Positions 1 to 64,000 of a stretch of DNA of 64,000 nt are shown piece by piece; positions within the stretch are counted from its first letter, which is position 1, and each line of letters begins with the position of its first letter. The stretch covers positions 62,001 to 126,000 of the forward strand of contig NZ_SBIT01000001.1 of the NCBI RefSeq assembly GCF_004765785.1. The letters are read 5' to 3'. Under the pieces are notes generated by a model. It had not been told where the DNA came from. It made no database searches and saw nothing but the letters and a program-made list of their open reading frames with translations. Origin of the DNA: Halorussus ruber (GTDB lineage Archaea; Halobacteriota; Halobacteria; Halobacteriales; Haladaptataceae). The translations under genes were made by a program, and so were the position numbers.

Positions 1-18
1 GGTGTTGGTTTCTCGTCT

Positions 19-294
19 ATGGGATTCTGTGAGCTTTGTTCAGAAGAAATACAAAACCGGGCAGAATATTGCCTTGTGGATACAGAGACGGAAAAGAAAT
101 TAGATATTTGCGATGAGGATGGAGGAAAACTTATTGAAGATTCGACGACCGATGGAAAATGCACCTATTGTGGCGAATTCGCACGATACCAAATAGCAGA
201 TATTGATTGGAATGACGATACAATTAGCTCATCTGGTCGTCAAGAAGTCCTAGGAAATTTGGTTTTATGTGAAGACTGCAAGAATTCTTGGTGA
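19..294 (+). CDS. small CxxC-rich (zinc-binding-like) protein, hypothetical
   Basis: The 91-residue product has three CxxC pairs (residues 4-7, 48-51, 84-87) plus Cys18 and Cys31. This is the pattern of a small protein with one or two zinc sites, although no family is recognised. There is no signal peptide or membrane segment. The gene is clearly more AT-rich than the core genes around it and its codon use differs (many AAA, GAA, ATT codons). That resembles the OLD nuclease gene at 1181-2821 and suggests acquired DNA. Only 18 bases precede the ATG in this window, so an upstream partner or longer start cannot be excluded. Function unknown. Confidence 0.55.
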   Translation: MGFCELCSEEIQNRAEYCLVDTETEKKLDICDEDGGKLIEDSTTDGKCTYCGEFARYQIADIDWNDDTISSSGRQEVLGNLVLCEDCKNSW

Positions 295-427
295 TAGAAC
301 ACTAGTTAAGGCAATTTCTGAGAAGCAAGTTCAACGTCTACTCTTTATATTCTCGATTTTGAACCTATCACTACTCTCTCACCCGAGCCAGTTGAACTTT
401 TGACCCCCGAAACCGAACCCTCGACTC

Positions 428-1177
428 GTGACAGTCGTCGTCGCTACCGAGAACTTCGAGGTGTACCACGGCGTGGTCAACGAGTTGCGCGACCGGGGCG
501 TGACCTTCACCACGGTCGAACCCGGCGACTCGCTCCCGGACGGCGCGACGGTTCTCATCCGCGCCGAAGGCGACGACACTATCGACACCGACGAAATCGA
601 GGTCCAAAACGTCGAGACCGTCGTGGCGGTCCCTGACAACCCACGGCGCGCGGTGGACGAAGCGCTCGCCAGACTGCGCGGCGGCGAGGGCCGGACCATC
701 GTCGGCATCGACCCCGGCACGCGGCCCGGCATCGCCGTCCTGTCGGGCGACATGGTGGTCGCGGCCTTCCACGTCCCGCTCTCCGACGTGGCCGAGACGG
801 TGCGCCGCGAGGTCGAGGACGCCGTGGACCCCGTGGTCCGCATCGGCGACGGCGCGCGCTTGCAGGGCGGGCAACTCATCCGCGAACTGGAGGAGGTCCC
901 GGTCGAACTCGTAGACGAGACCGGCACGACGCCCTATCTCGGGACCGGCGCGCGGGGCATGGGCGACGTGCTGGCCGCCGTCAACATCGCCCGATTGGAG
1001 GGCGAGCGCGTCGAGGGCCGCGACGTGGAACCGACCGCCGGGGAGTTGCAGGTCATCCAGAACAAGTCACGCGAGCGGGCCGACGACAACCGGGAAATCG
1101 ACGAGGAGTTGGCGAGGCGAGTCGCGGCGGGGGACCTCACTTTAGAGGAGGCGATGGACGAGCATCGTCAGGAGTGA
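428..1177 (+). CDS. conserved archaeal RuvC/RNase H-fold-like protein
   Basis: The 249-residue soluble protein has a central segment from about residue 91 (GIDPGTRPGIAVLSG) that matches the first strand-turn-strand of RuvC-like and Holliday-resolvase-like RNase H folds, with Asp95 in the metal-ligand position. A later stretch (ARGMGDVLAAVNIA) has the D-xx-A-A-x-N-IA pattern of the last RuvC helix. The first 80 residues form a separate alpha/beta domain, and the C-terminal 50 residues are charged and helical. The role is unknown; nucleic-acid processing is inferred from the fold only. It is a GC-rich, core-type gene, convergent with the AT-rich OLD gene, whose stop lies 3 bases away. The ATG at 428 is the first good start; no clear Shine-Dalgarno is present. 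Confidence 0.8.
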   Translation: MTVVVATENFEVYHGVVNELRDRGVTFTTVEPGDSLPDGATVLIRAEGDDTIDTDEIEVQNVETVVAVPDNPRRAVDEALARLRGGEGRTIVGIDPGTRPGIAVLSGDMVVAAFHVPLSDVAETVRREVEDAVDPVVRIGDGARLQGGQLIRELEEVPVELVDETGTTPYLGTGARGMGDVLAAVNIARLEGERVEGRDVEPTAGELQVIQNKSRERADDNREIDEELARRVAAGDLTLEEAMDEHRQE

Positions 1178-1180
1178 CTG

Positions 1181-2821
1181 TTACTCTGCTACTTCAGCTA
1201 CGCACTCCCACAGGAAATCTTCTACTTCGGCTATCTGCTCACCGTTCTCATACATGTGTTTAACAATTTTCTTACCATCTTCTATTTTATTAAATCCGTA
1301 ACCATCATCCATACATCGGTTGATCTTCTCTTCCATATCGTCGTATTTCCCGACAAACGATTCATCCACGTTGAGGTAACAAATCTCGTTTATTGACTCG
1401 TGAGAGTAGTAATTTTCAATTTCTCGCCGTTCTAATACCTTACACCGTGTGTCGTGGTCGTGAAATCGGTCCTGAATTTCACGTACCTCTGCTTTTGGCC
1501 GTCCGTCCGCCGATTTCTGATCGCTGTCAAGCAGAATTGCGAAGTTCCGATTAATCCGTGCTAGACGTTCTGGTTCGCAGTGAATCATATTCCCAGTCCC
1601 ACCGAGATGTTGAACCGTGATGTTGTGTTCTGTCCAGTCGTCGATAGCACACCGTGCGATTTCTTCGACAACCTTGACTTCAGTAGGTCCTTCGACGTAG
1701 ATAACGAAGTCACTCTGGAGGATGTCGCTATTTCGCGCCCCGATTTCGTTAATGGCTGCGAAAGCATCGTCTCCAACGTGTGTAACACCCGTCTTACCAT
1801 CGGTTCGACGGACGACGTAGAGGTTCGCATCGCTCTTTTGATCTATCATCACCTGCGAGTGCGTCGAAATGTAGGCTTGTCCTTTCTCGGCAATGCTCCG
1901 AAGGGCGTTTAGCATTTTTCGCTCCGCGGCCGGATGGAGGAAGTTCCCCGGTTCCTCAAACAAGAGACAGTATCCTTCGCCGACTTCTTGGTCCACATAT
2001 GTCTGCATCAGAGAGAGAATAAGGAGACTCCCAACGCCGGAACCGCGTTCTGAGACGTTCACGTCTTCCGGCATGTATCTATCCTCAATCGATATCGTTG
2101 GAGAGATAGCCTTCGATATCTTCACGGAGCCAGTCTCTACGTTGATGTTAGCCACATCCGGCATGTGTGACTGCATTTTGTCGGTGAGTTCTGTTCCGAG
2201 GTCAGATGCAGTCGCCGTAAGAGAATCCTCAAGATTATCAATGTGGTCCTGTAGCGAATCGTCCTCGTCGATACCACCCCGCTTAAGTATCGGTTCAAGT
2301 AAGTCATTCAGAATCGTCCCGCCTTTCAATTTCGTCTCTTCCTTCACGTCGCGCTCGGCCGGAATCCAGATTGGCCGAGGAAGAAACTGCTCCCAGATGT
2401 GATTTCTCGATTGGGCTTTTGTAAGTCGCTCGTCGTCGTAGACGATAGCGCCCGCAGATAGTTCCTCTCCGTTGACGTAAGTGGTAGCACTCGGCGTCGT
2501 GTTCTCTCTCCGTTTGAATTCCCTTCGTATAGTAATTTTATCGCTTTCAGGAGCGTAGTCATCGTGAAGCTGTTCCCGGAGTGTATCGGGAATGTCGATA
2601 AACGTCCCAGTAAGGACAATTTCATCTGCTTCTTTTTGATGAAAATGGTGGTTACTCGGTTTATCTCTGCTTAAAAGACAGTCAATAGCCTCCAAGATTG
2701 ATGATTTCCCAGCATCATTCTTCCCAATAAAGATATTGAGGTCGTCTGTCTCTAACCCACCAGAGTCAACAATCGACTTGAAATTTTGTGCATGAAATTC
2801 GCAAAGCGTCATCGACGGCAT
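1181..2821 (-). CDS. OLD-family ATP-dependent nuclease (AAA ATPase + TOPRIM)
   Basis: The 546-residue protein has the full OLD architecture. The ABC-type ATPase shows Walker A GKNDAGKS (33-40), signature SERGSG (258-263), Walker B LLFEEP (286-291) and the switch His in STHS (319-322). The TOPRIM nuclease follows, with YVEGPTE (Glu377) and LLDSD (432-434). OLD proteins act in phage defence or DNA repair; GajA of the Gabija system belongs to the same family. No UvrD-like GajB lies next to it, so a stand-alone (class 1-type) OLD is the better reading. The gene is strikingly AT-rich compared with its neighbours, which indicates recent transfer. The second Met (codon 4) is an alternative start. 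Confidence 0.9.
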   Translation of the reverse strand: MPSMTLCEFHAQNFKSIVDSGGLETDDLNIFIGKNDAGKSSILEAIDCLLSRDKPSNHHFHQKEADEIVLTGTFIDIPDTLREQLHDDYAPESDKITIRREFKRRENTTPSATTYVNGEELSAGAIVYDDERLTKAQSRNHIWEQFLPRPIWIPAERDVKEETKLKGGTILNDLLEPILKRGGIDEDDSLQDHIDNLEDSLTATASDLGTELTDKMQSHMPDVANINVETGSVKISKAISPTISIEDRYMPEDVNVSERGSGVGSLLILSLMQTYVDQEVGEGYCLLFEEPGNFLHPAAERKMLNALRSIAEKGQAYISTHSQVMIDQKSDANLYVVRRTDGKTGVTHVGDDAFAAINEIGARNSDILQSDFVIYVEGPTEVKVVEEIARCAIDDWTEHNITVQHLGGTGNMIHCEPERLARINRNFAILLDSDQKSADGRPKAEVREIQDRFHDHDTRCKVLERREIENYYSHESINEICYLNVDESFVGKYDDMEEKINRCMDDGYGFNKIEDGKKIVKHMYENGEQIAEVEDFLWECVAEVAE

Positions 2822-2860
2822 ATAATTATATGAATACTAATTAGATAAAAATAGTTCGGT

Positions 2861-4261
2861 TTAGTTGAAAATGGAGATATTGTTCTCGGCGCGGCGCATC
2901 ACCTCGCGCACCGCCACGCCCGCGTCTTTCGCCGCCGCCGCGCAGTCGTCGTACTCGGCGCTCACGTCGTAGACTGCGCCGTCCTCGTCGCTGGCGAGTT
3001 TGACCGTGATTTCGTAGCGTCCGCCGTCGAGGTCCACCGTGACCGTCTCGAACTCCCGATTCGCTATCCAGCGGTGGGTCGCCCCCGACTGGCGAATCCC
3101 GAGCGTGCCGGTCTCCTCGGCGAGGCGGCGCGCGACGGCCTCGGCGTCCTCGGGCTTGCAGACGACCTTCACGAGGTGGCCCGGCCGGGACTTCTTCATC
3201 GTCAGCGGGACGATCGACACGTCGCGCGCGCCGACCTCGGCGAGCGACTCCTGCAGACCGCCCAGAATCTCGGGCGGCGCGTCGTCCAGATTGGTTTCGA
3301 GGACCGCGATGTCGTCGCGCACGAGGCCGCCCTCCTCGCTTTCCCCTACCATCGCCCGCAGGACGTTCGGATGGTCGGGGAAGTCGTACCCGCCAGCGCC
3401 GTAGCCCGACGAGTCCAGCCGAATCGAGGGCAGCGATTCGACCCCCTCCGCGAAGTGTGCCAGCACCGCCGCGCCGGTCGGGGTCAGCAGTTCGGCCTCG
3501 ACCGGGCCGCCCCGGAGCGACCAGTCGGCGCGCTCGGCGATTTCCACGACCGCGGGCGTCGGCACGGGGTAGACGCCGTGGCTCATCTCCATCTCGCCGC
3601 CGCCCGTGGCGAGGGGTGTCGTCACGACACGGTCGGGAGCCAAGTCGTCTATCAGGAGCGCCGCGCCGACCACGTCGGCGATGGCGTCGTCCGCGCCGAC
3701 CTCGTGGAAGTGCGTCGAGTCGAGGTCGGTGCCGTGGACGCTCGCCTCGGCCTCGCCGAGGAGTTCGAAGACGGCGAGGGCGTCGGCCTCGGCGCGCTCG
3801 GGGAGCGTCATGGATTCGACTATCTCGACCACCTCGGGGTAGGTCCGGAGCGGTCCGGAGCCTTCGGCGTGGGTGTGGTCGTGGCCGTGTCCCTCGTGGG
3901 AATGGTCGTGGTCGGCGTGGTCGTGAGAATGGTCGTGGTCGTGGCCGTGTCCCTCGTCGTGAGAGTGGGCGTCTCCGTGAGAATGGTCGTGGCTGTGTTC
4001 CTCGTCGGAGTGGTCGTGGCTGTGGCCGTGGTCGGCGTTCTCTGTCTTCGCCTCGTCCGAGGCATCTCCGTCGTCCTCCAGCAGGACCGAGACAGTCGTC
4101 GCCGAGATGCCGTTCTTGCGGGTCTCGCCGACTTCGTAGCGCACCGGCAGGGCCTCCTCGACGGGGGCGAGCGCGTCGCGGTCCGCGCCTGCCGCCAGCA
4201 GGGCCGCGAGTATCATGTCGCCACTCGCGCCCATTCGACCGTCGAATGCGAGCGTCTTCAT
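2861..4261 (-). CDS. larC: nickel-pincer cofactor biosynthesis protein LarC, His-rich
   Basis: LarC (DUF111 family) uses CTP to insert nickel into the pincer nucleotide cofactor of lactate racemase-type LarA enzymes. The start MKTLAFDGRMGASGDM is the family N-terminus with its GxSGDM motif. The middle (THFHEVGADDAIADVVG) and the C-terminal third (ETNLDDAPPEILG, MKKSRPGHLVKV) are also typical. Residues 78-131 hold about 23 His in 54 positions, mixed with Asp, Ser and Gly: a metal-storage or metal-binding insert that explains the length of 466 against roughly 400 usual. It is one continuous reading frame, whereas some bacteria need a frameshift to join larC1 and larC2. No larA, larB or larE is visible in the window. 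Confidence 0.92.
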   Translation of the reverse strand: MKTLAFDGRMGASGDMILAALLAAGADRDALAPVEEALPVRYEVGETRKNGISATTVSVLLEDDGDASDEAKTENADHGHSHDHSDEEHSHDHSHGDAHSHDEGHGHDHDHSHDHADHDHSHEGHGHDHTHAEGSGPLRTYPEVVEIVESMTLPERAEADALAVFELLGEAEASVHGTDLDSTHFHEVGADDAIADVVGAALLIDDLAPDRVVTTPLATGGGEMEMSHGVYPVPTPAVVEIAERADWSLRGGPVEAELLTPTGAAVLAHFAEGVESLPSIRLDSSGYGAGGYDFPDHPNVLRAMVGESEEGGLVRDDIAVLETNLDDAPPEILGGLQESLAEVGARDVSIVPLTMKKSRPGHLVKVVCKPEDAEAVARRLAEETGTLGIRQSGATHRWIANREFETVTVDLDGGRYEITVKLASDEDGAVYDVSAEYDDCAAAAKDAGVAVREVMRRAENNISIFN

Positions 4262-4628
4262 GGCGGTAGATTGGACGCTCGCGGCGAAAAAGGCGATGAT
4301 TGTGGGCCTTCAGTCTGGAACGCAGGAGACCGGTACCGCACCGCGCCCCGTGTCTCCCGGCCCACCGCGCGCAGTTCTGCGTGCGGTGGGAATCTTAGTC
4401 CGTGATTCGAACGCGTTCCACACAGTTTTTCGCCGAGCGCACTCCTCGATGTACCACAAACGACACCAGTACACCAAACTGCTTTGTAGCGCGAACACGT
4501 ATGCAAAATCATAGCATGCGCCCGGACGTGACGACGCCGTTGGCCGGTTTAGTGGACGAATACCCCGGTAGCAAAGGACTTATCCTTCGCGGGCGCACAT
4601 CGACAAACAATCCCCGTATTACTGAATC
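4262..4628. other. divergent intergenic region between larC and cdcH
   Basis: This 367-base spacer separates divergent genes. No convincing coding region is seen: the short frames across it have no family features and overlap each other. It holds a near-perfect 30-base palindrome (4361-4390, listed separately) and an AT-rich stretch around 4480-4515. The sequence acttatcc near 4578 could be a weak TATA element for cdcH. Confidence 0.6.
4361..4390. repeat. 30-base near-perfect palindrome
   Basis: The left half CCCACCGCGCGCAG pairs with the right half CTGCGTGCGGTGGG over 14 positions with one G-T wobble and only two central bases unpaired. No T-tract follows on either side, so it is not an obvious terminator. 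Its position between two divergent promoters suggests an operator or a cruciform-forming site; the role is inferred only. Confidence 0.55.
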
Positions 4629-6854
4629 ATGAATGAAGTCCAACTAGAGGTGGCAAAGGCGTACCCGAACGATTCGGGACGCGGTATCGCCCGTCTCGAC
4701 CCGGACACGCTCCTGCATCTGAAGCTGAGCCCGGGCGACATCATCGAAATCGAAGGCGGTGACACGACTGCCGCGAAGGTCTGGCGGGCCGACCGGCAGG
4801 ACTGGAACACCGACACCGTCCGCATCGACGGGTTCACGCGGCAGAACGCCGACGTTGGCATCGGCGAGCGCGTCGAGATTCGGAAGGCCGAGGCCGAGAA
4901 GGCCGACAAACTCGTCCTCGCGCCGCCCGAGGAGGCCAGCGTCCAGTTCGGTTCGGACGCGGCCGGGATGGTCAAGCGCCAGATTCTCAAGCGCCCGGTG
5001 GTCGAGCGCGACATCGTCCCCGTGATGTCGAGTACGAACCACCCGTTCATGCGCTCGCCGGGGCAGGCGATTCCGCTCATCGCGGTCGAGACCGAGCCGG
5101 AGGGCGTCTGTCTCATCACCGAGGACACCGAGGTCGAGTTGCGAGAGGAACCCATCTCGGGCTTCGAGAAGACCGGCGGCGGCATCACCTACGAGGACAT
5201 CGGCGGCCTCGAAAACGAGATTCAGCGCGTCCGGGAGATGGTCGAACTCCCGATGAAGCACCCCCAGATCTTCAAGAAGCTGGGCATCGAGCCGCCCCAA
5301 GGCGTGCTGCTTCACGGCCCGCCCGGCACGGGTAAGACCCTGCTTGCGAAGGCCGTCGCCAACGAGACCTCCGCGAGCTTCTTCTCCATCGCGGGGCCGG
5401 AAATCATCTCGAAATACTACGGCGAGTCCGAGCAACAGCTTCGGGAAATCTTCGAGGACGCCACCGAGGAGTCGCCCTCCATCATCTTCATCGACGAGTT
5501 GGACTCTATCGCGCCGAAGCGCGAGGACGTGACCGGCGAGGTCGAGCGCCGCGTGGTCGCGCAACTGCTGACCATGATGGACGGACTGGAGTCGCGCGGG
5601 CAGGTCATCGTCATCGCGGCGACCAACCGCGTGGACTCGGTTGACCCCGCCCTGCGGCGTCCGGGCCGGTTCGACCGCGAAATCGAAATCGGCGTGCCGG
5701 ACGAGACCGGCCGCGAGGAGATTCTCCAGATTCACACCCGCGGGATGCCGCTGTCGGACGACGTGAACCTCGGGAGCCTCGCCAACGACACCCACGGCTT
5801 CGTCGGCGCGGACATCGAGAGCCTGACGAAGGAGGCCGCGATGAAGGCCCTGCGGCGGTACCTCCCCGAAATCGACTTGGACGAGGAGGACATCCCGCCG
5901 AGCCTCATCGACCGGATGATAGTCAAGCGGCAGGACTTCAACGGCGCGCTCAACGAGGTCGAACCCTCCGCGATGCGCGAAGTCCTCGTGGAACTGCCGA
6001 AAATCTCGTGGGACGACGTGGGCGGTCTCGAAGAGGCCCAACAGCAGGTCAAAGAGAGCGTCGAGTGGCCGCTCTCCTCGCCCGAGAAGTTCCAGCGCCT
6101 CGGCATCGAACCGCCGAGCGGGGTCCTGCTCTACGGCCCGCCCGGCACGGGCAAGACCCTGATGGCGAAGGCCGTGGCCAACGAGACCAACGCGAACTTC
6201 ATCTCGGTCCGCGGGCCGCAACTGCTCAGCAAATGGGTCGGCGAGTCCGAGAAGGCCATCCGCCAGACCTTCCGGAAGGCCCGGCAGGTCTCTCCGACGG
6301 TCATCTTCTTCGACGAGTTGGACAGCCTCGCGCCCTCGCGCAGTCAGGAGATGGGGAGCAACGTCTCCGAGCGCGTGGTCAACCAACTGCTGACCGAACT
6401 CGACGGCCTCGAAGAGAAGGGCGACGTGATGGTCATCGGCGCGACCAACCGCCCGGACATGATAGACCCCGCCCTCATCCGGTCGGGCCGGTTCGACCGC
6501 CTCGTCATGATCGGCCAGCCCGACGAGGAGGGCCGCGAGCAGATTCTCAAGATTCACACCGACGACACGCCGCTGTCGGCCGACGTGAGCCTCCGCGAAC
6601 TCGCCGAGATTACGGACGGCTACGTGGGTAGCGACCTCGAATCCATCGCCCGCGAGGCCGCCATCGAGGCGCTCCGCGAGGACGACGAGGCCACCGAGGT
6701 CGGCATGAGCCACTTCCGGCAGGCGATGGAGAACGTCCGGCCGACCATCACCGAAGACCTGCTGGACTACTACGAGCAGATGAAAGACGAGTTCAAGGGC
6801 GGGTCGTCGAGTCCGACCCAAGACCGCCGGAACGACCGGATCGGGTTCCAGTAA
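4629..6854 (+). CDS. cdcH: Cdc48/VAT-type AAA+ ATPase (CdcH)
   Basis: This 741-residue double-ring unfoldase of the p97/VCP/VAT family extracts and unfolds substrate proteins, often ahead of the proteasome. Residues 1-180 form the double-psi-barrel N-domain ([14 protein letters not shown]). D1 has Walker [15 protein letters not shown] near residue 230 and Walker [11 protein letters not shown]2 has Walker [15 protein letters not shown] near residue 503 and Walker [10 protein letters not shown]. Both domains keep arginine fingers ([18 protein letters not shown]). Length is normal for haloarchaeal Cdc48. The C-terminus is short, with a basic tail instead of the HbYX motif expected for proteasome docking. 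The gene appears monocistronic. Confidence 0.96.
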
Positions 6855-6905
6855 CGTCGGACCCGTACGCGTCCGACCTGCGTTTACTCGTCACTCGCCG
6901 ACTCG

Positions 6906-7322
6906 TCAGCCACTCTCCTCGCCGTTTTCTCGCACGTTTCGACCGAGAGCCTGCGCGACCGCGACGAGGTAGCCGAGTCCTCGCTGAACGTCCGGGTCCC
7001 CGAGCGCGCCGACGAGCGCTAGCGGTCCCATCTCCTCGGGCACCGAGTCGTCGGCTTCGACCTCGCCGACGGCGTCCACGAGGGTTCGCAACCCTCGGGC
7101 AGTCTCGGGTTCGGTACTTGCGTCGGCCAGTTCGCCCAGCGATTCGCCGGTACCCGCGAGCGAGACCACCATGTCGTCGTCGAGCGCCGCCATGCCGAGT
7201 TCCGCGGACGCCAACAGTTCGTTCACGACGTCGAGTCTCTCGGCGAACTCGGTGACCTCCTCGGAGTGGTCTGCAATCGCTTCGGTTACTGCGTCTTCCT
7301 GCGTCGAGTCGGGTTCTGACAT
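6906..7322 (-). CDS. DUF1641 domain protein, partner of the SQR-like flavoprotein
   Basis: This 138-residue acidic protein is soluble and helical. Its conserved glycine-containing core (LGMAALDDDMVVSLAGTGESLGEL) and later GPLALVGALGDPDVQRGLGYL resemble DUF1641 proteins. Members often lie next to sulfide:quinone oxidoreductase-like or formate dehydrogenase genes; their biochemical role is not established. The start codon lies 2 bases after the stop of the flavoprotein gene, so the two are almost certainly cotranscribed and translationally coupled. No cysteines or membrane segments are present. The assignment rests on the hydrophobic glycine-rich repeats and on this gene pairing. Confidence 0.75.
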   Translation of the reverse strand: MSEPDSTQEDAVTEAIADHSEEVTEFAERLDVVNELLASAELGMAALDDDMVVSLAGTGESLGELADASTEPETARGLRTLVDAVGEVEADDSVPEEMGPLALVGALGDPDVQRGLGYLVAVAQALGRNVRENGEESG

Positions 7323-7324
7323 GG

Positions 7325-8467
7325 TTACAGAAGTCCTCGTGCGGTCAGCCAGTAGGATTCGTTGTACGCCAGTTTCGCCCAGTGAATCGTGCGCGATGGC
7401 TCCGGCAGGTCCGGTTGGGTCTCGTAATCGAGCGAGACGTAGGTCGCTTCGTCGAGGCCCGCCTCGACGAAGCAGAGCGTCTTGCCCGAGTATACCGCGG
7501 TCGGCGTCCGACCGCGAACGCGACTCGCCAGTCGCTTGGCGACGACGCTGGCCTCGTAGTGGGCGGCGCTTCCGGCCTTGCTCGTCGGCAGGTCGGCGTT
7601 GTCACCGAACGCGTACACGTCGTCTGCTCGCTCGGCCTCCAGTGTGTGCTGGTCTACGTCTATCCAGCCCTCGTCGCCGAGTCCCGACCGGGCTATCAGC
7701 GGGTCGCCCCGGTGGGGCGGAATCGTCACGAACAGGTCGTAGTCCAGTCGCTCGCCGTCGGTAGCAGTGACGATTCGCTCGTCGGGGGCGACCGACGCCA
7801 CCTCGAACGACGTGACGGTCTCGATGCCACGGTCGGCGAGTCGGGGTTCCGCCCAGTCGGCGATGGCATCCAGCGAGTGAGCGCGGTCGGCCGGATAGGT
7901 GTAGGTGATGGACACGTCCTCGCCCAGTCCGCGCTCGCCGAACCACGCGTCGGCGATAAAGACGAACTCCAGCGGCGCGACCGGGCACATGTGGGGCATC
8001 CCGACGACGCCGAGTACGATTCTGCCTTCGGTGAACTCGGCCAGCGCGTCTCGGAGCGCGGTCGCCCCGTCTGGACTGTAGTAGTGGTGTGCCCCCTCGA
8101 CGAGGCCCGGTACTGTCTCGGGTGCGAGTTCCGCGCCGGTCGTCACGACGAGGTAGTCGTAGTCGAGCGTCGCGCCGTCGTCGCGCTCGATTCGCTTCGC
8201 GTCTGTGTCGATTTGCTGGACGTGCGCGATGCGGAGCCTGACCCGACGGTCCAGCAGTTGGTCGAGCGGTCGCACGCCGTCCGCTACGTCTCGCATCCCG
8301 AACGCGACGTAGAGGAACACGGGCTTGTAGACGTGTTCCGGACTGTCCGTAACCAGCGACACCTCGACCTCGCCCGCGTCTATCTCCTCGGCCAGTTCGT
8401 CGGCGAGTCGATTGGCGAGGACGGTCCCGCCGACCCCGCCGCCGACGATTGCGATTCGCCGCGTCAT
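7325..8467 (-). CDS. SQR-like NAD(P)/FAD-dependent oxidoreductase
   Basis: The 380-residue flavoprotein belongs to the two-dinucleotide-binding-domain superfamily, closest in layout to sulfide:quinone oxidoreductase and type II NADH dehydrogenase. The N-terminus IAIVGGGVGGTVLANRL is the FAD Rossmann motif. VTTGAEL, then VYAFGDNADLPTSKAGSAAHYE, is the second FAD contact, and the C-terminus is the usual membrane-proximal end. Cys in HMCPVAP fits the redox cysteine seen in SQR-like enzymes, but the full set of three SQR cysteines is not clear, so sulfide as substrate is unproven. It is cotranscribed with DUF1641. A 13-bp hairpin lies about 100 bases upstream of the start. Confidence 0.85.
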   Translation of the reverse strand: MTRRIAIVGGGVGGTVLANRLADELAEEIDAGEVEVSLVTDSPEHVYKPVFLYVAFGMRDVADGVRPLDQLLDRRVRLRIAHVQQIDTDAKRIERDDGATLDYDYLVVTTGAELAPETVPGLVEGAHHYYSPDGATALRDALAEFTEGRIVLGVVGMPHMCPVAPLEFVFIADAWFGERGLGEDVSITYTYPADRAHSLDAIADWAEPRLADRGIETVTSFEVASVAPDERIVTATDGERLDYDLFVTIPPHRGDPLIARSGLGDEGWIDVDQHTLEAERADDVYAFGDNADLPTSKAGSAAHYEASVVAKRLASRVRGRTPTAVYSGKTLCFVEAGLDEATYVSLDYETQPDLPEPSRTIHWAKLAYNESYWLTARGLL

Positions 8468-8564
8468 CGTTCTCCCGTTCTCGAGCGTAGTTGCGTCATC
8501 TCGTACCCCCGCATCCGCGTACGGCGTCGATGGGGTTAATCGTGTGCCCCGCTGGAGACCGTTT

Positions 8565-8598
8565 CCGTCGATTCGAGTGCGACCGCTTGAATCGACGG
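8565..8598. repeat. inverted repeat upstream of the SQR-like gene
   Basis: The arms CCGTCGATTCGAG (8565-8577) and CTTGAATCGACGG (8586-8598) pair over 13 positions with one G-T wobble around an 8-base loop. The repeat lies about 100 bases upstream of the flavoprotein start, so it could be an operator or an RNA hairpin. No T-tract follows it. Confidence 0.5.
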
Positions 8599-8775
8599 AC
8601 GGGTTAGGACGGCCGTCTCGGTACGGCTACAGGCGTGTTTAGATGCCTAAGACAAATAATATTATGTCTTTTACACAATTTTATATTTTCTTACTGCTCG
8701 TATAGGTCTCTTTCTGTCGGGCCGACGCTCGAGGAGACCAGCGGTCGGCGTGGGCGTTCGTTTCGACCGACTGCT

Positions 8776-8798
8776 CGGAAGACGCAAGGTGCCTTCCG
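8776..8798 (-). repeat. family-H hairpin, copy 1 (diverged)
   Basis: CGGAAGAC and GCCTTCCG pair with one A-C mismatch around the 7-base loop GCAAGGT. It shares the layout, size and flanking bases (ctgctcggaagacgc) with the better-preserved copy at 20860-20882, read on the opposite strand from copies 3-6. It is located just downstream of phoU. Confidence 0.5.
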
Positions 8799-8806
8799 GT
8801 GGGTTC

Positions 8807-8858
8807 TGCCAGCGAAAGAGTGCAAGCCCGCTGCTTGCGCGACCGAGTGCAGCAAAAA
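8807..8858 (-). repeat. family-T hairpin directly after the phoU stop
   Basis: On the plus strand this reads TGCCAGCGA, then a spacer with GCAAGC-ccgct-GCTTGC, then CGAGTGCAGCAAAAAG. The outer sequences match the element at 10535-10577, while the inner stem is different. Both copies lie immediately 3' of a minus-strand stop codon (phoU here, pstB there), which suggests an mRNA 3'-end processing or termination structure. Confidence 0.45.
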
Positions 8859-8865
8859 GTGGTAG

Positions 8866-9543
8866 CTAATAAATGAGTTCGTCGTCGTTCTCGACCATGT
8901 AGAGGGTCCGGGCGGCGATGTTGACCGCGTGGTCGCCGACGCGCTCCAAGTCCCGAACTGTCAGGAGGAGCCGCGAGACGTCCTGCAGCAGTTGCTCGAC
9001 TTCCTCCTCGGTGTTGTTCTCCAGTTCGGTCTCGATGAGGTCCCGCACCACGATTTCGCTGGCGCGTTCGCAGAGTTCGTCCAAGTCGTCGTCGCGCTCG
9101 GCGATGCTGTAACAGCCGTCGGTGTCCTCGTCGGCGTAGGCCGTCATTGCGTCGTCTATCATGTCGAGGGTGAGCGCGCCGAGTTCCTGGATGTCCACCT
9201 CGGGGAACACGTCGTGGTTGGCCTCGTGGGTGTACTCGCCGAGGTTGGTGGCGAGGTCGCCGATGCGTTCGAGGTCGGTGATAATCTTGAACGACGCCGC
9301 GATGAATCGCAGGTCGCCCGCGACCGGCTGTTGGAGGGCCAGCAGGTCGATGCAGTCCTGTTCGAGTTCGAGGTAGAGTTGATTGACCTCCTCGTCGCCG
9401 TCGATGACCTCCCACGCCAAGTCGTCGTCCTTCTGTTCGAGGGCGTCGAGTCCCATCCGAAGGCGCTCCATCACGACCTCGCTCATGTAGAGGACGTTCT
9501 CGCGGAGGTCGGTGAGCTTCTGCTGATAGTCCTCTCGGGGCAT
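8866..9543 (-). CDS. phoU: PhoU phosphate uptake regulator (distal copy)
   Basis: The 225-residue all-helical PhoU has two three-helix repeats, with the metal-binding motifs ERIGDLATN and ERVGDHAVN near residues 85 and 200. PhoU proteins restrain Pst transport and signalling when phosphate is sufficient. The start MPREDYQQKL at 9543 was chosen because the upstream in-frame extension is not PhoU-like and overlaps the previous gene's spacer. It is the last gene of the pst operon, 64 bases after a close paralogue; the two share long identical stretches such as VNQLYLELEQDCIDLLALQQ versus VNRRYLELEQDCIDLLALQQ. A family-T hairpin follows the stop. Confidence 0.93.
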   Translation of the reverse strand: MPREDYQQKLTDLRENVLYMSEVVMERLRMGLDALEQKDDDLAWEVIDGDEEVNQLYLELEQDCIDLLALQQPVAGDLRFIAASFKIITDLERIGDLATNLGEYTHEANHDVFPEVDIQELGALTLDMIDDAMTAYADEDTDGCYSIAERDDDLDELCERASEIVVRDLIETELENNTEEEVEQLLQDVSRLLLTVRDLERVGDHAVNIAARTLYMVENDDELIY

Positions 9544-9607
9544 ACCTACGAATGGGTGTGTCCCCCTGTTGTACCTTTCGCCCGCGCTAGCTGACGGGCG
9601 TCGGACA

Positions 9608-10288
9608 CTACTCGATGAGTCGGTCGTCGGTCTCGACCATGTAGAGGGTCCGGGCCGCGACGTTGACCGCGTGGTCGCCGACGCGCTCCAAGTCACGAAT
9701 CGTCAGCAGGACCCGCGAGACGTCCTGTAGAAGCAACTCGACCTCCTCGTTGTCTGCATCGTCGCCGAGTTCGGTCTCGATGAGGTCCCGGACGACGAGT
9801 TCGCTGGCGCGCTCGCAGGTCGCGTCGAGGTCGGCGTCTCGGTCGGCCAGCGCGACACAGGCCACGGCGTCCTCGTCGGCGTAGGCGGTCAGCGCCGCCT
9901 CGACCATCTCGACTGCGCGCTCGCCGACGTCCCGAAGGTTCACCCCTTCGAACACCTTTTGGTCGGCGTAGAGGGCGTACTCGGCGAGGTTGACCGCCAA
10001 GTCGCCGACCCGTTCGAGGTCGGTGATAATCTTGAACGACGCCGCGACGAACCGCAGGTCGCCCGCGACCGGCTGTTGGAGCGCCAGCAGGTCGATGCAG
10101 TCCTGCTCTAACTCCAGATACCGCCGGTTGACCTCCTCGTCGCCGTCGATGACGTCCCATGCGAGTTCGTGGTTCTGCCGGTCGAGCGCGACCAGTCCCT
10201 TCCGGAGGCGCGAGACGACGAGGTCGCCCATCCCGAGGACGGCCTCGCGGAGCGATTCGAGTCGGTTTTGGAATCCGGTTCGTGGCAT
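9608..10288 (-). CDS. phoU: PhoU phosphate uptake regulator (proximal copy)
   Basis: The 226-residue PhoU paralogue carries the two metal-binding helices with ERVGDLAVN and ERVGDHAVN. The start MPRTGFQNRL at 10288 aligns with the start of the downstream copy; the longer upstream frame is AT-poor junk reading through a repeat. It lies about 290 bases after pstB, longer than the other spacings in this operon, and that gap holds repeat elements, so an internal promoter or processing site is possible. The two tandem copies look like a local duplication; diversification could give different partners (PstB versus a sensor), which is inference. Confidence 0.93.
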   Translation of the reverse strand: MPRTGFQNRLESLREAVLGMGDLVVSRLRKGLVALDRQNHELAWDVIDGDEEVNRRYLELEQDCIDLLALQQPVAGDLRFVAASFKIITDLERVGDLAVNLAEYALYADQKVFEGVNLRDVGERAVEMVEAALTAYADEDAVACVALADRDADLDATCERASELVVRDLIETELGDDADNEEVELLLQDVSRVLLTIRDLERVGDHAVNVAARTLYMVETDDRLIE

Positions 10289-10433
10289 GAGGGATGAGTT
10301 CGTGTCGGTGTGGTTGAGTGCGTGATTGGCGTGTCGATGCGTCGGGCGACGAATTTGGCGCGACCAGTGATTCGCTCGGTCGAGTTTCCAACAGTTCCGG
10401 AATCTCAGCAATCCACCGCAGAACAACGAAATC

Positions 10434-10519
10434 TACCGCGAGCGAACGAACGTGAGCGAGCGGCCCAAGGAATCCCTCGAACGAGCGCCGAAGGCGCTCG
10501 TGAGGGGGTGACGCCGTGG
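10434..10519 (-). repeat. family-R element, copy 1
   Basis: Read on the minus strand it is CCACGGCGTCACCCCCTCA, a hairpin CGAGCGCC-ttc-GGCGCTCG, then TTCGAGGGATTCCTTGG and a run of CGCTCGCTCAC-like bases ending in CGCGGTAGA. The same order occurs at 51445-51534 on the plus strand, with a different but fully paired stem. Flank identity with a compensated stem indicates one mobile or structured-RNA family. Confidence 0.6.
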
Positions 10520-10534
10520 TTTTCATGAAAGTTT

Positions 10535-10577
10535 TGCCAGCGAGGAAGCGCCTACGGCGCTTCCGAGCGCAGCAAAA
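10535..10577 (-). repeat. family-T hairpin directly after the pstB stop
   Basis: GGAAGCGCC-tac-GGCGCTTCC forms a 9-bp stem, flanked by TTGCCAGCGA and GAGCGCAGCAAAAG. The flanks match the element at 8807-8858. It lies 5 bases after the pstB stop codon, fitting a termination or processing hairpin, with a T-run (from AAAA) preceding the hairpin in the transcript. Confidence 0.5.
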
Positions 10578-10581
10578 GTTT

Positions 10582-11514
10582 CTATCCGAACTTACCCGTG
10601 ATGTAGTCCTCGACGCGCTGGCTGTTGGGGTTCTCGAAGATTTGGTCGGTCTCGCCGTACTCCACGAGGTCCCCGCCGGTCAGGAAGACCGCGGTCTGGT
10701 CGGAGATGCGGGCGGCCTGCTGCATGTTGTGGGTGACGACGACCACCGTGTAGTCCTCGGAAAGTTCCTCGATGAGGTCCTCGATTTTGGCGGTGGCGAT
10801 GGGGTCGAGCGCGGAGGCCGGTTCGTCCATCAGGATGACCTCGGGGTCGACCGCGAGGCAGCGACCGATGCAGAGGCGCTGTTGTTGCCCGCCGGAGAGG
10901 CCCAGGGCGTTGTCGTCGAGTCGGTCCTTGACCTCGTCCCAGATGGCGGCCTGCTTGAGCGAGCGCTCGACGATTTCGTCCTCCTTCTCGGGTTCGGCGC
11001 GCCCGAGGAGTTTGTCGAGCAGGCCGTCGTTGATGTCGCCGTGCTTGCGCGGGCCGTAGGCGATGTTGTCCCGAATCGACTTCGGGAAGGGGTTGGGTGC
11101 TTGGAACACCATGCCGACGCGCTTGCGGAGTTCCACGAGGTTGACGCCGTCCTGGTAAATCTCCTCGCCGTCGATTTCGACCGAGCCGTCGACGCGCGCG
11201 GAGTTGATGCGGTCGTTCATCCGGTTGAGACAGCGCAGGAAGGTGGACTTCCCACAGCCCGAGGGACCGATGAGTGCGGTGACGCTGTTCTTGGGAATGT
11301 CCATCGAGACCGACTGGATGGCGTGGTCGTCGCCGTAGAACACGTCGAGGTCCTCGACCGAAATCTTGGGTGCGCCGTCGAACTGGTAGTCGGTCCACTC
11401 GTCTTTGAGTTGCTCTTGGCTCTCCCCGCTGACCGTCATCGACTGGCTCGCGGACTGTTCGTCGGTCGCCTGTTCGCTCGCTTGCTCGCTCTGTTTGAAT
11501 TCTGCGTTGCTCAT
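10582..11514 (-). CDS. pstB: phosphate ABC transporter ATP-binding protein PstB
   Basis: The 310-residue ATPase of the high-affinity phosphate importer has Walker [13 protein letters not shown], the signature [13 protein letters not shown], Walker [14 protein letters not shown] and the H-loop VTHN. The first 50 residues are a Gln/Ser/Glu-rich linker absent from most bacterial PstB. The start ATG at 11514 overlaps the pstA stop by 4 bases (ATGA), so translation is coupled. The longer in-frame upstream extension lies inside pstA and was rejected. Confidence 0.96.
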
Positions 11515-13133
11515 TGTTCGAGTTTCCTCCGGAAGTAGATTCGAGAGACGATACCGACCGCGTAGAACGACAGCACCACGATGAGCAGCACCAGCGCGGT
11601 GGCCCATCCGAACGCGGGGTCGGAACTGACGACGCCCGCGGTGATGGTCGCGTAGAGCTTGTAGGGAAGGGCGCTGATACTGTCCAGCAGCGCCGGGTTC
11701 GCCACGAACGGCGGACTCGACGTGAAGTGGAAGTTCGTCAGCACCTGCGGGCCGCGACTGGCCTGCAGGTTACCGGTCGCCACCAGCAGGATGGGTGCCG
11801 TCTCGCCCGCGATGCGGCCGACGCCGAGGATGACGCCCGTGATGACGCCCGGCATCGCGGCCGGGAGGACGACGCTCTTTATGGTCTCCCACTGGCTGAC
11901 GCCGAGCGCCGCGCTGGCGTCCCGGTACTCCTTGGGCACCGTCTTGATGGCCTCCCGACTGGTGATGAGGACCAGCGGCAGGAGCATGAAGCCCAGAACC
12001 AACTGGCCCGCCAGCAGCGAGGTCGTGTTGCCGAGTCGCGGCACGAGGAATGCGTAGCCGAACAGGCCGTAGACGATGCTGGGCGTACTCCACAGGCCGT
12101 TGGTCGCAATCTCGACCGCGCGGGTGAACCCGCCCTGTTCGGCGTACTCGGTGAGGAACACCGCCGCGCCGACGCCGAGCGGGACCGCGAACAGCACCGC
12201 GCCGATGACCAGCCAGACCGTCCCGACGATGGAGGGCAGGACGCCGTTCATCACGTCTTTCGACAGCGAGTAGCCGTTCATCGTGAACGGCCAGTAGAAC
12301 CAGACGCCGGGAATCTCGAAGACGACGTACTGGTCGAGGCCGGGCATCTGGAACCAGAAGGCGGGTTCGCTGAACAGGCCGAACTTGACGCCTTCGACCA
12401 TCCGACTCCAGCCCTTTCCGGCGACGAACAGGATGAGCAGGAGGAGAACCCCCAGCATCCCGAAGGCGTTCAGGCCGACGAGCAGGTACGCCCCGGCCTG
12501 TCGCCCGCGGGTGCCGAAGCCTTCGTGGGCCTTCGCCGCGGCCCACGCGCAGACGAGTCCTGCGAAGATGGTCAGCACCGGGCCGACGACCGGACCGGTG
12601 AACGCCGCCGAGAAGCCCTCGGGTTCCCACTCCCACTCGGTCGTGACGACGTTGAGCAGGAACAGCGCGCCGACGACAATCGACAGCGCGCCCGCGGGAA
12701 GCGTCGAACCGATGTCCTCGCGGGGCAGGACCGTCACGACGCCGAAGCCGACGCCGAACAGCAGCGCAATCGGGAGCCAGCCGAAGACGCCGAAGCCGAG
12801 CGTCTGGGAGGCGAACAGGCCGCCGGTCACGACCCCGATGAGGCCGAACAGGCCGCCGGTCAGGAGTCCGGCGCTCCGGTCGGGCGTCGTGTCCACGAGG
12901 CCAGCCCGCGAGACGACGCCGAGCGCGATGACCGCGAGGCCGGTCGCCACCAGCGCCAAGCCGTAGAGGTTGAACAGGCTGACGCCGAAGAACTCGCTCT
13001 CGACTTCGGTCCACTGGAAGACGGCCGCGAAGCCCATCACGACCGAGAGGACGTTCAGACCCACGACGGCCGCGGCGACTCGCTCGGACAGCGAGGACTC
13101 CTCGGTCACGAGGTCGTTCGTCTCGTAGCTCAT
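11511..13133 (-). CDS. pstA: phosphate ABC transporter permease PstA (long form)
   Basis: This is the inner-membrane permease partner of PstC. The C-terminal 280 residues are a normal PstA, with the inner-membrane-component EAA-like loop ([24 protein letters not shown] shortened here to its core [18 protein letters not shown]) and six predicted membrane segments. The N-terminal 220 residues add about five or six further hydrophobic segments, so the protein is 540 residues against about 290 in bacteria. Its start overlaps the pstC stop by 4 bases. The extension may be a haloarchaeal feature; its role is unknown. Confidence 0.93.
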
Positions 13134-14203
13134 TGGCTACCACCCAGCTTGCGCTCCATGTGCGCCTCGATGAGTTGCGACCCGATGCTGAGTCCGAGGA
13201 CCGTCACGAACAGCACCACGCCCGCCGCGAACAGCGCCGACATCTGGTCGCCGCTGGCGATGCCGTACTGGCCCGCGATGAGGCTGGTGAGCGTCTCGGT
13301 TCCCGCGAACACGTCGTAAATCGGGTCGGGAAGTACTTGCTGGTGGGGCAACATCACGGTCACGGCCATCGTTTCTCCGACTGCTCGACCGACGCCCAGC
13401 AGGACCGCGGCCGAGACGCCCGAGAACGACGCCGGGATGGTGACGCTCTTGATGGTCTGCCAGTCGGTCGCGCCCATCGCCAGCGACCCGCTCTTCATCG
13501 ACTCGGGCACGCTGTCGATTGCGTCCTCGGCGACCGAGACCACGGTCGGCAGGGACATCACGCCGATGACCAGCGCGGCCGCGAACAGGCTCCCGAAGTT
13601 GGCCAGCTTGAACTCCTCCATCATGTACGTGTTGATGATAGTGTAGCCGATGAACCCGTAGACGATGGACGGGACGCCAGCCAGAATTTCGATGCCGGGC
13701 TTGATGACTTCGCGCGCCCAACTCGGCGCGATTTCGCTGATGAACAGCGCGCCAGCCACGCCCAGCGGCGCGGCGATGGCCATCGCCAGTATCGTCGTCA
13801 CCAACGTCCCCCACATCATCGGAACCAGCGAGTAGACGCCCTCGCTGGTGCTCCAGAGCGGTTTGTTGGTCTTGAGTAGCAGGTCGAGACCCATCGCCTG
13901 GAATATCGGAAGCGACCGGAGGACGAGATACACCGTGATGAGTCCGAGGATGACGATGGTCGAGGCCGTCATCAGGAACATTAGGAGCTTGGCGGTGTTC
14001 GCTTGGTGAGACTTCCAGCCGTAGGCGGTGACCCCGAAGAAGGCGAGCAGGGGGAACACCGTGTAGGCTGGCGCGACGAGGAACGCCGCCAGCGCGGCGA
14101 GGACCGACGCGACCGCGACGCCGTCGACGAACTGCGCCCCGCGGTCCATGTCCTCGACGGTCGTTCGTGCGGACCGAACGCGGGTATCGATGCTTCCGAT
14201 CAT
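13130..14203 (-). CDS. pstC: phosphate ABC transporter permease PstC
   Basis: The 357-residue permease has a cytoplasmic N-terminus followed by six to eight membrane segments and the permease loop LAMGATDWQTIKSVTIPA. The EIAPSWAREVIKPGIEILAG stretch is characteristic of PstC. The start ATG at 14203 overlaps the pstS stop by 4 bases. Together with PstA it forms the channel for phosphate delivered by PstS. Confidence 0.95.
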   Translation of the reverse strand: MIGSIDTRVRSARTTVEDMDRGAQFVDGVAVASVLAALAAFLVAPAYTVFPLLAFFGVTAYGWKSHQANTAKLLMFLMTASTIVILGLITVYLVLRSLPIFQAMGLDLLLKTNKPLWSTSEGVYSLVPMMWGTLVTTILAMAIAAPLGVAGALFISEIAPSWAREVIKPGIEILAGVPSIVYGFIGYTIINTYMMEEFKLANFGSLFAAALVIGVMSLPTVVSVAEDAIDSVPESMKSGSLAMGATDWQTIKSVTIPASFSGVSAAVLLGVGRAVGETMAVTVMLPHQQVLPDPIYDVFAGTETLTSLIAGQYGIASGDQMSALFAAGVVLFVTVLGLSIGSQLIEAHMERKLGGSQ

Positions 14204-15291
14204 TTGGCGTCGGGTAGCTTGTCGAGTTGGTTCTTTCGCCGTTTCTCCGTCAGCATCGAGTAGCCCGACGTTTCGACGAACTTCTTCTGGCCGAACTCGC
14301 TGATGAGCATCCGGAGGTAGGCCGCCTCCATCTCGGAGGTTCCGTCGTAGGTGTAGCAGTGAAGGTCACGCGAGAGGGGATATCCCTTCTCCGAGAGGTT
14401 CTTGCCGCGCTCGTACACCTTCCCGTCGAACGAGAGCTTGACGGTCGGCGTCTCGGACGTGAGGAACGCCAGCGCCATGTAGGCGATTGCGTTGTTCGAG
14501 TTTGCGACGATGGTCTTGACCTGCTGGTTCTGGCCCTTGCGCACGTCCACGCCGCCCATCGAGGCGTCCGGGCCACCGAGCATGTTCGACCGGAAGGCGG
14601 TGTCGGTGCCCGACCCCTCGGCGCGGCCGATAGCCTGAATGTCCTTGTCCTCGCCGTCGTAGGCGTCGATTTCCGACCAGTTCTCTATCTCGCCCTGATA
14701 GATTTTCCGGACCTGCTCGGCGGTCAGTTTCTTCACGCCCGCCTCGTAGATTTCCTTGCTGACGACGATGGGTTGGGCGTCCACGCCGACGACGTGGTTC
14801 GTGAACTTGTCCAGTTCCTCCTCGCTGGCGTCGGGGAACTCGGCCGAGACGGACGCGCTGGCGTTGCCGATGTCCACGAGGCCGTTCTTGAGCTTCTCCA
14901 GTCCGGTGCCGGAGTGGCTCAGGCCGACCGTCACCTTGAACGGCGGGTTCGAGCCGTCGGCCTCGAACTTCTCGTACTTGTTCGCCCAGTAATTAGCCAG
15001 TCGTTCGTCCGTGTCGATGCCGTAGTTGCTCGGTCCCCAGTACTCCTCGTCGTCGGCCGGTGGGTTGGAGTTCCACACCGACGCGGCTTTGCTCGTTATC
15101 GGGTACACCGTAGAGGAGCCCCCCGCCTTCAGCTGGTCCGAAGACGAGTTGTTGGACTCCTCCGTCGTCGTCGCTTCCCCACGACTGCCCGGTGGCGTCT
15201 TGCTCGTACTGACGCACCCGGCGAGCGACGCGATGGCGGTGCCCCCTCCGAGGAGAATTGTTCGACGGTCTACAGAGGGTCTTTCCCGCAT
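14200..15291 (-). CDS. pstS: phosphate-binding lipoprotein PstS
   Basis: The 363-residue substrate-binding protein has a twin-arginine signal (RRTILLGGG, residues 9-17) ending in the lipobox LAGC with Cys26, so it is probably exported folded and lipid-anchored. A Ser/Thr/Glu linker follows, then the phosphate-binding fold with GGSSTVYPIT (57-66) and GRAEGSGTDTAFR. It is the first gene of the pst-phoU operon. A TATATAG box on the minus strand (about 15337-15343) lies about 50 bases upstream of the start. Confidence 0.95.
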   Translation of the reverse strand: MRERPSVDRRTILLGGGTAIASLAGCVSTSKTPPGSRGEATTTEESNNSSSDQLKAGGSSTVYPITSKAASVWNSNPPADDEEYWGPSNYGIDTDERLANYWANKYEKFEADGSNPPFKVTVGLSHSGTGLEKLKNGLVDIGNASASVSAEFPDASEEELDKFTNHVVGVDAQPIVVSKEIYEAGVKKLTAEQVRKIYQGEIENWSEIDAYDGEDKDIQAIGRAEGSGTDTAFRSNMLGGPDASMGGVDVRKGQNQQVKTIVANSNNAIAYMALAFLTSETPTVKLSFDGKVYERGKNLSEKGYPLSRDLHCYTYDGTSEMEAAYLRMLISEFGQKKFVETSGYSMLTEKRRKNQLDKLPDAK

Positions 15292-15559
15292 TGGGATTGA
15301 TTTGCCGAAGACGAAGTAAATACCCTACTATTATTTCTATATAGACGTACTTATCCATCTGTATTCAAGTTTCCGCGGGTCGAACGCGAATCGCAAACCG
15401 TGTTTAGGTGCCACACGGTGGCAGATACGACGGTCAGACGAGGAGGACGCCACGGGACGTGGCAAGCGCCCATCATCGATTCGCTGGCCTGTTGCGAAGC
15501 TTAGAGATTCGTATATAGATTGGAATAGATTTATTGTCTCCCACCGCCGCGTTCCCTAC
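15292..15559. promoter_or_regulatory. divergent pstS / phoU-AbrB promoter region
   Basis: This 268-base spacer is AT-rich at both ends. The pst side has TATATAG (minus strand, 15337-15343) about 48 bases from the pstS start. The regulator side has GTATATAG (15511-15518) about 45 bases from its ATG at 15560. The two promoters are therefore nearly mirror images. Between them lie short inverted repeats CCGTGT/ACACGG (about 15398-15416) and GCCAC/GTGGC (about 15450-15464), possible sites for the AbrB-PhoU protein encoded here. Confidence 0.55.
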
Positions 15560-16561
15560 ATGGAAACGCGGAAGGTCCAGGTTACCGGCGGCTCCACGTT
15601 CACCGTCTCGATTCCGAAGGATTGGGCGACCGAGAACGGAATCGAAGCGGGCAACCGCGTCGAATTTCATCCCGAGGGCGACTCGCTTTTGCTCTCGCCC
15701 CGGACGACCGAGGACACGGTCGAGGGGACGGTCGATATCACCGACCTCGAAGGAGCGGAACTCAAGCGAACGGTGTTCACCCTCTACGTCAGCGGGTTCG
15801 ACATCATCAACCTCGAATCGACCCGCGTGACCCCCGACCAGCGACGGACGGTCCGTGACGCCACGCAGGGACTCGTCGGACTGGAGGTCATCGAGGAGAC
15901 CAGCGACCGAGTGGTCCTGCAGGACCTGCTGGACTCCTCGGAACTGTCGATTCACAACGCCATCACTCGGATGCGACTGGTCTCGGCGACGATGCTTCAG
16001 GACGCCGTGACTGCGCTGGTCGAGAACGACGACAGCCTCGCCAAGGACGTCATCGAGCGCGACGACGACGTCGACCGCCTCTGGTTCATGGTCTCGCGCG
16101 TGTTCCGGTCGGCGCTGCGCAACCCCAGCACCGCGGCCGACATCGGCCTGCCCCGCGAGACGTGTTTCGACTACCACTCCAGCGCCCGCCAACTGGAGCG
16201 CATCGCGGACCACGCCGCCAAAATCGGCCAACTCAGCCTCAACCTCGAGGAGGTCCCCGACGAGGTCGCCGAGGCGCTCGAAGACCTCCACGCCGAGGCC
16301 GCCGACATCGTGGAGATGGCGATGGACGCCCTCCTCGAAGAAGACGGTAACGAGGCCACTCGCCTCGGCAACGAGGCCCGCGAGCGTGTCCGCGGCATCG
16401 ACCAACACACCCGCGCCGTGGACGACCTCATCCGCGAGATGGACGCCCAGCGCGCCCAGCAACTCAGTCTGGTCGTTGACTCGCTCTCCCGGAGCGCCGA
16501 CTACGGCGGGAACATCGCAGAGACCGCCCTCCAGAAGGCCGCGCCGCGCCCCGAGAACTGA
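15560..16561 (+). CDS. AbrB-PhoU family phosphate regulator
   Basis: The 333-residue protein fuses an AbrB/SpoVT-type swapped-hairpin DNA-binding domain (residues 1-50, TGGSTFTVSIPKDWA...G) to a PhoU-like helical domain (about 110-325, with ERIADHAAKIG and SADYGGNIAE). Such fusions are found next to archaeal pst loci and are taken to be transcriptional regulators that read phosphate status through PhoU. It is divergent from pstS, so it probably controls the shared promoter region and itself. The ATG at 15560 follows an AT-rich TATA region by about 45 bases. Confidence 0.92.
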   Translation: METRKVQVTGGSTFTVSIPKDWATENGIEAGNRVEFHPEGDSLLLSPRTTEDTVEGTVDITDLEGAELKRTVFTLYVSGFDIINLESTRVTPDQRRTVRDATQGLVGLEVIEETSDRVVLQDLLDSSELSIHNAITRMRLVSATMLQDAVTALVENDDSLAKDVIERDDDVDRLWFMVSRVFRSALRNPSTAADIGLPRETCFDYHSSARQLERIADHAAKIGQLSLNLEEVPDEVAEALEDLHAEAADIVEMAMDALLEEDGNEATRLGNEARERVRGIDQHTRAVDDLIREMDAQRAQQLSLVVDSLSRSADYGGNIAETALQKAAPRPEN

Positions 16562-16599
16562 GTGGGTTTCGGGAGTCTCGTTTCACAGGGCCTGCCGCA

Positions 16600-16661
16600 A
16601 GACATATCTATTCATTTCTTTACTGCTTCGATATATTTGTTTAACGAATAGATAGTTGTCT
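16600..16661. repeat. AT-rich inverted repeat between convergent genes
   Basis: The arms AGACA-t-ATCTATTC (16600-16613) and GAATAGAT-agt-TGTCT (16646-16661) are complementary around a T-rich spacer. It lies in the 213-base gap between the 3' ends of the AbrB-PhoU gene and the CBS gene, the expected site of a bidirectional terminator. Confidence 0.5.
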
Positions 16662-16774
16662 GGTGTGGACGCGCAGCGGCCCAACTCGTGGGGACGGGCG
16701 ATAGCACTCGCAGGTACGGAAAATACAGAAAAACGTCCGGGGGTCGTCCGTCTCGGCCCGTCAGCGGCTGCCGC

Positions 16775-17917
16775 TCAGAGTTCGCCCAGCTTTCGGAGGA
16801 GTTGCCCCTCGTACTCGCGGTCGCTCTCGACACCCTTCATCTCCAGCACGTTGCGCTCTAGTTTGTCGCGCGCGACACCGAACGCCTGTTCGGCACCGTA
16901 GCCCTCGCCCGACCCAGCGGCCTGCCCGCGGTTGGTGCGGAGGCGAATCTTACACTGGATGAGCGGCGTGCCCCGGAGCTTCTCCTTGTGTTCGTGGAAC
17001 CGGACGTGGGCGTGGCGGACCCGCATGTCCTGATACTTGTCCGAAATCTCGGTGATGGACTCCCGAATCGACTCCCGGCTGAGGGTGTCCAGCAGGTTGA
17101 CGTTCGTGACCTGCACGTCCATCACGTCCTCCTCGGTGTACGACAGCGCGCGCAGCACGTCGGTCTTGGTGACGACGCCGCCGACTACTCGGTCGTCGTC
17201 CTCGGGGGTGACCACGAGACCCGAGTAGTCGTTCTCCAACATGCGTTCGACGGCGTCCTTGACGCTCTCGCTCAGGTTGGTCGTCGCGGCGGGACTCGAC
17301 ATCACGTCGTAGACCGGCAGGTCGAGCAGGCGCTCGCCCTCGCCCGAGCGGTCGCCGACCGTGGTCTTCTCGACGTTTCGGGTGGCGAAGTCCACCACGT
17401 CGTGGGTCGTGACGACGCCGGTAAGGAAACCATCCTCGTCCACGACCGGGAGCCGCGAGACGCCGTGTTCGCGCAGTTGGTTGATGGCCTGCCCGAGCGT
17501 GGCGTCCTCGGCGATGGTGACGACGTTCTCGGTGTAAATCTGCTCGACCGTCAGCGAGTCGAGATTCTCCAGCACGGCCTCGAGGATGAGGTCCTGACTG
17601 ATGACGCCCCAGAGGTTGCCCGACTCGAAGACGGGCGCGACCTTGGTGCCGCCCTCGACCAGCGTTCGGGCCACGTCGCGGACGTCGTCGGTTCGCTCGA
17701 CTTTCGGTGCGGGTTTGGTCAGTGTCTCGACTTTGGTGTGGTCCTCGATGTGCGAGCGCAGCAGTTGCTTCTGAGTGATGACGCCTTCGTAGTCTCCGGC
17801 GCGCGTCACGATGATGCCCTTGGGGTTCTCCTCTTCGAAGACGGACCGGGCCTTTCCGACGTTCGACTCGGCCTCTAGTTCGGTGTAGTCCGCCGTAACA
17901 ATGTCAGCGATGTTCAT
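16775..17917 (-). CDS. four-CBS protein with C-terminal RaiA/HPF-like domain
   Basis: Residues 1-270 hold four CBS motifs (two Bateman modules; e.g. GVSRLPVVDEDGFLTGVV, YSGLVVTPEDDDRVVGGV), which usually bind adenine nucleotides. Residues 272-380 match the fold order of ribosome hibernation factors of the RaiA/HPF family: an opening strand VQVTNVNLLDTLSRESIRES, a second strand RVRHAHVRF, an edge strand CKIRLRTNRG, and the closing helix AFGVARDKLERNVLEMKG, which parallels AINELINKLERQL of E. coli RaiA. The inference is an energy-sensing ribosome-associated protein. A purely metabolic CBS regulator remains possible. It is divergent from the lycopene-cyclase-like gene. Confidence 0.8.
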   Translation of the reverse strand: MNIADIVTADYTELEAESNVGKARSVFEEENPKGIIVTRAGDYEGVITQKQLLRSHIEDHTKVETLTKPAPKVERTDDVRDVARTLVEGGTKVAPVFESGNLWGVISQDLILEAVLENLDSLTVEQIYTENVVTIAEDATLGQAINQLREHGVSRLPVVDEDGFLTGVVTTHDVVDFATRNVEKTTVGDRSGEGERLLDLPVYDVMSSPAATTNLSESVKDAVERMLENDYSGLVVTPEDDDRVVGGVVTKTDVLRALSYTEEDVMDVQVTNVNLLDTLSRESIRESITEISDKYQDMRVRHAHVRFHEHKEKLRGTPLIQCKIRLRTNRGQAAGSGEGYGAEQAFGVARDKLERNVLEMKGVESDREYEGQLLRKLGEL

Positions 17918-17990
17918 CGGTACCTGAAGATACTCCTCGGATGGCCTTGAAAGTTATCGCGCGTCGAAGCGGGTGACAACCGGCGATGGG

Positions 17991-17998
17991 CTTTATAT
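17991..17998 (+). promoter_or_regulatory. TATA box deciding the start of the downstream gene
   Basis: CTTTATAT(AC) is a consensus haloarchaeal TATA box. It lies inside the longer in-frame frame that begins ATG at 17986, so that ATG cannot be the translation start. The in-frame GTG at 18022 is about 27 bases after the box centre, as expected for a leaderless transcript. Confidence 0.6.
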
Positions 17999-18021
17999 AC
18001 TTGCCGCGCCAAGGGCCGGGA

Positions 18022-18345
18022 GTGGTACCCGACATCGGCGCGGTGTTCGGCGAGTACACGTATCTCGCTACGGAGGTCGTCTGGGGGGCGGTTGCGATAG
18101 GACTCCTTTATCGAGCCGATGCGCTGGTTCAAGCCGGGCGGACCATCGCGGTACTGTATCCTATCGCCTACGTCTGGGACTGGTACACGCTCCATATCGG
18201 CGTGTTCAGCATCCCCCTCCGGACCGGTATCGAGCTCCTCGGAATCCCAATCGAGGAACACATCTTCATGGTGGTAGTTCCCGCCCTCGTGCTAGGTATT
18301 CACACGAATCTCGAGAACTGGGGCCGCGAGAACCGTTCGGACTGA
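18022..18345 (+). CDS. single-domain lycopene-cyclase-like membrane protein
   Basis: The product has about 107 residues with three hydrophobic helices. YPIAYVWDWYTLHIGVFSI and GIELLGIPIEEHIFMV match the repeat of CrtYc/CrtYd-type lycopene cyclase domains, including the conserved PxEE-h-F motif. Full cyclases in archaea carry two such repeats in one chain of about 230 residues; here only one is present and no partner half adjoins it. It may act as a homodimer, pair with another half elsewhere, or serve another role. GTG at 18022 was chosen because a TATA box sits inside the longer reading. Confidence 0.75.
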   Translation: MVPDIGAVFGEYTYLATEVVWGAVAIGLLYRADALVQAGRTIAVLYPIAYVWDWYTLHIGVFSIPLRTGIELLGIPIEEHIFMVVVPALVLGIHTNLENWGRENRSD

Positions 18346-18517
18346 AACCGCCGAGAGCGGCCGGTAAGCCCCGGTTAACGCGGGACGGCGGCGAGATGAA
18401 ACAGACGTGCAACTGTTCGTAAGCAACGGTTTCCGGCGGGTAAATGGTGAATAACAAAGGCTAATCCGGGCGATGTGTTCTATCCATGCTGGGTTACGAC
18501 CAAGGGGTGGCATATTA

Positions 18518-19186
18518 ATGAGCACCATTGGTGACTCATCCGGAACCGGAAGTACCGAACCGGAGGAGACTCCGGACCAGCAGGACACGGCTGTAGCGGC
18601 CGAGGAAGTCTCTGACATCGTCGAGTCCGAAGACGAGGAGGAAGTGCAACAGAAACTCTCTAGAGACCTCGTCTTCGACGTTCTCAAGAATCGCCGGCGA
18701 CGATACGCCCTCCATTACCTCCGACGCGCGGACGATACGGTGCAGTTGTCCGAACTCGCAGAGCAAGTGGCGGCGTGGGAGAACGACATCGAGGTGGAGG
18801 CAATTTCCGCGGCCGAGCGTAAACGAGTCTACACCGCGCTCTACCAGTCACACCTGCCGAAACTAGACGACGCGGGCATCGTGGAGTACAACCAGAATCG
18901 CGGCATCGTGAAACTCTCGGGGGCGGCCGAACAACTCGACGTGTATCTCGATCTCGAAGCCCAACCCGACATCCCGTGGTGCAACTGGTACCTCGGACTC
19001 GCGGTGGCGGGCCTCGGCCTGCTGACGGGGGCGTGGCTCGGACTGCCGCCGTTCTCGCTGGTCGCGGACGTGCTTCTCGCGACCGTCATCGTCGCCGCCT
19101 ACGGAGCAGTCGCCCTCGCACACACCTACTACGCCCAACACGCAGACGCCGCGGGTGAAACACCGCCGGAAATTCAGGAGTCGTAG
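18518..19186 (+). CDS. DUF7344 winged-helix protein with two membrane segments
   Basis: The 222-residue haloarchaeal protein has an acidic disordered N-terminus (1-50). A winged-helix DUF7344 domain follows (about 50-150; LKNRRRRYALHYLRR, then SHLPKLDDAGIVEYNQNRG), and two C-terminal hydrophobic helices (about 165-210) anchor it in the membrane. Such proteins are presumed transcription regulators. The start at 18518 (MSTIGDSS) is preceded by GGGGTGG at about -13; the longer frame from 18473 is unlikely. It is followed 2 bases later by a DUF7504-type gene, a common pairing in haloarchaea. It is one of three DUF7344 genes in this window. Confidence 0.85.
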   Translation: MSTIGDSSGTGSTEPEETPDQQDTAVAAEEVSDIVESEDEEEVQQKLSRDLVFDVLKNRRRRYALHYLRRADDTVQLSELAEQVAAWENDIEVEAISAAERKRVYTALYQSHLPKLDDAGIVEYNQNRGIVKLSGAAEQLDVYLDLEAQPDIPWCNWYLGLAVAGLGLLTGAWLGLPPFSLVADVLLATVIVAAYGAVALAHTYYAQHADAAGETPPEIQES

Positions 19187-19188
19187 CC

Positions 19189-19755
19189 ATGCGAGAAGCG
19201 GTGCGGTCTGGAGTGACCTCCCTCGGGGACGTGGAACCGACGGACGACGCATTCGCTCCCGCGGGGACCCAGACGCTGGTCCGGACGCCAGCCGAGGCCG
19301 ACCCGCTTTCCGCCCTCCCCGCGCGCACGTTCGACAACCTCCTCGTGGTCTCGGCGCGCGACCACCCGAACAAACTCGAAGCGCGCGTAGAGCGGGCCGG
19401 ACACGACCCCGCCAACGTGGGTGTCGTACCGGTCTCCCCTGCGGCCCGCGACTACGACGGCGACCTCTGGACGACCGACCCCGTCAACCCCGACGACTTG
19501 ACGGGCCTCGGCATGCGGTTCTCGGACGCGATTCGACACGTCGAATCCGGGTCCGGTTGGGTCGTCATCGACGCGCTCGGCGTCCTGCTGATGTACGCCG
19601 ACGACGCTCGCGTGTGCCGGTTTTTCCAGACGCTCTCGAACAGGGTGCGGGCGAAGGAGGTCCACGGAGTCTACTTCACCAACCACGACGCGGTGGCCGA
19701 CGAGACCTACGAACAACTCCGGGCGATGTGCGACGCGGAGTACCGAATCGAGTAG
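19189..19755 (+). CDS. DUF7504-type (degenerate RecA/KaiC-like) protein
   Basis: The 188-residue soluble protein has strands FDNLLVVSA, SGWVVIDALGVLLMY and VHGVYFTNHD that suggest a RecA/KaiC-type core without a Walker A motif, as in the haloarchaeal DUF7504 family. These proteins are often found beside DUF7344 genes or sensor genes; the function is not established. It starts 2 bases after the upstream DUF7344 stop, so the two are an operon. The family assignment is by pattern and gene context, without a search. Confidence 0.65.
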   Translation: MREAVRSGVTSLGDVEPTDDAFAPAGTQTLVRTPAEADPLSALPARTFDNLLVVSARDHPNKLEARVERAGHDPANVGVVPVSPAARDYDGDLWTTDPVNPDDLTGLGMRFSDAIRHVESGSGWVVIDALGVLLMYADDARVCRFFQTLSNRVRAKEVHGVYFTNHDAVADETYEQLRAMCDAEYRIE

Positions 19756-19930
19756 TTTTCGGTCCCCTACTCGGTTTCAGGGACCGCCTGAAACGCGCTC
19801 AGCGACCGTTCTCGACTACCAACGGGCGGACAGTAGAACGCGTCAGGGTATAACTCCTCTGACGATTCCAAGCTGTTGGACATTATCTACTTCTGCTACG
19901 ACTCGAGGAGACGTACTTCCGACCGGTCCC

Positions 19931-20757
19931 ATGGACGCAGACAAGTACCCGCCCGAGGACGACCGACGGCGGTTCGTGAAAGGCGTCGTCGGCACCGCCG
20001 CGACGACCGTCCTGAACGCATCGACCTCCGCCGCCGGTGGCACCGGCGGTCCGACCACGTACGTCGGCATCGAGAACACCGACGGTCCCGCGCCGCGCGG
20101 GATGCCCATCGTCCCGCTTACCATCGACGACGAGGGCTACCTGAAGGGCGTCTGGCCCGAGGTCAGGGAGAAGGAACTGAAAGACGGCAGTACGCTCACC
20201 TACACCGCCCAAGAGATGGGCGGAGTCACCTACACCGGCCGGTGGTTCCAGTACTGCGGCGTCCAAATCGCGCAAGGGTTGCGCCCCGAAACTGACCAGG
20301 ACAACTTCCTGCGGTCCAAGCCCGGCCTCTACGAGTGGCAGGCCGACCACGAGCAGGGCCGGAAGCTCCACGTGGACGACTTCGCCGACTACGAGGAGTG
20401 GACCAACGGTATCGGGTCGGCTGGCGCGGGCAAACCCGCTCAGACGACGTGGCGCTCCCAATCCGAGGGCGACGAGGAGGTCAAGAAGCTCCCGGTGCAG
20501 GTGCTTCGCTCGCCGAAAGTGTCGGACCTGCCCGCCGAGAGCGACCACGGCGCGTTTCTGCGCGCGGCCACCGAGTCGGACTTCGTCGCGTGGCTCGACA
20601 AATGCACCCACTTCTGTTGCACGCCGGGGTTCAACTCCTCGCGGGACGCCTCGAAGTTCGACGCGACCGACGCGGGTACTGCTAGTGTCACCAGTCGGTG
20701 TACGACCCGTTTTCGCCGGTCGAAAAGTCGTTCAACGCCTTCCCACGACCAGAGTAG
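19931..20757 (+). pseudogene. Rieske iron-sulfur protein gene, frameshifted and with an internal stop
   Basis: The first 245 residues read as an archaeal Rieske protein of a cytochrome bc-type complex. A twin-arginine start (DDRRRFVKGVVG) is followed by the first cluster motif CTHFCCTPGF at about residue 225. After codon 247 (about 20672-20676) a net one-base loss changes frame. The expected second motif continues in another frame as Y-C-stop-C-H-Q-S-V-Y-D-P-F, where a TAG (20683-20685) replaces the usual Gln codon, and runs on to PRPE at 20757. The literal open frame ends at 20827 with unrelated residues. No cytochrome b gene adjoins it, so it looks like a decaying extra copy. Confidence 0.85.
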
Positions 20758-20827
20758 CGTCGTGGCTGGGCGCTTTTTCGAGGTCGAGATTGGAGTCGCG
20801 CAGACTGCACGACTGACTACGGGCTAG

Positions 20828-20967
20828 CAACACGACTGCGAGCGAAGCGACTACCTGCTCGGAAGACGCGGGTTGTCTTCCGGCGTTTTTTATCGACGTT
20901 TTACAAGTGAACAACTCCCAAGCCAACGGCTTCGGAGTTCTGAAACGCGGTAAAAGGTTGAAGGTAG
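20828..20967. other. spacer with terminator-like repeat
   Basis: The region between the Rieske remnant and tRNA-Val contains the family-H hairpin with T-run (20860-20891) and no gene. Confidence 0.6.
20860..20891 (+). terminator. family-H hairpin copy 2 followed by six T
   Basis: The perfect 8-bp stem CGGAAGAC/GTCTTCCG around the loop GCGGGTT (20860-20882) is followed by GCG and T6 (20886-20891). It has the shape of an intrinsic terminator for plus-strand transcripts. On the minus strand the loop is AACCCGC, identical to copies 3 and 4. Confidence 0.55.
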
Positions 20968-21041
20968 TGGGTTTGGGCAGATTTGAACTGCCGACCTCCT
21001 CCATGTCAAGGAGGTGTCATAACCAACTAGACCACAAACCC
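20968..21041 (-). tRNA. tRNA-Val (anticodon GAC)
   Basis: On the minus strand a 74-base cloverleaf is readable: acceptor GGGTTTG/CAAACCC with discriminator A, anticodon stem CCTCC/GGAGG around loop TTGACAT (anticodon GAC), and T-arm GGCAG-TTCAAAT-CTGCC. CCA is not encoded. No intron is present. Confidence 0.95.
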
Positions 21042-21604
21042 AAGTTGGTGCGACCTCCTTCGGACGCATTTCTTCGTTTGCCCCGGGGATAATTGAACCT
21101 TTCGGATTCCGACGCAGTCCGGCGATTTACAATGAAGGTTCGGCCTAACGGCGCGGCGTTCGGCCGGTAGAACGGCTAGTTTCGGCGAGAGAAGGGCTTT
21201 GGATTCAACTCGTCAGCTATGATAGTACTCAGGGCCGGAGAAATAAATACCCTTATTTAAGAAATATACTTATGGCTTAGAGAAGCAATTACATTTATTT
21301 AGTTGTTCGGAAGAGATTCAGTCTGGAAGCGGGAGATAGCCTCAGACTCGAGCCAAGCCGTCTCCCGCACCGCGACCGCACCTCGTCCTCCCCAAACTCC
21401 TGTGCTTCTCCCTCGTCGCTTCGCTCCTCGGTGCGATGCTCGTCTACTGGCAGACAACCCGCGTCTGCCGAGCCTTCGGCTTCGCCGAAGACCTCGCGCG
21501 CGACGATGGCGCGGCGAACGAGCCGCCGCGCCAGCGCGCGCCGGGCCGAACAGTTCACCGAGCGCCAGCCCCTCAACAACATCCGACCGGGAGTCCCGAC
21601 AGCT
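21042..21604. other. 560-base intergenic region before trpD
   Basis: No supported gene is seen in this stretch. It contains an AT-rich block (about 21238-21300), then a GC-rich segment with the family-H hairpin copy 3 (21449-21469) and a second hairpin CTTCGGC-ttc-GCCGAAG immediately after it. Open frames across it translate to low-complexity Arg/Pro-rich sequence and are shadows of the repeats. Confidence 0.6.
21449..21469 (+). repeat. family-H hairpin, copy 3
   Basis: Stem GGCAGAC/GTCTGCC around loop AACCCGC, followed by GAGCC. The third base pair is C-G here but A-T in copies 2 and 5, a compensatory change, while the loop is identical to that of copy 4. Confidence 0.6.
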
Positions 21605-21662
21605 TTAAGTCGATGTACGATTGTGTTCATTATAAGACTAAGACGTACATTGGTGATTTAGA
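21605..21662 (+). promoter_or_regulatory. trp operon promoter with inverted repeat flanking the TATA box
   Basis: CATTATAAG (about 21628-21636) is a TATA box about 31 bases before the trpD ATG (21663), implying a nearly leaderless mRNA. It is flanked by perfect 7-base arms ATGTACG (21613-21619) and CGTACAT (21644-21650), whose centres are 31 bp (three helical turns) apart. This is a likely operator for a tryptophan-responsive repressor. Confidence 0.6.
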
Positions 21663-22667
21663 ATGCAAGATTACATCGAACGCGTCACCGACGGGGAGGA
21701 CCTCACGCTCGACCAAGCGCGAGAGGCGGCGACGGCCGTCTTCGAGGGTGCAACCGAGGCCCAAATCGGCGCGCTCCTCTCGGCGCTCCGGGCGAAGGGC
21801 GAAACCGAGACCGAAATCGCCGGGTTCGCACAGGGGATGCGCGACGCCGCGCGGACCATCGACCCCGACAGAGCGCCGCTGGTAGACACCTGCGGGACCG
21901 GCGGCGACGACTACGACACGATTAACGTCTCGACCACCAGCGCCATCGTCGCCAGCGGCGCTGGCGTCCCCGTCGCCAAGCACGGCAACTACTCCGTCTC
22001 CTCGTCGTCGGGAAGCGCGGACGTACTCGAGGAGGTCGGCGTCGAAGTCGAGGCCGAACCGCCCGCCGTCGAGGCGGCCATCGAGGACGACGGCATCGGG
22101 TTCATGCTCGCGCCGGTCTTCCACCCCGCGATGAAGGCCGTCATCGGCCCGCGGAAGGAACTCGGGATGCGAACCGTGTTCAACGTCCTCGGTCCGCTGA
22201 CCAACCCCGCGGGCGCTGACGCCCAAATCGTCGGCGTCTACGACCCTGACCTCGTGCCGGTCCTCGCTCGGTCGCTCTCCAAGATGAGCGTCGAGCGCGC
22301 GCTGGTCGTCCACGGCTCCGGCATGGACGAAATCGCGGTCCACGGCGAGACTACCGCCGCCGAGGTCCGCGGCGACGAAATCGAGGAGTACACCATCACG
22401 CCCGAGGACGTCGGCCTCTCGCGCCACCCCGTCGCCGACGTGTCCGGTGGCACCCCCGAGGAGAACGCCGAAGACATGCGCGGCATCGTCGAGGGAGACG
22501 TGACCGGCGCGAAGCGCGACATCATCCTCGCCAACGCCGGAGCCGCACTCTACGTCGCTGGCGAGGCCGACTCGCTCGAAGACGGTGCGCAATTGGCCGA
22601 GAAAGCCATCGAAGACGGCGCGGCGGCCGACCACCTCGAACGCCTCCGGACCACCGTGCCAGCATGA
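21663..22667 (+). CDS. trpD: anthranilate phosphoribosyltransferase
   Basis: This enzyme transfers phosphoribose from PRPP to anthranilate in tryptophan synthesis. The 334-residue protein has the PRPP-binding loop DTCGTGGDDYDTINVST (about 80-96) and KHGNYSVSSSSGSADVLE, both diagnostic of TrpD, and RTVFNVLGPLTNPA near residue 180. Length is normal. It is the first gene of trpDFEG; its stop overlaps the trpF start by 4 bases (ATGA). Confidence 0.97.
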   Translation: MQDYIERVTDGEDLTLDQAREAATAVFEGATEAQIGALLSALRAKGETETEIAGFAQGMRDAARTIDPDRAPLVDTCGTGGDDYDTINVSTTSAIVASGAGVPVAKHGNYSVSSSSGSADVLEEVGVEVEAEPPAVEAAIEDDGIGFMLAPVFHPAMKAVIGPRKELGMRTVFNVLGPLTNPAGADAQIVGVYDPDLVPVLARSLSKMSVERALVVHGSGMDEIAVHGETTAAEVRGDEIEEYTITPEDVGLSRHPVADVSGGTPEENAEDMRGIVEGDVTGAKRDIILANAGAALYVAGEADSLEDGAQLAEKAIEDGAAADHLERLRTTVPA

Positions 22668-23347
22668 CGCGGGTGAAAATCTGCGGACTCACCGCCCGCG
22701 AGGACTTGCGGGTCGCGGTCGAAGCGGGCGCTGACGCCGTCGGCCTGCTGGTGGACGTGCCGGTCGATTCGCCGCGAGAAATCGACACCCAGCGAGCGGT
22801 CGAACTCGCCGAGGCGGCCCCGCCGTTCGTGACGACCGTGCTGGTGACGATGCCGGATTCGCCGGAGCGCGCTGTCGAACTCACCAGCGCCGTCGACCCC
22901 GACGCCGTGCAGGTCCACGGCAACCTCGGCGTGGGCGACATCGCGTACCTGACCGCCAACGTGAACGCGCAGGTCCTCAAGGTCGTGGACGCCGCGGAAC
23001 CCGAGGACGCCCGGCGCTACGACGACGTGGCAGACGCGCTACTGGTCGATTCCGTGGACGAGGAGGGCGCTGGCGGCACGGGCCGCACCCACGACTGGGA
23101 GCGCACTACCGAGTTCGCCGCCGACCTCGACTCGCCGGTCGTCCTCGCGGGCGGCCTGACGCCCGACAACGTCGCCGACGCGGTTCGCTCGGTCGAACCC
23201 TTCGCCGTGGACGTCGCCAGCGGCGTCGAGCGGAGCGGTACCGACGCGTCCGAGACAGCACCCTCGACGACCGGACGTAAGGACCCGGACGCGGTCGCCG
23301 ACTTCGTGGCGAACGCGAAACGAGCGTATTCGACTCCGACACCATGA
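22664..23347 (+). CDS. trpF: phosphoribosylanthranilate isomerase
   Basis: The 227-residue TIM barrel opens MTRVKICGLTAREDL, with the catalytic Cys7 of the KICGLT motif. The later DAVQVHGN and VVLAGGLTPDNVADAV, then AVDVASGVE, with the catalytic Asp in the last strand, complete the family pattern. It converts N-(phosphoribosyl)anthranilate to CdRP. It is coupled to trpD and trpE by 4-base overlaps at both ends. Confidence 0.96.
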   Translation: MTRVKICGLTAREDLRVAVEAGADAVGLLVDVPVDSPREIDTQRAVELAEAAPPFVTTVLVTMPDSPERAVELTSAVDPDAVQVHGNLGVGDIAYLTANVNAQVLKVVDAAEPEDARRYDDVADALLVDSVDEEGAGGTGRTHDWERTTEFAADLDSPVVLAGGLTPDNVADAVRSVEPFAVDVASGVERSGTDASETAPSTTGRKDPDAVADFVANAKRAYSTPTP

Positions 23348-24969
23348 AGCCGGGACGCAAGCAGTTCGCCGACCTCGCGGGAGGCGACGACCTCTCGGTA
23401 GTCCGAATCGAAGCCGAACTCGACGTAGAGACCACGCCCCTGTCGGCCTACGCGGCGCTGACCGGGCGCTCGACCGACGCGGACGCCGCCGAGTACGCCT
23501 TCCTGCTCGAAAGCGCCGAGAAGACCGCTTCCAGCGACCCCGACGGCGCGTTCTCGGCCGAACAGTCCGGCGACCGCCACGCCCGCTACTCCTACGTGGG
23601 CTACGACCCCGACGCCGTCGTGACAGTCGCCCCCGACGAGACCAACGTCGAGTCGCTCGGCGGCCGGGCCGCCAAATTCGTCGCTGGCGACCACTCCGGC
23701 GACGCGCTCGACGCCCTACGGTCGGCCATGCCCGACGCCGAACGCCGCGGATTCCCCGAGGGCGACCGCCAGCACTTCGAGGGCGGTCTGGTCGGCTTTC
23801 TGGCCTACGACGCGGTGTACGACTTCTGGCTCGACGAGCGAGGAGTCGAGCGCCCGGAGTCCAGATTCCCCGACGCTCAGTTCGTCCTCAACACGAAGAC
23901 GGTCGCGTTCGACCACCGCGCCGGAACCGCCTCGCTGGTGTTCACGCCGCTGGTCGGCCCGGACGACGACCCCGCGGAAATCTACGACGACCTCCGGGCG
24001 GAAGCCGAGCGCGTGGCCGACCTCCTCGAATCGGCCAGTTCGCCCGAGACCGGCGGGTTCGTCTGCGAGTCGGAGACTGCTGGCCCGCGCGAGGAGTACG
24101 AAGAGGCGGTCCGCACCGCGAAGGAACACGTCCTCGACGGCGACATCTATCAGGGCGTCGTCTCCCGGAAGCGAGAGCTGAGGGGCGACGTGGACCCGCT
24201 GGGGTTCTACGACGCGCTCCGGGAGGTGAACCCCTCGCCGTACATGTATCTCCTCGGCTACGACGACCGGACCGTGGTCGGCGCGAGTCCCGAGACGCTG
24301 GTGTCGGTCCGCGGCCGCGAGGTCATGGCGAACCCCATCGCGGGAACCTGCTCGCGGGGGTCGAGTCCGGTCGAGGACCGCCGCCTCGCGGGCGAGATGC
24401 TCGCCGACGAGAAAGAGCAGGCCGAACACACGATGCTGGTGGACCTCGCTCGCAACGACGTGCGCCGGGTCAGCGAACCCGGGAGCGTACAGGTCGAGGA
24501 GTTCATGAACGTCCTCAAGTACAGCCACGTCCAGCACATCGAGAGTACCGTGACGGGGCGACTCGCCGCGGGTTCGGACGCCTTCGACGCCACTCGTGCG
24601 TCCTTCCCGGCGGGCACCCTCTCAGGTGCGCCGAAGATTCGTGCGATGGAACTCCTCGACGACCTCGAACGCTCGGCGCGCGGCCTCTACGGCGGCGGCG
24701 TCGGCTACTACTCGTGGTCGGGCGACGCCGACTTCGCCATCGTCATCCGGACCGCGACCATCGAGTCGGACGCAGATGCCTCTCCGCCGGACCGCATCAC
24801 GGTGCAGGCCGGTGCGGGCATCGTCGCCGACAGCGACCCCAGCGCAGAGTACGAAGAGACCGAGAAGAAGATGGACGGCGTGCTGACCGCTCTCGACCGC
24901 ATCGAAGAGTCGCGCAAGCGTCGTCCCACCGACCCCGACGAGACGGAAGCGCCGGGGGTGAGTCGATGA
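23344..24969 (+). CDS. trpE: anthranilate synthase component I
   Basis: The 541-residue chorismate-utilising subunit carries PIAGTCSRGSSPVEDRRLA, EHTMLVDLARNDVRRV and GTLSGAPKIRAMELLDDLE, the classical TrpE/PabB active-site blocks. DGDIYQGVVSRKRELRG, at about residue 265, is a typical core block. It makes anthranilate from chorismate with ammonia supplied by TrpG. The N-terminal LLESAEK corresponds to the tryptophan feedback site region. Overlaps: trpF by 4 bases, trpG by 4 bases. Confidence 0.96.
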   Translation: MKPGRKQFADLAGGDDLSVVRIEAELDVETTPLSAYAALTGRSTDADAAEYAFLLESAEKTASSDPDGAFSAEQSGDRHARYSYVGYDPDAVVTVAPDETNVESLGGRAAKFVAGDHSGDALDALRSAMPDAERRGFPEGDRQHFEGGLVGFLAYDAVYDFWLDERGVERPESRFPDAQFVLNTKTVAFDHRAGTASLVFTPLVGPDDDPAEIYDDLRAEAERVADLLESASSPETGGFVCESETAGPREEYEEAVRTAKEHVLDGDIYQGVVSRKRELRGDVDPLGFYDALREVNPSPYMYLLGYDDRTVVGASPETLVSVRGREVMANPIAGTCSRGSSPVEDRRLAGEMLADEKEQAEHTMLVDLARNDVRRVSEPGSVQVEEFMNVLKYSHVQHIESTVTGRLAAGSDAFDATRASFPAGTLSGAPKIRAMELLDDLERSARGLYGGGVGYYSWSGDADFAIVIRTATIESDADASPPDRITVQAGAGIVADSDPSAEYEETEKKMDGVLTALDRIEESRKRRPTDPDETEAPGVSR

Positions 24970-25595
24970 CCGCGAGCGTCGAGGGCGACCGCAGGCAGTC
25001 GCCCGCCGCCGAGGATCTGCAAGTCCTCTTCGTGGACAACTTCGACTCGTTCACCTACAACCTCGTGGAGTACACGAGCGAACACGCCGAGACGGAGGTG
25101 GTCCGCAACACGGCCTCGCTGGCCGACGTGCGGGAGGCCGACCCGGACGCCATCGTGGTCTCGCCGGGGCCGGGACACCCGGCGAACGAGCGCGACGTGG
25201 GCGTCACTCTCGACGTGTTCCGCGAGGTCAGCCCCGAGGTGCCGACGCTCGGGGTCTGTCTCGGACTGGAAGCCGCGGTCTACGCCTACGGCGGGTCGGT
25301 CGGACGCGCTCCCGAGCCAGTCCACGGCAAGGCCTTCCCCGTGGACCACGACGGGCGAGGCGTCTACGCGGGGCTGGAACAGGGGTTCCGCGCCGGTCGC
25401 TACCACTCGCTGGTTGCGACCGAGGTCCCCGACTGCTTCGAGGTGACCGCGACGACCGACCACGAAGGTGAGGAACTGGTGATGGGTGTGCGCCACCGCG
25501 AGCATCCCATCGAGTGCGTCCAGTTCCACCCCGAGAGCGTGCTAACCGCGGTCGGCCACGACGTGATTCGGAACTTCGTCCGTGAAGTGGCGTAG
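24966..25595 (+). CDS. trpG: anthranilate synthase component II (glutamine amidotransferase)
   Basis: The 209-residue class I glutamine amidotransferase has the motifs VDNFDSFTYNLVEY, VVSPGPGHP, the nucleophile Cys in LGVCLGLEA, and the His/Glu pair in VQFHPESV. The usual GHQ after the catalytic CLG is replaced by LEA. The ATG at 24966 gives a 4-base overlap with trpE and a short N-terminal extension. It is the last gene of the operon; trpC, trpA and trpB are not in the window. Confidence 0.95.
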   Translation: MTASVEGDRRQSPAAEDLQVLFVDNFDSFTYNLVEYTSEHAETEVVRNTASLADVREADPDAIVVSPGPGHPANERDVGVTLDVFREVSPEVPTLGVCLGLEAAVYAYGGSVGRAPEPVHGKAFPVDHDGRGVYAGLEQGFRAGRYHSLVATEVPDCFEVTATTDHEGEELVMGVRHREHPIECVQFHPESVLTAVGHDVIRNFVREVA

Positions 25596-25850
25596 ATTCG
25601 TCTCTCGGACTACGATTGGCTCCGCCTTTTCAGGTTAGTCGGACTGGCAGTTGATGAGGTCATCGACACTGCTGACTGACTCGCCAGCTCCCTGCCCACA
25701 ACTGCGCGAAACGTCCGGTAAAGGTTGGTCCCGTGCTCAGATTTAAATCTTCGTGGCGGTCGCTCTGTCCGGGGATAAGACAGGATATTATTTCCTAAAG
25801 GAATATTTTTTTATATAAATGGATTTCTATTTCTTTTCCGACGCGCTCGA
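25596..25850. other. spacer after trpG with candidate ncRNA
   Basis: The region contains the candidate small RNA (25628-25720, minus) with its promoter-like ATTTAAAT (25741-25748), then an AT-rich tract with T7 at 25806-25812 that could end plus-strand transcription. No protein-coding frame is supported here. Confidence 0.5.
25628..25720 (-). ncRNA. candidate small structured RNA, copy 1 (family N)
   Basis: On the minus strand, CACGAAG-ATTTAAAT (BRE-like bases and TATA, 25741-25755) precedes a segment nearly identical to one at 50912-51045. Shared blocks include CCGGACGTTTCGCG (cf. CCGGACGCTTCGCG), AGCTGGCGAGTCAGTCAGC, AGTGTCG, then ACTGCCAGTCCGACTAACC. CTGG/CCAG and GCAGT/ACTGC can pair and enclose a small hairpin (GATGA/TCATC) whose counterpart in copy 2 is much longer. 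The 5' end is estimated from TATA spacing and the 3' end from the limit of similarity. A MITE-like repeat is the main alternative. Confidence 0.45.
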
Positions 25851-26030
25851 CTACAGCAACACGCCCGCCGTGTAGAGCGCCCCGACGACCACGATAGCGA
25901 CCAGAAGCAGTTTCCACGCGACGCTCAGGACGATGCGCCCGATTAGTACGATGGCCGCGAGCGCGACGAGGCCGACCAGCAGTTCCCCGAGTGGCGACGC
26001 GAGCAGTCCCGCCGCGAGTGCGATGTTCAT
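25851..26030 (-). CDS. small hydrophobic membrane protein, 59 residues
   Basis: The frame starts MNIALAAGLLASPLGELLVG and contains two membrane-spanning stretches (about 14-31 and 36-58) separated by GRIVLSVAWK. It is rich in Ala, Leu and Val with haloarchaeal-type GC-rich codons. Two-helix proteins of this size are common in haloarchaeal genomes and no function is known. Coding status is inferred from the clean start, composition and hydrophobic periodicity. Confidence 0.6.
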   Translation of the reverse strand: MNIALAAGLLASPLGELLVGLVALAAIVLIGRIVLSVAWKLLLVAIVVVGALYTAGVLL

Positions 26031-26427
26031 ACTAAAATCAAGGCTCCTCGACCACCGTAAACGTATCGACCGATTAACATTCTGCCATGTTCCGAAACCG
26101 GTGGCGGGCGGCCGGATAGGTTGGGCCTACTCAAGTACTCCTCCGGTTGGCTGACTACTTTCGCCACGGTCTGGGTACTCTTATTAGGGTGCGGGTGATA
26201 CATTTGAGCGACAACCCATAGCCGTGAATCCGCCTTTTATACGGTCGGATTCCGGTGCGATTAATTTCGACCAGAGGCATCAAAGTGCAAATTAAATTGG
26301 AGTAGTCCAACTGGGACAGCAAAGGTTAAACCGGAGGCTTCAGAATGAAATCGCCGTCACGAATGATACGAACTACACCACTCGCGGGAGCGGAATTCGA
26401 CAGACAGAGACCCGAGGTGACCCACGC
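26031..26427. other. upstream region of the ribonucleotide reductase gene
   Basis: This 397-base region has no supported gene. It contains an inverted repeat around a TATA-like sequence (26226-26252) and a second AT-rich site, gcaaattaaattgg (about 26287-26300). If the first is the promoter, the mRNA has a leader of about 160 bases. Confidence 0.55.
26226..26252 (+). promoter_or_regulatory. inverted repeat flanking a TATA-like box upstream of nrdJ
   Basis: GAATCCG (26226-26232) and CGGATTC (26246-26252) are perfect 7-base arms around CCTTTTATACGGT, whose TTTTATA resembles a TATA box. The geometry recalls the trp promoter in this window and suggests a repressor site controlling deoxyribonucleotide synthesis. 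It does not match an NrdR box as known from bacteria. Confidence 0.45.
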
Positions 26428-29400
26428 ATGAGCGGTGCGGGCGAACTCACGGCCGACGAACTCACTCTCCCCATCAAGCGAACCGAAGGCGAGACGCTCG
26501 AAGAGCGGCTCACCGGCAACGCCTATCACAACATCCTCCCGGCGCGCTACCTCCGGAAGAACGCCGACGGGGACCTCATCGAGGAGCAGGAGGACCTCTT
26601 CCCGCGCGTCGCCGAGAACATCGCGCTGGCCGAGGCCGTCTACGAGGCCGAGAACCGCGACGAGGAGATTACGGTCACGCCCGACCAGCTCAAGCCCGAC
26701 CACCCTCGGCGCGACGAACTCGCCGCGGAAGTGTTCGGCAAGGGCACCACGGCCGACGACGACGCCGAAACCACCCTCTCCATCTACAACGTCAACAAGT
26801 TCGCTTACGAGACGGTGGTTCCGGACCTCCCCGACGAGATTCGAGACCACGTCGAGGACGTGCGCGAGGAGTTCCAGACGCTGATGGAGGATCTCTCGTT
26901 CATGCCGAACTCGCCGACGCTGATGAACGCGGGCGACGAACTCCAGCAGCTCTCGGCCTGCTTCGTGGACTCGCCGGGCGACGACATCACCGACATCCAC
27001 CAGACCGCCAAGGAGGCCGCCGAGGTCTTCCAGTCCGGCGGCGGCATGGGCTACGCCTTCTGGAAACTCCGACCCTACGGCGACGCGGTGGGTAGCACGG
27101 GCGGCATCGCCTCCGGCCCCATCACCTTCATGCGGACCTATGACCAGATGTGCGAGACCATCGCGCAGGGCGGTGCCCGGCGTGGTGCCCAGATGGGCGT
27201 CATGCGCGTCTCCCACCCCGACGTCATCCAGTTCATTCACGCCAAGAACAAGGACGTGAGCCTCGCGCACACCCTCCGCCTGAACGACCCCGACGACTAC
27301 ACCCACAACTCGTTCAAGGAGGCCCTCGAAGAGGCCCGCGAACTCATCGACGACGAGGGTCGCGTGCCCAAGCACCTCCGGAACGCCGCCGAGGGTCACC
27401 TCTCGAACTTCAACATCTCGGTCGGCGTCACCGACGACTTCATGGACGCGGTCAAGAACGGCGAGGAGTTCACCTTCACCAACCCTCGCACGGAGGAGCC
27501 GCACATCGCCACCGAACACACCAAGGAACTCTACGAGATGTTCGGCCTCGGCGAACACGTCGAGGTCGGCGAGGAGCTTTCGGTTCCGGCCGAACTCGTC
27601 TGGGACCGCATCGTGGACGGTGCCCACGAGAACGGCGAACCCGGCGTCATCTACCTCGAACGGGTCAACAAGGAGCACTCCTTCGACGTGGAGAAACACC
27701 CCGACCACCAGATTCTGGCGACTAATCCGTGCTTGACTGGTGATATGGAAGTCGCCGTTGCTGGTGATGAAGTGTCAGTTCCAATTTCGGAGCTTACAGA
27801 TGAGAATGAACTAGAACTGTTGGCACTGACTGATGATGGGGAAGTAGTGACTGCACGAGGAGTTAATCCACGTCTTACAAAGAAGGATGCAGACATCCTT
27901 GAATTGACCACTGATAAAGGAACAAAACTCCGCCTCACTCCAGATCATGAGGTCCAGTTGGAAAGTGGTGACTGGGTAGAGGCTCAAAACCTTGAGCAAG
28001 GTGATGAGCTTGCTTTCCACGAATCCGGAAACTGGTCTTTCACTACCGAACCCAAAACCCTCAGCGATGGTGGCGATACGCTAACTTGGTCACAAGAGAA
28101 CGGAGGCATTCCAGAACATGGGTTTGAAACAGTCTGCGTTGAATCTATTACGGAAGCCGGAACGGAAGACGTGTACGACATTACCGTTCCGAGACATCAC
28201 AACTTCTTCGCTGGCAATGTTAGTGAACAGGATGGGCCACCCCTCTTCGTCAACGTTCACAACTGCGGTGAACAGCCATTGGAGGAGTACGAGGCCTGTA
28301 ACCTCGGGCACATCAACCTCTCGACGCTGGCCGACACAGACGCCCCAGACTGGCGCGTCTGGTACGACGAACACGGCGACGAGTACGACGATTTCGAGGA
28401 GGCAGTAGACGCCTTCCTCGCCGACGCGATGGCGTGGGACGACTTCGACCACCGCATCGAGTACGGCACGCGCTTCCTCGAGAACGTCGTCACGATGTCG
28501 GACTTCCCGGTCGAGAAGATCGAGCAGAAGGTCCGCGAGATGCGCAAAATCGGCCTCGGCGTCATGGGGCTGGCCCAGCTCTACATCCAGCTCGGCGTCG
28601 AGTACGGCAGCGAGGCCGGAAACGAAATCGCTCGCCAGTTGATGCGCTATATCAACCACGAGAGCAAGTGGGCCTCCCACGAACTCGCCGAGGAGCGCGG
28701 CTCCTTCGACGAGTGGGACAACAGCAAGTACGCCGACCCCACCGAGTACCGCGAGTGGTTCGAGAAGCAGACCGGCCTCGACGCCGACAACTGGGAGGAC
28801 GGCTTCCCGGTCCGGAACCACAACACGACGACGATTGCCCCCACGGGGACCACCTCGATGGTCGGCAACACCACGGGCGGGTGTGAACCCATCTACAACG
28901 TCGCCTACTACAAGAACGTCTCCGACGACGTGCAGGGCGACGAGATGCTCGTGGAGTTCGACGACTACTTCCTCCGCGTGCTGGAGGACAACGACATCGA
29001 CGTCGAGGAGGTCAAGCAGGAGGCCCAAGACCAGATGGCGGCAAACGAGTTCGACGGCGTCGAGGGCCTCGAAACCGTGCCGGACGCTATCGGCGAGCTG
29101 TTCGTCGTGACCTCCGACCTCACCGGCAAGGAACACGCCGCAGTCCAGTGCGCCTGTCAGGAGGGCGTGGACTCGGCAATCTCGAAGACCTGCAACTTCC
29201 CGAACGACGCCAGCAAGGAGGACATGCGCGAGGTCTACGAGTACATCTACGACAACGGCGGCAAGGGCGTGACCGTCTACCGCGACGGCACTCGGTCCAA
29301 GCAGGTGCTGACGACCCGCGCCGACAACAAGGAGTTCGCCGACGAGTCCGAAGCGGCCGAGCAGTTGGTCGAGCAGATCGAGGAGGTCTTCGGCGGTATC

Positions 29401-30093
29401 GAAGGCTTCCTCGACAACGAGGACGTCCGGGCCGCCCTCGACCGCGAGGTCGAATCCATCCTCGAAGTCGCAGACGGCGAGGACGGCGAAGGTCCCTACG
29501 CCAGCAAGCGACCCCGACCCGACGTGCTTCACGGCATCACTCAGCGCATCGACACCGGGTACGGCAAGCTCTACGTCAACATCAACGAGGACGACCAGGG
29601 CCGACCCTTCGAGCTGTTCGCCAACATCGGCAACTCCGGCGGCTTCACCGCCTCCTTCACCGAGGCGCTGGCCAAGACCATCTCGACCGCGCTCCGGTCG
29701 GGCGTGGACCCCGAGGAGATCGCCGACGAGCTACAGGGCATTCGTAGCCCGAAGGTCGCGTGGGACAAGGGCGAGCAGATCAACTCCATCCCCGACGCCA
29801 TCGGCACCGCGATGCGCCGGTACCTCGACGGCGAAGTCGAGAAAGCCTACCCCCAGCAGCAGAACCTCACCGAAGTCGAGGAGGAAGTCGAAGAGGGCGA
29901 GGCCGCGGCGAACGCGCAGGCTGACACCGGTCCGGAAACCGACGGCGGCGCGGTTGCGGCCAGCAAGGAGGCCGACCAGCAGGACATCATCGACTCGGGC
30001 GAGAGTCCGGAGTGTCCCGACTGCGGGTCGCTGTCGCTGTACTATTCGGAAGGCTGCAAGACCTGCGAGTCCTGCGGCTGGAGTGAGTGCTGA
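26428..30093 (+). CDS. nrdJ: adenosylcobalamin-dependent (class II) ribonucleotide reductase with intein
   Basis: The 1221-residue precursor consists of about 1043 extein residues plus a 178-residue intein (435-612). The enzyme reduces ribonucleotides using a cobalamin-generated thiyl radical. Visible family blocks are SACFVDSPGDDITDIHQTAK, GGGMGYAFWKLRP, the active-site NPC/GEQPLEEYEACNLG (split by the intein) and NTTTIAPTGTTSMVGNTTGG. A C-terminal zinc ribbon (CPDCGSLSLYYSEGCKTCES, ending CGWSEC) carries the cysteines that re-reduce the active site. The ATG at 26428 follows ACCCACGC. No NrdB-type small subunit adjoins it, as expected for class II. Confidence 0.95.
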   Translation: MSGAGELTADELTLPIKRTEGETLEERLTGNAYHNILPARYLRKNADGDLIEEQEDLFPRVAENIALAEAVYEAENRDEEITVTPDQLKPDHPRRDELAAEVFGKGTTADDDAETTLSIYNVNKFAYETVVPDLPDEIRDHVEDVREEFQTLMEDLSFMPNSPTLMNAGDELQQLSACFVDSPGDDITDIHQTAKEAAEVFQSGGGMGYAFWKLRPYGDAVGSTGGIASGPITFMRTYDQMCETIAQGGARRGAQMGVMRVSHPDVIQFIHAKNKDVSLAHTLRLNDPDDYTHNSFKEALEEARELIDDEGRVPKHLRNAAEGHLSNFNISVGVTDDFMDAVKNGEEFTFTNPRTEEPHIATEHTKELYEMFGLGEHVEVGEELSVPAELVWDRIVDGAHENGEPGVIYLERVNKEHSFDVEKHPDHQILATNPCLTGDMEVAVAGDEVSVPISELTDENELELLALTDDGEVVTARGVNPRLTKKDADILELTTDKGTKLRLTPDHEVQLESGDWVEAQNLEQGDELAFHESGNWSFTTEPKTLSDGGDTLTWSQENGGIPEHGFETVCVESITEAGTEDVYDITVPRHHNFFAGNVSEQDGPPLFVNVHNCGEQPLEEYEACNLGHINLSTLADTDAPDWRVWYDEHGDEYDDFEEAVDAFLADAMAWDDFDHRIEYGTRFLENVVTMSDFPVEKIEQKVREMRKIGLGVMGLAQLYIQLGVEYGSEAGNEIARQLMRYINHESKWASHELAEERGSFDEWDNSKYADPTEYREWFEKQTGLDADNWEDGFPVRNHNTTTIAPTGTTSMVGNTTGGCEPIYNVAYYKNVSDDVQGDEMLVEFDDYFLRVLEDNDIDVEEVKQEAQDQMAANEFDGVEGLETVPDAIGELFVVTSDLTGKEHAAVQCACQEGVDSAISKTCNFPNDASKEDMREVYEYIYDNGGKGVTVYRDGTRSKQVLTTRADNKEFADESEAAEQLVEQIEEVFGGIEGFLDNEDVRAALDREVESILEVADGEDGEGPYASKRPRPDVLHGITQRIDTGYGKLYVNINEDDQGRPFELFANIGNSGGFTASFTEALAKTISTALRSGVDPEEIADELQGIRSPKVAWDKGEQINSIPDAIGTAMRRYLDGEVEKAYPQQQNLTEVEEEVEEGEAAANAQADTGPETDGGAVAASKEADQQDIIDSGESPECPDCGSLSLYYSEGCKTCESCGWSEC
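27730..28263 (+). mobile_element. mini-intein in nrdJ at the catalytic cysteine
   Basis: The insertion begins Cys (CLTGDMEVAVAGDEVSVPI) and ends VNVHN followed by Cys613 of the extein. Block B is LRLTPDHEVQLESGDWVEA and block F is VYDITVPRHHNFFAGN. The length of 178 residues leaves no room for a LAGLIDADG homing endonuclease. The segment is visibly poorer in G and C than the rest of nrdJ. Between block F and the terminal VHN it has about a dozen extra residues (SEQDGPPLF). The site lies directly before the radical-bearing Cys of NPCGE. Confidence 0.95.
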
Positions 30094-30233
30094 CTACCGA
30101 ATAACTTCGGTCTAACACTCGATTTTTCGCTCTGCGGCCAGAGACGTTACGTGACCGAACAGCATAGCCACCTGTCGGTCATGGGTGTCAACTGGGGAAC
30201 GGGTGGACTGTCTCGATACCGGGAGGCGTCCGC

Positions 30234-31544
30234 GTGCAGGACGTGACTGACGCCGTCTCGGACGCTGGCTCGCTCCGACGCGGAGCGCTACTGGTCGGTG
30301 CGGGCCTCCTGCTCGTCGTCGCGGCGTTCGGCGGCAGTTGGGCGCTCGCGCCGGACGCCAGCGTCGGGGGCCTCGACGGAAACGTCACCACGCTCGTCGG
30401 CGTGCAGGGGCCGGGACCGAACGGCAACGTGACCGCGCTCGACGGTCGAGGAGACGTGCGGTGGTCGCTGGGGGACATCATCAGCTATCAGGACGTCTCG
30501 CACCTCGAAAACGGGTCCGTGCTGGCGACGTACGCCGCGAAGTATCCGCGGGCCTGCGGCCCCTACGAGTCGCCCTGCAAGCGCACCGGGGTTCGAATCA
30601 TCGACCCTCCCATCGAACCGCCGTCTTCCCCGACCGCCGGGGACCCCGAAATCGTCTACGAGTGGAGCTATCCGGTCCGGACCCGCAGGAACAGCGAGGT
30701 CCACGACGCCGAGCTGCTCCCCTCGGGCAACCTGCTGGTCGCCGACATGGAGTACGAGAGCCTCTTCGTCCTGAATCCCCGGACCCGTAACCGGGTCTGG
30801 ACGTGGAACGCCAGCGAGTTCTACGACGCGCCCGCCGACCCGACCGAGACCGACTGGCTCCACATCAACGACGTGGACCGCATCGGCGAGGGCCGGTACC
30901 TGGCCTCGGTCCGCAACGAGAACGAACTGGTCGTCGTCGAGCGCGGGAAGGGCGTCGTGGACGTCATCAACGAGGACGGCGACCCGGACGTGCTGAACCG
31001 CCAGCACAACCCCCACTGGCTCGGCGAGGGCGCGGTGCTGGTCGCCGACTCCGAGAACCACCGCGTGGTCGAACTCCACGAGAACGAGACGACCGGCGAG
31101 TGGGAGGTCGCGTGGTCGGTGGCGACGGTTGGCGGCATCGACCTCGACTGGCCCCGCGACGCCGACCGCCTGCCCAACGGCCACACCCTGATAACCGACA
31201 GCCGAAACAACCGCGTGGTCGAGATCACCCGCGACGGGCAGGTGGCGGCGAGCTATCGCGTCCCCTCGCTCCCCTACGAGGCCGACCGCGTGCCCTACGG
31301 CGAGCGCCGAGGAGAACCCTACCGAACCGGCCGCCGGGCCGAGAGCGGACTCCTCGACGGGCGGATTCCGGTCCTCTCGACGCTGCTCGCTGGCGCGCGC
31401 CACGTCGTCCCGATTCCGTTCTGGGTGTCGGAGATGCACCTCCTCGTTGTCGGAGTCGCGGGTGTGCTTTGGCTGTGGGGTGGAGTGTCGATGATTCGCG
31501 GGGTGAGGGAAAAGAGTGCGGCGCGGGAATCGGGAGGGAAATAG
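30234..31544 (+). CDS. membrane-anchored arylsulfotransferase-like beta-propeller protein
   Basis: The 436-residue protein has an N-terminal signal-anchor (about 15-38), an extracytoplasmic beta-propeller with repeated blades (SGNLLVADMEYESLFVLNP, GAVLVADSENHRVVELHEN, NGHTLITDSRNNRVVEI), and a C-terminal membrane helix (about 397-420). The blade pattern and HDAELLPSGN fit arylsulfotransferase (ASST) family proteins. The sulfotransfer chemistry is not established for the archaeal members, so the name is by family only. The start is GTG at 30234; the upstream ATG at 30181 is not in frame. The gene stands alone. Confidence 0.75.
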   Translation: MQDVTDAVSDAGSLRRGALLVGAGLLLVVAAFGGSWALAPDASVGGLDGNVTTLVGVQGPGPNGNVTALDGRGDVRWSLGDIISYQDVSHLENGSVLATYAAKYPRACGPYESPCKRTGVRIIDPPIEPPSSPTAGDPEIVYEWSYPVRTRRNSEVHDAELLPSGNLLVADMEYESLFVLNPRTRNRVWTWNASEFYDAPADPTETDWLHINDVDRIGEGRYLASVRNENELVVVERGKGVVDVINEDGDPDVLNRQHNPHWLGEGAVLVADSENHRVVELHENETTGEWEVAWSVATVGGIDLDWPRDADRLPNGHTLITDSRNNRVVEITRDGQVAASYRVPSLPYEADRVPYGERRGEPYRTGRRAESGLLDGRIPVLSTLLAGARHVVPIPFWVSEMHLLVVGVAGVLWLWGGVSMIRGVREKSAARESGGK

Positions 31545-31592
31545 CGATTTCGCTGGCGAGGGGTTTTTGGACGTGAACGAGGAGGTTCGGGT

Positions 31593-31712
31593 ATGAGCGA
31601 AGACGGCGGCCGCCCGTGTCCCATCTGTGGAGAGCCGATGTACTCCCGCCATTGCAAGTACGTCTGCCCGCAACACGGCGTTGTATACGATTGCTCGGAC
31701 ACGTTTTACTGA
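31593..31712 (+). CDS. 39-residue CPxCG zinc-finger micro-protein
   Basis: The frame reads MSEDGGRPCPICGEPMYSRH, then a second Cys/His cluster C-K-Y-V-C-P-Q-H-G and the end D-C-S-D-T-F-Y. CPICG and CPQHG give one treble-clef or ribbon-like zinc site. It matches the pattern of conserved haloarchaeal small zinc-finger proteins (I recall an HVO_2901-type family with this ending; not verified). It starts 48 bases after the ASST-like gene, and a purine-rich GGAGG precedes the ATG. The function of this family is unknown; related micro-proteins affect biofilm and stress phenotypes in Haloferax. Confidence 0.8.
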   Translation: MSEDGGRPCPICGEPMYSRHCKYVCPQHGVVYDCSDTFY

Positions 31713-31734
31713 CGGTGATTTCGGGGCCAGATGT

Positions 31735-32412
31735 TCACCGCCGAACGCTCACGGCCCGGTAGGCAGGCCCGGCGAGGAGCGCCGCGGCGACGGCGGCGGC
31801 CGCGGCGACGAGTTCCCAACTGACCGCGTTCAGGCCCGCCGTCGAGAGCGTGTCGAGCGAACTCCCGGCCAGCACGGCCGCGACGGTCCACGGAATCTCG
31901 CCGATCGCGGTTCCGGCGACGAACGCGCCGGTCGAGACGCCCGAGAGGCCCGCGGCCGCCGAGACGGGGTCGGAGGGCGCGGGGGCGAGTCGGGAGGCCA
32001 CCATCCCGCGGAGGTCGCCCGCGGCGGCGAAGAACCGCTCGCCGGAGTCGCCGAGGCGCGCGACCAGTCCCGACCCCCATCCTGACCGCTTTCCCTCTCC
32101 CGACCCCGAACCCACGTATCGCGCGGCGAGGAAGGGCAGGAGCGCGCTCCCGGTCGTTCCGGCGAGGGCGACGGGGAACCCCCAGACGGGACCGTAGGCG
32201 TAGCCCGCCAGCACGGCGACCAGCGTGGTCGGCCACGCGAACAGCGGCCGGACGAGGTAGACGAGGACGAGGAGCGCGCCGAACATCGCGGGGCGGTCCG
32301 CGAGGTCGCGGGCGACCCCGAGCAGTCGGTCGGGACCGGCGAGCAGGCTGGCGACCGCGACGACCGCGAGGAGGGCGAGTCCGGCGATTTGTCGGCGCGC
32401 GACGTCGGCCAT
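31735..32412 (-). CDS. TVP38/TMEM64 (VTT-domain) membrane protein
   Basis: The 225-residue protein has five or six hydrophobic segments. The core RPLFAWPTTLVAVLAGYAYG and GFPVALAGTTGSALLPFLAAR are the VTT/SNARE-associated-domain signature with its central glycines. A variable basic loop (about 100-125) and the re-entrant segment GTAIGEIPWTVAAVLAG follow. Proteins of this superfamily move lipids across membranes in eukaryotes; archaeal function is not known. Start MADVARRQIAG at 32412. Confidence 0.85.
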   Translation of the reverse strand: MADVARRQIAGLALLAVVAVASLLAGPDRLLGVARDLADRPAMFGALLVLVYLVRPLFAWPTTLVAVLAGYAYGPVWGFPVALAGTTGSALLPFLAARYVGSGSGEGKRSGWGSGLVARLGDSGERFFAAAGDLRGMVASRLAPAPSDPVSAAAGLSGVSTGAFVAGTAIGEIPWTVAAVLAGSSLDTLSTAGLNAVSWELVAAAAAVAAALLAGPAYRAVSVRR

Positions 32413-32625
32413 CGCGGGTGGGTTTCTGCTGGGTCGGTATCTTCTTTTTGGGTCCGGGTTCTCGACCTTCGGACGAATGCACGCTCGTTGGACGTCAGTT
32501 GGGGTGGTGGCTGCAACGACTGTGGAGAGGCGAGTCCAGCGACCTGTCGACGTGCATTCCGACGGATTCGGTGCAGGACGAATATATCGTAAATCAAGTG
32601 TATCGTGAGAAGCTACCGTCCCCCA

Positions 32626-33378
32626 ATGAAGCGATTGAAATCGGTACTACTGATACTCGCGGTCGTAACCGTTGCGTTCTCCGGCGTGACGACGGGGGTC
32701 ATCCTCCAAGATGCTCCCGAAGCGGACGCCACATCGACCACCGCCACGGCTACAACCGCATCGACTACCGCCACGGCTACAACCGCATCGACTACCGCCA
32801 CGACAGCCACCGCGGCCACGACGGCGACGACCACCGCGGCCGCGGCGTGCGACCCCTCGGATGACGGACCACAGCTGCGAGCGGCCCGGTTGTACACCCG
32901 AGACACCAACATCGCACCGGACGACCCCGGTCGCATCTCGGGTTCGATTGCCAGCGGCGTGGCGAACACGTGTCCGACGCAGGTCGAAATTACTCTCCAC
33001 CTTCCCGATGGCGTCAGCGTCAGCGACGGTCAGACCACGTCGAGTTTCGTAGTCGAACCCGGCGAGGTTCAGGGATTCAGAACCGAGGTGTACAGCGACG
33101 ACCTCGGCACCAAAACCGTGCGAGCGTCCATCACCTACTTCCCGGTCGGTCATCGGGACATGGCCAAGAAGAAAGACGACCTCGCGTTGCAGTTCGAGGT
33201 GAGCGAGGAAACGAACTCGAAAGCACTCGGCGATGATTCGACCGCGACGGAGACGAAGCAGGACCCCGATGGCGGCATCGGGATTCCCGGCTTCTCGGTG
33301 ATTTCGGCGGTCGCTGGCCTTGCGCTCGCCGGACTTCTACTGGCAGGAAAGCAATATAGAGATGGCCAAAGAAATTAA
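32626..33378 (+). CDS. secreted surface protein with Thr/Ala linker and PGF-CTERM-like tail
   Basis: The 250-residue protein has a signal peptide (1-25, KRLKSVLLILAVVTVAFSGV). A Thr/Ala-rich low-complexity segment (about 35-70, likely O-glycosylated) is encoded by 27-base tandem repeats. A beta-rich domain (about 75-200) follows, then an Asp/Thr linker and GIPGFSVISAVAGLALAGLL plus a basic tail. That tail fits PGF-CTERM sorting by archaeosortase A. ATG at 32626 was preferred over GTG at 32605 because it places the basic residues directly before the hydrophobic core. Function unknown. Confidence 0.75.
   Translation: MKRLKSVLLILAVVTVAFSGVTTGVILQDAPEADATSTTATATTASTTATATTASTTATTATAATTATTTAAAACDPSDDGPQLRAARLYTRDTNIAPDDPGRISGSIASGVANTCPTQVEITLHLPDGVSVSDGQTTSSFVVEPGEVQGFRTEVYSDDLGTKTVRASITYFPVGHRDMAKKKDDLALQFEVSEETNSKALGDDSTATETKQDPDGGIGIPGFSVISAVAGLALAGLLLAGKQYRDGQRN
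32733..32813 (+). repeat. 27-base in-frame tandem repeat
   Basis: Units start at 32733, 32760 and 32787, with core ACCGCCACGGCTACAACCGC in the first two and a diverged third. Each unit encodes nine residues (S-T-T-A-T-A-T-T-A type) inside the Thr/Ala linker of the surface protein, so length variation between strains is likely. Confidence 0.85.
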
Positions 33379-33472
33379 ATACATATTTTTTATAAATCCA
33401 TAGTTATATATGGTTCCGACTCGACCGGCCCTCGCGCAACTTTTAATCTCGTCCGCGAGCGATTCGGAAGGG

Positions 33473-33877
33473 ATGGCCGACGACCTAGGTGAGCAATCGG
33501 CGGAAGACGAGAAGAGGGGTCCGGACCCCGACCCCGTGGAACTCGGCGTCGAACTCCTCTCGAAGCTCGAACACCCCGAACTCACGGTCGCCGAGGCGGT
33601 CGACCGCATCGAGACCGTCACTACTCACCCCGCGACCACCCGCAAGATTCTGGACGAGGCCGAGAAGCGCGGCTACATCGAGCGCGAGGAGGGCATCATC
33701 AAGACGACCGGGGGCGGCTACGTCAGTTATCAGAGCGAAGTCGTCACCAAGGAGGGCGACTTCTCGTGTCGGCGGTGCGGCGCGAGCATCTCGACTGGCT
33801 ACTTCATCAAACTCGACGCCGGAGAACACGGCGCGTTCGGCCCGGAGTGCATCCGGAAGGTCACGGGGCGGGACTGA
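33473..33877 (+). CDS. DUF5830 family protein with C-terminal zinc ribbon
   Basis: The 134-residue protein has an N-terminal winged-helix-like part (HPELTVAEAVDRIETV, then ILDEAEKRGYIERE) followed by a short ribbon with CRRCG and a distant single Cys (GPECIRKV). The pattern fits the haloarchaeal DUF5830 family; the role is unknown, perhaps DNA- or RNA-binding. The start at 33473 (MADDLGEQ) lies about 28 bases after the TATA-like ACTTTTAAT (about 33440-33448), which favours it over the ATG at 33410. Confidence 0.8.
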   Translation: MADDLGEQSAEDEKRGPDPDPVELGVELLSKLEHPELTVAEAVDRIETVTTHPATTRKILDEAEKRGYIEREEGIIKTTGGGYVSYQSEVVTKEGDFSCRRCGASISTGYFIKLDAGEHGAFGPECIRKVTGRD

Positions 33878-33880
33878 GAA

Positions 33881-35176
33881 CTACCGACCGCGGCTCAGTT
33901 CTTCGATGAGGGTTTCGAGGGTACGCTGTTGCTCGGCCAGCAGTTCGTTCTGGCGCTCGACGGCCTCGGTCAGCGCCGCCAACTGCTCGTCGGTGTCGTC
34001 GGCCTCCAGTTCCGAACTCGCGGGCTCGAAGCCCGAGTCGGCGAAGCCACCGTTCGCCTCCTCGGTGGCTCCGGCGTCCTCGGTGGTCCCGGCGGTGGCT
34101 TTGCCCGCCCGCGCGGAGTCGTCGGTCAGGTTCGGGTCGCCCGCCTCGTCACGCTCGTCGCGCTCGTCACGCTCGGCAGATTCGGCAGTTGCTCGTGCGT
34201 TGCCTGCGCTAGTGCTGGCAGTCGCGCCTGCATCGTCGCTGACGCTCGCGTCTGCACCGGAATCCGTGCCTGTGCTCGCATCTGCATCTGCGCTCGCCGC
34301 CGCGGCCTTCGCCGCCGCGTCGCTGGCCTCCTCGGCGCTGACCGACCCGTCGCCGCCGACCGACCCGTCGGCGCGCTCGCCGGTCGTCACGCTGTCGTCG
34401 TCCTCGACGATTGCGCCGTCGTCGTCGAGTTCCGGCGGATTGGCGTCGATGGGGTCCACGCCGCCCGCCAGCGGGTCGTTCTCGCTGGCCTCGCTCTCGG
34501 CGTCGGACTCGCCCTCCGCCTCGCCGGACTCCTCGGGTTCGGCGTGCTGGCTGGCGAACTCCTCGTAGGAACTCACGTCGTGGTGGGCCAACAGCGCGCG
34601 CTCGATTCGCTCGCGGACCTCGCGGGTCTGGTCGCTCGGGGTCTTGATGCGCTGGGGCCGACCGTCGGTTTCGAGGATGATCTGGGACGAGACGTTGCCC
34701 TCCTCGACGTCGAGGGCGGTCACGTCGTCGAAGTGGAACTCCTCGTAGTCCTCGTCCCAGACCGCCGCGCCGACGTGCTTGACGACGCGCTCGCTGGTGA
34801 TGACCAGCGTGAGTTCGCTGAACTGGTAGGTCTGCTTGACCGTCTCGTCGGGACCGGTCACGTCGGCGGCGTTCAACACGCCAGCCAGCACGGGGTGAAG
34901 GGCCTCGTAGAGGCGATTGGAGGGAATCTTGAACTTCTCGGTGCCCTCGATGCCGTAGTCGAGCTTGATGGCCGACTTGCGCCGCCCTTCCGAAATCTCG
35001 ATGCGCTCCGCCTCGTGGGGGTACTCCTCGACGGATTCGTCGCTCAGGAGTCCGTCCGCGCGATAGATGAGAGTTCGAGTTCGAGTCACGTAGAGGCCGT
35101 CCTCGCCGCCGAGCGAGACCTGCGCCGCGACCTGTTCGCCGTCTAGCCGGGACTGTACGATGCCGGGAACGCTCAT
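33881..35176 (-). CDS. DUF7115 family protein, PH-like domains with acidic linker
   Basis: The 431-residue protein has two consecutive beta-rich PH-like units in residues 1-190 (GEDGLYVTRTRTLIYRADGL; FSELTLVITSERVVKH; FDDVTALDVEEGNVSSQIIL). A long Asp/Ala/Ser/Glu low-complexity linker (about 210-370) and a C-terminal coiled coil (DEQLAALTEAVERQNELLAE) follow. It is conserved in haloarchaea as DUF7115 and has no known function. The linker is encoded by repetitive GC-rich DNA and is likely unstructured. Convergent with the DUF5830 gene, 3 bases apart. Confidence 0.8.
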   Translation of the reverse strand: MSVPGIVQSRLDGEQVAAQVSLGGEDGLYVTRTRTLIYRADGLLSDESVEEYPHEAERIEISEGRRKSAIKLDYGIEGTEKFKIPSNRLYEALHPVLAGVLNAADVTGPDETVKQTYQFSELTLVITSERVVKHVGAAVWDEDYEEFHFDDVTALDVEEGNVSSQIILETDGRPQRIKTPSDQTREVRERIERALLAHHDVSSYEEFASQHAEPEESGEAEGESDAESEASENDPLAGGVDPIDANPPELDDDGAIVEDDDSVTTGERADGSVGGDGSVSAEEASDAAAKAAAASADADASTGTDSGADASVSDDAGATASTSAGNARATAESAERDERDERDEAGDPNLTDDSARAGKATAGTTEDAGATEEANGGFADSGFEPASSELEADDTDEQLAALTEAVERQNELLAEQQRTLETLIEELSRGR

Positions 35177-35321
35177 GCTCAGGTATGTTTATCCCCCCTG
35201 CTTAAATCCGCCGGGTGCGCAGCGCGACGAATCTCTCCCACGAAAATTCCCCATGCGTCTCGGTGACGAATCGCCGGAAGATGAGAACTTTAAAGAGTAG
35301 CACCCACCTACTCGAAATCGA

Positions 35322-35473
35322 GCCCGGGTGGCTTAGCTGGACATAGCGCCGCACTCATAGGGTTACTGAGATTCGGTGCTCAGGCCTTGGAAGCCTCCCA
35401 TGCCCGAGAGGCCCGCCGAGCCTCGTACCTGGGTCATGCGGAGATCGAGGGTTCGGAGCCCTCCCCGGGCACT
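35322..35473 (+). tRNA. elongator tRNA-Met (CAT) with intron
   Basis: Acceptor GCCCGGG/CCCGGGC with discriminator A; anticodon stem CCGCA/TGCGG; T-arm GAGGG-TTCGGAG-CCCTC. The anticodon CAT (35356-35358) is followed by A37 and an intron of about 76 bases (35360-35435) in the canonical 37/38 position. Haloarchaeal elongator tRNA-Met genes typically carry an intron of this size, removed by the tRNA endonuclease at a bulge-helix-bulge. Intron ends are uncertain by a base. Confidence 0.93.
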
Positions 35474-35576
35474 TTTCCCCGAAATTCTTGTCGAACAGAG
35501 CCGTCTCTCCGACGTGACCTCGACTTTAGCAAGGTTCTAACCCGGAAAACGAGAACCGTCGAGCTGCGAGTGCGAC

Positions 35577-35723
35577 TCAGTCGCTTCTCGCCGCGGCCAG
35601 CGGTTCGTAGGACGCCGCACCGCAGTTCGGACACGTCTGCATGACCGGCGCAATCCCGTCGTCGGTGTCGCGGCCGACTCTGGTCTCACGACACTCCGTG
35701 CATTGGAGTCTGTGGACGACCAT
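35577..35723 (-). CDS. 48-residue two-CxxC zinc-ribbon micro-protein
   Basis: The frame reads MVVHRLQCTECRETRVGRDT through to a second pair TCPNCGAASYEPL. C8/C11 and C33/C36 form a classic zinc ribbon of 48 residues. Its stop at 35577 is clean. It starts 2 bases downstream of the stop of the DUF7344 gene on the same strand, so the two are probably cotranscribed. Confidence 0.75.
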   Translation of the reverse strand: MVVHRLQCTECRETRVGRDTDDGIAPVMQTCPNCGAASYEPLAAARSD

Positions 35724-35725
35724 CG

Positions 35726-36073
35726 TCAGACCCGGGCGAACACTCCGTCGCCGTCGACGAAGTTGGCGAGTTCGCTGGCGGCCTCGTCGAGTCGGTTCGT
35801 CGGCGCGACCGTCTCCTCGTCGTAGACGACCCAGCCCTCTTTGGCCAGCCGGGGGAGGTGGTTGTGGTGGAGCGAGATGCGAATCCGACGACGGACCTCC
35901 TCGGCGGCCTGGTCGTCGTCAGTCTCGGCCGTCGCCAGCGTCTCGGTCAACTGGTCGCGCTCGACCGACCCCGACTCGTGGAGGACCGCGACGAGCGTTC
36001 GGCGCACGGAGCTACTCAGTAGGTCGAAAGTCGCTTTTCGGTTCATGGATTCGGAGTTCGGTGTCGAGGGCAT
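35726..36073 (-). CDS. DUF7344 winged-helix protein
   Basis: The product is 115 residues from ATG at 36073, or 106 from the Met at 36046 (MNRKATFDLLSS). The domain LLSSSVRRTLVAVLHESG, then HHNHLPRLAKEGWVVYDEET, is the DUF7344 helix-turn-helix with the H-x-x-L-P-x-L-x-x-x-G-x-V motif. No membrane segment is present, unlike the paralogue at 18518. It is probably a DNA-binding regulator; the target is unknown. It is followed by a zinc-ribbon micro-protein. Confidence 0.8.
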   Translation of the reverse strand: MPSTPNSESMNRKATFDLLSSSVRRTLVAVLHESGSVERDQLTETLATAETDDDQAAEEVRRRIRISLHHNHLPRLAKEGWVVYDEETVAPTNRLDEAASELANFVDGDGVFARV

Positions 36074-36227
36074 GGCTTTCGATTCGTCGGTGCGGGGGTG
36101 CCCGCATCTATCGAGTCACCACTCAGCAGGACATCGTAAACGCCCCCGTCGCTCCCGACAGTTTCGACCGTTCCGCCAGTCTCGGAAATCAAGAAGTATC
36201 CGTCTCGCTATCCCCGACTCGGACGGC

Positions 36228-37415
36228 TCAATCCGCGAGTGTCAGCAGCTCTTTTTGGGGTTCGGTAAGCCACTCGGTCCCGCTCTCGGTCACTAGCACC
36301 ATCTCCTCCAGACCGAGGTACCCCCACTCAGTCGCCGCACCCAACTCCATCGTGTAAATCTCGCCCGCGCGAATCTCGCCTTCGGGCGCTGATCCGTACC
36401 GGTCCCATCGAGGTCCGAGCAGAGTGCCGCCGTCGTGGGCGTTCCGCCCGACTTGATGGCCGAAGGCGTGCTGGTACTCCGGCCAGCCGCGACCGGTTAG
36501 CTCCTCGCGCGCGGCCGAATCGACTTCGTAACCCTGCACGCCCGGCGCGATTTGCTCTCGCCCCGCCTCGATGGCGGCCCGGACGTCCGCGAACGCCTCG
36601 CGTAGCTCCTCGGGCGGTTCGGGATTCTCCTCCGACGGTCGGTAGAACAGTCGCTGCATGTCGGCGCTGTAACCGTCCTGCGTCACGCCGAAGTCGATGT
36701 GCAGGACCTCGCCCGCCGGAAGCGTCAGGTCGCCCGGCAGGGTGTGGCCGACTTCGCTCTCACCGCCCGCGTGGACCGTCGGACAGTAGTCCCAACTCCA
36801 CGCGCTCCCGAGGTCCCTGTCGTCCATCCGGGCGTGAAGCCAGTCGGAGACGTCGGCTTCGGTCCAGTCGGGGTCCCACCGGTCGGTCATGTCGTCGAGG
36901 AGGACCTCGGTGGTCTCGACCGCCTGCCGAACGCGGTCGCGCTCGGTGGCGGATTTGACCCCCCGGACTGCCGAAACTACGCCCTCGGCGCTCGTCAGCG
37001 CGTCCTCGTAGTCCGTTCCTTCGAGGAGGTCCCGCAGTCGGAGGTACATGCCGTGAGTCAGACCGTCGGCGGTGTTGTCGTCCCGCGAGTAGTTGACCGC
37101 GATCTCCTCGGGGTCGAGTTCGCCGAGCAGGTCGAGCAGTGGCTCCTCCAGCGACTCGTCGTAGGGGTGGACCTCGTGAGGCAGTTCGCGGGCGTTCGGC
37201 GCGTCGTGGCGGCCGATGACGACCGCCGACCGGCCCTCTTTCGAGACCAGAATTGCGGTCGGCCACACCACGTCGAACCCGAGCAGGAAGGGTAGACACG
37301 GCTCCGGAATTTCGGTCGTCTCCCGGCAGAAGGTGAGCCAGCAGTCTACGTCCTGTTCGGCCAGCACGTCGGCGGCCTGTTCGGTCTTCTCGGCGACGAG
37401 GTCGCTATCAGGCAT
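36228..37415 (-). CDS. M24 family metallopeptidase (Xaa-Pro peptidase-like)
   Basis: The 395-residue protein has an N-terminal creatinase-like domain (1-150) and a pita-bread catalytic domain. Metal ligands are visible: Asp in LHIDFGVTQDGY, Asp in SADMQRLF, His in HAFGHQVG, Glu in YTMELGAA and Glu in GLEEMVLV. Such enzymes cleave peptides before proline, but some M24 members hydrolyse other amides, so the substrate is open. The ATG at 37415 gives the normal length. It stands alone, followed by a terminator-poor spacer. Confidence 0.9.
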   Translation of the reverse strand: MPDSDLVAEKTEQAADVLAEQDVDCWLTFCRETTEIPEPCLPFLLGFDVVWPTAILVSKEGRSAVVIGRHDAPNARELPHEVHPYDESLEEPLLDLLGELDPEEIAVNYSRDDNTADGLTHGMYLRLRDLLEGTDYEDALTSAEGVVSAVRGVKSATERDRVRQAVETTEVLLDDMTDRWDPDWTEADVSDWLHARMDDRDLGSAWSWDYCPTVHAGGESEVGHTLPGDLTLPAGEVLHIDFGVTQDGYSADMQRLFYRPSEENPEPPEELREAFADVRAAIEAGREQIAPGVQGYEVDSAAREELTGRGWPEYQHAFGHQVGRNAHDGGTLLGPRWDRYGSAPEGEIRAGEIYTMELGAATEWGYLGLEEMVLVTESGTEWLTEPQKELLTLAD

Positions 37416-37472
37416 GGTACGTCACTGCGTACCGGTTCACAGGAGGACTCAAAGAACGTTCCGGCAGTCGCC

Positions 37473-37733
37473 TCAGTGGCCGTCTTCGTCGAGGTCCGAG
37501 GCCTCGACCCCACCATCGAGATACCGTCTGCCGAGTGGGCTGATGGTGTAGATGTCGCTTCCGAGGTGTTCGACCAGTCCGTGGGCCGCCAGCGTTCGAC
37601 AGCGCGCCGCGACCTCCTCGCGGGCGAGAGGCATCTGTTCGGTGATGGTGTTGAACGTGTCCTTGCGCTCGGCGCGGAGCAAGGCGAGCAAGTGGTCGTC
37701 CTCGGGTCGCATCCAGTCCGCCTGCTCGCTCAT
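37473..37733 (-). CDS. small winged-helix regulator (phiH1 repressor-like)
   Basis: The 86-residue product from MSEQADWMRP folds as a single winged helix: DDHLLALLRAERKDTFNTIT, then REEVAARCRTLAAHGLVEHL and YTISPLGRRYLDGG. This arrangement resembles the phage phiH1 repressor-like proteins that are abundant in haloarchaea. The DNA target is unknown. The longer start at 37763 adds a basic decapeptide and is possible. Its start is 270 bases from the IS1341-type element. Confidence 0.75.
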   Translation of the reverse strand: MSEQADWMRPEDDHLLALLRAERKDTFNTITEQMPLAREEVAARCRTLAAHGLVEHLGSDIYTISPLGRRYLDGGVEASDLDEDGH

Positions 37734-37763
37734 ACGACTAGCTCGTTCGCTCGGCCTCTTCAT

Positions 37764-38012
37764 AGAGACGGTAGTGAGGATACCCCGTCGTTTACGGCGG
37801 AGAAGAATCGCGTTCGCTCAGTCACTCGGTTCGGGTTCTGGGTGGCTATCTGTCCTCCACTCCTGAATCTTACCTTTGCTTCTTGTCGCACGAGCCCGGG
37901 CCACGTTAGCCGGTGTGCGTCTTTCACCGTGTTCAATCGTTCGTCCTCGTCTTCGCTGACGTCGAGATTCTGGTTCGTGCATAGTGTATGTATCGTCACT
38001 TTTACCTAGATT
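37764..38012. other. spacer before the IS1341-type element
   Basis: No gene is seen in this 249-base spacer. The likely left end of the insertion element falls near its right-hand side (around 37975-38010, with tatgtatcgtcacttttacc), but its exact boundary cannot be fixed without an empty site. Confidence 0.4.
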
Positions 38013-38030
38013 GTGTTCTATTGGTTGGTT

Positions 38031-39261
38031 GTGGCCGCGACTGTCACGAAAACGCTGGAAGCCACGCTCGCGCCACCGACAGCGCACAAAGAGCGACGGC
38101 TTCAACGAACCGTGGCGACGTATCGTCGCGCCCTCGAAGATGCCTTCGAGAGCGGCGCAGACACCCAGACAGCGGTCAACGACGTGGTGACGCCATACAC
38201 GCTCACGTCCTACGCCAAGGATGTGCTCAAATCCTACGTCCCGCAACTCCGCCGGACGTACAACGCCGGAGACATCGAAGACGACCACCCAGTTCGGTTC
38301 ACGAACCGAGGCTGGCGACTCGACCACTCCGAGGACCGCGCACGAGTTCTGCTGGCGCGTCCCGCAGGCGGGGCGTGGTAACGCCTTCTGGATTCCGCTC
38401 CGCATCAATCCCGCCCAACGCGAGTTGTGGGGCGACCTCCTCGACGGCGACGTGTCGGTCGGCGAGTTCCGACTGCAAGAACACCGCACGACGTGGGTGT
38501 TGCACGTCACCGTCGAGTATGCGGTCGCGGACCCAGACGTACCGGACGACCCGACGCCGGTCGGGTTCGACATCGGTGAGGCCAATCTCCTGACGGGCTG
38601 TGCCCTTCAGGACGATACTCCGACCCAACCCATGCTGTTCGACGGTGGACGCGCCCGACACCTCCGCAAGGAGATGTTCACGACCCTCCGCCGTCTGCAA
38701 GAACGTGACGCCGACTGGCGGATTGACGAGCGGTTCGACTACTACCAGAACGCTTTGACGGACATCGTGGAGACGGCGACTCGACAGGCGGTCGAGTACG
38801 CCCAACGCTTCGAGAACCCGGTTATCGTTCTCGAAGACCTGTCGTACATCCGTGAGTCGATGGACTACGGCAAATACATGAACCGGCGTCTGCATTCGTG
38901 GGCGTTTGCTCGACTCGCTGGTCGAATCGAGGACAAGGCCCGCGAGGAGGGTATCCCGGTTCGGTTCGTCAATCCGGCGTACACGAGTCAGACCTGCCAC
39001 GAGTGCGGGCACGTCGGTCAGCGGAACACCCAAGCGACGTTTCGCTGCCCGAACGACGACTGTTGGGTGTCGGAGTATCACGGAGACATCAACGCGAGTG
39101 TGAACATCGCTACGCGCTTCGACCGGTGGGGAGAGAGGTGTGCGCTGAAACCGGACACCGATGACTCGCCTCGGGATGGGAGTGCTTGTGACAGCACCAC
39201 AGGACACCGCACGCCGAGTCCGAAACCCGGACAGATGACGCGTGCGGAACCGTCGTCCTGA
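38031..39261 (+). pseudogene. tnpB: RNA-guided nuclease TnpB, one frameshift
   Basis: The first part (GTG 38031, ...TKTLEATLAPPTAHKERRL through WRLDHSED) and the second part (HEFCWRVPQAGRGNAFWIPL to the stop at 39261) are in different frames. The join near 38339-38344 reads CGCGCACGAG where CGCGCACACGAG is expected, a two-base loss in a CA repeat. Everything else is intact: RuvC Asp in GFDIGEANLL, Glu in VIVLEDLSYI, Asp in HGDINASVN, and the zinc ribbon CHECG...CPNDDC. It therefore looks recently inactivated, or a sequencing error. The start is an estimate: a GTG at 38013 is also possible. Confidence 0.85.
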
Positions 39262-39324
39262 AACCTCCAGCGCGAGGCCGTCCTTGTAGGAGGCCCCGCC
39301 CTTCAGGGCGGGTGAGGATGTCAC
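39150..39324 (+). ncRNA. candidate omega-RNA scaffold at the tnpB 3' end
   Basis: In IS605-group elements the guide RNA overlaps the 3' end of tnpB and the right end; the bases directly outside the element act as guide. Here the terminal hairpin (39295-39312) and end motif are in place, so the bases after about 39324 (starting cctttgcgagg) would be the guide. Presence of a transcript is inferred from family knowledge only. Confidence 0.4.
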
Positions 39325-39616
39325 CCTTTGCGAGGGCTCGACGCCGAGCGTAACCTCGACGTTGTCGCGGGCTATCGGCCCACAGGCAAGGCCTGATTAC
39401 CGAGAGCGCCTCCGAGTATGGCGGCATTTCTCATGTCGGATTAGGCGAGAGAAAAACGCTTAGAGCCGGTTTTAAATTTTATGAACGGTTTAGAGCCTGT
39501 TTTGAAAGGTGTTTCTTCACACATCGTTGGCGGTGAACGGTTCTGAAATCGCGCTAACGCTCGGCCCGTTATATGACCCCTGCCGTGTAACGAACGAGTG
39601 AGGTCGAGACGTCCCC
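39325..39616. other. spacer right of the IS element
   Basis: The 292 bases downstream of the insertion show no supported gene. The stretch from 39430 to 39560 is AT-rich, with two related segments (ttagagccggttttaaa at about 39460 and ttagagcctgttttgaaa at about 39489) that form a diverged direct repeat. Confidence 0.5.
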
Positions 39617-39910
39617 ATGAGCGAATCTTCCCTCCAAAACGAAAACGGCTCCATCACCTCCCCCGCGGACGCCGGCGAGGCGACCGCTGGGCGAACCAAA
39701 CTGGCCGCGATGTACGACCGCTACCAAGAACACGCCCTCACGACGCCCTTCGAGGTCGTGGGCTTCTGGTCGGCGATCGCGCTGCCCTTCCTCTACCTGC
39801 CGCTCCTGCTCTCGGGCATCTCCACGCAGGGCGAGTTGCTGACCTTCATCGGCCTGCTCGCGCTGAACGTCGCGGCCCTCCTCGCAGGTCACGGCCACAA
39901 GAGCGAGTAA
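39617..39910 (+). CDS. small membrane protein, hypothetical
   Basis: The 97-residue protein has a hydrophilic N-terminus (1-45) and two membrane helices (about 46-68 and 72-92) ending HGHKSE. LTTPFEVVGFWSAIALPFLY is the most distinctive segment. No function is recognised; two-helix proteins of this layout are widespread in haloarchaea. It is preceded by about 50 bases with a weak TATA-like TTATATG at about 39568. Confidence 0.7.
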   Translation: MSESSLQNENGSITSPADAGEATAGRTKLAAMYDRYQEHALTTPFEVVGFWSAIALPFLYLPLLLSGISTQGELLTFIGLLALNVAALLAGHGHKSE

Positions 39911-40039
39911 CGCTTCGGCCCTCCGCCACGTTCGGACCGCTGTTCGGCCGCCCTCCTGCTGTTCCGCCCTCCCGCTGCTCCGACGCGGTCCCGCATCCTC
40001 GCCGCCCCGATTTCGGCCTTTCCGTTTCGGCTTCTCGTC

Positions 40040-40270
40040 CTATCGCTCGTCCAGATACCGCGGCACCAACAGCGTCAATCCCGCCAGCGAAACCGCTGGA
40101 TGCGACAGCGTCTCGACGCCGAAAAAGTAGAGCGCGCTGTTCACGGCGACGACCGCCAGTCCGACGACGAAGAGCGCGGTCGCGGCCCGCGACAAGTGGC
40201 TCTGCGAGGAGGCTCCCGATTGGTCCCGCTCGGGCGCGAACCCCGGAAACTCGTTGCCCCGTTCGGTCAT
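40040..40270 (-). CDS. small membrane protein, hypothetical
   Basis: The 76-residue protein has a hydrophilic N-terminal third and two hydrophobic stretches (about 30-50 and 55-70), ending PRYLDER. Start at 40270 (MTERGNEFPG). The frame has haloarchaeal codon use. No family is recognised. It lies 50 bases beyond the EamA transporter start region on the same strand, though separate transcription is likely given the order. Confidence 0.6.
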   Translation of the reverse strand: MTERGNEFPGFAPERDQSGASSQSHLSRAATALFVVGLAVVAVNSALYFFGVETLSHPAVSLAGLTLLVPRYLDER

Positions 40271-40319
40271 TGCTCCGTGGTGTTCGGCCGGAGGCTAAAG
40301 TCCTTGTGGAGTCACGGCG

Positions 40320-41252
40320 CTACTGGCGCGAGACGACGGACCGAAGTTTAGGGAGTTCGCGGGCCAGCGCCTCGCGTTTCACCAGACAGAACCCGGCGAA
40401 GATGACGAGAAAGCCCGCGACCGTGGTGAGGTCGATGACCTCGTTCAGGAACCACCACCCCGAGAGCGCGGCGAAAATCGGCGCGACGTAGGAGACGAGG
40501 TTGATTTCGATGGGACCGAGACGCTCCAGCAGGTCGAAGTAGACCAGAAAGCCGAGTGCGCTCGCGGCGATGGAGAGGTACGCCATCGCCCAGACGGCCT
40601 CGGGGGTCCACTGCACCGCGGCGAAGGATTCGCTCGGTCGGGCGACGCTCACGGCGTGCATCAGCAGCGCGCCCAGAAGCATCGACCACGCTTCCATCGT
40701 CTCGATGGGAAGTTGGGCCTCGATGCGCCGGGTCAGGACACTCCCCAACGCGAACGACGCCGCGGCCGCGAAGACCAGCAGTTCGCCGACGACGCCCGAG
40801 GTCAGGAGGTTGTTCGGGTCCGGGTCGCTCAGGACGACGACGCCGACCAGTCCCAACAGCAACCCGGCGATTCCCGCGGGAGTCAGACGCTCGCTGGGGA
40901 GGAGCGCCCGAGCGAACCCGGTGGTCAGGACTGGGTTGAGGCTGACGACGACCGCGGCGACGGCGCTGGTGACGCCCGCGTACCCCTCGCCGACGAAGAG
41001 GAGAGCGTGGTAGGCGGCGATCATCAGGCTTCCGCCGACCAGCACCAGCGACCACTCGCCGCGGGTCCGGGGTCGCCACCGGTCGGTGGCGTAGACGGCG
41101 TAGGCCAGCATCAGCACGCCCGCGATGTCGTAGCGAATCGCGGCGAAGAGGACCGGCGGGAAGTAGGCGAGTCCGGCCTTGATGGCCATGAACGCCGACC
41201 CCCAGACCGCGGCCAGCGCGACGAACAGCGCGAAGTCCCGGTATCTGCTCAC
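40320..41252 (-). CDS. EamA/DMT family transporter
   Basis: The 310-residue protein has ten predicted membrane helices in two EamA repeats. WGSAFMAIKAGLAYFPPVLF, at the N-terminus, and ALGFLVYFDLLERLGP in the second repeat are typical. Drug/metabolite transporters export small solutes; the substrate cannot be read from sequence. The start is GTG at 41252 (SRYRDFALFVAL), because the upstream in-frame extension reads through a repeat-rich spacer. The gene is followed by the small membrane protein at 40040-40270. Confidence 0.88.
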   Translation of the reverse strand: MSRYRDFALFVALAAVWGSAFMAIKAGLAYFPPVLFAAIRYDIAGVLMLAYAVYATDRWRPRTRGEWSLVLVGGSLMIAAYHALLFVGEGYAGVTSAVAAVVVSLNPVLTTGFARALLPSERLTPAGIAGLLLGLVGVVVLSDPDPNNLLTSGVVGELLVFAAAASFALGSVLTRRIEAQLPIETMEAWSMLLGALLMHAVSVARPSESFAAVQWTPEAVWAMAYLSIAASALGFLVYFDLLERLGPIEINLVSYVAPIFAALSGWWFLNEVIDLTTVAGFLVIFAGFCLVKREALARELPKLRSVVSRQ

Positions 41253-41531
41253 GTTCAAACTGGCCCTCCCCGGAGGGTCAACGTTTCGATGGGTGCCAGC
41301 GTTTGCCGGTTGCGAGAAATGAAGTTGTCCTCCGGCGCGGAGAGCGTCGAATATCCCACTCAGCGACCGCCGGGAGACAACCCGCGTCTTCCGAGCCATT
41401 GCCTCGCTCCGCTCAGCAAGACTCCGCTCACGTGACCGCGATCGGGCGGGAGTTTTCTAAAACGTCACCACCCAATTCTGGGTAGTTGTCTCCGCCGAAG
41501 AAGCGACGCTCGAGAAGCTAACGTCGCTTGA
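41253..41531. other. spacer with a family-H hairpin
   Basis: The 279-base gap between the EamA gene start and the CBS gene end contains the family-H hairpin copy 4 (41373-41393) and no supported gene. Confidence 0.5.
41373..41393 (+). repeat. family-H hairpin, copy 4
   Basis: GGGAGAC/GTCTTCC stem with one G-T wobble around the loop AACCCGC, followed by GAGCC, as in copies 3 and 5. Confidence 0.6.
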
Positions 41532-42041
41532 CTACAACCCGACCTCTCCCTTCCGACGCTCGTCCCGAACCGCGCGAAGCACGTCTTGGCGGGCCACGAT
41601 GCCCAGCAGTTTCCCGTCGTCGTCCACGACCGGCAGGCGGTTGATGTCCCGTTCGTCGTCGGCCAGCAAGTCGAGGAGGCGGTCGAAGTCGTCGTCGGGG
41701 CGGACCGTCACCACGTCGTCGGTCATGACGGTGCTGACGGGCTTGCCGGCGTGTTTCAGCAGGTCGAGTTCCCTGTCGAGGTCGTCCCACGAGAGGTCGA
41801 TGGCGTATTCGAGCGTCTCGAGGAAGGGCGGGAGGCCGACCGGAATCCAGAGGGTGCGGTCGCTCGGCTGGAAGATGTGAACGAGGTCGTGTTGGGTCAC
41901 GATACCCACGACTCGGTCGTCGTCGTCCACGACCGGGAAGCCGTTGAAGTCCGCGCTCCCGAGGCGCGTCAGGACCTCGCTTATCTCGTCGTCGCGGTGG
42001 ACCGTCTCTACGTCGGTCGTCATCAGGTCGCGTGCGTTCAT
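41532..42041 (-). CDS. two-CBS-domain protein
   Basis: The 169-residue stand-alone Bateman module has CBS1 (MNARDLMTTDVETVHRDDEI, then FNGFPVVDDDDRVVGIVTQ) and CBS2 (VSTVMTDDVVTVRPDDDFD, then INRLPVVDDDGKLLGIVAR). A longer linker joins them (IFQPSDRTLWIPVGLPP), similar to bacterial regulators with an inserted segment between CBS pairs. It binds adenine nucleotides by family knowledge; the partner is unknown. Start ATG 42041. Confidence 0.9.
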   Translation of the reverse strand: MNARDLMTTDVETVHRDDEISEVLTRLGSADFNGFPVVDDDDRVVGIVTQHDLVHIFQPSDRTLWIPVGLPPFLETLEYAIDLSWDDLDRELDLLKHAGKPVSTVMTDDVVTVRPDDDFDRLLDLLADDERDINRLPVVDDDGKLLGIVARQDVLRAVRDERRKGEVGL

Positions 42042-42421
42042 GGTCGATACCGAGGAGTCGCCGGTCCGTATCGTTTCCGGTTGCGCGACTGAGACGGGTT
42101 TCGGCGGCTATCGGTGCGTCTCTCGTCCGTCGCTCCGCGACCGCTGGCGTCGGCCGGTCGCTGCAGCGCACTCCCTAAAGACAACTATACATTTCTTAAG
42201 GGACTAAAGTCCTATTCTTAGCACGTGTATAAATTGCTCTAGTCCGAACCTCGAACGTGCGAGGGTTGAAATACGAGGACGGGACCAACCCGTGGCGTGC
42301 CTCCTCGACGGACCCACGAGTCGGCGACCACCTGTCCCGCGCTACTCGTGAGTGTCCTCGCCGCACTGAGCCAGCGCCTCCTCGGGCAAACCTTACCCTT
42401 GCTCCGGTCGTCTCTTGGGCT
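42042..42421. other. 380-base intergenic region
   Basis: No gene is supported in this region. Around 42180-42240 it is AT-rich, with the 12-base palindrome GGACT-aa-AGTCC (42201-42212) and GTGTATAAATT (about 42225-42235), which could be a TATA box. If used on the plus strand, the mRNA for the zinc-finger gene would have a leader of about 165 bases. Confidence 0.5.
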
Positions 42422-42559
42422 ATGGGCGAACACGAGGAGTCAGAGCGAGGCGGTTCGGAGATGGAACAGCAGGAGTACGTCTGCGAAGCCTGCGGCGAAC
42501 CGTTCGATTCCGAGGAGGAACTTCGCAAGCACATGCGCGCCGTGGGCTTGGTCGAGTAG
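42422..42559 (+). CDS. 45-residue C2H2-like zinc-finger micro-protein
   Basis: The frame from ATG 42422 ends YVCEACGEPFDSEEELRKH plus a short tail. CxxC and the helix LRKH supply three ligands of a C2H2 finger; the second His expected 3-5 residues later is absent (MRAVGLVE), so the fourth ligand, if any, must be supplied otherwise. The N-terminal 20 residues are acidic and disordered. Function unknown. Confidence 0.7.
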   Translation: MGEHEESERGGSEMEQQEYVCEACGEPFDSEEELRKHMRAVGLVE

Positions 42560-42859
42560 CCCGGTTTCTCCTCGCTCGGGAGCGGGGTCGAACTGGCCGC
42601 GCGAGCGGCCGCCGGAGTGGCTACAGAAACCCCCGCCGCCAGATTGGAATCGGCGAACGTCAGCCCTGTCGAGCGTCGGCCATCGACGGCCGAGTGGCGA
42701 CGCTCGCCGGTGGCTCTCGACACGCCGGCGGGGGGGCTCCCCCCCCCCCCCGGGGGGGGCCCCCCGCGGCGGGGGGGCCCCCCGACCCCGTGGACGGAGA
42801 GCCGTACCGCGGGAACCGGATAGCCGCGGCTCCGTCCGGAATCGGCCGCTCGGAGTCGG
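42560..42859. other. GC-extreme spacer with homopolymer tracts
   Basis: The 300-base gap contains no supported gene. It is dominated by alternating runs of G and C at about 42729-42786 that are mutually complementary. Open frames over it code for Gly/Pro/Arg repeats only. Confidence 0.5.
42729..42786. repeat. alternating poly-G/poly-C tract
   Basis: Four blocks of seven or more G or C (with runs of up to about thirteen C) follow each other with almost no other base, able to form long hairpins or G-quadruplexes. Runs this long are rare in coding-dense haloarchaeal DNA and are error-prone in sequencing, so their exact length should be treated with caution. Confidence 0.6.
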
Positions 42860-43510
42860 TCAGTCGCTGGCTCGCGAGTCGCTGGCCCGCCGGTCGGCCC
42901 GCGACGGCGGCGGAATTTGGGATTCGCTGGACTCCGGGCACTCGGGGAGGAGACACCGGTCGGTCTGGCGATTGACGTGGGCGTACTCCTCGGGAGCGTT
43001 GGCCAGCGCGTGGGCCGGGTTCTGGTCGCTTTCGAGGACCGCCGCGCGGACCTCGCCGAATCGGCAGACTCGAGCGCGAATTCCTCGCCAGTGGTTGCGC
43101 CCCTCCGGCGGAACCGTGAGTTTCCGCGGGGGCGTGTGGTCGGTCCGGCGGGTCGCCAGCGTCGCGCTGTTGACGTTCGCGGCGAGGTCGTCGTGGTCAA
43201 CGAGGACGCCGACGTGGGACCCCGGTGGTGCGCGCGCCGCCAGTACGTCGAGTCCGAGGTGGAGCGCCCGATACTCGGCGATGTTGTTGTCCGCGACCGA
43301 GTCGTCGGGGACCGAGAGGCGCGCGACCTGCTCGCCGTCTCGCGTTTCGATGATAGCGCCCAGTCCACCCTCGTCGCTGTCGAGGTTGTACGAACCGTCG
43401 GTGGCGACGTAGAAATCGCGGTGATGCGTCCGCGGCGGGTGAGCGATGTGCGGCGTGGGCGATTCGTCGAACAATGCCCGGAGCGGGGAGGAACGGCCGT
43501 GAACGGCCAT
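42860..43510 (-). CDS. rnhA: ribonuclease HI family protein
   Basis: The 216-residue protein has the RNase HI acidic residues: Asp in DFYVATDGSYNLD, Glu in NNIAEYRALHLGL, Asp in VGVLVDHDDLA, and a last acidic position near ESDQNPAHALAN. It cleaves RNA in RNA-DNA hybrids. The N-terminal 30 residues carry a HRDFYV approach to the first strand, and the C-terminal 35 residues are a disordered Ser/Asp/Arg tail. Start ATG 43510 follows a divergent spacer shared with the ABC transporter operon. Confidence 0.9.
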   Translation of the reverse strand: MAVHGRSSPLRALFDESPTPHIAHPPRTHHRDFYVATDGSYNLDSDEGGLGAIIETRDGEQVARLSVPDDSVADNNIAEYRALHLGLDVLAARAPPGSHVGVLVDHDDLAANVNSATLATRRTDHTPPRKLTVPPEGRNHWRGIRARVCRFGEVRAAVLESDQNPAHALANAPEEYAHVNRQTDRCLLPECPESSESQIPPPSRADRRASDSRASD

Positions 43511-43590
43511 ATATCACGTATCGTTTCCCGACAACTTAAACTTACGGCCCAGAACCGCTGACAGGTCATACGAACCCGGAGACCGGCGAA

Positions 43591-43641
43591 TGGTGTGGTT
43601 CACCACAGCATATTTATGCCCCAGTAGATGTTGTACTGGAT
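43591..43641 (+). promoter_or_regulatory. promoter and possible operator of the ABC transporter operon
   Basis: CATATTTATG (43609-43618) is a TATA box about 29 bases before the ATG at 43642, implying a leaderless mRNA. Just upstream, TGGTG-tggtt-CACCA (43591-43605) is a palindrome that would cover the BRE region, a plausible repressor or activator site. Confidence 0.55.
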
Positions 43642-45282
43642 ATGGCGCACGACGAAGGCGCGTCTCGACGGACGTTCCTCAAAGCGGCAGGTACTGCAGC
43701 GGCGACCGCATCGGTCGCAGGGTGTACCGGCGGTGGCGGCGGCCAGCAGACGACGACTGGCACCGAAACCACGACGACCGAGGCGGAGACCGAAACCGAG
43801 ACGACCGAGAGCGGCGACGCTTCGGGCGAGTTCCCCGTCACGATTACGCAGGGGCAGATGCCGACCACGCTCGACCCCCAGAACCACCGGTCGACTCCGA
43901 CCGACAACGTGGTCTTGCACGCCTACGAGGGCTTGCTGGGCCGCGACCAGAAGGGGAAAATCGTCCAAAAACTGGCGACGGGCTACGAGCGACAGGAGCC
44001 GGGCCGGGTTCGGTTCCAGATTCGGGAGGGCGTCACCTTCCACAACGGCGACCAACTCACTCCCGAGGACGTGGCGTTCAGTATCAACCGCATCGTCAAG
44101 CAGGACGTGAGCATTGCCAGCCCGCAGGCCGACCAACTCGCGGGGGTCACGGGAGCGGAGGTGGTAGACGGCCAGCGAGCGGTCGACGTGATGTCCGACG
44201 GCGTCAACCCCATCGTGTTCTCGCTGTTCGCCACCTACTGTGACATCATGCAGAAGTCGTGGGTCGAAGGGCGCTCGAAGTCCGAAATCGCCCAGCAGAT
44301 GAACGGGACCGGCCCCTTCAAGCTCGAGGAGTACCAGTCGAACGTGAAAGTCGAGTTCTCGCGCTACGAGGACTACTGGCGCGAACCCGCAGCGGTCACG
44401 TCGCTGACCTTCCGCGCGGCGAAAGAGTCCAGCACTCGCGTGAACCAACTGCTGGAGGGCGAGAGCGACGTCATCGTCAACGTCCCGCCCCAAGCGATTT
44501 CGCGGGTCAAGAACAACGGAAGCACCCGAATCAGCGCGGCACCGAGTACGCGCATCATCTACAACGCGATGAAGTACAACGTCGAGCCGTTCTCCAGTCC
44601 GAAGTTCCGGCGGGCGATGAACCACGCGGTGAACCTCGAAAGCATCATCGAGAACGTGCTGTCGGGATTCGCGGACCCGACCGGCCAACCCACGCTCGAA
44701 GGCTTCTTCGGGTACAACTCCGACGTGAACCCGTTCCCGCACAACAAGTCGAAGGCCGAGCAGTTGGTCGAGGAGAGCGGCCACGCCGGAGCCTCCATCA
44801 CGCTCCACACGCCGGTCGGCCGGTACCTGAAGGACGTGGAAATCGCCCAAGCGGTCGCCAACCAGATCGACCAGCTCTCGAACGTCTCGTGTTCGGTCAA
44901 ACAGCGCGAGTTCGCGACGCTGGCGGGCGAACTCACCGACGGCAACCTCGAAACCAGTCCGGACTTCTACCTCATCGGCTGGGGGAACGCGACGTTCGAC
45001 GCGAGTCAGACCATCATCCCGTTGCTGACGACCGACGGGGCGCTCAGCTCCTACAGCAACGAGCAGGTCGACCAGCAGATGAATCAGGCCCAGAGTCAGG
45101 CGGACGAGAGTCAGCGCGACCAGACGCTTCAGCAAGTCAACAAGACGCTCCACGACCAAGCGCCTTGGATTTACCTCAATCGACAGTACAGCGTCTACGG
45201 CGTGCAAAACCGCGTCAAGTGGCAGGCCCGCCGCGACGAGCGCATCGACGCCTACGCGATGGAACCCGCCGAAGGTCAGTAA
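43642..45282 (+). CDS. peptide/nickel-type ABC transporter substrate-binding lipoprotein
   Basis: The 546-residue family 5 solute-binding protein has a twin-arginine signal RRTFLKAAG (9-17) and lipobox VAGC (Cys28). A Gly/Gln/Thr/Glu linker follows. The binding domain has MPTTLDPQNHRSTPTDNVVL, the typical signature loop, and EGVTFHNGDQLTPEDVAFSI. It delivers peptides or metal chelates to the permeases; the ligand cannot be read here. It is the first gene of a five-gene operon. Confidence 0.93.
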   Translation: MAHDEGASRRTFLKAAGTAAATASVAGCTGGGGGQQTTTGTETTTTEAETETETTESGDASGEFPVTITQGQMPTTLDPQNHRSTPTDNVVLHAYEGLLGRDQKGKIVQKLATGYERQEPGRVRFQIREGVTFHNGDQLTPEDVAFSINRIVKQDVSIASPQADQLAGVTGAEVVDGQRAVDVMSDGVNPIVFSLFATYCDIMQKSWVEGRSKSEIAQQMNGTGPFKLEEYQSNVKVEFSRYEDYWREPAAVTSLTFRAAKESSTRVNQLLEGESDVIVNVPPQAISRVKNNGSTRISAAPSTRIIYNAMKYNVEPFSSPKFRRAMNHAVNLESIIENVLSGFADPTGQPTLEGFFGYNSDVNPFPHNKSKAEQLVEESGHAGASITLHTPVGRYLKDVEIAQAVANQIDQLSNVSCSVKQREFATLAGELTDGNLETSPDFYLIGWGNATFDASQTIIPLLTTDGALSSYSNEQVDQQMNQAQSQADESQRDQTLQQVNKTLHDQAPWIYLNRQYSVYGVQNRVKWQARRDERIDAYAMEPAEGQ

Positions 45283-45320
45283 CACCGACCCATGTTTTCG
45301 CCTCGATGGAGTGATGGCTG

Positions 45321-46307
45321 ATGTCGATGGGACGATTCCTGCTCAAGCGTAGCGTCCAAGGCGTGTTCGTCGTCTGGGGTGTCGTGACCGCGGTGTTCGC
45401 CCTGCGGTACGTCACGCCGGGCAACCCGATTACGTTCGTCGCGCCGCTGGACGCCGGACAGGAGTTGCGTGAGCAAATTGCCCGCGAGTTGGGTCTGAAC
45501 AGACCGTTCTACGTCCAGTACTTCGACTACCTCGTCAGCCTGTTACAGGGCGACATGGGGTATTCGTACATTCAGGGAATCGAGGCCAGCAAGCTGATTT
45601 TCGCCCGCCTCCCGGCCACTGTCGAGTTGGCGGTCGCCGCCAGCGTCGTGGCGGTGGTCCTCTCGATTCCGCTGGGCGTCGTCTCGGCGACGCGGCGACA
45701 CGAACCCGCCGACTACGCCGCGACGAGTTTCTCGCTGGTCGGCATCTCGACGCCGAACTTCTGGCTGGGCATCATGCTCGTGCTGGTGCTGTCGGTCCAG
45801 TTCGGCCTCTTCCCGACGAGTCGTCGCGGTATCGGTCTGGCCCCCGCAATCGGGATGCTCGTGACCCAGTTCGACTTCTCGGGACTGGTGAACTGGCTCG
45901 CGCACATCACGCTCCCGGCCATCACGCTGGGCACCTACTTCACTGCGCTCATCACTCGACTGACCCGGAGCGGGATGCTGGACGAACTCGGCAAGCCATA
46001 CGTCCGGGCCTCTCGGGCGAAGGGCCTGCCCGAGACGCTGGTCCGGTACAAGCACGCGCTCCGCAACACCCTGATTCCGGTCATCACGGTGCTGGGACTC
46101 CAACTCGGCACCCTCATCGGCGGCGCGGTCATCACCGAGGCCGTCTTCGCGTGGCCGGGACTGGGCACCCTGCTCATCGACGCCATCAACGCCCGCGACT
46201 GGCCGCTGATTCAGGGGTCGCTCATCGTCATCGGGACCGGGTTCGTCCTCATCAACATCTTCGTGGACGCGCTGTACGCCTACATCAATCCGCAGGTGGT
46301 TCACTAA
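45321..46307 (+). CDS. ABC transporter permease, DppB type
   Basis: The 328-residue first permease has six membrane segments. The N-terminal KRSVQGVFVVWGVVTAVFAL and the loop YVRASRAKGLPETLVRYKHA, with the EAA-like LRNTLIPVITVLGLQLG, identify it as the DppB/OppB partner. It starts 38 bases after the binding protein. It ends in TAA, whose last A starts the next ATG. Confidence 0.94.
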   Translation: MSMGRFLLKRSVQGVFVVWGVVTAVFALRYVTPGNPITFVAPLDAGQELREQIARELGLNRPFYVQYFDYLVSLLQGDMGYSYIQGIEASKLIFARLPATVELAVAASVVAVVLSIPLGVVSATRRHEPADYAATSFSLVGISTPNFWLGIMLVLVLSVQFGLFPTSRRGIGLAPAIGMLVTQFDFSGLVNWLAHITLPAITLGTYFTALITRLTRSGMLDELGKPYVRASRAKGLPETLVRYKHALRNTLIPVITVLGLQLGTLIGGAVITEAVFAWPGLGTLLIDAINARDWPLIQGSLIVIGTGFVLINIFVDALYAYINPQVVH

Positions 46308-47323
46308 TGTTTTCACCGAGAACGCTCCGGAATCTCCGGAAGGAACTCCGACAGAGCGCGCTGGCCAAAATCGGCATCGTCGTCGTCGTGGTCGTCGTGC
46401 TGGTCGCAATCTTCGCACCGTTACTCGCGCCGCACAACCCGACCAACCAGACCCTCGACGACTCGCAACTCCCGCCGCTTGGCTTCAGCAAGACCACGAC
46501 CGAAACCAGTTCCGAAATCGTCAACGGATCTGTCGAAGTCGTCAACGAGACCGTCACCGTCTCGGCGAAACCAAAATATCCCCTCGGCACCGACGCGCTC
46601 GGCCGGGACATGCTCTCGCGGGTCATCTACGGCGCGCGGACCTCCCTGCTGGTCGGCCTGTTCGGCACGGTTATCGCCGCGACGGTCGGAGTCGCGGTCG
46701 GACTGGTCGCGGGCTACTACGGCGGGAAGGTAGACGACGCGCTGATGCGGAGCGCCGACATCATGCTCGCCTTCCCGTCGCTGGTGCTGGCGGTCGCACT
46801 CGTCGGCCTGTTCGGTCGGGCGGTGGTCAGGCTCCCCGACCCGCTCGTGCAGGCCGGTATCGCGCCGAACATGCCCGAGACGTTCGCCTTACCGGGGACG
46901 GTCATCATCGTCGTCGGACTGGTCAACTGGGTCTGGTTCGCTCGCGTCGCTCGCGGCGAGGCCCTGTCCATCAACGGCGAGGAGTACGTCAAGGCGGCGC
47001 GCTCGGTCGGCGCGGACGACGGGTTCATCATCCGCAAGCACGTCCTGCCCAACAGCGTGACGCCGATTCTCGTGCTGGCGACCATCCAAATCGCGGCCAT
47101 CATCCTGCTCGAATCGGCCCTCTCGTTCCTCGGATTCTCGGGGACCAGCCTCTCGTGGGGCTTCGACATCGCGCAGGGACGCGACTACCTCTCGTCGTCG
47201 TGGTGGATTTCGACCGTGCCGGGACTGGCAATCGTGCTGACGGTCATCGGCATCAACCTCGTCGGCGACTGGCTTCGTGACGCCTTGGACCCCGGTATCG
47301 AGGGCGAGGGAGGTGGCGTCTGA
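46307..47323 (+). CDS. ABC transporter permease, DppC type
   Basis: The 338-residue second permease starts MFSPRTLRNLRKELRQSALA and has an N-terminal helix, a long periplasmic-type loop, and the core YPLGTDALGRDMLSRVIYGA with YVKAARSVGADDGFIIRKHV. The PLGTDxxGRD motif is the DppC hallmark. Start and stop each overlap the neighbours by one base (TAATG, TGATG), so translation is coupled. Confidence 0.95.
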   Translation: MFSPRTLRNLRKELRQSALAKIGIVVVVVVVLVAIFAPLLAPHNPTNQTLDDSQLPPLGFSKTTTETSSEIVNGSVEVVNETVTVSAKPKYPLGTDALGRDMLSRVIYGARTSLLVGLFGTVIAATVGVAVGLVAGYYGGKVDDALMRSADIMLAFPSLVLAVALVGLFGRAVVRLPDPLVQAGIAPNMPETFALPGTVIIVVGLVNWVWFARVARGEALSINGEEYVKAARSVGADDGFIIRKHVLPNSVTPILVLATIQIAAIILLESALSFLGFSGTSLSWGFDIAQGRDYLSSSWWISTVPGLAIVLTVIGINLVGDWLRDALDPGIEGEGGGV

Positions 47324-48580
47324 TGGCCGACGAACTCCTGCGCGTTCGGGACCTCTCGACGCGCTTCTTCACCGAGGAGGGCCAGATCAACGCGGTCGAG
47401 TCGGTGGACTTCGACGTGCGCGACGGCGAGGTCTTCGGCATCGTCGGCGAGTCGGGGTCAGGCAAGAGCGTGACCGCGCTGTCGGTCATCGACCTCGTGG
47501 AGTCGCCCGGTCGCATCACCAGCGGCGAGGTCTGGTATCGCAACCCCGACCTCGCCGACGAGGTGCGCGACGACGACCCCGAGGCGGTGGACGGCGACTA
47601 CGTGGACGTGCGCCAAGTGCCCGAGAACGTCCGGCGCGCGCTCCGCGGGCCGTCGTTCGCCACCATCTTCCAAGACCCGATGAGTAGCCTCAACCCCTCG
47701 ATTACGGTCGGCGAGCAGATCGCCGAGGCGGTCGAGGTCCAGCGCCGGGCGCGGTCGAATCCGCGCTCGACTCGGTCTCGGACGCAGGGCTTCGGCCTGA
47801 CCGACATGCTGGCGAGTACCGTCCTTCCGGGCCACAACTACGTCAGCGACGAGAGCAAGGAGCGAGCCATCGAACTCCTCGAACAGGTGGGGATTCCCGA
47901 CCCCGCCGACCGCGCCGACGAGTACCCCCACCAGTTCTCGGGCGGGATGCTCCAGCGCGCGATGATAGCCCAAGCCTTGGCGGGCGAACCGGATCTTCTC
48001 ATCGCCGACGAACCGACCACCGCGCTCGACGTGACGATTCAGGCCCAGATTCTCGACCTCCTGCGGGACTTGCAGGAGGAGACGGGCATGAGCATCGTGA
48101 TGATTACTCACAACCTCGGCGTCATCGCCAGGATGTGCGACCGCGTCGGGGTGATGTACGCCGGGGAAATCGTCGAGCGCGGCGAGTTGGAAGACGTGTT
48201 CGACCACCCGGTCCACCCCTACACGCAGGGCTTGCTGGGGTCGATTCCGGACTTGGACGACCCCGCGCCCCGCCTGCAACCCATCGAGGGTAACGTGCCG
48301 GACCTCATCGACTCGGAGATGGACGACCGGTGTTACTTCGCCGACCGGTGTCCGAAGGCGATGGAGGAGTGCCTGAGCCATCCTCCCGAGTTCGATGTGG
48401 AGACCGGCGAACCCCGAGACGAGAAGACCGCGGCGGGCGAACACGGCGTCCGGTGCGTCCTCGCCCAACAGGAGTTCGACCCCTCGCGGGCGCTCCCCGA
48501 GGACTACTTCGAGAGCGACGCTCGGCGGACCTCGGAGGGGGCGCGCGATGCTGCCGCCGAGGACGAGGAGGTGAGCGCGG

Positions 48581-48588
<8 letters not shown>
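47323..48588 (+). CDS. ABC transporter ATP-binding protein, DppD type
   Basis: The 421-residue ATPase has Walker A GESGSGKS, signature [15 protein letters not shown], Walker [13 protein letters not shown] and H-loop ITHN. It carries two insertions relative to bacterial DppD, around residues 70-100 and 140-170. The C-terminal oligopeptide-transporter domain holds four cysteines ([14 protein letters not shown] and a later VRCV), typical of an iron-sulfur binding region in this family. A further acidic C-terminal tail is present. Overlaps the next gene by 8 bases. Confidence 0.94.
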
Positions 48589-49663
<1,075 letters not shown>

Positions 49664-49841
49664 GGCGCTTTCCTCCTCGTTTTCGGGAGTCTCAGGGTTT
49701 CGGCATGAATTGTCGGGCAGTACCCTTTTCTCCGGGAAGGTGGTTTTTGTTGCACGGAGTGACGCTCGGCGCGCGCCTCGACGGGGGTGGTTGGGACGCC
49801 GCCACAGGCGCGGTTCGTACTGCGAGCGTCCCACACTACAC

Positions 49842-50243
49842 ATGAGTAAGGAAGAGAACGGAGAAACCGTCTCCACGCCACACGTCTCCGAGAAGGACGT
49901 ACTGCCAGTCAGAAGCGAGAGCGAATCGCTCGACCCGGTGTTCCGGGCGCTCTCGGACCACCGGCGGCGATGCGTCTGTCACTACCTCGCGCAGGCGGAA
50001 GACCTGCTTTCGGTGGACGAACTCGCGGAGTTGCTCGCGGCGTCGATGACCGAGAAGACCCGCGCGGTGCTGACCTCCGCCGAAATCGAGAAGACGCGGA
50101 CCGAACTCCACCGAATCCACCTGCCGAAGCTGACCGAGGCGGGTATCGTGGAACACGACGACGAACAGGGAGTCGTCCGCCTCGCCGAGTCGCCGGGCAT
50201 CGCCGACACCCTGCAAGCCGCCGCGAGCGTCGATTTGCAGTAG
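49842..50243 (+). CDS. DUF7344 winged-helix protein
   Basis: The 133-residue protein carries RALSDHRRRCVCHYLAQAE, then ELHRIHLPKLTEAGIVEHDD, the DUF7344 core. The N-terminal 25 residues are disordered. Start ATG at 49842 (MSKEENGE) was chosen over an upstream in-frame ATG at 49626 inside the DppF gene. It is probably a DNA-binding regulator, the third of this family in the window; no membrane segment. Confidence 0.82.
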   Translation: MSKEENGETVSTPHVSEKDVLPVRSESESLDPVFRALSDHRRRCVCHYLAQAEDLLSVDELAELLAASMTEKTRAVLTSAEIEKTRTELHRIHLPKLTEAGIVEHDDEQGVVRLAESPGIADTLQAAASVDLQ

Positions 50244-50332
50244 ACACGCTTTTTTCGCGCAGACGACGCTGCGAGAGCGCCCCGTTAGTCGCGTCCGGCA
50301 CCGTTATCTGTCTATGGTCCGTCCACGGAACT

Positions 50333-50881
50333 ATGGCAGACGACCTGACTGCGACGCTTCACACGACGCACGGCGAGATAGAAGTACAGCTCTTCGACGA
50401 GCGCGCCCCGCGAACGGTCGAGAACTTCGTCAATCTGGCGAAGCACGACCCCGCCGCGAACGACGACCCCGCGCCGGACACCACGACGTGGAAAGACCCC
50501 GAGACCGGCGAGGTCCGCGGCGACTCGCTGTACAGCGACGTGCCCTTCCACCGCATCATCGCGGACTTCATGATTCAGGGCGGCGACCCGACCGGCACCG
50601 GCCGCGGCGGCCCCGGTTACGAGTTCGAAGACGAGTTCCACGACGAACTCCGCCACGACGACGCTGGCATCCTCTCGATGGCCAACAGCGGTCCCGACAC
50701 CAACGGCTCGCAGTTCTTCATCACCCTCGACGCCCAGCCGCACCTCGACGACCGCCACGCGGTCTTCGGCAAGGTCGTAGACGGCATGGACGTGGTCGAG
50801 GAGATCGGCTCGGTCCCGACCGACCACAACGACAGCCCGAACGAGGAGGTCCTCCTCGAGCGGGTCGAGATTCACGAATAG
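50333..50881 (+). CDS. cyclophilin-type peptidyl-prolyl isomerase
   Basis: The 182-residue enzyme starts MADDLTATLHTTHGEIEVQL and carries the cyclophilin blocks PFHRIIADFMIQGGDPTGTG, ILSMANSGPDTNGSQFFIT and HAVFGKVVDGMDVVEEI. It catalyses cis-trans proline isomerisation in the cytoplasm. The insertion KHDPAANDDPAPDTTTWKDP is typical of haloarchaeal members. ATG 50333 is the first one giving the family N-terminus. Confidence 0.94.
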   Translation: MADDLTATLHTTHGEIEVQLFDERAPRTVENFVNLAKHDPAANDDPAPDTTTWKDPETGEVRGDSLYSDVPFHRIIADFMIQGGDPTGTGRGGPGYEFEDEFHDELRHDDAGILSMANSGPDTNGSQFFITLDAQPHLDDRHAVFGKVVDGMDVVEEIGSVPTDHNDSPNEEVLLERVEIHE

Positions 50882-51293
50882 AAGCGCCGCTCGTTCTTTT
50901 TGGCACAGCCGTTTCCGGTTAGTCGGACTGGCAGTCACGGGGTAGGGGCGACTCCGGTGCCACCAGCGAGGCGACGGAGTCGCCGAGACGACACTGCTGA
51001 CTGACTCGCCAGCTATCTGCCCATAACCACGCGAAGCGTCCGGGCAGGGTTCGTTGCGCGCTGGTATTTAAATACTCGTGACGGCGGACCGATTCTCCGA
51101 CATGAATGCGCCGGGAGCGAAATCCCGCGGTAAAGAAATCATATTGTTATCTTAAAACAATAGAACAATGTCTAAAGCAATGTAAGGGTATGTAGTAAGT
51201 GGAAAATTACATATCGGATAGAACTCTACCACTTCCTTCCTCGTCCGAGCAGACCGAAACCCACTTCGGGGAGAGTCGTCAATCCACTCCTGC
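50882..51293. other. spacer between the cyclophilin gene and tRNA-Leu
   Basis: This 412-base spacer holds candidate ncRNA copy 2 with its promoter-like box (50912-51080). An AT-rich stretch follows (about 51135-51220), with repeats of aacaat. No protein-coding gene is supported. Confidence 0.55.
50912..51045 (-). ncRNA. candidate small structured RNA, copy 2 (family N)
   Basis: On the minus strand CACGAGT-ATTTAAAT (51066-51080) precedes the element. Blocks CCGGACGCTTCGCG, AGCTGGCGAGTCAGTCAGC, AGTGTCG and ACTGCCAGTCCGACTAACC match copy 1. Between them a long GC hairpin (GGCGACTCCG...CGGAGTCGCC) replaces the short one of copy 1. Conserved flanks, a variable apical hairpin and a conserved promoter fit an RNA gene. 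The 5' end is estimated from TATA spacing. Confidence 0.45.
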
Positions 51294-51376
51294 GCGAGGG
51301 TTGCCGAGCGGCCAAAGGCGGCGGGCTTAAGACCCGCTCTCGAAGGAGTCCATGGGTTCGAATCCCATCCCTCGCA
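51294..51376 (+). tRNA. tRNA-Leu (anticodon TAA)
   Basis: Long-variable-arm type: acceptor GCGAGGG/CCCTCGC with discriminator A, anticodon loop CTTAAGA (anticodon TAA) on stem GCGGG/CCCGC, variable arm about 13 bases, T-arm TGGG-TTCGAAT-CCCA. CCA is not encoded. A strong hairpin with T-run follows. Confidence 0.95.
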
Positions 51377-51382
51377 TACCAC

Positions 51383-51431
51383 CTTTTTATTGCGAGCGCA
51401 GTCGCCGCTGGCGACTGCGCTCGATAAAAAG
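51383..51431. terminator. large bidirectional terminator-like hairpin
   Basis: A 14-bp GC stem CGAGCGCAGTCGCC/GGCGACTGCGCTCG with a 3-base loop (51393-51423) extends outward into CTTTTTAT/ATAAAAAG. It directly follows tRNA-Leu and offers a T-run on both strands. Confidence 0.65.
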
Positions 51432-51444
51432 CTGGACCAAAAGC

Positions 51445-51534
51445 ACGGCGTCACCCCCTCAGAAGCGCCGGAGGCGCTTCTTCGAGGGTTCCTTGGCCCG
51501 CTCGCTCACTCGCTTCGCTCGTTCGCTCGCGGTA
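51445..51534 (+). repeat. family-R element, copy 2
   Basis: CACGGCGTCACCCCCTC, hairpin GAAGCGCC-gga-GGCGCTTC, TTCGAGGGTTCCTTGG, then CGCTCGCTCAC-like bases ending in CGCGGTAGA. It matches copy 1 at 10434-10519 (minus), with the first two stem pairs exchanged in a compensated way. Confidence 0.6.
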
Positions 51535-51553
51535 GAAGTGCTGGTGCGTGACC

Positions 51554-51610
51554 GCCGACCGCACAGTACCGCCGACCGCACAGCACCGCAACCGCCAACC
51601 GCACAGCACC
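51554..51610 (+). repeat. 17-base diverged tandem repeat
   Basis: Units GCCGACCGCACAGTACC, GCCGACCGCACAGCACC and GCCAACCGCACAGCACC begin at 51554, 51571 and 51594, the last after a six-base spacer. It is noncoding. Confidence 0.6.
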
Positions 51611-51688
51611 GCGACCGCTTCATGTGCTCGCCTTCTCAGCACGCCGTGAAAATCGGCTGAGCGTGCTACTCCCAACTCGTAACAGAGT

Positions 51689-52057
51689 TTATTTCTGGTC
51701 GGCGCTTTGCTGACTCGTCCACGTGCGGAAGCAGGCTTTACAGGTGGTGCGAGGCGAATGCCACGGGGCTTGACCCCGAGGCACTTCACAAATCGGTTCT
51801 CCTTTGTATCGCCCTTCCAGTTCCTCGACGGGCGTCCGGCAATTATAGCAGAGGAGGACCTCGTCGTGGTCATCCACAGTTCGCTCGTACTCTCGTGGCC
51901 TCGTTGACGGATTGTCGGGCGTTTCACCTCGCTTTAGGTCAGGAACTTTCGACCCCAGCGGCCCATCCCTGATTTTCTGGGTAATCACGTCGAACAAAGA
52001 CCCCGCACGCGGTCGCCCTTTCTCCGCCTCTCCCGGTTTCGTGTCTCTGTCACGCAT
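51689..52057 (-). CDS. small zinc-ribbon-like protein, hypothetical
   Basis: The product is 122 residues from MRDRDTKPGE. Its C-terminal half has two cysteine pairs, LLCYNCRT and TCKACFRTW, and a lone C (PICEV) with His/Pro between them, suggesting a zinc ribbon. The start was chosen because a minus-strand TATA-like TTATATATG (about 52087-52095) lies about 34 bases upstream; the longer frame from 52129 reads through that box. No family is recognised. Lower GC than its neighbours hints at transferred DNA. Confidence 0.5.
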   Translation of the reverse strand: MRDRDTKPGEAEKGRPRAGSLFDVITQKIRDGPLGSKVPDLKRGETPDNPSTRPREYERTVDDHDEVLLCYNCRTPVEELEGRYKGEPICEVPRGQAPWHSPRTTCKACFRTWTSQQSADQK

Positions 52058-52435
52058 GAAAATCACTAACGCAGGCAGTCCTTGAGCATATATAAGCTGT
52101 AGATCGTTTACCATTCCACTTCGTTTCAACTGGTTGTTGTTTGTTCCGTGTTCACATATGCGATTTTCTCTTTGCGATTAGTTGTCATACCTCGGCGCGA
52201 ATCAGCGACGTTCGCTTGCCAACTCCTTCCGGTGATTCTGGCGTATCTCCTCCCACACAGGTAGCGTTTCAATTCGCACGTACGAACTCGGAGAGTCGCG
52301 GAACGCGACGATACGGACATGACTTTGACGATACCCTCAGCATTTTAAACATCGCACGAATACGAGGACCCCACTACACGGTCGACCGTCTCCCAGTCGA
52401 AACCCACATTCCTCCGAATCCACTACCCAGAGCCA
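52058..52435. other. 378-base intergenic region
   Basis: The sequence is mixed in composition with AT-rich ends. A 64-codon minus-strand frame (52126-52320) is present but has no features and was not accepted. TTTTAAAC at about 52343-52350 is a TATA-like site, too far (about 90 bases) from the downstream ATG to be certain. Confidence 0.45.
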
Positions 52436-52993
52436 ATGACCGACGAGTCCGTCGAACGCGCTTTCCGCGAGCATCCAGACTTCGAGCAGACCGACGACGA
52501 CCAGTTCGAGACGCCCCAGAAACCGTTTCCGGGCGTCGTAACAGTCACCGAGGAGGACGCGACTGACACCGACCCGGACGAGGCCCGCCACTACGAGGTC
52601 GAGGTCCGAGCGCCCATGCTCGACGCCGTAGTCGAGGGCGAGGAGGTCGCCGAGGTGGTCGAAGACGGCTGGTTCGAGACCTTAGAGTTGCGACTCGAAG
52701 ACGCCCACACCGTCACCAACGCCGATTCGGCCTCGCCGCCCGAAGTCGAGCGCGAGGGGTCGGGCGAGGACGCGGAGGTCGTCGTCACCGTCGAGTTCGA
52801 CCGCGCCGACCCGGAGTACGCCGCCGAGGACGCGCTGGCGGTCGTGGAGTACGTCGAGGGGACGTGGGTGCAGGGCATCATCCCTGGCTACGACTACGGG
52901 GAGCCTGCGGCGAGTCTCCGCGAGCGCGCCAGACAGAATTACGACGAGGGGGGCGCGGGCGGCCGGGGTGGCCCCGGTGGCGCACCGATGTAG
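52436..52993 (+). CDS. DUF5813 family protein
   Basis: The 185-residue acidic protein is conserved in haloarchaea. ERAFREHPDFEQTDDDQFET, then YEVEVRAPMLDAVVEGEEVA and YVEGTWVQGIIPGYDYG are the most distinctive parts. It has a beta-rich core and a Gly/Gly-Pro-rich tail. No enzymatic motif is visible; function unknown. Confidence 0.8.
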   Translation: MTDESVERAFREHPDFEQTDDDQFETPQKPFPGVVTVTEEDATDTDPDEARHYEVEVRAPMLDAVVEGEEVAEVVEDGWFETLELRLEDAHTVTNADSASPPEVEREGSGEDAEVVVTVEFDRADPEYAAEDALAVVEYVEGTWVQGIIPGYDYGEPAASLRERARQNYDEGGAGGRGGPGGAPM

Positions 52994-53008
52994 ACTCGGA
53001 CGACGGCG

Positions 53009-53239
53009 CTAATCCATAGCGATGTACGTCTGGGTGTCCTCGACGCCTCGGACGCCCTGAATCCCGTCGGCCGCGATTCCCTTCACGTCGGCGGGTGAGT
53101 CCACGTCCAACTTGGCGATGATGTCCACGTCGCCAGCGACGATGTGGGCGTCTATCACCCCGTCGAGGTCCATGATTGCGCTCTTGAGCCTGTCCGCCTC
53201 GCCCGTGTTCGCCTTGACCATGACGTATGCAGTAACCAT
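53009..53239 (-). CDS. stand-alone RAM (Lrp/AsnC ligand-binding) domain protein
   Basis: The 76-residue product is only the ligand-binding half of Lrp/AsnC regulators: MVTAYVMVKANTGEADRLKS, GVIDAHIVAGDVDIIAKLDV, then GVRGVEDTQTYIAM. No helix-turn-helix is present. Stand-alone RAM proteins may form oligomers and modulate full-length regulators. It is 1 base after the trkA stop on the same strand, so cotranscribed, and is a close paralogue of the gene at 54019. Confidence 0.9.
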   Translation of the reverse strand: MVTAYVMVKANTGEADRLKSAIMDLDGVIDAHIVAGDVDIIAKLDVDSPADVKGIAADGIQGVRGVEDTQTYIAMD

Positions 53240-53240
53240 G

Positions 53241-53936
53241 TTAGTTTTCTCCCGTCATCGCTTGTGCAGTCTCTCGGCTGGCGTCGCCCACCAGAATCTG
53301 TCGCACGTCCTCTAACACCTTGAAGTCGGCCAGCACCGCCAGTCGGTCGCCGACCTCCAGCGAGTCGTCCGGCAGGGGAATCCCCATCGCCTCGTCGGCC
53401 TTCCCGAAGGCGAGAATCCGCGAGTCGGCCGGAATCGAGAGTTCGCTGATGGAGTAGCCCTTGACCGGCGACTCGTCGGTGATGGTGAGCTCCACCACCT
53501 GCAAACTCTGGGCGATGTCGGCGATAGCCCGGACGTTGCCGCCCATCATGGCGTTCTTCGCGGCGATGGCTCCCAGACGCTCGGGGTAGACCACCTCGTC
53601 TACGTCGCTGGCGAACTTGCGGTAGATGTCCTCGCGGTAGTCCTCGTCGATGCGCAGGACGGTCCGACAGCCGTAGTGCTTGCCGACCATGCAGGCCGCG
53701 AAGTTGACGTTCAGGTCGCCGGTCAGCGCGCCGACCGCGTCGGCGGACTCCAAGTCCGCCTTCTTGAGCGCCTCCTCGCGGGCACCGTCGCCCTCGATGA
53801 CCTCGAAGTCGTCGTTCCGGGCGCGCTCGACCTTGTTTGCGTCTGCCTCGACCAACGTGACCTCGTGGCCCTCCTCGCGGAGAACTCGGGCCGTGCGAAG
53901 CCCTACCCGACCCGAACCTATGATAACGAAACGCAT
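53241..53936 (-). CDS. trkA: TrkA-type potassium regulatory (RCK) protein
   Basis: The 231-residue protein has a Rossmann RCK_N domain (MRFVIIGSGRVGLRTARVL, GxGxxG at 7-12, with acidic residues at the end of strand 2 for NAD) and a TrkA_C domain (about 140-220, with VVELTITDESPVKGYSISEL). It gates a membrane potassium transporter in response to nucleotides. No TrkH membrane subunit is next to it. RAM genes flank it on both sides. Confidence 0.92.
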   Translation of the reverse strand: MRFVIIGSGRVGLRTARVLREEGHEVTLVEADANKVERARNDDFEVIEGDGAREEALKKADLESADAVGALTGDLNVNFAACMVGKHYGCRTVLRIDEDYREDIYRKFASDVDEVVYPERLGAIAAKNAMMGGNVRAIADIAQSLQVVELTITDESPVKGYSISELSIPADSRILAFGKADEAMGIPLPDDSLEVGDRLAVLADFKVLEDVRQILVGDASRETAQAMTGEN

Positions 53937-54018
53937 GGTAACGCTTACGACGGGACGACTGAATAACTTTTCTCCGTCCCAAAGGTTTTTCTCGTATGGT
54001 ACAGAATCCCATAGTGCG

Positions 54019-54249
54019 ATGGTTCACGCTTTTATTATGGTAAAAACGGCCGCTGGACGCTCCGAGGACGTGATAGAATCGGTTCGAGAGCTGAATCACG
54101 TCTCGGAGGGCCACGTCGTCGCGGGCGAGTTCGACATCATCGTGGAGGCCGACGCCGACGAAGTCTACGAGGTACTCCACGCCGCCTCCTCGGACATCTC
54201 GGGGATAGACGGGGTCGCCGACACCAAGACCTACATGGCGCTCGACTGA
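54019..54249 (+). CDS. stand-alone RAM (Lrp/AsnC ligand-binding) domain protein
   Basis: The 76-residue paralogue of 53009-53239 carries MVHAFIMVKTAAGRSEDVIE, HVVAGEFDIIVEADADEVYE, then GIDGVADTKTYMALD. It has the same length and ending as its partner. It is transcribed divergently from trkA across an 82-base spacer. The start at ATG 54019 aligns with the paralogue. It may sense amino acids, but the ligand is unknown. Confidence 0.88.
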   Translation: MVHAFIMVKTAAGRSEDVIESVRELNHVSEGHVVAGEFDIIVEADADEVYEVLHAASSDISGIDGVADTKTYMALD

Positions 54250-54297
54250 ATGGGAGACACACAGAACTGAGCGGGGGAACGGTAGAATCGACTTCGC

Positions 54298-55389
54298 TTA
54301 GTGGTCCAATTCCTGCACGTCGTTCTCGCCGAGGAACGAATCCAGCCACGCCTTCTGCTCTCGCAGGTTCGGGGGCAGGTCGGCGTAGACGCGGTCGAAC
54401 ACGTCGTGGGGGTCGCCGGGTTCGACCGACTCGGCGCGCTCGACCGCCTCGTCCAACTCGGCGTCAACCTCGTCCTCAACCTCGGCGACGAACTCGTCGT
54501 CCAGCACGTCCTGCTCGCGGAGGTACTCCTCGTAGCGTTCGAGGGGGTCGGCGGTCCGCCAGTCGGGCAACTCGCGGGCGGTCTCCTCGTACTGACTCGG
54601 GTCGTCGCTGGTCGTGTGGGCACCCTGCCGGTAGGTCAGACTCTCCACGAGGACCGGGTCGCCGTCCCGGGCCGAGTCGAGGGCCTCCGAGACGGTTTCG
54701 CGGACCGCGAGAGGGTCGTTGCCGTCGACCTGCACGCCCTCGAAGCCATAGGCCTCGGCCTTCTGGGCGATGGTGTCGGAGGCGGTCTGGCGGTGTCGAG
54801 GTAAACTAATCGCCCACTCGTTGTTCTCGCAGAAGAAGACCGTCGGCGCGTCGAAGACGCCCGCGAAGTTCAGCCCCTCGTGGAAGTCGCCCTCGCTGGT
54901 CGCGCCGTCGCCGAAGTAGCAGAGCGCGGCGTGATTCTCTTCGGCACCGCCGACCTCCTCGCGGTAGTTCATCGCCATCCCGGCCCCGGCGGCGTGGGGA
55001 ATCTGCGTGGCGATGGGGACCGCCTGCGGGAAGTTGGGGACCTCGTGGCCCGAGTGGAACTCGGGGCGGCCCCGGCGGAAGAGGAGGATGTCGCTCATCG
55101 GCACGTCGCGGGCGATTTGCATGGCGTTCGACCGGTAGGTCGGGAAGAGCCAGTCGTCGTCGTCCATCGCCAGCGCGGCCCCGACCTGCGAACCCTCTTG
55201 GCCCTTGTAGGGCGGCCAACTGCTCATCCAGCCTCTGCGCTGGAGCGCCAGCGCTCGCTCGTCGAACGCCCGCGCTCGAACCATGTCCCGGTAGGTCGCT
55301 CGGGCCTCCTCGGGGGAGAACGGCGTCTCCGAGAGGTCACGCTCGCCGATGATGCGGTTCATGCGCCGCGATTTGTCCGCCCCTCGCAT
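54298..55389 (-). CDS. 2-oxoacid dehydrogenase E1 component, alpha subunit
   Basis: The thiamine-diphosphate enzyme has about 363 residues. Family blocks are YRDMVRARAFDERALALQRR, AAGAGMAMNYREE, the TPP motif CYFGDGATSEGDFHEGLNFA, then FFCENNEWAIS, and YRQGAHTTSDDPSQY. It decarboxylates a 2-oxoacid (pyruvate or branched-chain) and works with an E1-beta, E2 and E3, none of which lies here. The start at 55389 (MRGADKSRR) or 55362 (MNRIIGERD) is uncertain; the longer frame from 55422 is unlikely. Confidence 0.9.
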   Translation of the reverse strand: MRGADKSRRMNRIIGERDLSETPFSPEEARATYRDMVRARAFDERALALQRRGWMSSWPPYKGQEGSQVGAALAMDDDDWLFPTYRSNAMQIARDVPMSDILLFRRGRPEFHSGHEVPNFPQAVPIATQIPHAAGAGMAMNYREEVGGAEENHAALCYFGDGATSEGDFHEGLNFAGVFDAPTVFFCENNEWAISLPRHRQTASDTIAQKAEAYGFEGVQVDGNDPLAVRETVSEALDSARDGDPVLVESLTYRQGAHTTSDDPSQYEETARELPDWRTADPLERYEEYLREQDVLDDEFVAEVEDEVDAELDEAVERAESVEPGDPHDVFDRVYADLPPNLREQKAWLDSFLGENDVQELDH

Positions 55390-55461
55390 AGTGGTTCCGG
55401 AAAACCGTTGGCGGGGAACCACCCCAACAACCTTGGACGCGCGTGTCGAACCCCGAGTGTC

Positions 55462-56106
55462 ATGAGCGTCATCGCGGAGCTGTCCGTGCCCGTCGAGGAG
55501 TTCCCGCTCGGTCGGGCACTCGACGCGACGCCGGACATGCAGGTCGAACTGGAGCGCATCGTCCCGACCGGCGGGAGTGCGCTCCCCTTCTTCTGGGTCT
55601 GGGGCGACGACGTGGACGCCTTCGTCGAGACGCTGCGCGAGAATCGCGGCATCGAGAGCGTCACGGTGTTAGACGAGGTCGAGGACGGCGCGCTCGTCAG
55701 GGCGGCGTGGAGCAACGAACCGGGCCTCATCGAGGGCATCCTCGAATCGAAAGCCACCCTGCTGGAGGTCCGGCGGCGCGACGGCGTCTGGCGGTTCCGA
55801 CTCCGGTCGCCCGACCGGGAGGCCATCGTGGACCTCCAGCGCTACTGCGCCGACAACGACATCGACCTGCGACTCAACTGGATTCACACGCTGAGCGAAG
55901 TCGAGGCCGGTCAGCAGTACGGCCTGACCGACGACCAGCGAGAGACCATCCTCGTCGCCTTCGAGGCGGGGTACTTCGACGAGCCGCGTGAAATCACCGT
56001 AGAGGAACTCTCCGAGCAGTTCGACGTCTCTCCGCGGGCGGTCTCGAAGCGGATGCGGCGCGGACTCCGGAACCTCGTCGCCGTCACGCTCGTCCCCAAG
56101 AAGTGA
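55462..56106 (+). CDS. HTH_10 (bacterio-opsin activator-like) regulator
   Basis: The 214-residue protein has an N-terminal sensor-like domain (1-150, beta-rich, with FFWVWGDDVDAFVETLRE and related strands) and the C-terminal HTH_10 domain (LTDDQRETILVAFEAGYFDE, then VEELSEQFDVSPRAVSKRMR). HTH_10 proteins act as transcription activators in haloarchaea. Start ATG 55462 (MSVIAELSVP) is the family-like N-terminus. It is divergent from the E1-alpha gene. Confidence 0.92.
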   Translation: MSVIAELSVPVEEFPLGRALDATPDMQVELERIVPTGGSALPFFWVWGDDVDAFVETLRENRGIESVTVLDEVEDGALVRAAWSNEPGLIEGILESKATLLEVRRRDGVWRFRLRSPDREAIVDLQRYCADNDIDLRLNWIHTLSEVEAGQQYGLTDDQRETILVAFEAGYFDEPREITVEELSEQFDVSPRAVSKRMRRGLRNLVAVTLVPKK

Positions 56107-56218
56107 CCCCTACTTAAACCCCTTCGGTGACGAACCCCCGAGGGTACGCCAGCAGGTCACTAGTGTTCGACGTAGCGCGCTCTCGAGAGACCGACGTGCT
56201 CTGCGAGTCCGAACACCC

Positions 56219-56512
56219 ATGAGCGAGAAGCAATCAGCACTCAATCGCGGCACGGTACTGACGTACGAAGTAGACGAGAACCAAAGCCTCAGCGAAGGCG
56301 TCGTGGCGGCGGTCGCCGCGGTGTCGAACACCGACCCGGCGGAGATGGACCCGCTGGCCGAAGCCATCGACCCCGACGCCCTCGACGCCCTCTTCGCCGA
56401 CCACTACGACGGGACGCCCCGGTCGGCGGGAACCGCCCAGTTTTCGTTCTTCGACCACGAACTCGTCGTCAGCGGTGACGGCCACGTCTCGGTGGTCGAA
56501 GCGCCCCAGTAG
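56219..56512 (+). CDS. HalOD1 output-domain protein
   Basis: The 97-residue protein carries LSEGVVAAVAAVSNTDPAEM and PLAEAIDPDALDALFADHYD, followed by FSFFDHELVVSGDGHVSV, the whole HalOD1 pattern. HalOD1 is a haloarchaeal output module often attached to two-component systems; here it stands alone. The mode of action is unknown. It lies 112 bases after the HTH_10 gene. Confidence 0.88.
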   Translation: MSEKQSALNRGTVLTYEVDENQSLSEGVVAAVAAVSNTDPAEMDPLAEAIDPDALDALFADHYDGTPRSAGTAQFSFFDHELVVSGDGHVSVVEAPQ

Positions 56513-56619
56513 TCTCCTCGGCCGGTTCGTCGCTCTTCTGCGGTCGGTTCGTCGCGTATCTCTTGCCCGCGTTCTCCGATTCCCCAACGATTATCGCCTC
56601 TCCGGCGCACGTCTCTGGC

Positions 56620-58173
56620 ATGACAGCGGCGGCAGACTGCATCTTCACGAACGCGGAAGTCCACACGCTCGGCGAGTCCGACGAGGTCGCCGAGGCGGTG
56701 GCGGTCCGCGACGGCGAAATCGTGCGCGTAGACGACGAGTACGAAGTCGAGTTCCTGAACGGCGTCGAGACCGAGGTTGTGGACCTCGGCGGGCGCGTCC
56801 TCCTGCCGGGGTTCATCGACGCCCACACCCACCTCCAGCACCTCGGGCGCTCGCTGGTCCACGCCGACCTCTCGGCGGCCGATTCGCCCGCCGACTGCGT
56901 GGAACTCCTCGGTGAAACCGAGAATGGCGATACTGAGTGGACTCTCGGCTTCGGCTACGACGAGAGTACGTGGGACGACTCGCGGTATCTCACCCGCGAG
57001 GACTTAGACGCCGTGAGCGAACAGCGCCCGGTCGCGGCCTTCCGCGAGGACATGCACATCGCGGCGGTCAACTCGGTCGCCCTCGACCGCTACGTCGCCG
57101 AGATGCCCGAGGAGGACGTGCGAACCGAGGGCGGCGACCCCACGGGCGTCATCGTCGAGGAGGCGGTGGACGTAATCTACGAGGCCATCGAACCCGGTGC
57201 CGAGGAGATGCGCGAACTCGTGGCGGCCGCCCAGCGCGAGGCCAACCGGTTGGGCGTCACGGGCGTCCACGACATGGTTCGGAACTCGCGCGCCCCCGAG
57301 GTCTACCGCCAGATGGACATGGACGGCGACCTCAGCCTGCGAGTCCGCATCAACTACTGGTCGGACCACCTCGACGCCGCCGTCGAGACCGGCCTGCGGA
57401 CCAACCACGGGAGCGAGTTCGTCCGGACCGGCGCCATCAAGACCTTCACCGACGGGAGCCTCGGCGGGCGGACCGCCAAGCTCTCGGACCCCTACGCCGA
57501 CGCCGCGGACGCGGAGGGCGACCCGGAGGATGCGACCGGCCAGTGGGTCGTCTCGCCCGAGGAGCTTCGGGAACTCGTCGCCGAGGCCGACGGCGCTGGC
57601 TTCCAGCTGACCGCCCACGCCATCGGCGACGAGGCGGTCGAGGAGGTCCTGTCGGCCTACGCCGAGACCGACGACCCCGGCGCGGCACGTCACCGCGTCG
57701 AACACGCCGAACTCGCCGACGACGAGGCGGTCGAGCAATTCGCCGAGACGGGGGTCGTGGCCTCGGTCCAGCCGAACTTCCTCAAGTGGGCCGGAGAAGA
57801 GAGTCTGTACGAGGACCGACTCGGGACCGAGCGCCGCGAGCGGTCGAATCGCTACGCCGACCTGCTGGAGGCGGGCGCGCCGCTGGCGTTCGGGAGCGAC
57901 TGCATGCCGCTGGACCCGCTGTTCGGCGTCCACCAGACGGTCAACGCGCCCGCCGAGCGCCAGCGCCTCTCGGTCACCGAGGCCCTGCGGGCCTACACCC
58001 GCGGCGCGGCCTACGCCGGGTTCGACGAGGAGCGACTCGGGACGATTGCGGAGGGCAAGAAGGCCGATTTGGTAGTGCTCGAACGCTCGCCGTGGGAGCA
58101 TCCCGAGGACATCGAGAACATCGACGTGGCGCTGACGATCGTGGACGGCGACGTGGTGTACGACGGTCGGTAG
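56620..58173 (+). CDS. amidohydrolase family protein (YtcJ-like)
   Basis: The 517-residue metal-dependent hydrolase has the N-terminal LLPGFIDAHTHLQHLG (metal HxH), the later LTAHAIGDEAVEEVL and RHRVEHAEL, and the C-terminal FGSDCMPLDPLFG with the metal Asp. This order fits the YtcJ/amidohydrolase_3 group. The substrate is unknown; N-acyl or imide-type compounds are typical. ATG 56620 gives the correct N-terminus (MTAAADCIFTNAEVHTLG); the in-frame ATG at 56563 is less likely. Confidence 0.9.
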   Translation: MTAAADCIFTNAEVHTLGESDEVAEAVAVRDGEIVRVDDEYEVEFLNGVETEVVDLGGRVLLPGFIDAHTHLQHLGRSLVHADLSAADSPADCVELLGETENGDTEWTLGFGYDESTWDDSRYLTREDLDAVSEQRPVAAFREDMHIAAVNSVALDRYVAEMPEEDVRTEGGDPTGVIVEEAVDVIYEAIEPGAEEMRELVAAAQREANRLGVTGVHDMVRNSRAPEVYRQMDMDGDLSLRVRINYWSDHLDAAVETGLRTNHGSEFVRTGAIKTFTDGSLGGRTAKLSDPYADAADAEGDPEDATGQWVVSPEELRELVAEADGAGFQLTAHAIGDEAVEEVLSAYAETDDPGAARHRVEHAELADDEAVEQFAETGVVASVQPNFLKWAGEESLYEDRLGTERRERSNRYADLLEAGAPLAFGSDCMPLDPLFGVHQTVNAPAERQRLSVTEALRAYTRGAAYAGFDEERLGTIAEGKKADLVVLERSPWEHPEDIENIDVALTIVDGDVVYDGR

Positions 58174-58215
58174 GGTCGGCCTCTCACCCTACGGGATTAT
58201 CTACCTTCGTTTGAG

Positions 58216-58227
58216 AACTAATTAGTT
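58216..58227. repeat. 12-base palindrome AACTAATTAGTT
   Basis: Perfect two-fold symmetric sequence 43 bases after the amidohydrolase stop, flanked by two copies of TTGAGAA (58211-58217 and about 58232-58238). Possible protein-binding site; no further evidence. Confidence 0.4.
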
Positions 58228-58468
58228 GTCTTTGAGAAATATATTTATATCTAAAATACCTATAATTGTTTCCTAGCCGTCGGCGAGTCGGTCATCTCGG
58301 CCGCGTCCGAAACTGTCGCCGAGGCAGACTCCCGACGGTCTCCGGTTCACGAACCGACTCCGTTGGAGGCATCCCCGAATGTAAAAGTCGATAGCACCCG
58401 AGCCAATTCACCGCTCGCCTATGAAGAGAAAATATTTTCAATAGTGGATACCGAAGTCTGTTGCAATC

Positions 58469-58475
58469 GGAGGTG
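58469..58475 (+). promoter_or_regulatory. Shine-Dalgarno deciding the nadA start
   Basis: GGAGGTG lies 7 bases before the GTG at 58483 but 16 bases before the next ATG (58492). The spacing favours GTG 58483 as the start of nadA, giving the N-terminus M-P-K-M-E-T. Confidence 0.55.
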
Positions 58476-58482
58476 GCTGACT

Positions 58483-59616
58483 GTGCCAAAAATGGAAACG
58501 GCGGACATCGAAACAGACCTGAGTCTCTTCAAATACGACAACCTCGAACAGTTGCCCGAAGCGTATCGGGGTTTGAGCGAGGAAGAGCGCCGCGACAGAA
58601 CCGAGGCCGCGAAAGACGAGTTGGGCGACGACCTCGTCATTCTGGGCCACAACTACCAGCGCCGCGAAATCGTGGAACACGCCGACTTCATCGGCGATTC
58701 GTACCAACTCAGCGTCGAGGCCGCCGAGGCCGACGCCGAGTACGTCGTCTTCGGCGGCGTGACCTTCATGGCCGAGTCGGCTGACATCATCACCGACGAC
58801 GACCAGACCGTCATCCTCCCCTCGATGGAGGCCTCCTGCCCGATGGCCGGAATGGCCGAGGCCCTGCAAGTCGACGCCGCGTGGGCCGAGATTACCGAAG
58901 CGGCCCCCGACGCGAACATCGTCCCCATCACGTACATGAACTCCTACGCCGACCTGAAGGCGTTCTGCGCCGAGCAGGGCGGCGCGGTCTGTACCTCCTC
59001 GAACGCCGACAAAGTGTTCGAGTGGGCCTTCGAGCAGGGCGACAAGGTCCTGTTCCTCCCCGACAAGCACCTCGGCGAGAACACCGCCCACCGCCTCGGC
59101 ATGGCCGATTCTATCGCCGAGTGGGACCCGTGGGACCCCGAGGGCAAGGACGCCGAGGAGGTCGCCGAGAGCGACATCATCCTGTGGGACGGCTACTGTC
59201 AGGTCCACGAGCGATTCCGCGCCGACCACATCGAACAGGTCCGCGAGGAGTACGACGACGCCAACGTCATCGTCCATCCCGAGTGCCGCCGCGAGGTCGT
59301 GGAGGCCGCCGACGTGGCCGGAAGCACCGCGACCATCTGCCAGACTGTCGAGGACGCTGACCCCGGCGAGACGTGGGCCATCGGTACCGAGATTCACCTC
59401 ACGAACCACCTCCAGCGGTGGCACCCCGAGGTGAACGTCGTCCCCCTCTGCGGGGACGCCTGCATGGACTGCAACGCGATGCGCCAAATCGACCCCAACT
59501 ACCTGACGTGGGTGCTGGAAGAACTCGTCGCGGGCCGCGAGCGCAACGTCATCGAAGTCGCGCCACAGGAGGCCGAACTCGCCGACGTGGCGATGCAGCG
59601 AATGCTGGAGATATGA
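58483..59616 (+). CDS. nadA: quinolinate synthase
   Basis: The 377-residue [4Fe-4S] enzyme condenses iminoaspartate with dihydroxyacetone phosphate. Family blocks are VILGHNYQRREIVEHADFIG, the cysteine in PSMEASCPMAGMAE, VCTSSNA, LFLPDKHLGENT, HPECRREVV and CGDACMDCNAMRQ. Three cluster cysteines are all present. Start GTG 58483 is favoured by a Shine-Dalgarno; ATG at 58492 is an alternative. The frame upstream to 58363 is not NadA-like. First gene of nadABC; overlaps nadB by 4 bases. Confidence 0.95.
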   Translation: MPKMETADIETDLSLFKYDNLEQLPEAYRGLSEEERRDRTEAAKDELGDDLVILGHNYQRREIVEHADFIGDSYQLSVEAAEADAEYVVFGGVTFMAESADIITDDDQTVILPSMEASCPMAGMAEALQVDAAWAEITEAAPDANIVPITYMNSYADLKAFCAEQGGAVCTSSNADKVFEWAFEQGDKVLFLPDKHLGENTAHRLGMADSIAEWDPWDPEGKDAEEVAESDIILWDGYCQVHERFRADHIEQVREEYDDANVIVHPECRREVVEAADVAGSTATICQTVEDADPGETWAIGTEIHLTNHLQRWHPEVNVVPLCGDACMDCNAMRQIDPNYLTWVLEELVAGRERNVIEVAPQEAELADVAMQRMLEI

Positions 59617-61181
59617 CCATGACGGACGACACTACGCCAGATTTCGCCGAAGCAGACGTGCTGGTCGTCGGAAGCGGCGTCGCGGGATGCGCGGCGGCCC
59701 TCTCGGCGGCCCGCGAGGGCGCGGAGGTCCTCGTCGTCACGAAGGCCGAGCGCCCCGAGCAGACCACCTCCCACTGGGCGCAGGGCGGGGTCGCCACCAC
59801 GCGCTCGGACCCCGAAGCGTTCGAGCGAGACATCATCGAAGCCAGCGCCGACACCGCCGACCCCGAGGCGGTGGACACGCTCGTCTCGGACGCCCGCGAG
59901 GCCGTCGAGGACGTGCTGGTCGAGACCCTCGACGTGCCCTTCGACCGCGCCGAAGACGGCGACGGCGGCAACGGCGGCGACGGTTCGGACTTCGACTACA
60001 CCCGCGAGGCGGCCCACTCCGAACCCCGAATCCTCCACGTCAACGCCAGCACGGGCAAGCACGTCCTCGGTCCCTTCCTGAACCACCTCGACGACCACGA
60101 GCGAGTCACGGTCCGGGCCGACACCGCCGCGCTCGACCTCATCACCCACGAGGGGCGAGTCCACGGCGCAATCGTAGAACAGGACGGCGAGCGCGAGTCG
60201 GTCTTCGCGGGCGCGACGGTCCTCGCCACCGGCGGCATCGGCGCGCTCTATCGGAACTCCACCAACCCCGAGACCGCGACCGGCGACGGGATTGCGATGG
60301 CCGCCCTCGCGGGGGCCGACGTGGAGGACATGGCCTACATCCAGTTCCACCCGACCGCCTATGCTGGCGAGGACCCCTTCCTCGTCAGCGAGGCCGTCAG
60401 AGGAGAAGGGGCGCTCCTCCGGAACGCGGAGGACGAGCGATTCATGCCCGACTACCACGAGGAGGCCGAACTCGGCCCGCGCGACGTGGTCGCCCGCGCC
60501 GTCGCGGACGAGCGCGAGCGCACGGGCGGGGTGTATCTAGACGTATCCCCGCTAGACTTCGAGTCGGAGTTCCCCGACCTCGCCGAGAAGTGCGAGGAGC
60601 GCGGCGTGGACTGGGAGTCGGGCATCCCGGTCGAGCCGAGCGAACACTTCCTCTGCGGTGGGATTTCGGTGGACGACCGGGGCCGGACCGACCTCGACCG
60701 GCTCTTCGCGGTCGGCGAGTGCGCCCGGACCGGCGTCCACGGCGCGAACCGCCTCGCGTCCACGAGCCTGCTGGAGGGGCTGGTCTGGGGCCTGCGCGCC
60801 GGGGAGTCCGCGGCCGGATTCGACCCGGAGCGCGTCGAAGCCCCGGACTTGCTGGACCGCGACCCCGACCTGCCCGCCGGGTTCGCCCGCGAGAAGTTCG
60901 TCCGCCTTCGGAGGGTGATGGACGAGAACGTTGGACTCAGGCGGACGCCCGAGGGCCTGCAGCGCGCGACGGCGGTCCTCCGGCGGCTCAAAGGCGAGGT
61001 GGACGCCTACACCCGGACCAGAACCTCGCGGAGCCTCTACGAACTCCGGAACGCCAGCGTGGTCGCCCTGCTGGTCGCCCGGCAGGCGATGGAGGCCGAC
61101 CCGGTCGGATGCCACGCGCTCGAAGACGTGACCAGCGACGAGGGTGACGCAGACGAGGTGCCAGCGAATGCGAGTGACTGA
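59613..61181 (+). CDS. nadB: L-aspartate oxidase
   Basis: The 522-residue FAD enzyme oxidises aspartate to iminoaspartate. It shows the FAD motif VLVVGSGVAGCAAALSAA, TTSHWAQGGVA, QFHPTAYAGEDPFLVSEAVR, HFLCGGISVDDRGRT and VGECARTGVHGANRLASTSL. All are diagnostic of NadB. An Asp/Gly-rich insertion (about 108-125) is a haloarchaeal feature. The start overlaps nadA (ATGA). Confidence 0.95.
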   Translation: MTMTDDTTPDFAEADVLVVGSGVAGCAAALSAAREGAEVLVVTKAERPEQTTSHWAQGGVATTRSDPEAFERDIIEASADTADPEAVDTLVSDAREAVEDVLVETLDVPFDRAEDGDGGNGGDGSDFDYTREAAHSEPRILHVNASTGKHVLGPFLNHLDDHERVTVRADTAALDLITHEGRVHGAIVEQDGERESVFAGATVLATGGIGALYRNSTNPETATGDGIAMAALAGADVEDMAYIQFHPTAYAGEDPFLVSEAVRGEGALLRNAEDERFMPDYHEEAELGPRDVVARAVADERERTGGVYLDVSPLDFESEFPDLAEKCEERGVDWESGIPVEPSEHFLCGGISVDDRGRTDLDRLFAVGECARTGVHGANRLASTSLLEGLVWGLRAGESAAGFDPERVEAPDLLDRDPDLPAGFAREKFVRLRRVMDENVGLRRTPEGLQRATAVLRRLKGEVDAYTRTRTSRSLYELRNASVVALLVARQAMEADPVGCHALEDVTSDEGDADEVPANASD

Positions 61182-61992
61182 CCGGAAAGTCGAGGAGTGG
61201 CTCCGCGAGGACGTTGGCCACCGCGACGTGACCAACCACGTCCCCGGCGAGACGACGGGCCGACTCGTCGCCAAGGAGGAGGGCGTCGCGGCCGGACTCG
61301 ACGCCGCGAGGGCCGTCTTCGACTACCTCGACGTGGACGCCTCCGCGACGGTCGAAGCGGGCGACCGGATTTCGGCGGGCGATGTCCTGCTGGAAGTCGA
61401 GGGTCCCGCCGAGTCGGTCCTCCGAGGAGAGCGCGTCGCGGTCAACGTCGCGGGCCACGCCTCGGGCGTGGCGACGAAGACCCGCCGGGCCGTGGACGCG
61501 GCCCGCGAGGCGACCGGCGAGCGGAGCGACGAGGTCGCCATCGCGGGCACTCGGAAGACCACGCCCGGCTTGCGGGGCGTCGAGAAGCGCGCCATCGCGG
61601 CGGGCGGCGGCGACACCCACCGCCTCACCCTCTCGGGGATGGTCATGGTCAAGGACAACCACGTCGCCGAGATGGGGATGGAGGAGGCGGTTGGGCACTT
61701 CCGCGAGGAGAAGTCCTTCGCCACCAAAATCGAGGTCGAGGTCGAGCGTCCGTCGGACGCGGCGCGGGCCGCTGAGGCCGGGGCCGACATCGTCCTGCTG
61801 GACAACATGACGCCCGACGGGGTGCGCGAGGGCGTGGAGTCGTTGCCGGAGGGCGTGCTGGCGGAGGCGAGTGGTGGAATCGGAATTTCGGACGTGCCGG
61901 AGTACGCCGAGACCGGCGTGGACGTGATTTCGATGGGGTCGCTGACGCACTCGGCGGCGAGTCTTGACCTGTCGTTCCGGACCGGAGAGTAG
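61168..61992 (+). CDS. nadC: nicotinate-nucleotide pyrophosphorylase (quinolinate phosphoribosyltransferase)
   Basis: The 274-residue enzyme converts quinolinate and PRPP to nicotinate mononucleotide. It has GHRDVTNHVPGE, AGTRKTTPGLRGVEKRA, MVMVKDNHVAE and ADIVLLDNMTPDGV, with EASGGIGISDVPEYAETGVD at the C-terminal barrel. The start at 61168 (MRVTDRKVEE) overlaps nadB by 14 bases. The frame upstream to 61144 is not NadC-like. Confidence 0.95.
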   Translation: MRVTDRKVEEWLREDVGHRDVTNHVPGETTGRLVAKEEGVAAGLDAARAVFDYLDVDASATVEAGDRISAGDVLLEVEGPAESVLRGERVAVNVAGHASGVATKTRRAVDAAREATGERSDEVAIAGTRKTTPGLRGVEKRAIAAGGGDTHRLTLSGMVMVKDNHVAEMGMEEAVGHFREEKSFATKIEVEVERPSDAARAAEAGADIVLLDNMTPDGVREGVESLPEGVLAEASGGIGISDVPEYAETGVDVISMGSLTHSAASLDLSFRTGE

Positions 61993-62021
61993 TTTAGATG
62001 AATATGTAGTCATGTTTCGGA

Positions 62022-62028
62022 TTTTTTT
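62022..62028 (+). terminator. oligo-T terminator of the nad operon
   Basis: T7 followed by ATTTCTTTT, 30 bases after the nadC stop in otherwise AT-rich DNA, fits the oligo-T type of archaeal terminator. Confidence 0.5.
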
Positions 62029-62164
62029 ATTTCTTTTAGAATTGTAGAACTGTCTGGTGGCGGAAATCGAACGGAGCTAGCTTCAGGCTTGAACATAGGA
62101 GTCTGCCGCACCGCGCTGCAACCGCGAACCACACCCACCCCGACCGATTGCGTTGCTCGGCCGC

Positions 62165-62187
62165 CGGAAGACAAACCGCGTCTTCCG
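62165..62187 (+). repeat. family-H hairpin, copy 5
   Basis: Perfect 8-bp stem CGGAAGAC/GTCTTCCG around loop AAACCGC, followed by AGCCTG. Confidence 0.6.
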
Positions 62188-62237
62188 AGCCTGCGCTACT
62201 CATCCCTCGCGCGGTTGGCGGGGCCACGAGAGACACC

Positions 62238-62258
62238 GACGGACAAACCGCGTCCGTC
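62238..62258 (+). repeat. family-H hairpin, copy 6
   Basis: Perfect stem GACGGAC/GTCCGTC around the same loop AAACCGC as copy 5, 51 bases downstream of it, followed by GAGCAGTCACTCG. Several stem pairs differ from copy 5 while remaining paired, with unchanged loop. Confidence 0.6.
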
Positions 62259-62390
62259 GAGCAGTCACTCGCTTCGCTCGGTCCGTCGAGCAGTCACTCG
62301 CTTCGCTCGTGACGACCCCGCCAGCGCGCGCCGAGTCGGGAGGAGAGGCCAGTACGTGCCGAGAAGAAGTCAACCCGAGCGTTCGACAGC

Positions 62391-63908
<1,518 letters not shown>

Positions 63909-64000
63909 GCGCGACAGGAGGGCGTCGCGTCCTAACTACCCTTCGGCTTTCGGAAGCGAGTAAAGAGATTTTCAACCGGAACAAAATCGGGGATTTCTCG

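Follow-up and report, generated by a model that had tools for sequence, protein, structure and literature searches.

Hairpins with a shared loop

Are the intergenic hairpins that recur in the genome of Halorussus ruber, with one loop and changing stems, binding sites for a protein or RNA, or parts of something larger? The question arises from a 64,000-nucleotide stretch of contig NZ_SBIT01000001.1 (the window), in which six hairpins at 8776, 20860, 21449, 41373, 62165 and 62238 had been predicted to share the loop AAMCCGC, closed by GAC/GTC. The core GACAAMCCGCGTC is exact at five of them: 20865–20877 on the minus strand, and 21453–21465, 41376–41388, 62170–62182 and 62242–62254 on the plus strand. 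Shuffled windows, with one mismatch tolerated, contained a mean of 0.58 cores, and five or more appeared in one of 100 shuffles. The sixth site, 8776, does not share the loop. It is a decayed copy with a broken stem (GGAAGGC/GTCTTCC), and it still fits the two-hairpin model described below (8741–8801, minus strand; covariance model R1, 26.7 bits, E 1.5e-4). The stems named in the prediction are present, except that the copy at 41373 reads GGGAGAC/GTCTTCC, with one pair that is not Watson–Crick. All six sites lie between genes according to a home-made gene caller, as had been proposed.

The genome-wide core search suggested with the original prediction, run on the 31 contigs (4.3 Mb) of this genome, returned 113 exact matches to GAC-AAMCCGC-GTC (63 on the plus and 50 on the minus strand), against none for the reversed pattern. 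GAG follows four bases past GTC in 99 of the 113. Looser de-duplication left 104 copies for the analysis of pairing, and strict de-duplication left 89 for that of gene context. The outer five pairs of the hairpin, named H1 here, are all Watson–Crick in 92 of the 104 fetched own-genome copies and in 40 of 49 copies from other haloarchaeal records. The tally for other genera drew on 26 sequences picked from 35 loci that were read. Bacterial records matching the core pattern were rejected as chance matches: none of 15 has a fully paired outer stem, two of the 17 in the list being omitted as their match lay too close to the locus end. Ten different perfect 5-bp stems occur among the 104 copies, with GGAA, GGGA, GGAG, GGCG and GGCA as the most frequent inner four bases; since the common stem types are few, independent changes are far fewer than copies. 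Among the 520 cells examined, the exceptions to Watson–Crick pairing comprise four G.T, five A.C and five others. The predicted compensatory change is thus confirmed over the 104 copies and, combined with a fixed loop, it implies that the fold matters at some level.

A module of two hairpins

The original prediction overlooked that the hairpins do not stand alone: each forms one half of a module of two, which is itself set in larger palindromic repeats. This module, M, spans approximately 51 nt and reads ACC-[H1, 8 bp, loop AAMCCGC]-AGC-[H2, loop TCRCTTCGYTC]-GAC, H1 being its left half. The loop of H2 is also fixed, and its stem is variable and covarying. After removal of 18 copies lacking a clean H2, 109 were left; 76 end cleanly at GAC, 67 make up alignment A1 and 28, all of one length, alignment A2. 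In A2, 98.4% of the 448 cells are paired, a value flattered for H2 by a selection that demanded at least five contiguous pairs with G-U allowed, and 11 of the 16 pairs have changed on both sides. Its covariation score is 0.501, compared with 0.148 when shuffled, and sliding the partner abolishes the signal. H1 alone scores 0.268 in A1, compared with 0.109. G-U pairs are nearly absent, with a single cell in A2, and the ends of the module, ACC-CGG and AGAC, are invariant.

The copies in the window differ in their state of preservation. At 20838–20885 (minus strand; R1, 49.3 bits, E 5.3e-10), H1 (CGGAAGAC/AACCCGC/GTCTTCCG) is intact and H2 partly decayed. The T6 run that had been reported (20886–20891) lies directly 3′ of this H1 when the plus strand is read, and downstream of the gene called at 19931–20827. 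The copy at 21445–21492 (plus; 53.5 bits) combines H1 TGGCAGAC/AACCCGC/GTCTGCCG with a short H2, CTTCGGC-TTC-GCCGAAG. The copy at 41368–41422 (plus; 60.6 bits), in which the H1 arms GGGAGAC/GTCTTCC are unlike, has TCCGCTCACGTGAC after its GAC end, a sequence that forms the right arm of another H2. Judged by sequence comparison with the nested copies L061, L070 and L093, these arms and the leftover H2 arm look like what recombinational collapse of a nested pair would leave. Two further copies lie close together: 62162–62216 (plus; 49.8 bits), with H1 CGGAAGAC/AAACCGC/GTCTTCCG and an H2 half formed by host sequence, and 62234–62314 (plus; 50.7 and 18.5 bits), with H1 CGACGGAC/AAACCGC/GTCCGTCG and a duplicated left part of H2.

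Filled and empty insertion sites

The module is found at recurring points of two bigger palindromic repeats, which we named E and F. Regular-expression searches of fetched own-genome DNA counted 14 filled and 12 empty instances of the F position TCATCC^CTCGCGCG, and 20 filled and eight empty instances of the apical loop of E. A regular-expression sorting of the 104 copies by host class left 42 as 'other', and the E and F assignments were made partly by eye. Filled junctions read host-ACCGG...GAC-host, the target bases showing no consistent duplication. The module also enters itself. For one type of H2, its loop holds another copy in seven cases and is empty in ten, and in locus L070 copies are nested three deep at a 38-bp spacing. 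Contexts resembling E and F accompany the module outside the genus as well.

In the window, the copy at 21445–21492 occupies the F position. Remains of E, whose arms were read by eye, surround the copy at 41368 (approximately 41324–41457, minus strand), and F encloses the last two copies (approximately 62072–62345, plus strand). Within the latter, 62200–62213 (plus strand) is an empty TCATCC^CTCGCGCG site of the kind filled in other F copies.

Some further repeats were observed alongside. E is a large, multi-arm repeat in loci L010, L019, L027 and L030, and in L209, where the module is missing; its long variable arm, GGATAT...ATAG, remains paired among copies of differing arm sequence, and the fold of L019 has a z-score of −6.7. 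In L028, E and the module copy are succeeded downstream by short GGTCGGCTGGTCGGCCGGGCGCGGC-type repeats arranged head to tail. The module itself also hosts another repeat: in L002, L008 and L058, and in nested form in L090 and L092, its H2 contains a second insert of double-hairpin type, CGAAAATCGGAGATTTTCG + TGATCA + CGAAAGGCTTCGCCTTTCG.

Distribution among relatives and in haloarchaea

Comparison between species had been proposed as a check with the original prediction. When three gaps of the window were compared with their orthologues, none of the 17, 8 and 17 relatives examined for the respective gaps (74–93% identical in marker proteins) contained an H1-like hairpin, some gap limits being dependent on the gene caller and a few gaps very short. 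The gap at 41532 measures 279 nt here and 57–120 nt in 14 of the 17 relatives, and that at 62391 contains F-like sequence lacking the module in relatives G011 (L165) and G014 (L170). The core is present in 17 of the 18 members of the genus, at 0 to 113 copies per genome, and named Halorussus records predominate among the haloarchaeal matches to its pattern. Locus L219 of genus member G009 shares its flank with the H. marinus locus L142. Five plasmid records match, four of named Halorussus and one of halophilic archaeon DL31; no match was found in the phage records searched.

Beyond the genus, the constancy of the loop breaks down. The exact core with GAG occurs in 15 of the 391 genomes of the class. 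With model R1 and E ≤1e-3, modules with other H1 loops were detected in 130 of the 145 haloarchaeal genomes searched. At E ≤1e-5, R1 matched 33 of 43 haloarchaea; the control, 203 genomes from the remainder of the phylum, gave no match. Ten of these control genomes were itemised and the rest only counted, and their lower G+C may make the control easier. Loops of H1 vary by lineage (GCTTCGC, GCTCCGC, GGAAC, TC and TCGCTTCGCTC), and the parts that recur across lineages are CACCGG, GAC/GTC, CCGAGC, the H2 loop and the GAC end. Three Haloarcula loci (L161, L148 and L098) contain a repeat unit in which the core TGGGACAAACCGCGTCCCACGAGC adjoins CACGGGGGTGTC, as a tandem pair in L161, with the same H1 loop and a different stem.

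Gene context

Strict de-duplication gave 89 copies for the test of gene context; one lay at an edge, and all 88 that could be placed are intergenic (home-made gene caller). Their orientation (22 convergent, 21 divergent, 19 tandem sense and 26 tandem antisense) fits random placement (chi-square p 0.97). Independence of neighbouring transcripts is what the original prediction had itself held to speak against a selected structure, and a terminator or promoter role was rejected on this ground for the genome studied. An intrinsic terminator, a hairpin with a T run after genes, was likewise rejected; along with the random orientation, A5 or longer immediately before H1, which on the opposite strand amounts to a T run behind the hairpin, was seen in four of the 104 copies. 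In other genera there is a convergent lean, with 13 convergent, four divergent and 13 tandem among 30 placed loci (p 0.05); these are what is left of 35 read loci after four inside called genes and one unplaceable were set aside. The convergent loci include two neighbours, and the window had served to train the gene caller. A search of Rfam 15 with the window and 17 loci returned two tRNAs and no family matching the module above its gathering score. In loci L233, L237, L247 and L253 of genome G089, from another family, the module is flanked by two same-strand T5 runs, which are possible transcript ends.

Search for a mobilising enzyme

Y1_Tnp (PF01797) has seven matches in the genome, six of them full-length. 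A tnpB-like gene adjoins tnpA in the gene layout of L031, L032, L033 and L036, and less clearly in L034 and L035. The ends of tnpA loci were inspected in this genome at five of its six full-length loci, and L034 contributed one flank; none resembles H1 or H2, and the reading of the module as fused IS605 ends found no support in this genome. An H1-like hairpin, in a variant form, occurs in the fetched surroundings of tnpA only at L032. PF01797 was detected in ten of the 18 genus members and not in the other eight, of which seven carry the core, in up to 30 copies (G001). A resident Y1 enzyme therefore does not explain the present copies, and a Y1 transposase as the obvious mover was set aside on this ground and on that of the unlike ends.

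Comparison with known repeats

Our literature search found no paper describing the element. Classical MITEs have terminal inverted repeats and a target duplication. The module has neither a terminal inverted repeat spanning the element nor a consistent target duplication; what it shares with MITEs (described in part in PMC3119063) is that it is short, non-coding and dispersed.

SMR-A of Haloquadratum walsbyi, as presented in the relevant sections of PMC3119063, is a repeat of approximately 110 bp with prominent inverted terminal repeats, in three unrelated sequence families. By the same account it is, like the module, haloarchaeal, present in tens of copies without a transposase or target duplication, strongly inclined to insert in the palindromes of other repeats and of unexplained mobilisation. 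That description sets it apart from the module, with its approximately 51 nt, two tandem hairpins, fixed loops, covarying stems and self-insertion. The module thus departs from SMR-A in size and terminal repeats and agrees with it in lacking target duplication and in inserting into palindromes of other elements. PATEs, also haloarchaeal, resemble it through near-terminal palindromes and lack of target duplication; according to the passages on them in PMC3119063 they have ends in common with IS605-type transposons, whereas none of the IS605 ends inspected in its own genome is shared by the module.

The GTAG and CGTC REPs, as the pertinent part of PMC3733652 describes them, are palindromes of 20–40 bp, intergenic, of high copy number and with compensatory stems; CGTC REPs, too, are said there to be without a known transposase. 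The module differs in having no GTAG or CGTC foot tag, a fixed pair of hairpins, and loops that are kept while stems vary. G-T pairing, often observed in the stems of GTAG repeats by that account, is nearly absent from the module, and no stand-alone Y1 transposase was seen near the repeats. In the part of PMC13155455 available to us, we found no statement on haloarchaea. In its behaviour, the module comes closest to the Haloquadratum small mobile repeats and the bacterial REPs.

Mobile repeat or functional RNA

Taken together, empty sites, nesting and variation in copy number suggest that the hairpins are probably the left half of a non-autonomous mobile repeat of approximately 51 nt that is defined by structure, and that the module seems to spread by using other hairpin repeats, as well as itself, as sites of insertion. 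A recombinase or transposase would act on the module folded as single-stranded or cruciform DNA, would recognise it by its ACC/GAC ends and fixed loops, not by the letters of the stems, and would join it into exposed hairpin loops. Pairing would persist through the need to fold, with help from template-switch repair and from exchanges among copies; stems would therefore drift as pairs while loops stay. More tentatively, the module may be what is visible of a transposition system shared across the haloarchaea. In it, a non-Y1 recombinase would read structure instead of stem sequence, recognising on folded DNA the exact ends and both fixed hairpin loops; it would insert the module into the loops of other palindromes and of the module itself, building nested arrays in the course of the class's history. 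Several points weigh against mobility: no mobilising enzyme was found, movement was not directly seen, and, at the protein identities of these relatives, absence from a site could reflect turnover or loss. Amplified composites of host and module, which are not separate insertions, account for some of the copies, and the convergent lean in other genera is what an RNA 3′-end role would predict.

Such a role, as a terminator, 3′ stabiliser or protein-binding hairpin pair under transcript selection, could account for the strong covariation with fixed loops, the retention across the class, that lean and the A5 runs of four own copies. We consider it improbable, given the random orientation of the 88 own copies, the orthologous gaps that lack the module, the lack of an Rfam match to the module across the window and 17 loci, the lack of an evident RNA role for nesting, and a G.U count that does not exceed A.C although selection on RNA should favour it. 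For the same reasons of orientation, orthologous gaps and pairing, the binding hairpin originally proposed finds no support, and a DNA repeat that is dispersed and nests is the better fit. It is about equally unlikely that the module is a REP-type element which a Y1 (HUH) transposase mobilises, in the manner of RAYT and GTAG REPs, or that it represents a minimal PATE with the fused ends of an IS605-type transposon. Compared with the RNA role, this reading stands no higher. Hairpins, lack of target duplication, intergenic dispersal and nesting recall both, and Y1_Tnp genes are at hand in the genome; against this stand the seven core-bearing genus members in which PF01797 was not detected, IS605 ends unlike H1 and H2, and an H1-like variant at L032 only among the fetched tnpA stretches. 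Somewhat less doubtful, if still a minority view for us, is spread without a dedicated enzyme, with palindrome slippage, template switching and recombination between repeats copying and homogenising the module, and nesting and compensation arising as by-products of DNA metabolism. Presence of the module does not require Y1 genes, stems are near-perfect with no excess of G.T, several mismatched stems combine two common stem types, and 41368–41422 resembles a collapsed nest. Exact ACC...GAC ends at several unrelated host positions that have empty counterparts are hard to obtain through slippage, and the fixed sequence of both loops also speaks against this view.

If the module moves as proposed, it would be an abundant, class-wide haloarchaeal repeat recognised by its shape, with fixed loops and free stems. 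The question of mobility posed by the small mobile repeats of Haloquadratum would then extend to most haloarchaeal genera, and the module would offer a concrete substrate in the hunt for the enzyme. It would also explain why intergenic DNA of haloarchaea is rich in covarying hairpins that may pass for regulatory RNA.

Follow-up and report, generated by a model that had tools for sequence, protein, structure and literature searches.

The window analysed here, a 64-kb stretch of the Halorussus ruber genome, carries two related elements on its minus strand. The 3' end of the first (copy 1) faces the stop codon of trpG at 25595, and that of the second (copy 2) faces the stop codon of a cyclophilin (PPIase) gene at 50881. 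The two copies had been predicted from shared sequence blocks, and we find them as located: the promoter box, CCGGACG, the P3 hairpin and the 3' block follow in the same order in both, and CCAGTCCGACTAACCNGAAA and GCTGGCGAGTCAGTCAGC are each found exactly two times in the window, where 0.01 occurrences are expected for the first and, at up to three mismatches, 0.12 for the second. An AT-rich palindrome (25796–25813) lies just upstream of the copy 1 promoter. The features of the two copies are as follows.

25749–25753, minus strand: copy 1 BRE, CGAAG, of which CGAA is conserved in 133 promoters
25741–25748, minus strand: copy 1 TATA box, ATTTAAAT; TT.AAAT is conserved in the family
25724–25733, minus strand: copy 1 family-specific promoter box, CGGGACCAAC, between TATA and the predicted start, not generally shared by tRNA promoters
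25617–25718, minus strand: copy 1 predicted RNA of about 102 nt, short form of class A (R1 match, 113 bits); conservation stops after GAGCCA
25713–25717, minus strand: copy 1 P1 5' strand, CGGAC, pairing with GTCCG at 25640–25644
25695–25705, minus strand: copy 1 P2 5' strand, GCAGTTGTGGG, pairing with 25647–25658
25671–25688, minus strand: copy 1 P3 hairpin, GCTGGC-GAGTCA-GTCAGC, with compensated versions GGTGGC/GTCACC and GTTGGC/GTCAAC
25647–25658, minus strand: copy 1 P2 3' strand, CTCATCAACTGC, pairing with 25695–25705
25635–25645, minus strand: copy 1 P1 3' strand and invariant linker, AGTCCGACTAA, nearly invariant in the family
25625–25634, minus strand: copy 1 P5 hairpin, CCT-GAAA-AGG, with a GNRA tetraloop; strongest mutual-information signal in the family
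25617–25624, minus strand: copy 1 tail, CGGAGCCA, conserved in the family
51066–51073, minus strand: copy 2 TATA box, ATTTAAAT, preceded by a BRE-like ACGAG at 51075–51079
50901–51042, minus strand: copy 2 predicted RNA of about 142 nt, long form of class A (R1 match, 98 bits)
51020–51030, minus strand: copy 2 P2 5' strand, GTGGTTATGGG, pairing with 50931–50941
50996–51013, minus strand: copy 2 P3 hairpin, GCTGGC-GAGTCA-GTCAGC
50947–50984, minus strand: copy 2 variable P4 hairpin, an inverted repeat with arms at 50947–50961 and 50970–50984
50909–50918, minus strand: copy 2 P5 hairpin, CCG-GAAA-CGG, a compensated version of the copy 1 hairpin
50901–50908, minus strand: copy 2 conserved tail, CTGTGCCA

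The loci of the original prediction stand, but its 3' limit does not: the predicted RNA runs about 11 nt further, to GAGCCA in copy 1 (25617) and GTGCCA in copy 2 (50901), and the whole P5 hairpin lies inside it, cut through by the 3' block as first drawn. Similarly, the central hairpin (P4), proposed to be paired in both copies, is paired in copy 2 but essentially absent from copy 1; what the two have in common is a P2 stem enclosing P3, copy 1 being the short form.

Searching haloarchaeal genomes with the conserved core, as had been suggested, showed that the family is present in 17 of the 18 genus genomes, usually at 6–14 copies each, and also in other haloarchaeal families. The genome of the window itself holds at least 13 copies by the 3' block search (a reversed-pattern control of which gave no matches) and six by the P3 block search. 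We collected 151 matches, 135 of them with a clear 5' frame. The order of the elements is fixed in all copies: BRE/TATA, a CGGGACSAAC box, CGGACG, a variable arm, AGUCCGACUA, a short GNRA hairpin and CUGAGCC. The consensus of 133 promoters reads CGAA.GTT.AAATACGAAG.CGGGACSAAC, in keeping with the haloarchaeal BRE CGAAA and TATA TTWT (PMC4983044), and its CGGGACSAAC box has C in 98% and A in 99% of the copies. Promoter boxes are kept in nearly all framed copies, and in these 133 promoters the spacing is conserved, as expected of an independent small RNA gene. A similar motif in some tRNA-Leu promoters had prompted the idea of a tRNA-like stable-RNA promoter, which we dropped: the motif was found in 4 of 30 tRNA upstream regions against a background of 6%, showing no clear enrichment.

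Downstream of the promoter, the frame of the RNA gene has the consensus CCGGACGCTTCGCGCGGT on its 5' side and ACCGCCAGTCCGACTACCCCGAGAGGGCTGAGCCA on its 3' side, with no conservation beyond. The constant parts of the unit are near-invariant, and the flanks drop to a background of about 0.5. Judging from TATA spacing, transcription would start about 22–25 nt after the TATA box, at or beside CCGGACG. The span from GGACG to GAGCC measures 64–252 nt (median 100), so that the predicted RNAs would be about 65–250 nt in size, depending on the arm. Since U-tract terminators, a common though not universal trait of small RNA genes, are lacking (of 135 copies none has T5 within 40 nt, three have T4 and three A4), we placed the 3' end where conservation stops; the missing U-tract suggests that this end is probably made by processing or by unusual termination. 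A downstream T-element was considered as terminator and rejected, as it adjoins only 5 of the 135 copies and in one case (L120) sits inside the RNA gene. A TTTTTGGTCCAGNTTTTT repeat occurs with one mismatch at 51426–51443 on the minus strand; it is a dispersed element present in 26 of 28 family genomes, lying 36–84 nt past the 3' frame of a few copies, and in one genome (G027) within the RNA gene.

The case for a structured RNA was examined by covariation. Helices P1, P2, P3 and P5, drawn by hand on 12 sequences, were 97% paired with nine pairs double-changed, and RNAalifold alone returned the same four main helices. With the covariance model that the original prediction had called for, 96.3% of cells in 100 sequences were paired and 15 of 25 pairs had changes on both sides, in an alignment fitted to the model. 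In these model-fitted sequences, double-changed cells numbered 196 against 34 in shuffles, none of 500 shuffles reached the observed value, and sliding the partners cut pairing to 18–46%; mutual information calculated from the same alignment with no structure given put P5 and P2 pairs on top. The fold is retained across families (42 sequences, 91% paired). For several copies the minimum-energy fold was unlike the consensus, and single-sequence folding energies were mostly no better than those of shuffled sequences; because the setting is GC-rich we regard such energies as uninformative, and the structural evidence is the covariation. Two other pairings were discarded: GGGCAG with CTGCC, our first choice, was displaced by an 11-bp P2 with covariation support, and a pseudoknot between the P3 loop and GACU showed no covariation and is broken by the loop variants GACUCA and AACUCG.

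Each of the two window copies faces a plus-strand gene tail-to-tail, with its 3' end 20–25 nt from the stop codon of that gene. Such an arrangement would also suit an element belonging to the convergent gene (a 3' UTR, a terminator or a processing element) rather than a minus-strand RNA. In paired positions, though, G.U outnumbers C.A by 167 to 24 on the minus strand, and the RNA is therefore read from that strand, as is also indicated by the orientation of the BRE and TATA. Moreover, for other copies the next gene is 100–480 nt away or the downstream gene lies on the same strand, and we hold a plus-strand element to be extremely unlikely. A compact conserved fold located where the predicted transcript starts might instead be the leader or riboswitch of a downstream gene. 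This explanation fails because the downstream neighbour lies on the opposite strand in 19 of the 23 copies examined, as do all close neighbours of the copies at the aminotransferase site, leaving it scarcely credible. The RNA-gene reading, by comparison, was proposed from two copies and holds over about 135, with a promoter, conserved closing stems and a variable apical arm, and with a conserved, covarying structure on one strand as would be expected of an independent small RNA gene. We are thus highly confident that the two window elements belong to a family of small structured RNA genes not described before, in which every gene has a promoter of its own.

Shared boundaries in many copies, similarity that is lost sharply outside them and loops that tolerate inserted palindromes could also suggest a dispersed mobile element (MITE or SINE-like) carrying a promoter by chance. 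The genomic sites speak against this. Copies adjoin an aminotransferase gene in 14 Halorussus species, one per species, and copy 1 is the syntenic orthologue of copies beside trpG in 12 species, which is evidence against a MITE; such sites are fixed across families as well as species. Copy 2 has counterparts in five genomes, and 11 copies of one genome (G012) have a counterpart in another (G026), usually with similar flanks. Near-orthologues are 93–95% identical in their frames, 85% in the promoter, 78–80% in the flanks and 75% in the arm. Recent whole-unit copies are absent, within-genome promoter identity being at most 0.92. No terminal inverted repeat spans copy 1 (only the upstream palindrome at 25796–25813 is seen there), the pairs of 9 nt around copy 2 are imperfect, and a search of viral, phage and plasmid collections found the element in none. 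A MITE, which the original prediction had named as the outcome that would overturn it, is thus not what we see: promoter boxes are kept and syntenic sites are stable. The mobile-element explanation is already largely refuted, and we rate it very unlikely.

Copies that we inspected in two genomes (G000 and G013) are intergenic, with varied neighbours. Within the same family (g2, g3), matches to the P3 pattern (L007–L014) lacked the frame and were rejected. With the 3' pattern, members were also found at the aminotransferase site of two further haloarchaeal lineages, and covariance models of promoter plus constant frame (R2 and R3) gave matches in five haloarchaeal families (f1, f3, f5, f7 and f8) as single genes at conserved places, the gene at the aminotransferase site being shared by five families. 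Among the matches inspected, true copies lie mostly between the aminotransferase gene (PF00155) and a gene for an ArsA/Get3-like ATPase (PF02374); a second site is beside a carboxylate-amine-ligase-like gene, named by resemblance only. Matches are mixed once weaker than about 1e-8, and in the ones that we inspected it was often mainly the promoter that matched, so that tallies of 83 and 186 genomes overstate the spread. Six weak R2 matches without the frame (L391–L394, L396 and L397) were set aside as mainly promoter matches. These are unrelated upstream regions with a TATA and a GGGACCA-like box, and they were chosen by the model itself, so enrichment of the box is unproven; it may also occur in other promoters. 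In one nearly complete Halorussus genome (G019) there was no convincing copy (best R3 match 5e-6); here the RNA is either not needed or has been lost.

The arm behaves differently from the rest of the unit. Copies inside single genomes carry differing arm classes, and on the trpG side the frame is the same in eleven species and holds several different arms. A single arm is common to most G013 copies (mean identity 0.80) and the syntenic G000 copies have another (0.43–0.67), with promoters no more alike inside G013 than elsewhere (0.70). Among the G013 copies L144–L153 and L215, most have one species-specific GC-rich arm, with promoters and P5 remaining copy-specific. Because arms differ across species at the same sites, the arm appears to be replaced independently of promoter and frame, probably by gene conversion. 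Such within-genome replacement at fixed gene sites would be an unusual form of concerted evolution, limited to part of an RNA gene. In G011, two copies (L038 and L039) have arms with long C/G runs and N gaps, the gaps probably being assembly breaks in long GC palindromes.

Sequence comparison thus establishes the gene unit and its strand, the structure and vertical inheritance of the gene, and the freedom of the arm. The fold is that of a clamp in which P1 (CGGAC/GUCCG) closes an asymmetric internal loop and the variable arm (P2 and beyond), followed 3' of the arm by the AGUCCGNNUA linker, the short P5 hairpin and the CUGAGCC tail. As for function, protein recognition of the clamp is suggested because the unpaired UCG, GACUA and the tail, around P1 and P5, are invariant while the arm can be swapped. 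The invariant clamp, linker and P5 would then form the binding site of one putative partner protein, the RNA acting as a small ribonucleoprotein or as a protein-titrating RNA, with an accessory arm that drifts or is swapped and a dose set by the many genes that have the promoter box in common. We found no candidate for the partner, and whether the constant clamp is bound by a protein is, on sequence grounds, roughly an even call; the full statement, an RNA gene family with a protein-bound constant clamp, we would put at even chances. A more specific version, which we offer only tentatively as an unlikely one, is a novel haloarchaeal class of RNA–protein particles with one conserved clamp, a shared promoter box and about ten genes in one genus, whose interchangeable arm is replaced by concerted evolution within species and perhaps represents a differing cargo or target for each RNA.

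The chief alternative to a protein-recognised clamp is that the linker or tail contains a base-pairing seed. The invariant unpaired GACUA linker or CUGAGCC tail would serve as mRNA seed of a multicopy, trans-acting sRNA family, redundant copies providing dose control. The conservation of unpaired segments, and of one end across multiple copies, would fit, and haloarchaea have many intergenic sRNAs, among them sRNA132, whose putative target is a phosphate transporter operon (PMC6560208). Against this, the putative seeds adjoin stable helices and the tail varies (CUGAGCC, CGGAGCC, CUGUGCC), and we consider base pairing possible but rather doubtful.

With Rfam 15 at gathering thresholds, the window yielded two tRNAs only; copy 2 had no match at E up to 5, and with E raised to 10 the short-class and class A copies gave chance-level matches only. 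A search of the literature on Halorussus small RNAs, haloarchaeal multicopy RNAs and archaeal candidate structured RNAs, which covered subscription journals little, found the family unreported. Among known systems, the Y RNAs, which bind Ro60, and the bacterial Y-like RNAs have a conserved base near the RNA ends and an apical part that varies freely. The clamp family is like them in both respects and unlike them in having no sequence or Rfam match and in its extra 3' P5 hairpin, to our knowledge not a Y RNA feature. It resembles H/ACA guide RNAs in having a hairpin with an internal loop in an RNA of 65–75 nt, but there is no ACA/ANA box near the 3' end and the internal loop is invariant, whereas the H/ACA loop is target-specific. 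A stretch of letters in the element resembles the human SRP (7S) RNA Alu-domain sequence; SRP models gave no match at E up to 5 or 10, and we treat the resemblance as coincidence. Like haloarchaeal intergenic sRNAs (H. volcanii sRNA132, PMC6560208; start-site atlas, PMC4983044), the genes are intergenic with their own BRE/TATA promoter, but the sRNAs in these two sources are reported individually, unlike the multicopy family with a covarying fold described here. There are few archaea-specific structured RNA families that have their own promoter, and neither Rfam 15 nor the searched literature gave a match to this one; with many natural copies, a clear fold and promoter, and single-copy orthologues at fixed haloarchaeal sites, the function of this family is open to experimental test.

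Elsewhere in the window, a ribonucleotide reductase gene (26428–30093) is broken by an in-frame intein splicing domain (PF14890, residues 447–597).

Follow-up and report, generated by a model that had tools for sequence, protein, structure and literature searches.

A nuclease-free mini-intein ahead of the presumed catalytic cysteine of a class II ribonucleotide reductase in Halorussus ruber

Active sites are the usual sites of inteins (PMC3359363, PMC5874633), which lie on average 8.3 Å from active-site residues according to the excerpted text of the former source, and an intein positioned at the active site of an enzyme is ordinary, an element of an already known kind. In Halobacteria, rir1 is known with a large intein, with a mini-intein and without any (Soucy 2014, PMC4071816, in the portion consulted). 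The Aquifex aeolicus R2 intein resembles the element reported here in lying within the active site of a ribonucleotide reductase (RNR) but, as described in the available part of PMC8772380, differs from it in interrupting a class I small subunit, between iron ligands, and in carrying a nuclease. No title or abstract in our literature searches (intein with thiyl radical, catalytic cysteine, same-site mini-inteins; partial coverage) describes the lineage of NrdJ mini-inteins considered below.

The window, i.e. the whole 64,000-nt stretch of the Halorussus ruber genome that was analysed, contains an nrdJ gene whose product scores 713.8 bits with the equivalog model NrdJ_Z (TIGR02504; cut-off 399.95) and is thereby assigned to that family. 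Its main features are as follows.

26428..30093, forward strand: nrdJ, precursor of an adenosylcobalamin-dependent class II ribonucleotide reductase, 1221 aa including the intein (open reading frame; TIGR02504, PF02867, PF00317, PF12637)
27730..28263, forward strand: mini-intein, 178 aa (intein models, empty sites in relatives, Hint fold)
27730..27732, forward strand: Cys1 of the intein, the first nucleophile, preceded by Asn-Pro of the extein (read from the sequence; present in all 12 mini-inteins)
27937..27948, forward strand: TPDH of block B at residues 70-73 (unchanged in all 12 mini-inteins)
28042..28116, forward strand: linker joining block B to block F (residues 105-129), at the place of the nuclease domain in large inteins (predicted disordered)
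28168..28209, forward strand: block F, DVYDITVPRHHNFF, residues 147-160 (D147, V148, Y149, H157 and N158 invariant in 12 of 12)
28216..28242, forward strand: extra loop, residues 163-171, flanked by the strand of block F (158-162) and the final strand (172-177) (secondary structure of the model; length survey)
28258..28263, forward strand: last two residues of the intein, His and Asn (sequence; Ala-Asn in 3 of 12)
28264..28266, forward strand: +1 extein Cys, presumed catalytic (thiyl-radical) Cys of NrdJ (alignment to 1xje/1xjk)

The insert comprises 534 nt (27730-28263), or 178 codons, in frame with the surrounding reading frame (26428-30093). Its identification as a mini-intein, proposed in the initial annotation, is borne out by three profile models, all above their cut-offs (Pfam Intein_splicing PF14890, 57.3 bits, cut-off 35.8, E 2e-15; NCBIfam intein_Nterm TIGR01445, 34.9 bits, cut-off 24.5; intein_Cterm TIGR01443, 22.3 bits, cut-off 15.6), as well as by a predicted Hint fold and by empty sites in congeners. 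The residues defining class 1 are all in place (C1, T70..H73, H177-N178 and C+1), and the element is classified accordingly; block letters follow the scheme in PMC7765530 and PMC4031507 (both as excerpted). The AlphaFold2 model of the intein (pLDDT 80.7) has a Hint fold, with 2in0 as its best structural match (Z 20.1, rmsd 1.6 over 138 residues) and Foldseek matches to solved splicing domains at E 8e-9. The B-F linker, longer than in the other mini-inteins, has pLDDT below 50 at residues 105-114 and 118-129. Neither a LAGLIDADG nor an HNH match was found in the intein, in agreement with the initial annotation, which had noted the lack of a homing endonuclease.

The junction letters are ATNP/CLTG... 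on the N side and ...VNVHN/CGEQPLEEYEACN on the C side. The +1 Cys aligned to residue 322 of Thermotoga maritima NrdJ (1xje/1xjk), a residue that we take to be the thiyl-radical Cys. With this role granted, the intein splits nrdJ exactly before the catalytic Cys (NP/C...VHN/CGE), just as had been read from the sequence at the outset. The same early reading held that unspliced protein must be inactive; since the radical Cys would be out of place in the precursor, inactivity follows from the position of the intein and is very likely. A model of the whole precursor (pLDDT 61.4 on average, and below 50 in the stretches 282-296 and 473-488 round both junctions) was set aside for any claim on intein-extein contacts. 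Upstream of nrdJ, the window holds tryptophan biosynthesis-like genes (21663-25592: glycosyl transferase family 3, anthranilate synthase component I, glutamine amidotransferase), and an Rfam scan of the 64 kb returned two tRNAs only, with no cobalamin riboswitch upstream of nrdJ. Elsewhere in the genome, inteins were seen in genes that, named by eye from their flanks, are replication factor C small subunit, an MCM-like helicase and a polymerase-like gene (C3:173332-175341, C2:327716-329140 and C5:306714-306803, respectively).

The insertion site exists in three states among relatives. A search of the genus (18 genomes) gave nrdJ matches in 16 of the 17 other genomes, the exception being a 62% complete one (G171). 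In 14 of the 17 congeners the site is empty, the flanks joining exactly at NPC/GE with the insert absent, and the other two matching genomes are occupied, one by a 150-aa mini-intein (G114) and one by a 372-aa intein (G074). Across an order-wide sample of 392 haloarchaeal genomes, the uninterrupted site pattern was found in 316, and at least 66 (H. ruber included, among the matches listed in a protein search) have an insert at this site; one genome (G013) shows both states, and 381 of the 392 are accounted for, 11 are not. Apart from one insert cut by a contig end (G324), the remaining 65 genomes provide 66 alleles (one genome, G051, contributing two), which among the matches listed consist of 10 mini-inteins of 150-178 aa, 55 inteins of 372-373 aa and one of 350 aa with Ser1 (G243). 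Intein-free and endonuclease-bearing alleles, which the initial annotation had proposed to compare at this site, are thus both at hand: the 372-aa LAGLIDADG type is present in at least 54 of the 392 genomes and mini-inteins, the less common type, in at least 10. The 350-aa allele (L108, 5059-6108), with its Ser start, Gly-Asn end and LAGLIDADG_3 domain, is a third intein type at the NrdJ site, and the genome with two alleles has two intein-bearing nrdJ copies about 13 kb apart (L099 and L109), the second with a shorter frame.

The H. ruber intein belongs to a small haloarchaeal mini-intein group confined to the NrdJ site. We aligned 12 members, i.e. the ten of the order sample, one from Halorubrum laminariae (L111) and one from an uncultured member of Halobacteria (L114). 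A search of named records returned 14 loci, with 7 mini-inteins at the NrdJ site and 7 other inteins; further named carriers are Halorubrum alkaliphilum, Halohasta litorea and three MAGs. Cys1, the block B TPDH, the Asp and His of block F and the terminal Asn are invariant in 12 of 12 members, and a nuclease match was found in none of them. Three (genomes G133, G099 and G015; loci L056, L081 and L054) end in Ala-Asn in place of His-Asn. The Halorubrum laminariae locus and that of Halohasta litorea (L116) share 8450-nt stretches with 99.8% identity, a sign of either recent transfer or a labelling or assembly mix-up.

The additional residues that the initial annotation had pointed out ahead of the terminal HN, after block F, were confirmed and turned out to be a trait of the group. 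Counted from the His of block F up to the terminal Asn, the segment measures 21 residues in H. ruber and 16-21 across all 12 mini-inteins, compared with 11-12 in 57 other distinct cellular motifs surveyed (long form in 0 of 57, by a pattern requiring the block F His and hence counting only inteins that have it), so that the mini-inteins carry 5-10 extra residues at this place. We had considered the long loop to be unique to them; this was rejected, as it also occurs in a viral intein (L161; 1 of 27 viral motifs in one count, 30 of 31 having 11-13 residues in another) and in a second one (L176), which the survey pattern had missed and which is one of about 16 viral motifs inspected by eye.

The origin of the group bears on another early suggestion, namely that the nuclease was lost after transfer. 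A specific form of this idea would derive the mini-intein, by decay, from the 372-aa LAGLIDADG intein with which it shares the insertion site. Profile comparisons speak against it: with the profile of the mini-inteins, the ten mini-inteins score 189-242 bits, gyrB- and rtcB-type inteins 67-88 and inteins of several genes at most 63 (gene names read by eye), the same-site 372-aa inteins being among the latter at about 48-59. In profile-profile scores of the H. ruber intein alone, the 372-aa inteins are the lowest (85), after the other mini-inteins (204), gyrB (131), rtcB/phage (119) and a viral same-site group (94). The C-termini are also unlike (HNFFA...NVHN in the mini-intein, HSFVANGLVVHN in the 372-aa type). 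In the first tree (48 rows, including a random draw of 16 from the 55 large alleles) the mini-inteins lie on one side of a branch (88/80), apart from a starred clade (96/94) in which the 372-aa inteins are joined by L121, a bacterial intein of the same site. On the other hand, AU tests leave trees with a single clade of mini-inteins and 372-aa inteins unrejected, both with L121 (p 0.117 in the first tree, 0.286 in a reduced one) and without it (p 0.052 and 0.173). Since the mini-inteins need two changes rather than one in the reduced tree (four long rows removed, stricter column filter), we regard the two types as no more than probably separate lineages, and descent from the 372-aa type as unlikely. 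The suggested loss after transfer finds no support here: with all 12 mini-inteins nuclease-free, any loss predates the arrival of the H. ruber copy.

That the intein is far more AT-rich than its host gene, as first noted from the sequence, is correct (GC 0.485 against 0.638 in the flanks; GC3 0.427 against 0.907), and its GC3 is the lowest of the 66 inteins compared. The use of this contrast as a sign of transfer stands less well, for 65 of the 66 NrdJ-site inteins are more AT-rich than their own flanks and such a bias is by itself weak evidence of transfer. Lateral arrival of the H. ruber intein is nevertheless suggested by other features of the sequence, namely the 14 empty congeners, the divergence of the intein from that of G114 despite similar exteins, and a footprint at the junctions. 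The H. ruber and G114 inteins are 43% identical in residues, while the DNA flanks are 89-93% identical, with pS of 0.85 (saturated) in the intein and 0.36 in the flanks (the flanking values, from 900 nt, being rough as some flanks may hold other inteins). The footprint consists of two candidate tracts:

27724..27726, forward strand: codon -2, AAT, possible donor tract (synonymous codon absent from the 14 empty congeners)
28267..28281, forward strand: codons +2 to +6, possible donor tract (GGT, CCA and TTG absent from the 14 empty congeners)

The synonymous codons -2 AAT, +2 GGT, +5 CCA and +6 TTG of H. ruber are thus private with respect to all 14. Such codons make up 4 of 13 near the junction and 3 of 189 farther out (Fisher p 3e-4, an optimistic value as the near zone of -6 to +7 was set after inspection of the codons), and with each of the 14 congeners taken as focus in a control, 0-2 of 13 were private near the junction. 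The congener with the 372-aa intein (G074) has three private codons at places where H. ruber has them too (-2 AAT, +2 GGT, +6 TTA; 3 of 13 near, 1 of 186 far), so that this locus (L059) shares private junction positions with H. ruber although the inteins differ, and G114 has 1 of 13 near and 3 of 186 far. A general test for A/T-ending codons near the junction in 66 intein and 30 empty alleles was weak (p 0.17; mini-inteins alone, p 0.02), and the footprint is therefore argued for H. ruber and G074 only, where it suggests short donor tracts beside the junction. Matches to the H. ruber intein in phage (11 records) and plasmids (2) are all distant and provided no donor, and among 25 of the 60 loci found in viral contigs with the mini-intein alignment the lineage is absent.

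Considering what was observed (the anatomy with its intact catalytic residues, the empty sites, membership of the group and the pattern of divergence), we favour a selfish mini-intein that splices constitutively, was laterally acquired and is held by purifying selection (probability about 0.78); what we infer beyond these observations is splicing itself, precursor inactivity and the route of arrival. The intein would excise itself from precursor NrdJ shortly after it has folded, along the canonical class 1 pathway (an acyl shift at Cys1, then transfer onto Cys+1, cyclisation of the last Asn and a final acyl shift that gives a peptide bond). Because Cys+1 would be the radical cysteine, only spliced NrdJ would work and the host would be unable to lose splicing, so that purifying selection would maintain the intein although it has no nuclease. 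It may have arrived as a ready-made mini-intein from another haloarchaeal nrdJ, with gene conversion carrying only a few flanking codons along. The intein dN/dS values of two close mini-intein pairs, 0.21 (G339-G390, dS 0.37) and 0.22 (G133-G099, dS 0.62), are as would be expected if splicing is needed; the H. ruber copy, its dS saturated in most comparisons, is outside these pairs.

The H. ruber genome encodes a second class II NrdJ of 575 aa (G000:C9:219451-221175; L002, L203), with an uninterrupted site (ATNPCGEVPL). This enzyme is rare: at E 1e-150, 10 of the 392 genomes in the order-wide sample have it, and within the genus it was found in H. ruber only. A PF02867 search, which would have matched a class I large subunit, returned the two NrdJ only, and no class III RNR (NrdD) was found in this genome. 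One could imagine that an inactive or decaying insert blocks the interrupted NrdJ and that the second, intact one sustains the cell; given that all catalytic residues of the intein and the NrdJ frame are intact, and that the 9 other mini-intein carriers of the sample have no second NrdJ at the threshold used, this is highly improbable. With a second, intein-free NrdJ, blocking the intein-bearing gene need not halt dNTP supply, which weakens the picture of a single gate.

A conditional switch, deemed conceivable in the initial annotation, would require that splicing follows salt, redox or substrate state and thereby controls dNTP synthesis at the catalytic Cys, possibly by contact of the long loop with the active site of NrdJ. 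The placement at this Cys and the retention of the loop in 12 of 12 mini-inteins, with its lack in the 57 other cellular motifs, are compatible with such a role, and salt-dependent haloarchaeal inteins have reportedly been published (Reitter and Ciragan, both 2016). A disulphide between Cys1 and Cys+1 is also possible, a trap of this kind being cited for other inteins (PMC5874633, PMC4031507, as excerpted). However, the sequence carries no sign of regulation, the loop varies in letters and in length, and the second NrdJ could bypass the gate. Haloarchaeal cells are permanently high in salt. Together with the general rule of intein proximity to active sites quoted at the beginning, these points make a switch improbable. 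Bolder than constitutive splicing of an acquired element, and in our judgement improbable, is a scenario in which two unrelated inteins colonised the catalytic-Cys site and the nuclease-free one evolved an enlarged F-G hairpin that adapts its splicing centre to the active site of NrdJ (splicing coupled to the extein), spreading e.g. via repair, from the mini allele, of breaks made by the LAGLIDADG enzyme of the other lineage at the shared empty site.

The locus offers a natural three-way contrast (empty, LAGLIDADG and mini) at one DNA site, which may be useful for tests of the persistence and spread of nuclease-free inteins; it also lets one test the effect of the long block F-G loop on splicing beside a radical cysteine.

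Compared with described systems, the NrdJ-site inteins resemble the haloarchaeal rir1 alleles (PMC4071816) as RNR inteins of Halobacteria with a patchy distribution, with and without nuclease. In its consulted portion, that study regards rir1 mini-inteins as large inteins of the same allele that have decayed; those of the NrdJ site seem instead to form a lineage apart. The NrdJ site may be that of rir1-b, -g, -k, -l or -m. The 372-aa LAGLIDADG inteins share the identical insertion point (NP/C...HN/CGE) but differ in LAGLIDADG_3 (one member scanned), in a short block F-G segment and in lower profile similarity to the mini-inteins. The nearest splicing domains outside the NrdJ site by profile are gyrB/rtcB-type inteins of haloarchaea and phages, which differ in residing in other genes, in larger size and in the C-terminus HNFALxxGVFVHN (HNH giving a sub-threshold match in the one rtcB intein scanned and none in the one gyrB intein scanned). 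Finally, the NrdJ-1 split intein (PDB 8ubs; PMC13123727, as excerpted) shares with the H. ruber element an NrdJ host and the Hint fold (Z 19.0 to the H. ruber model) but is split and fast and lies one residue later, between native exteins NPC/SEI with a +1 Ser, and the radical Cys is therefore not the nucleophile of NrdJ-1.
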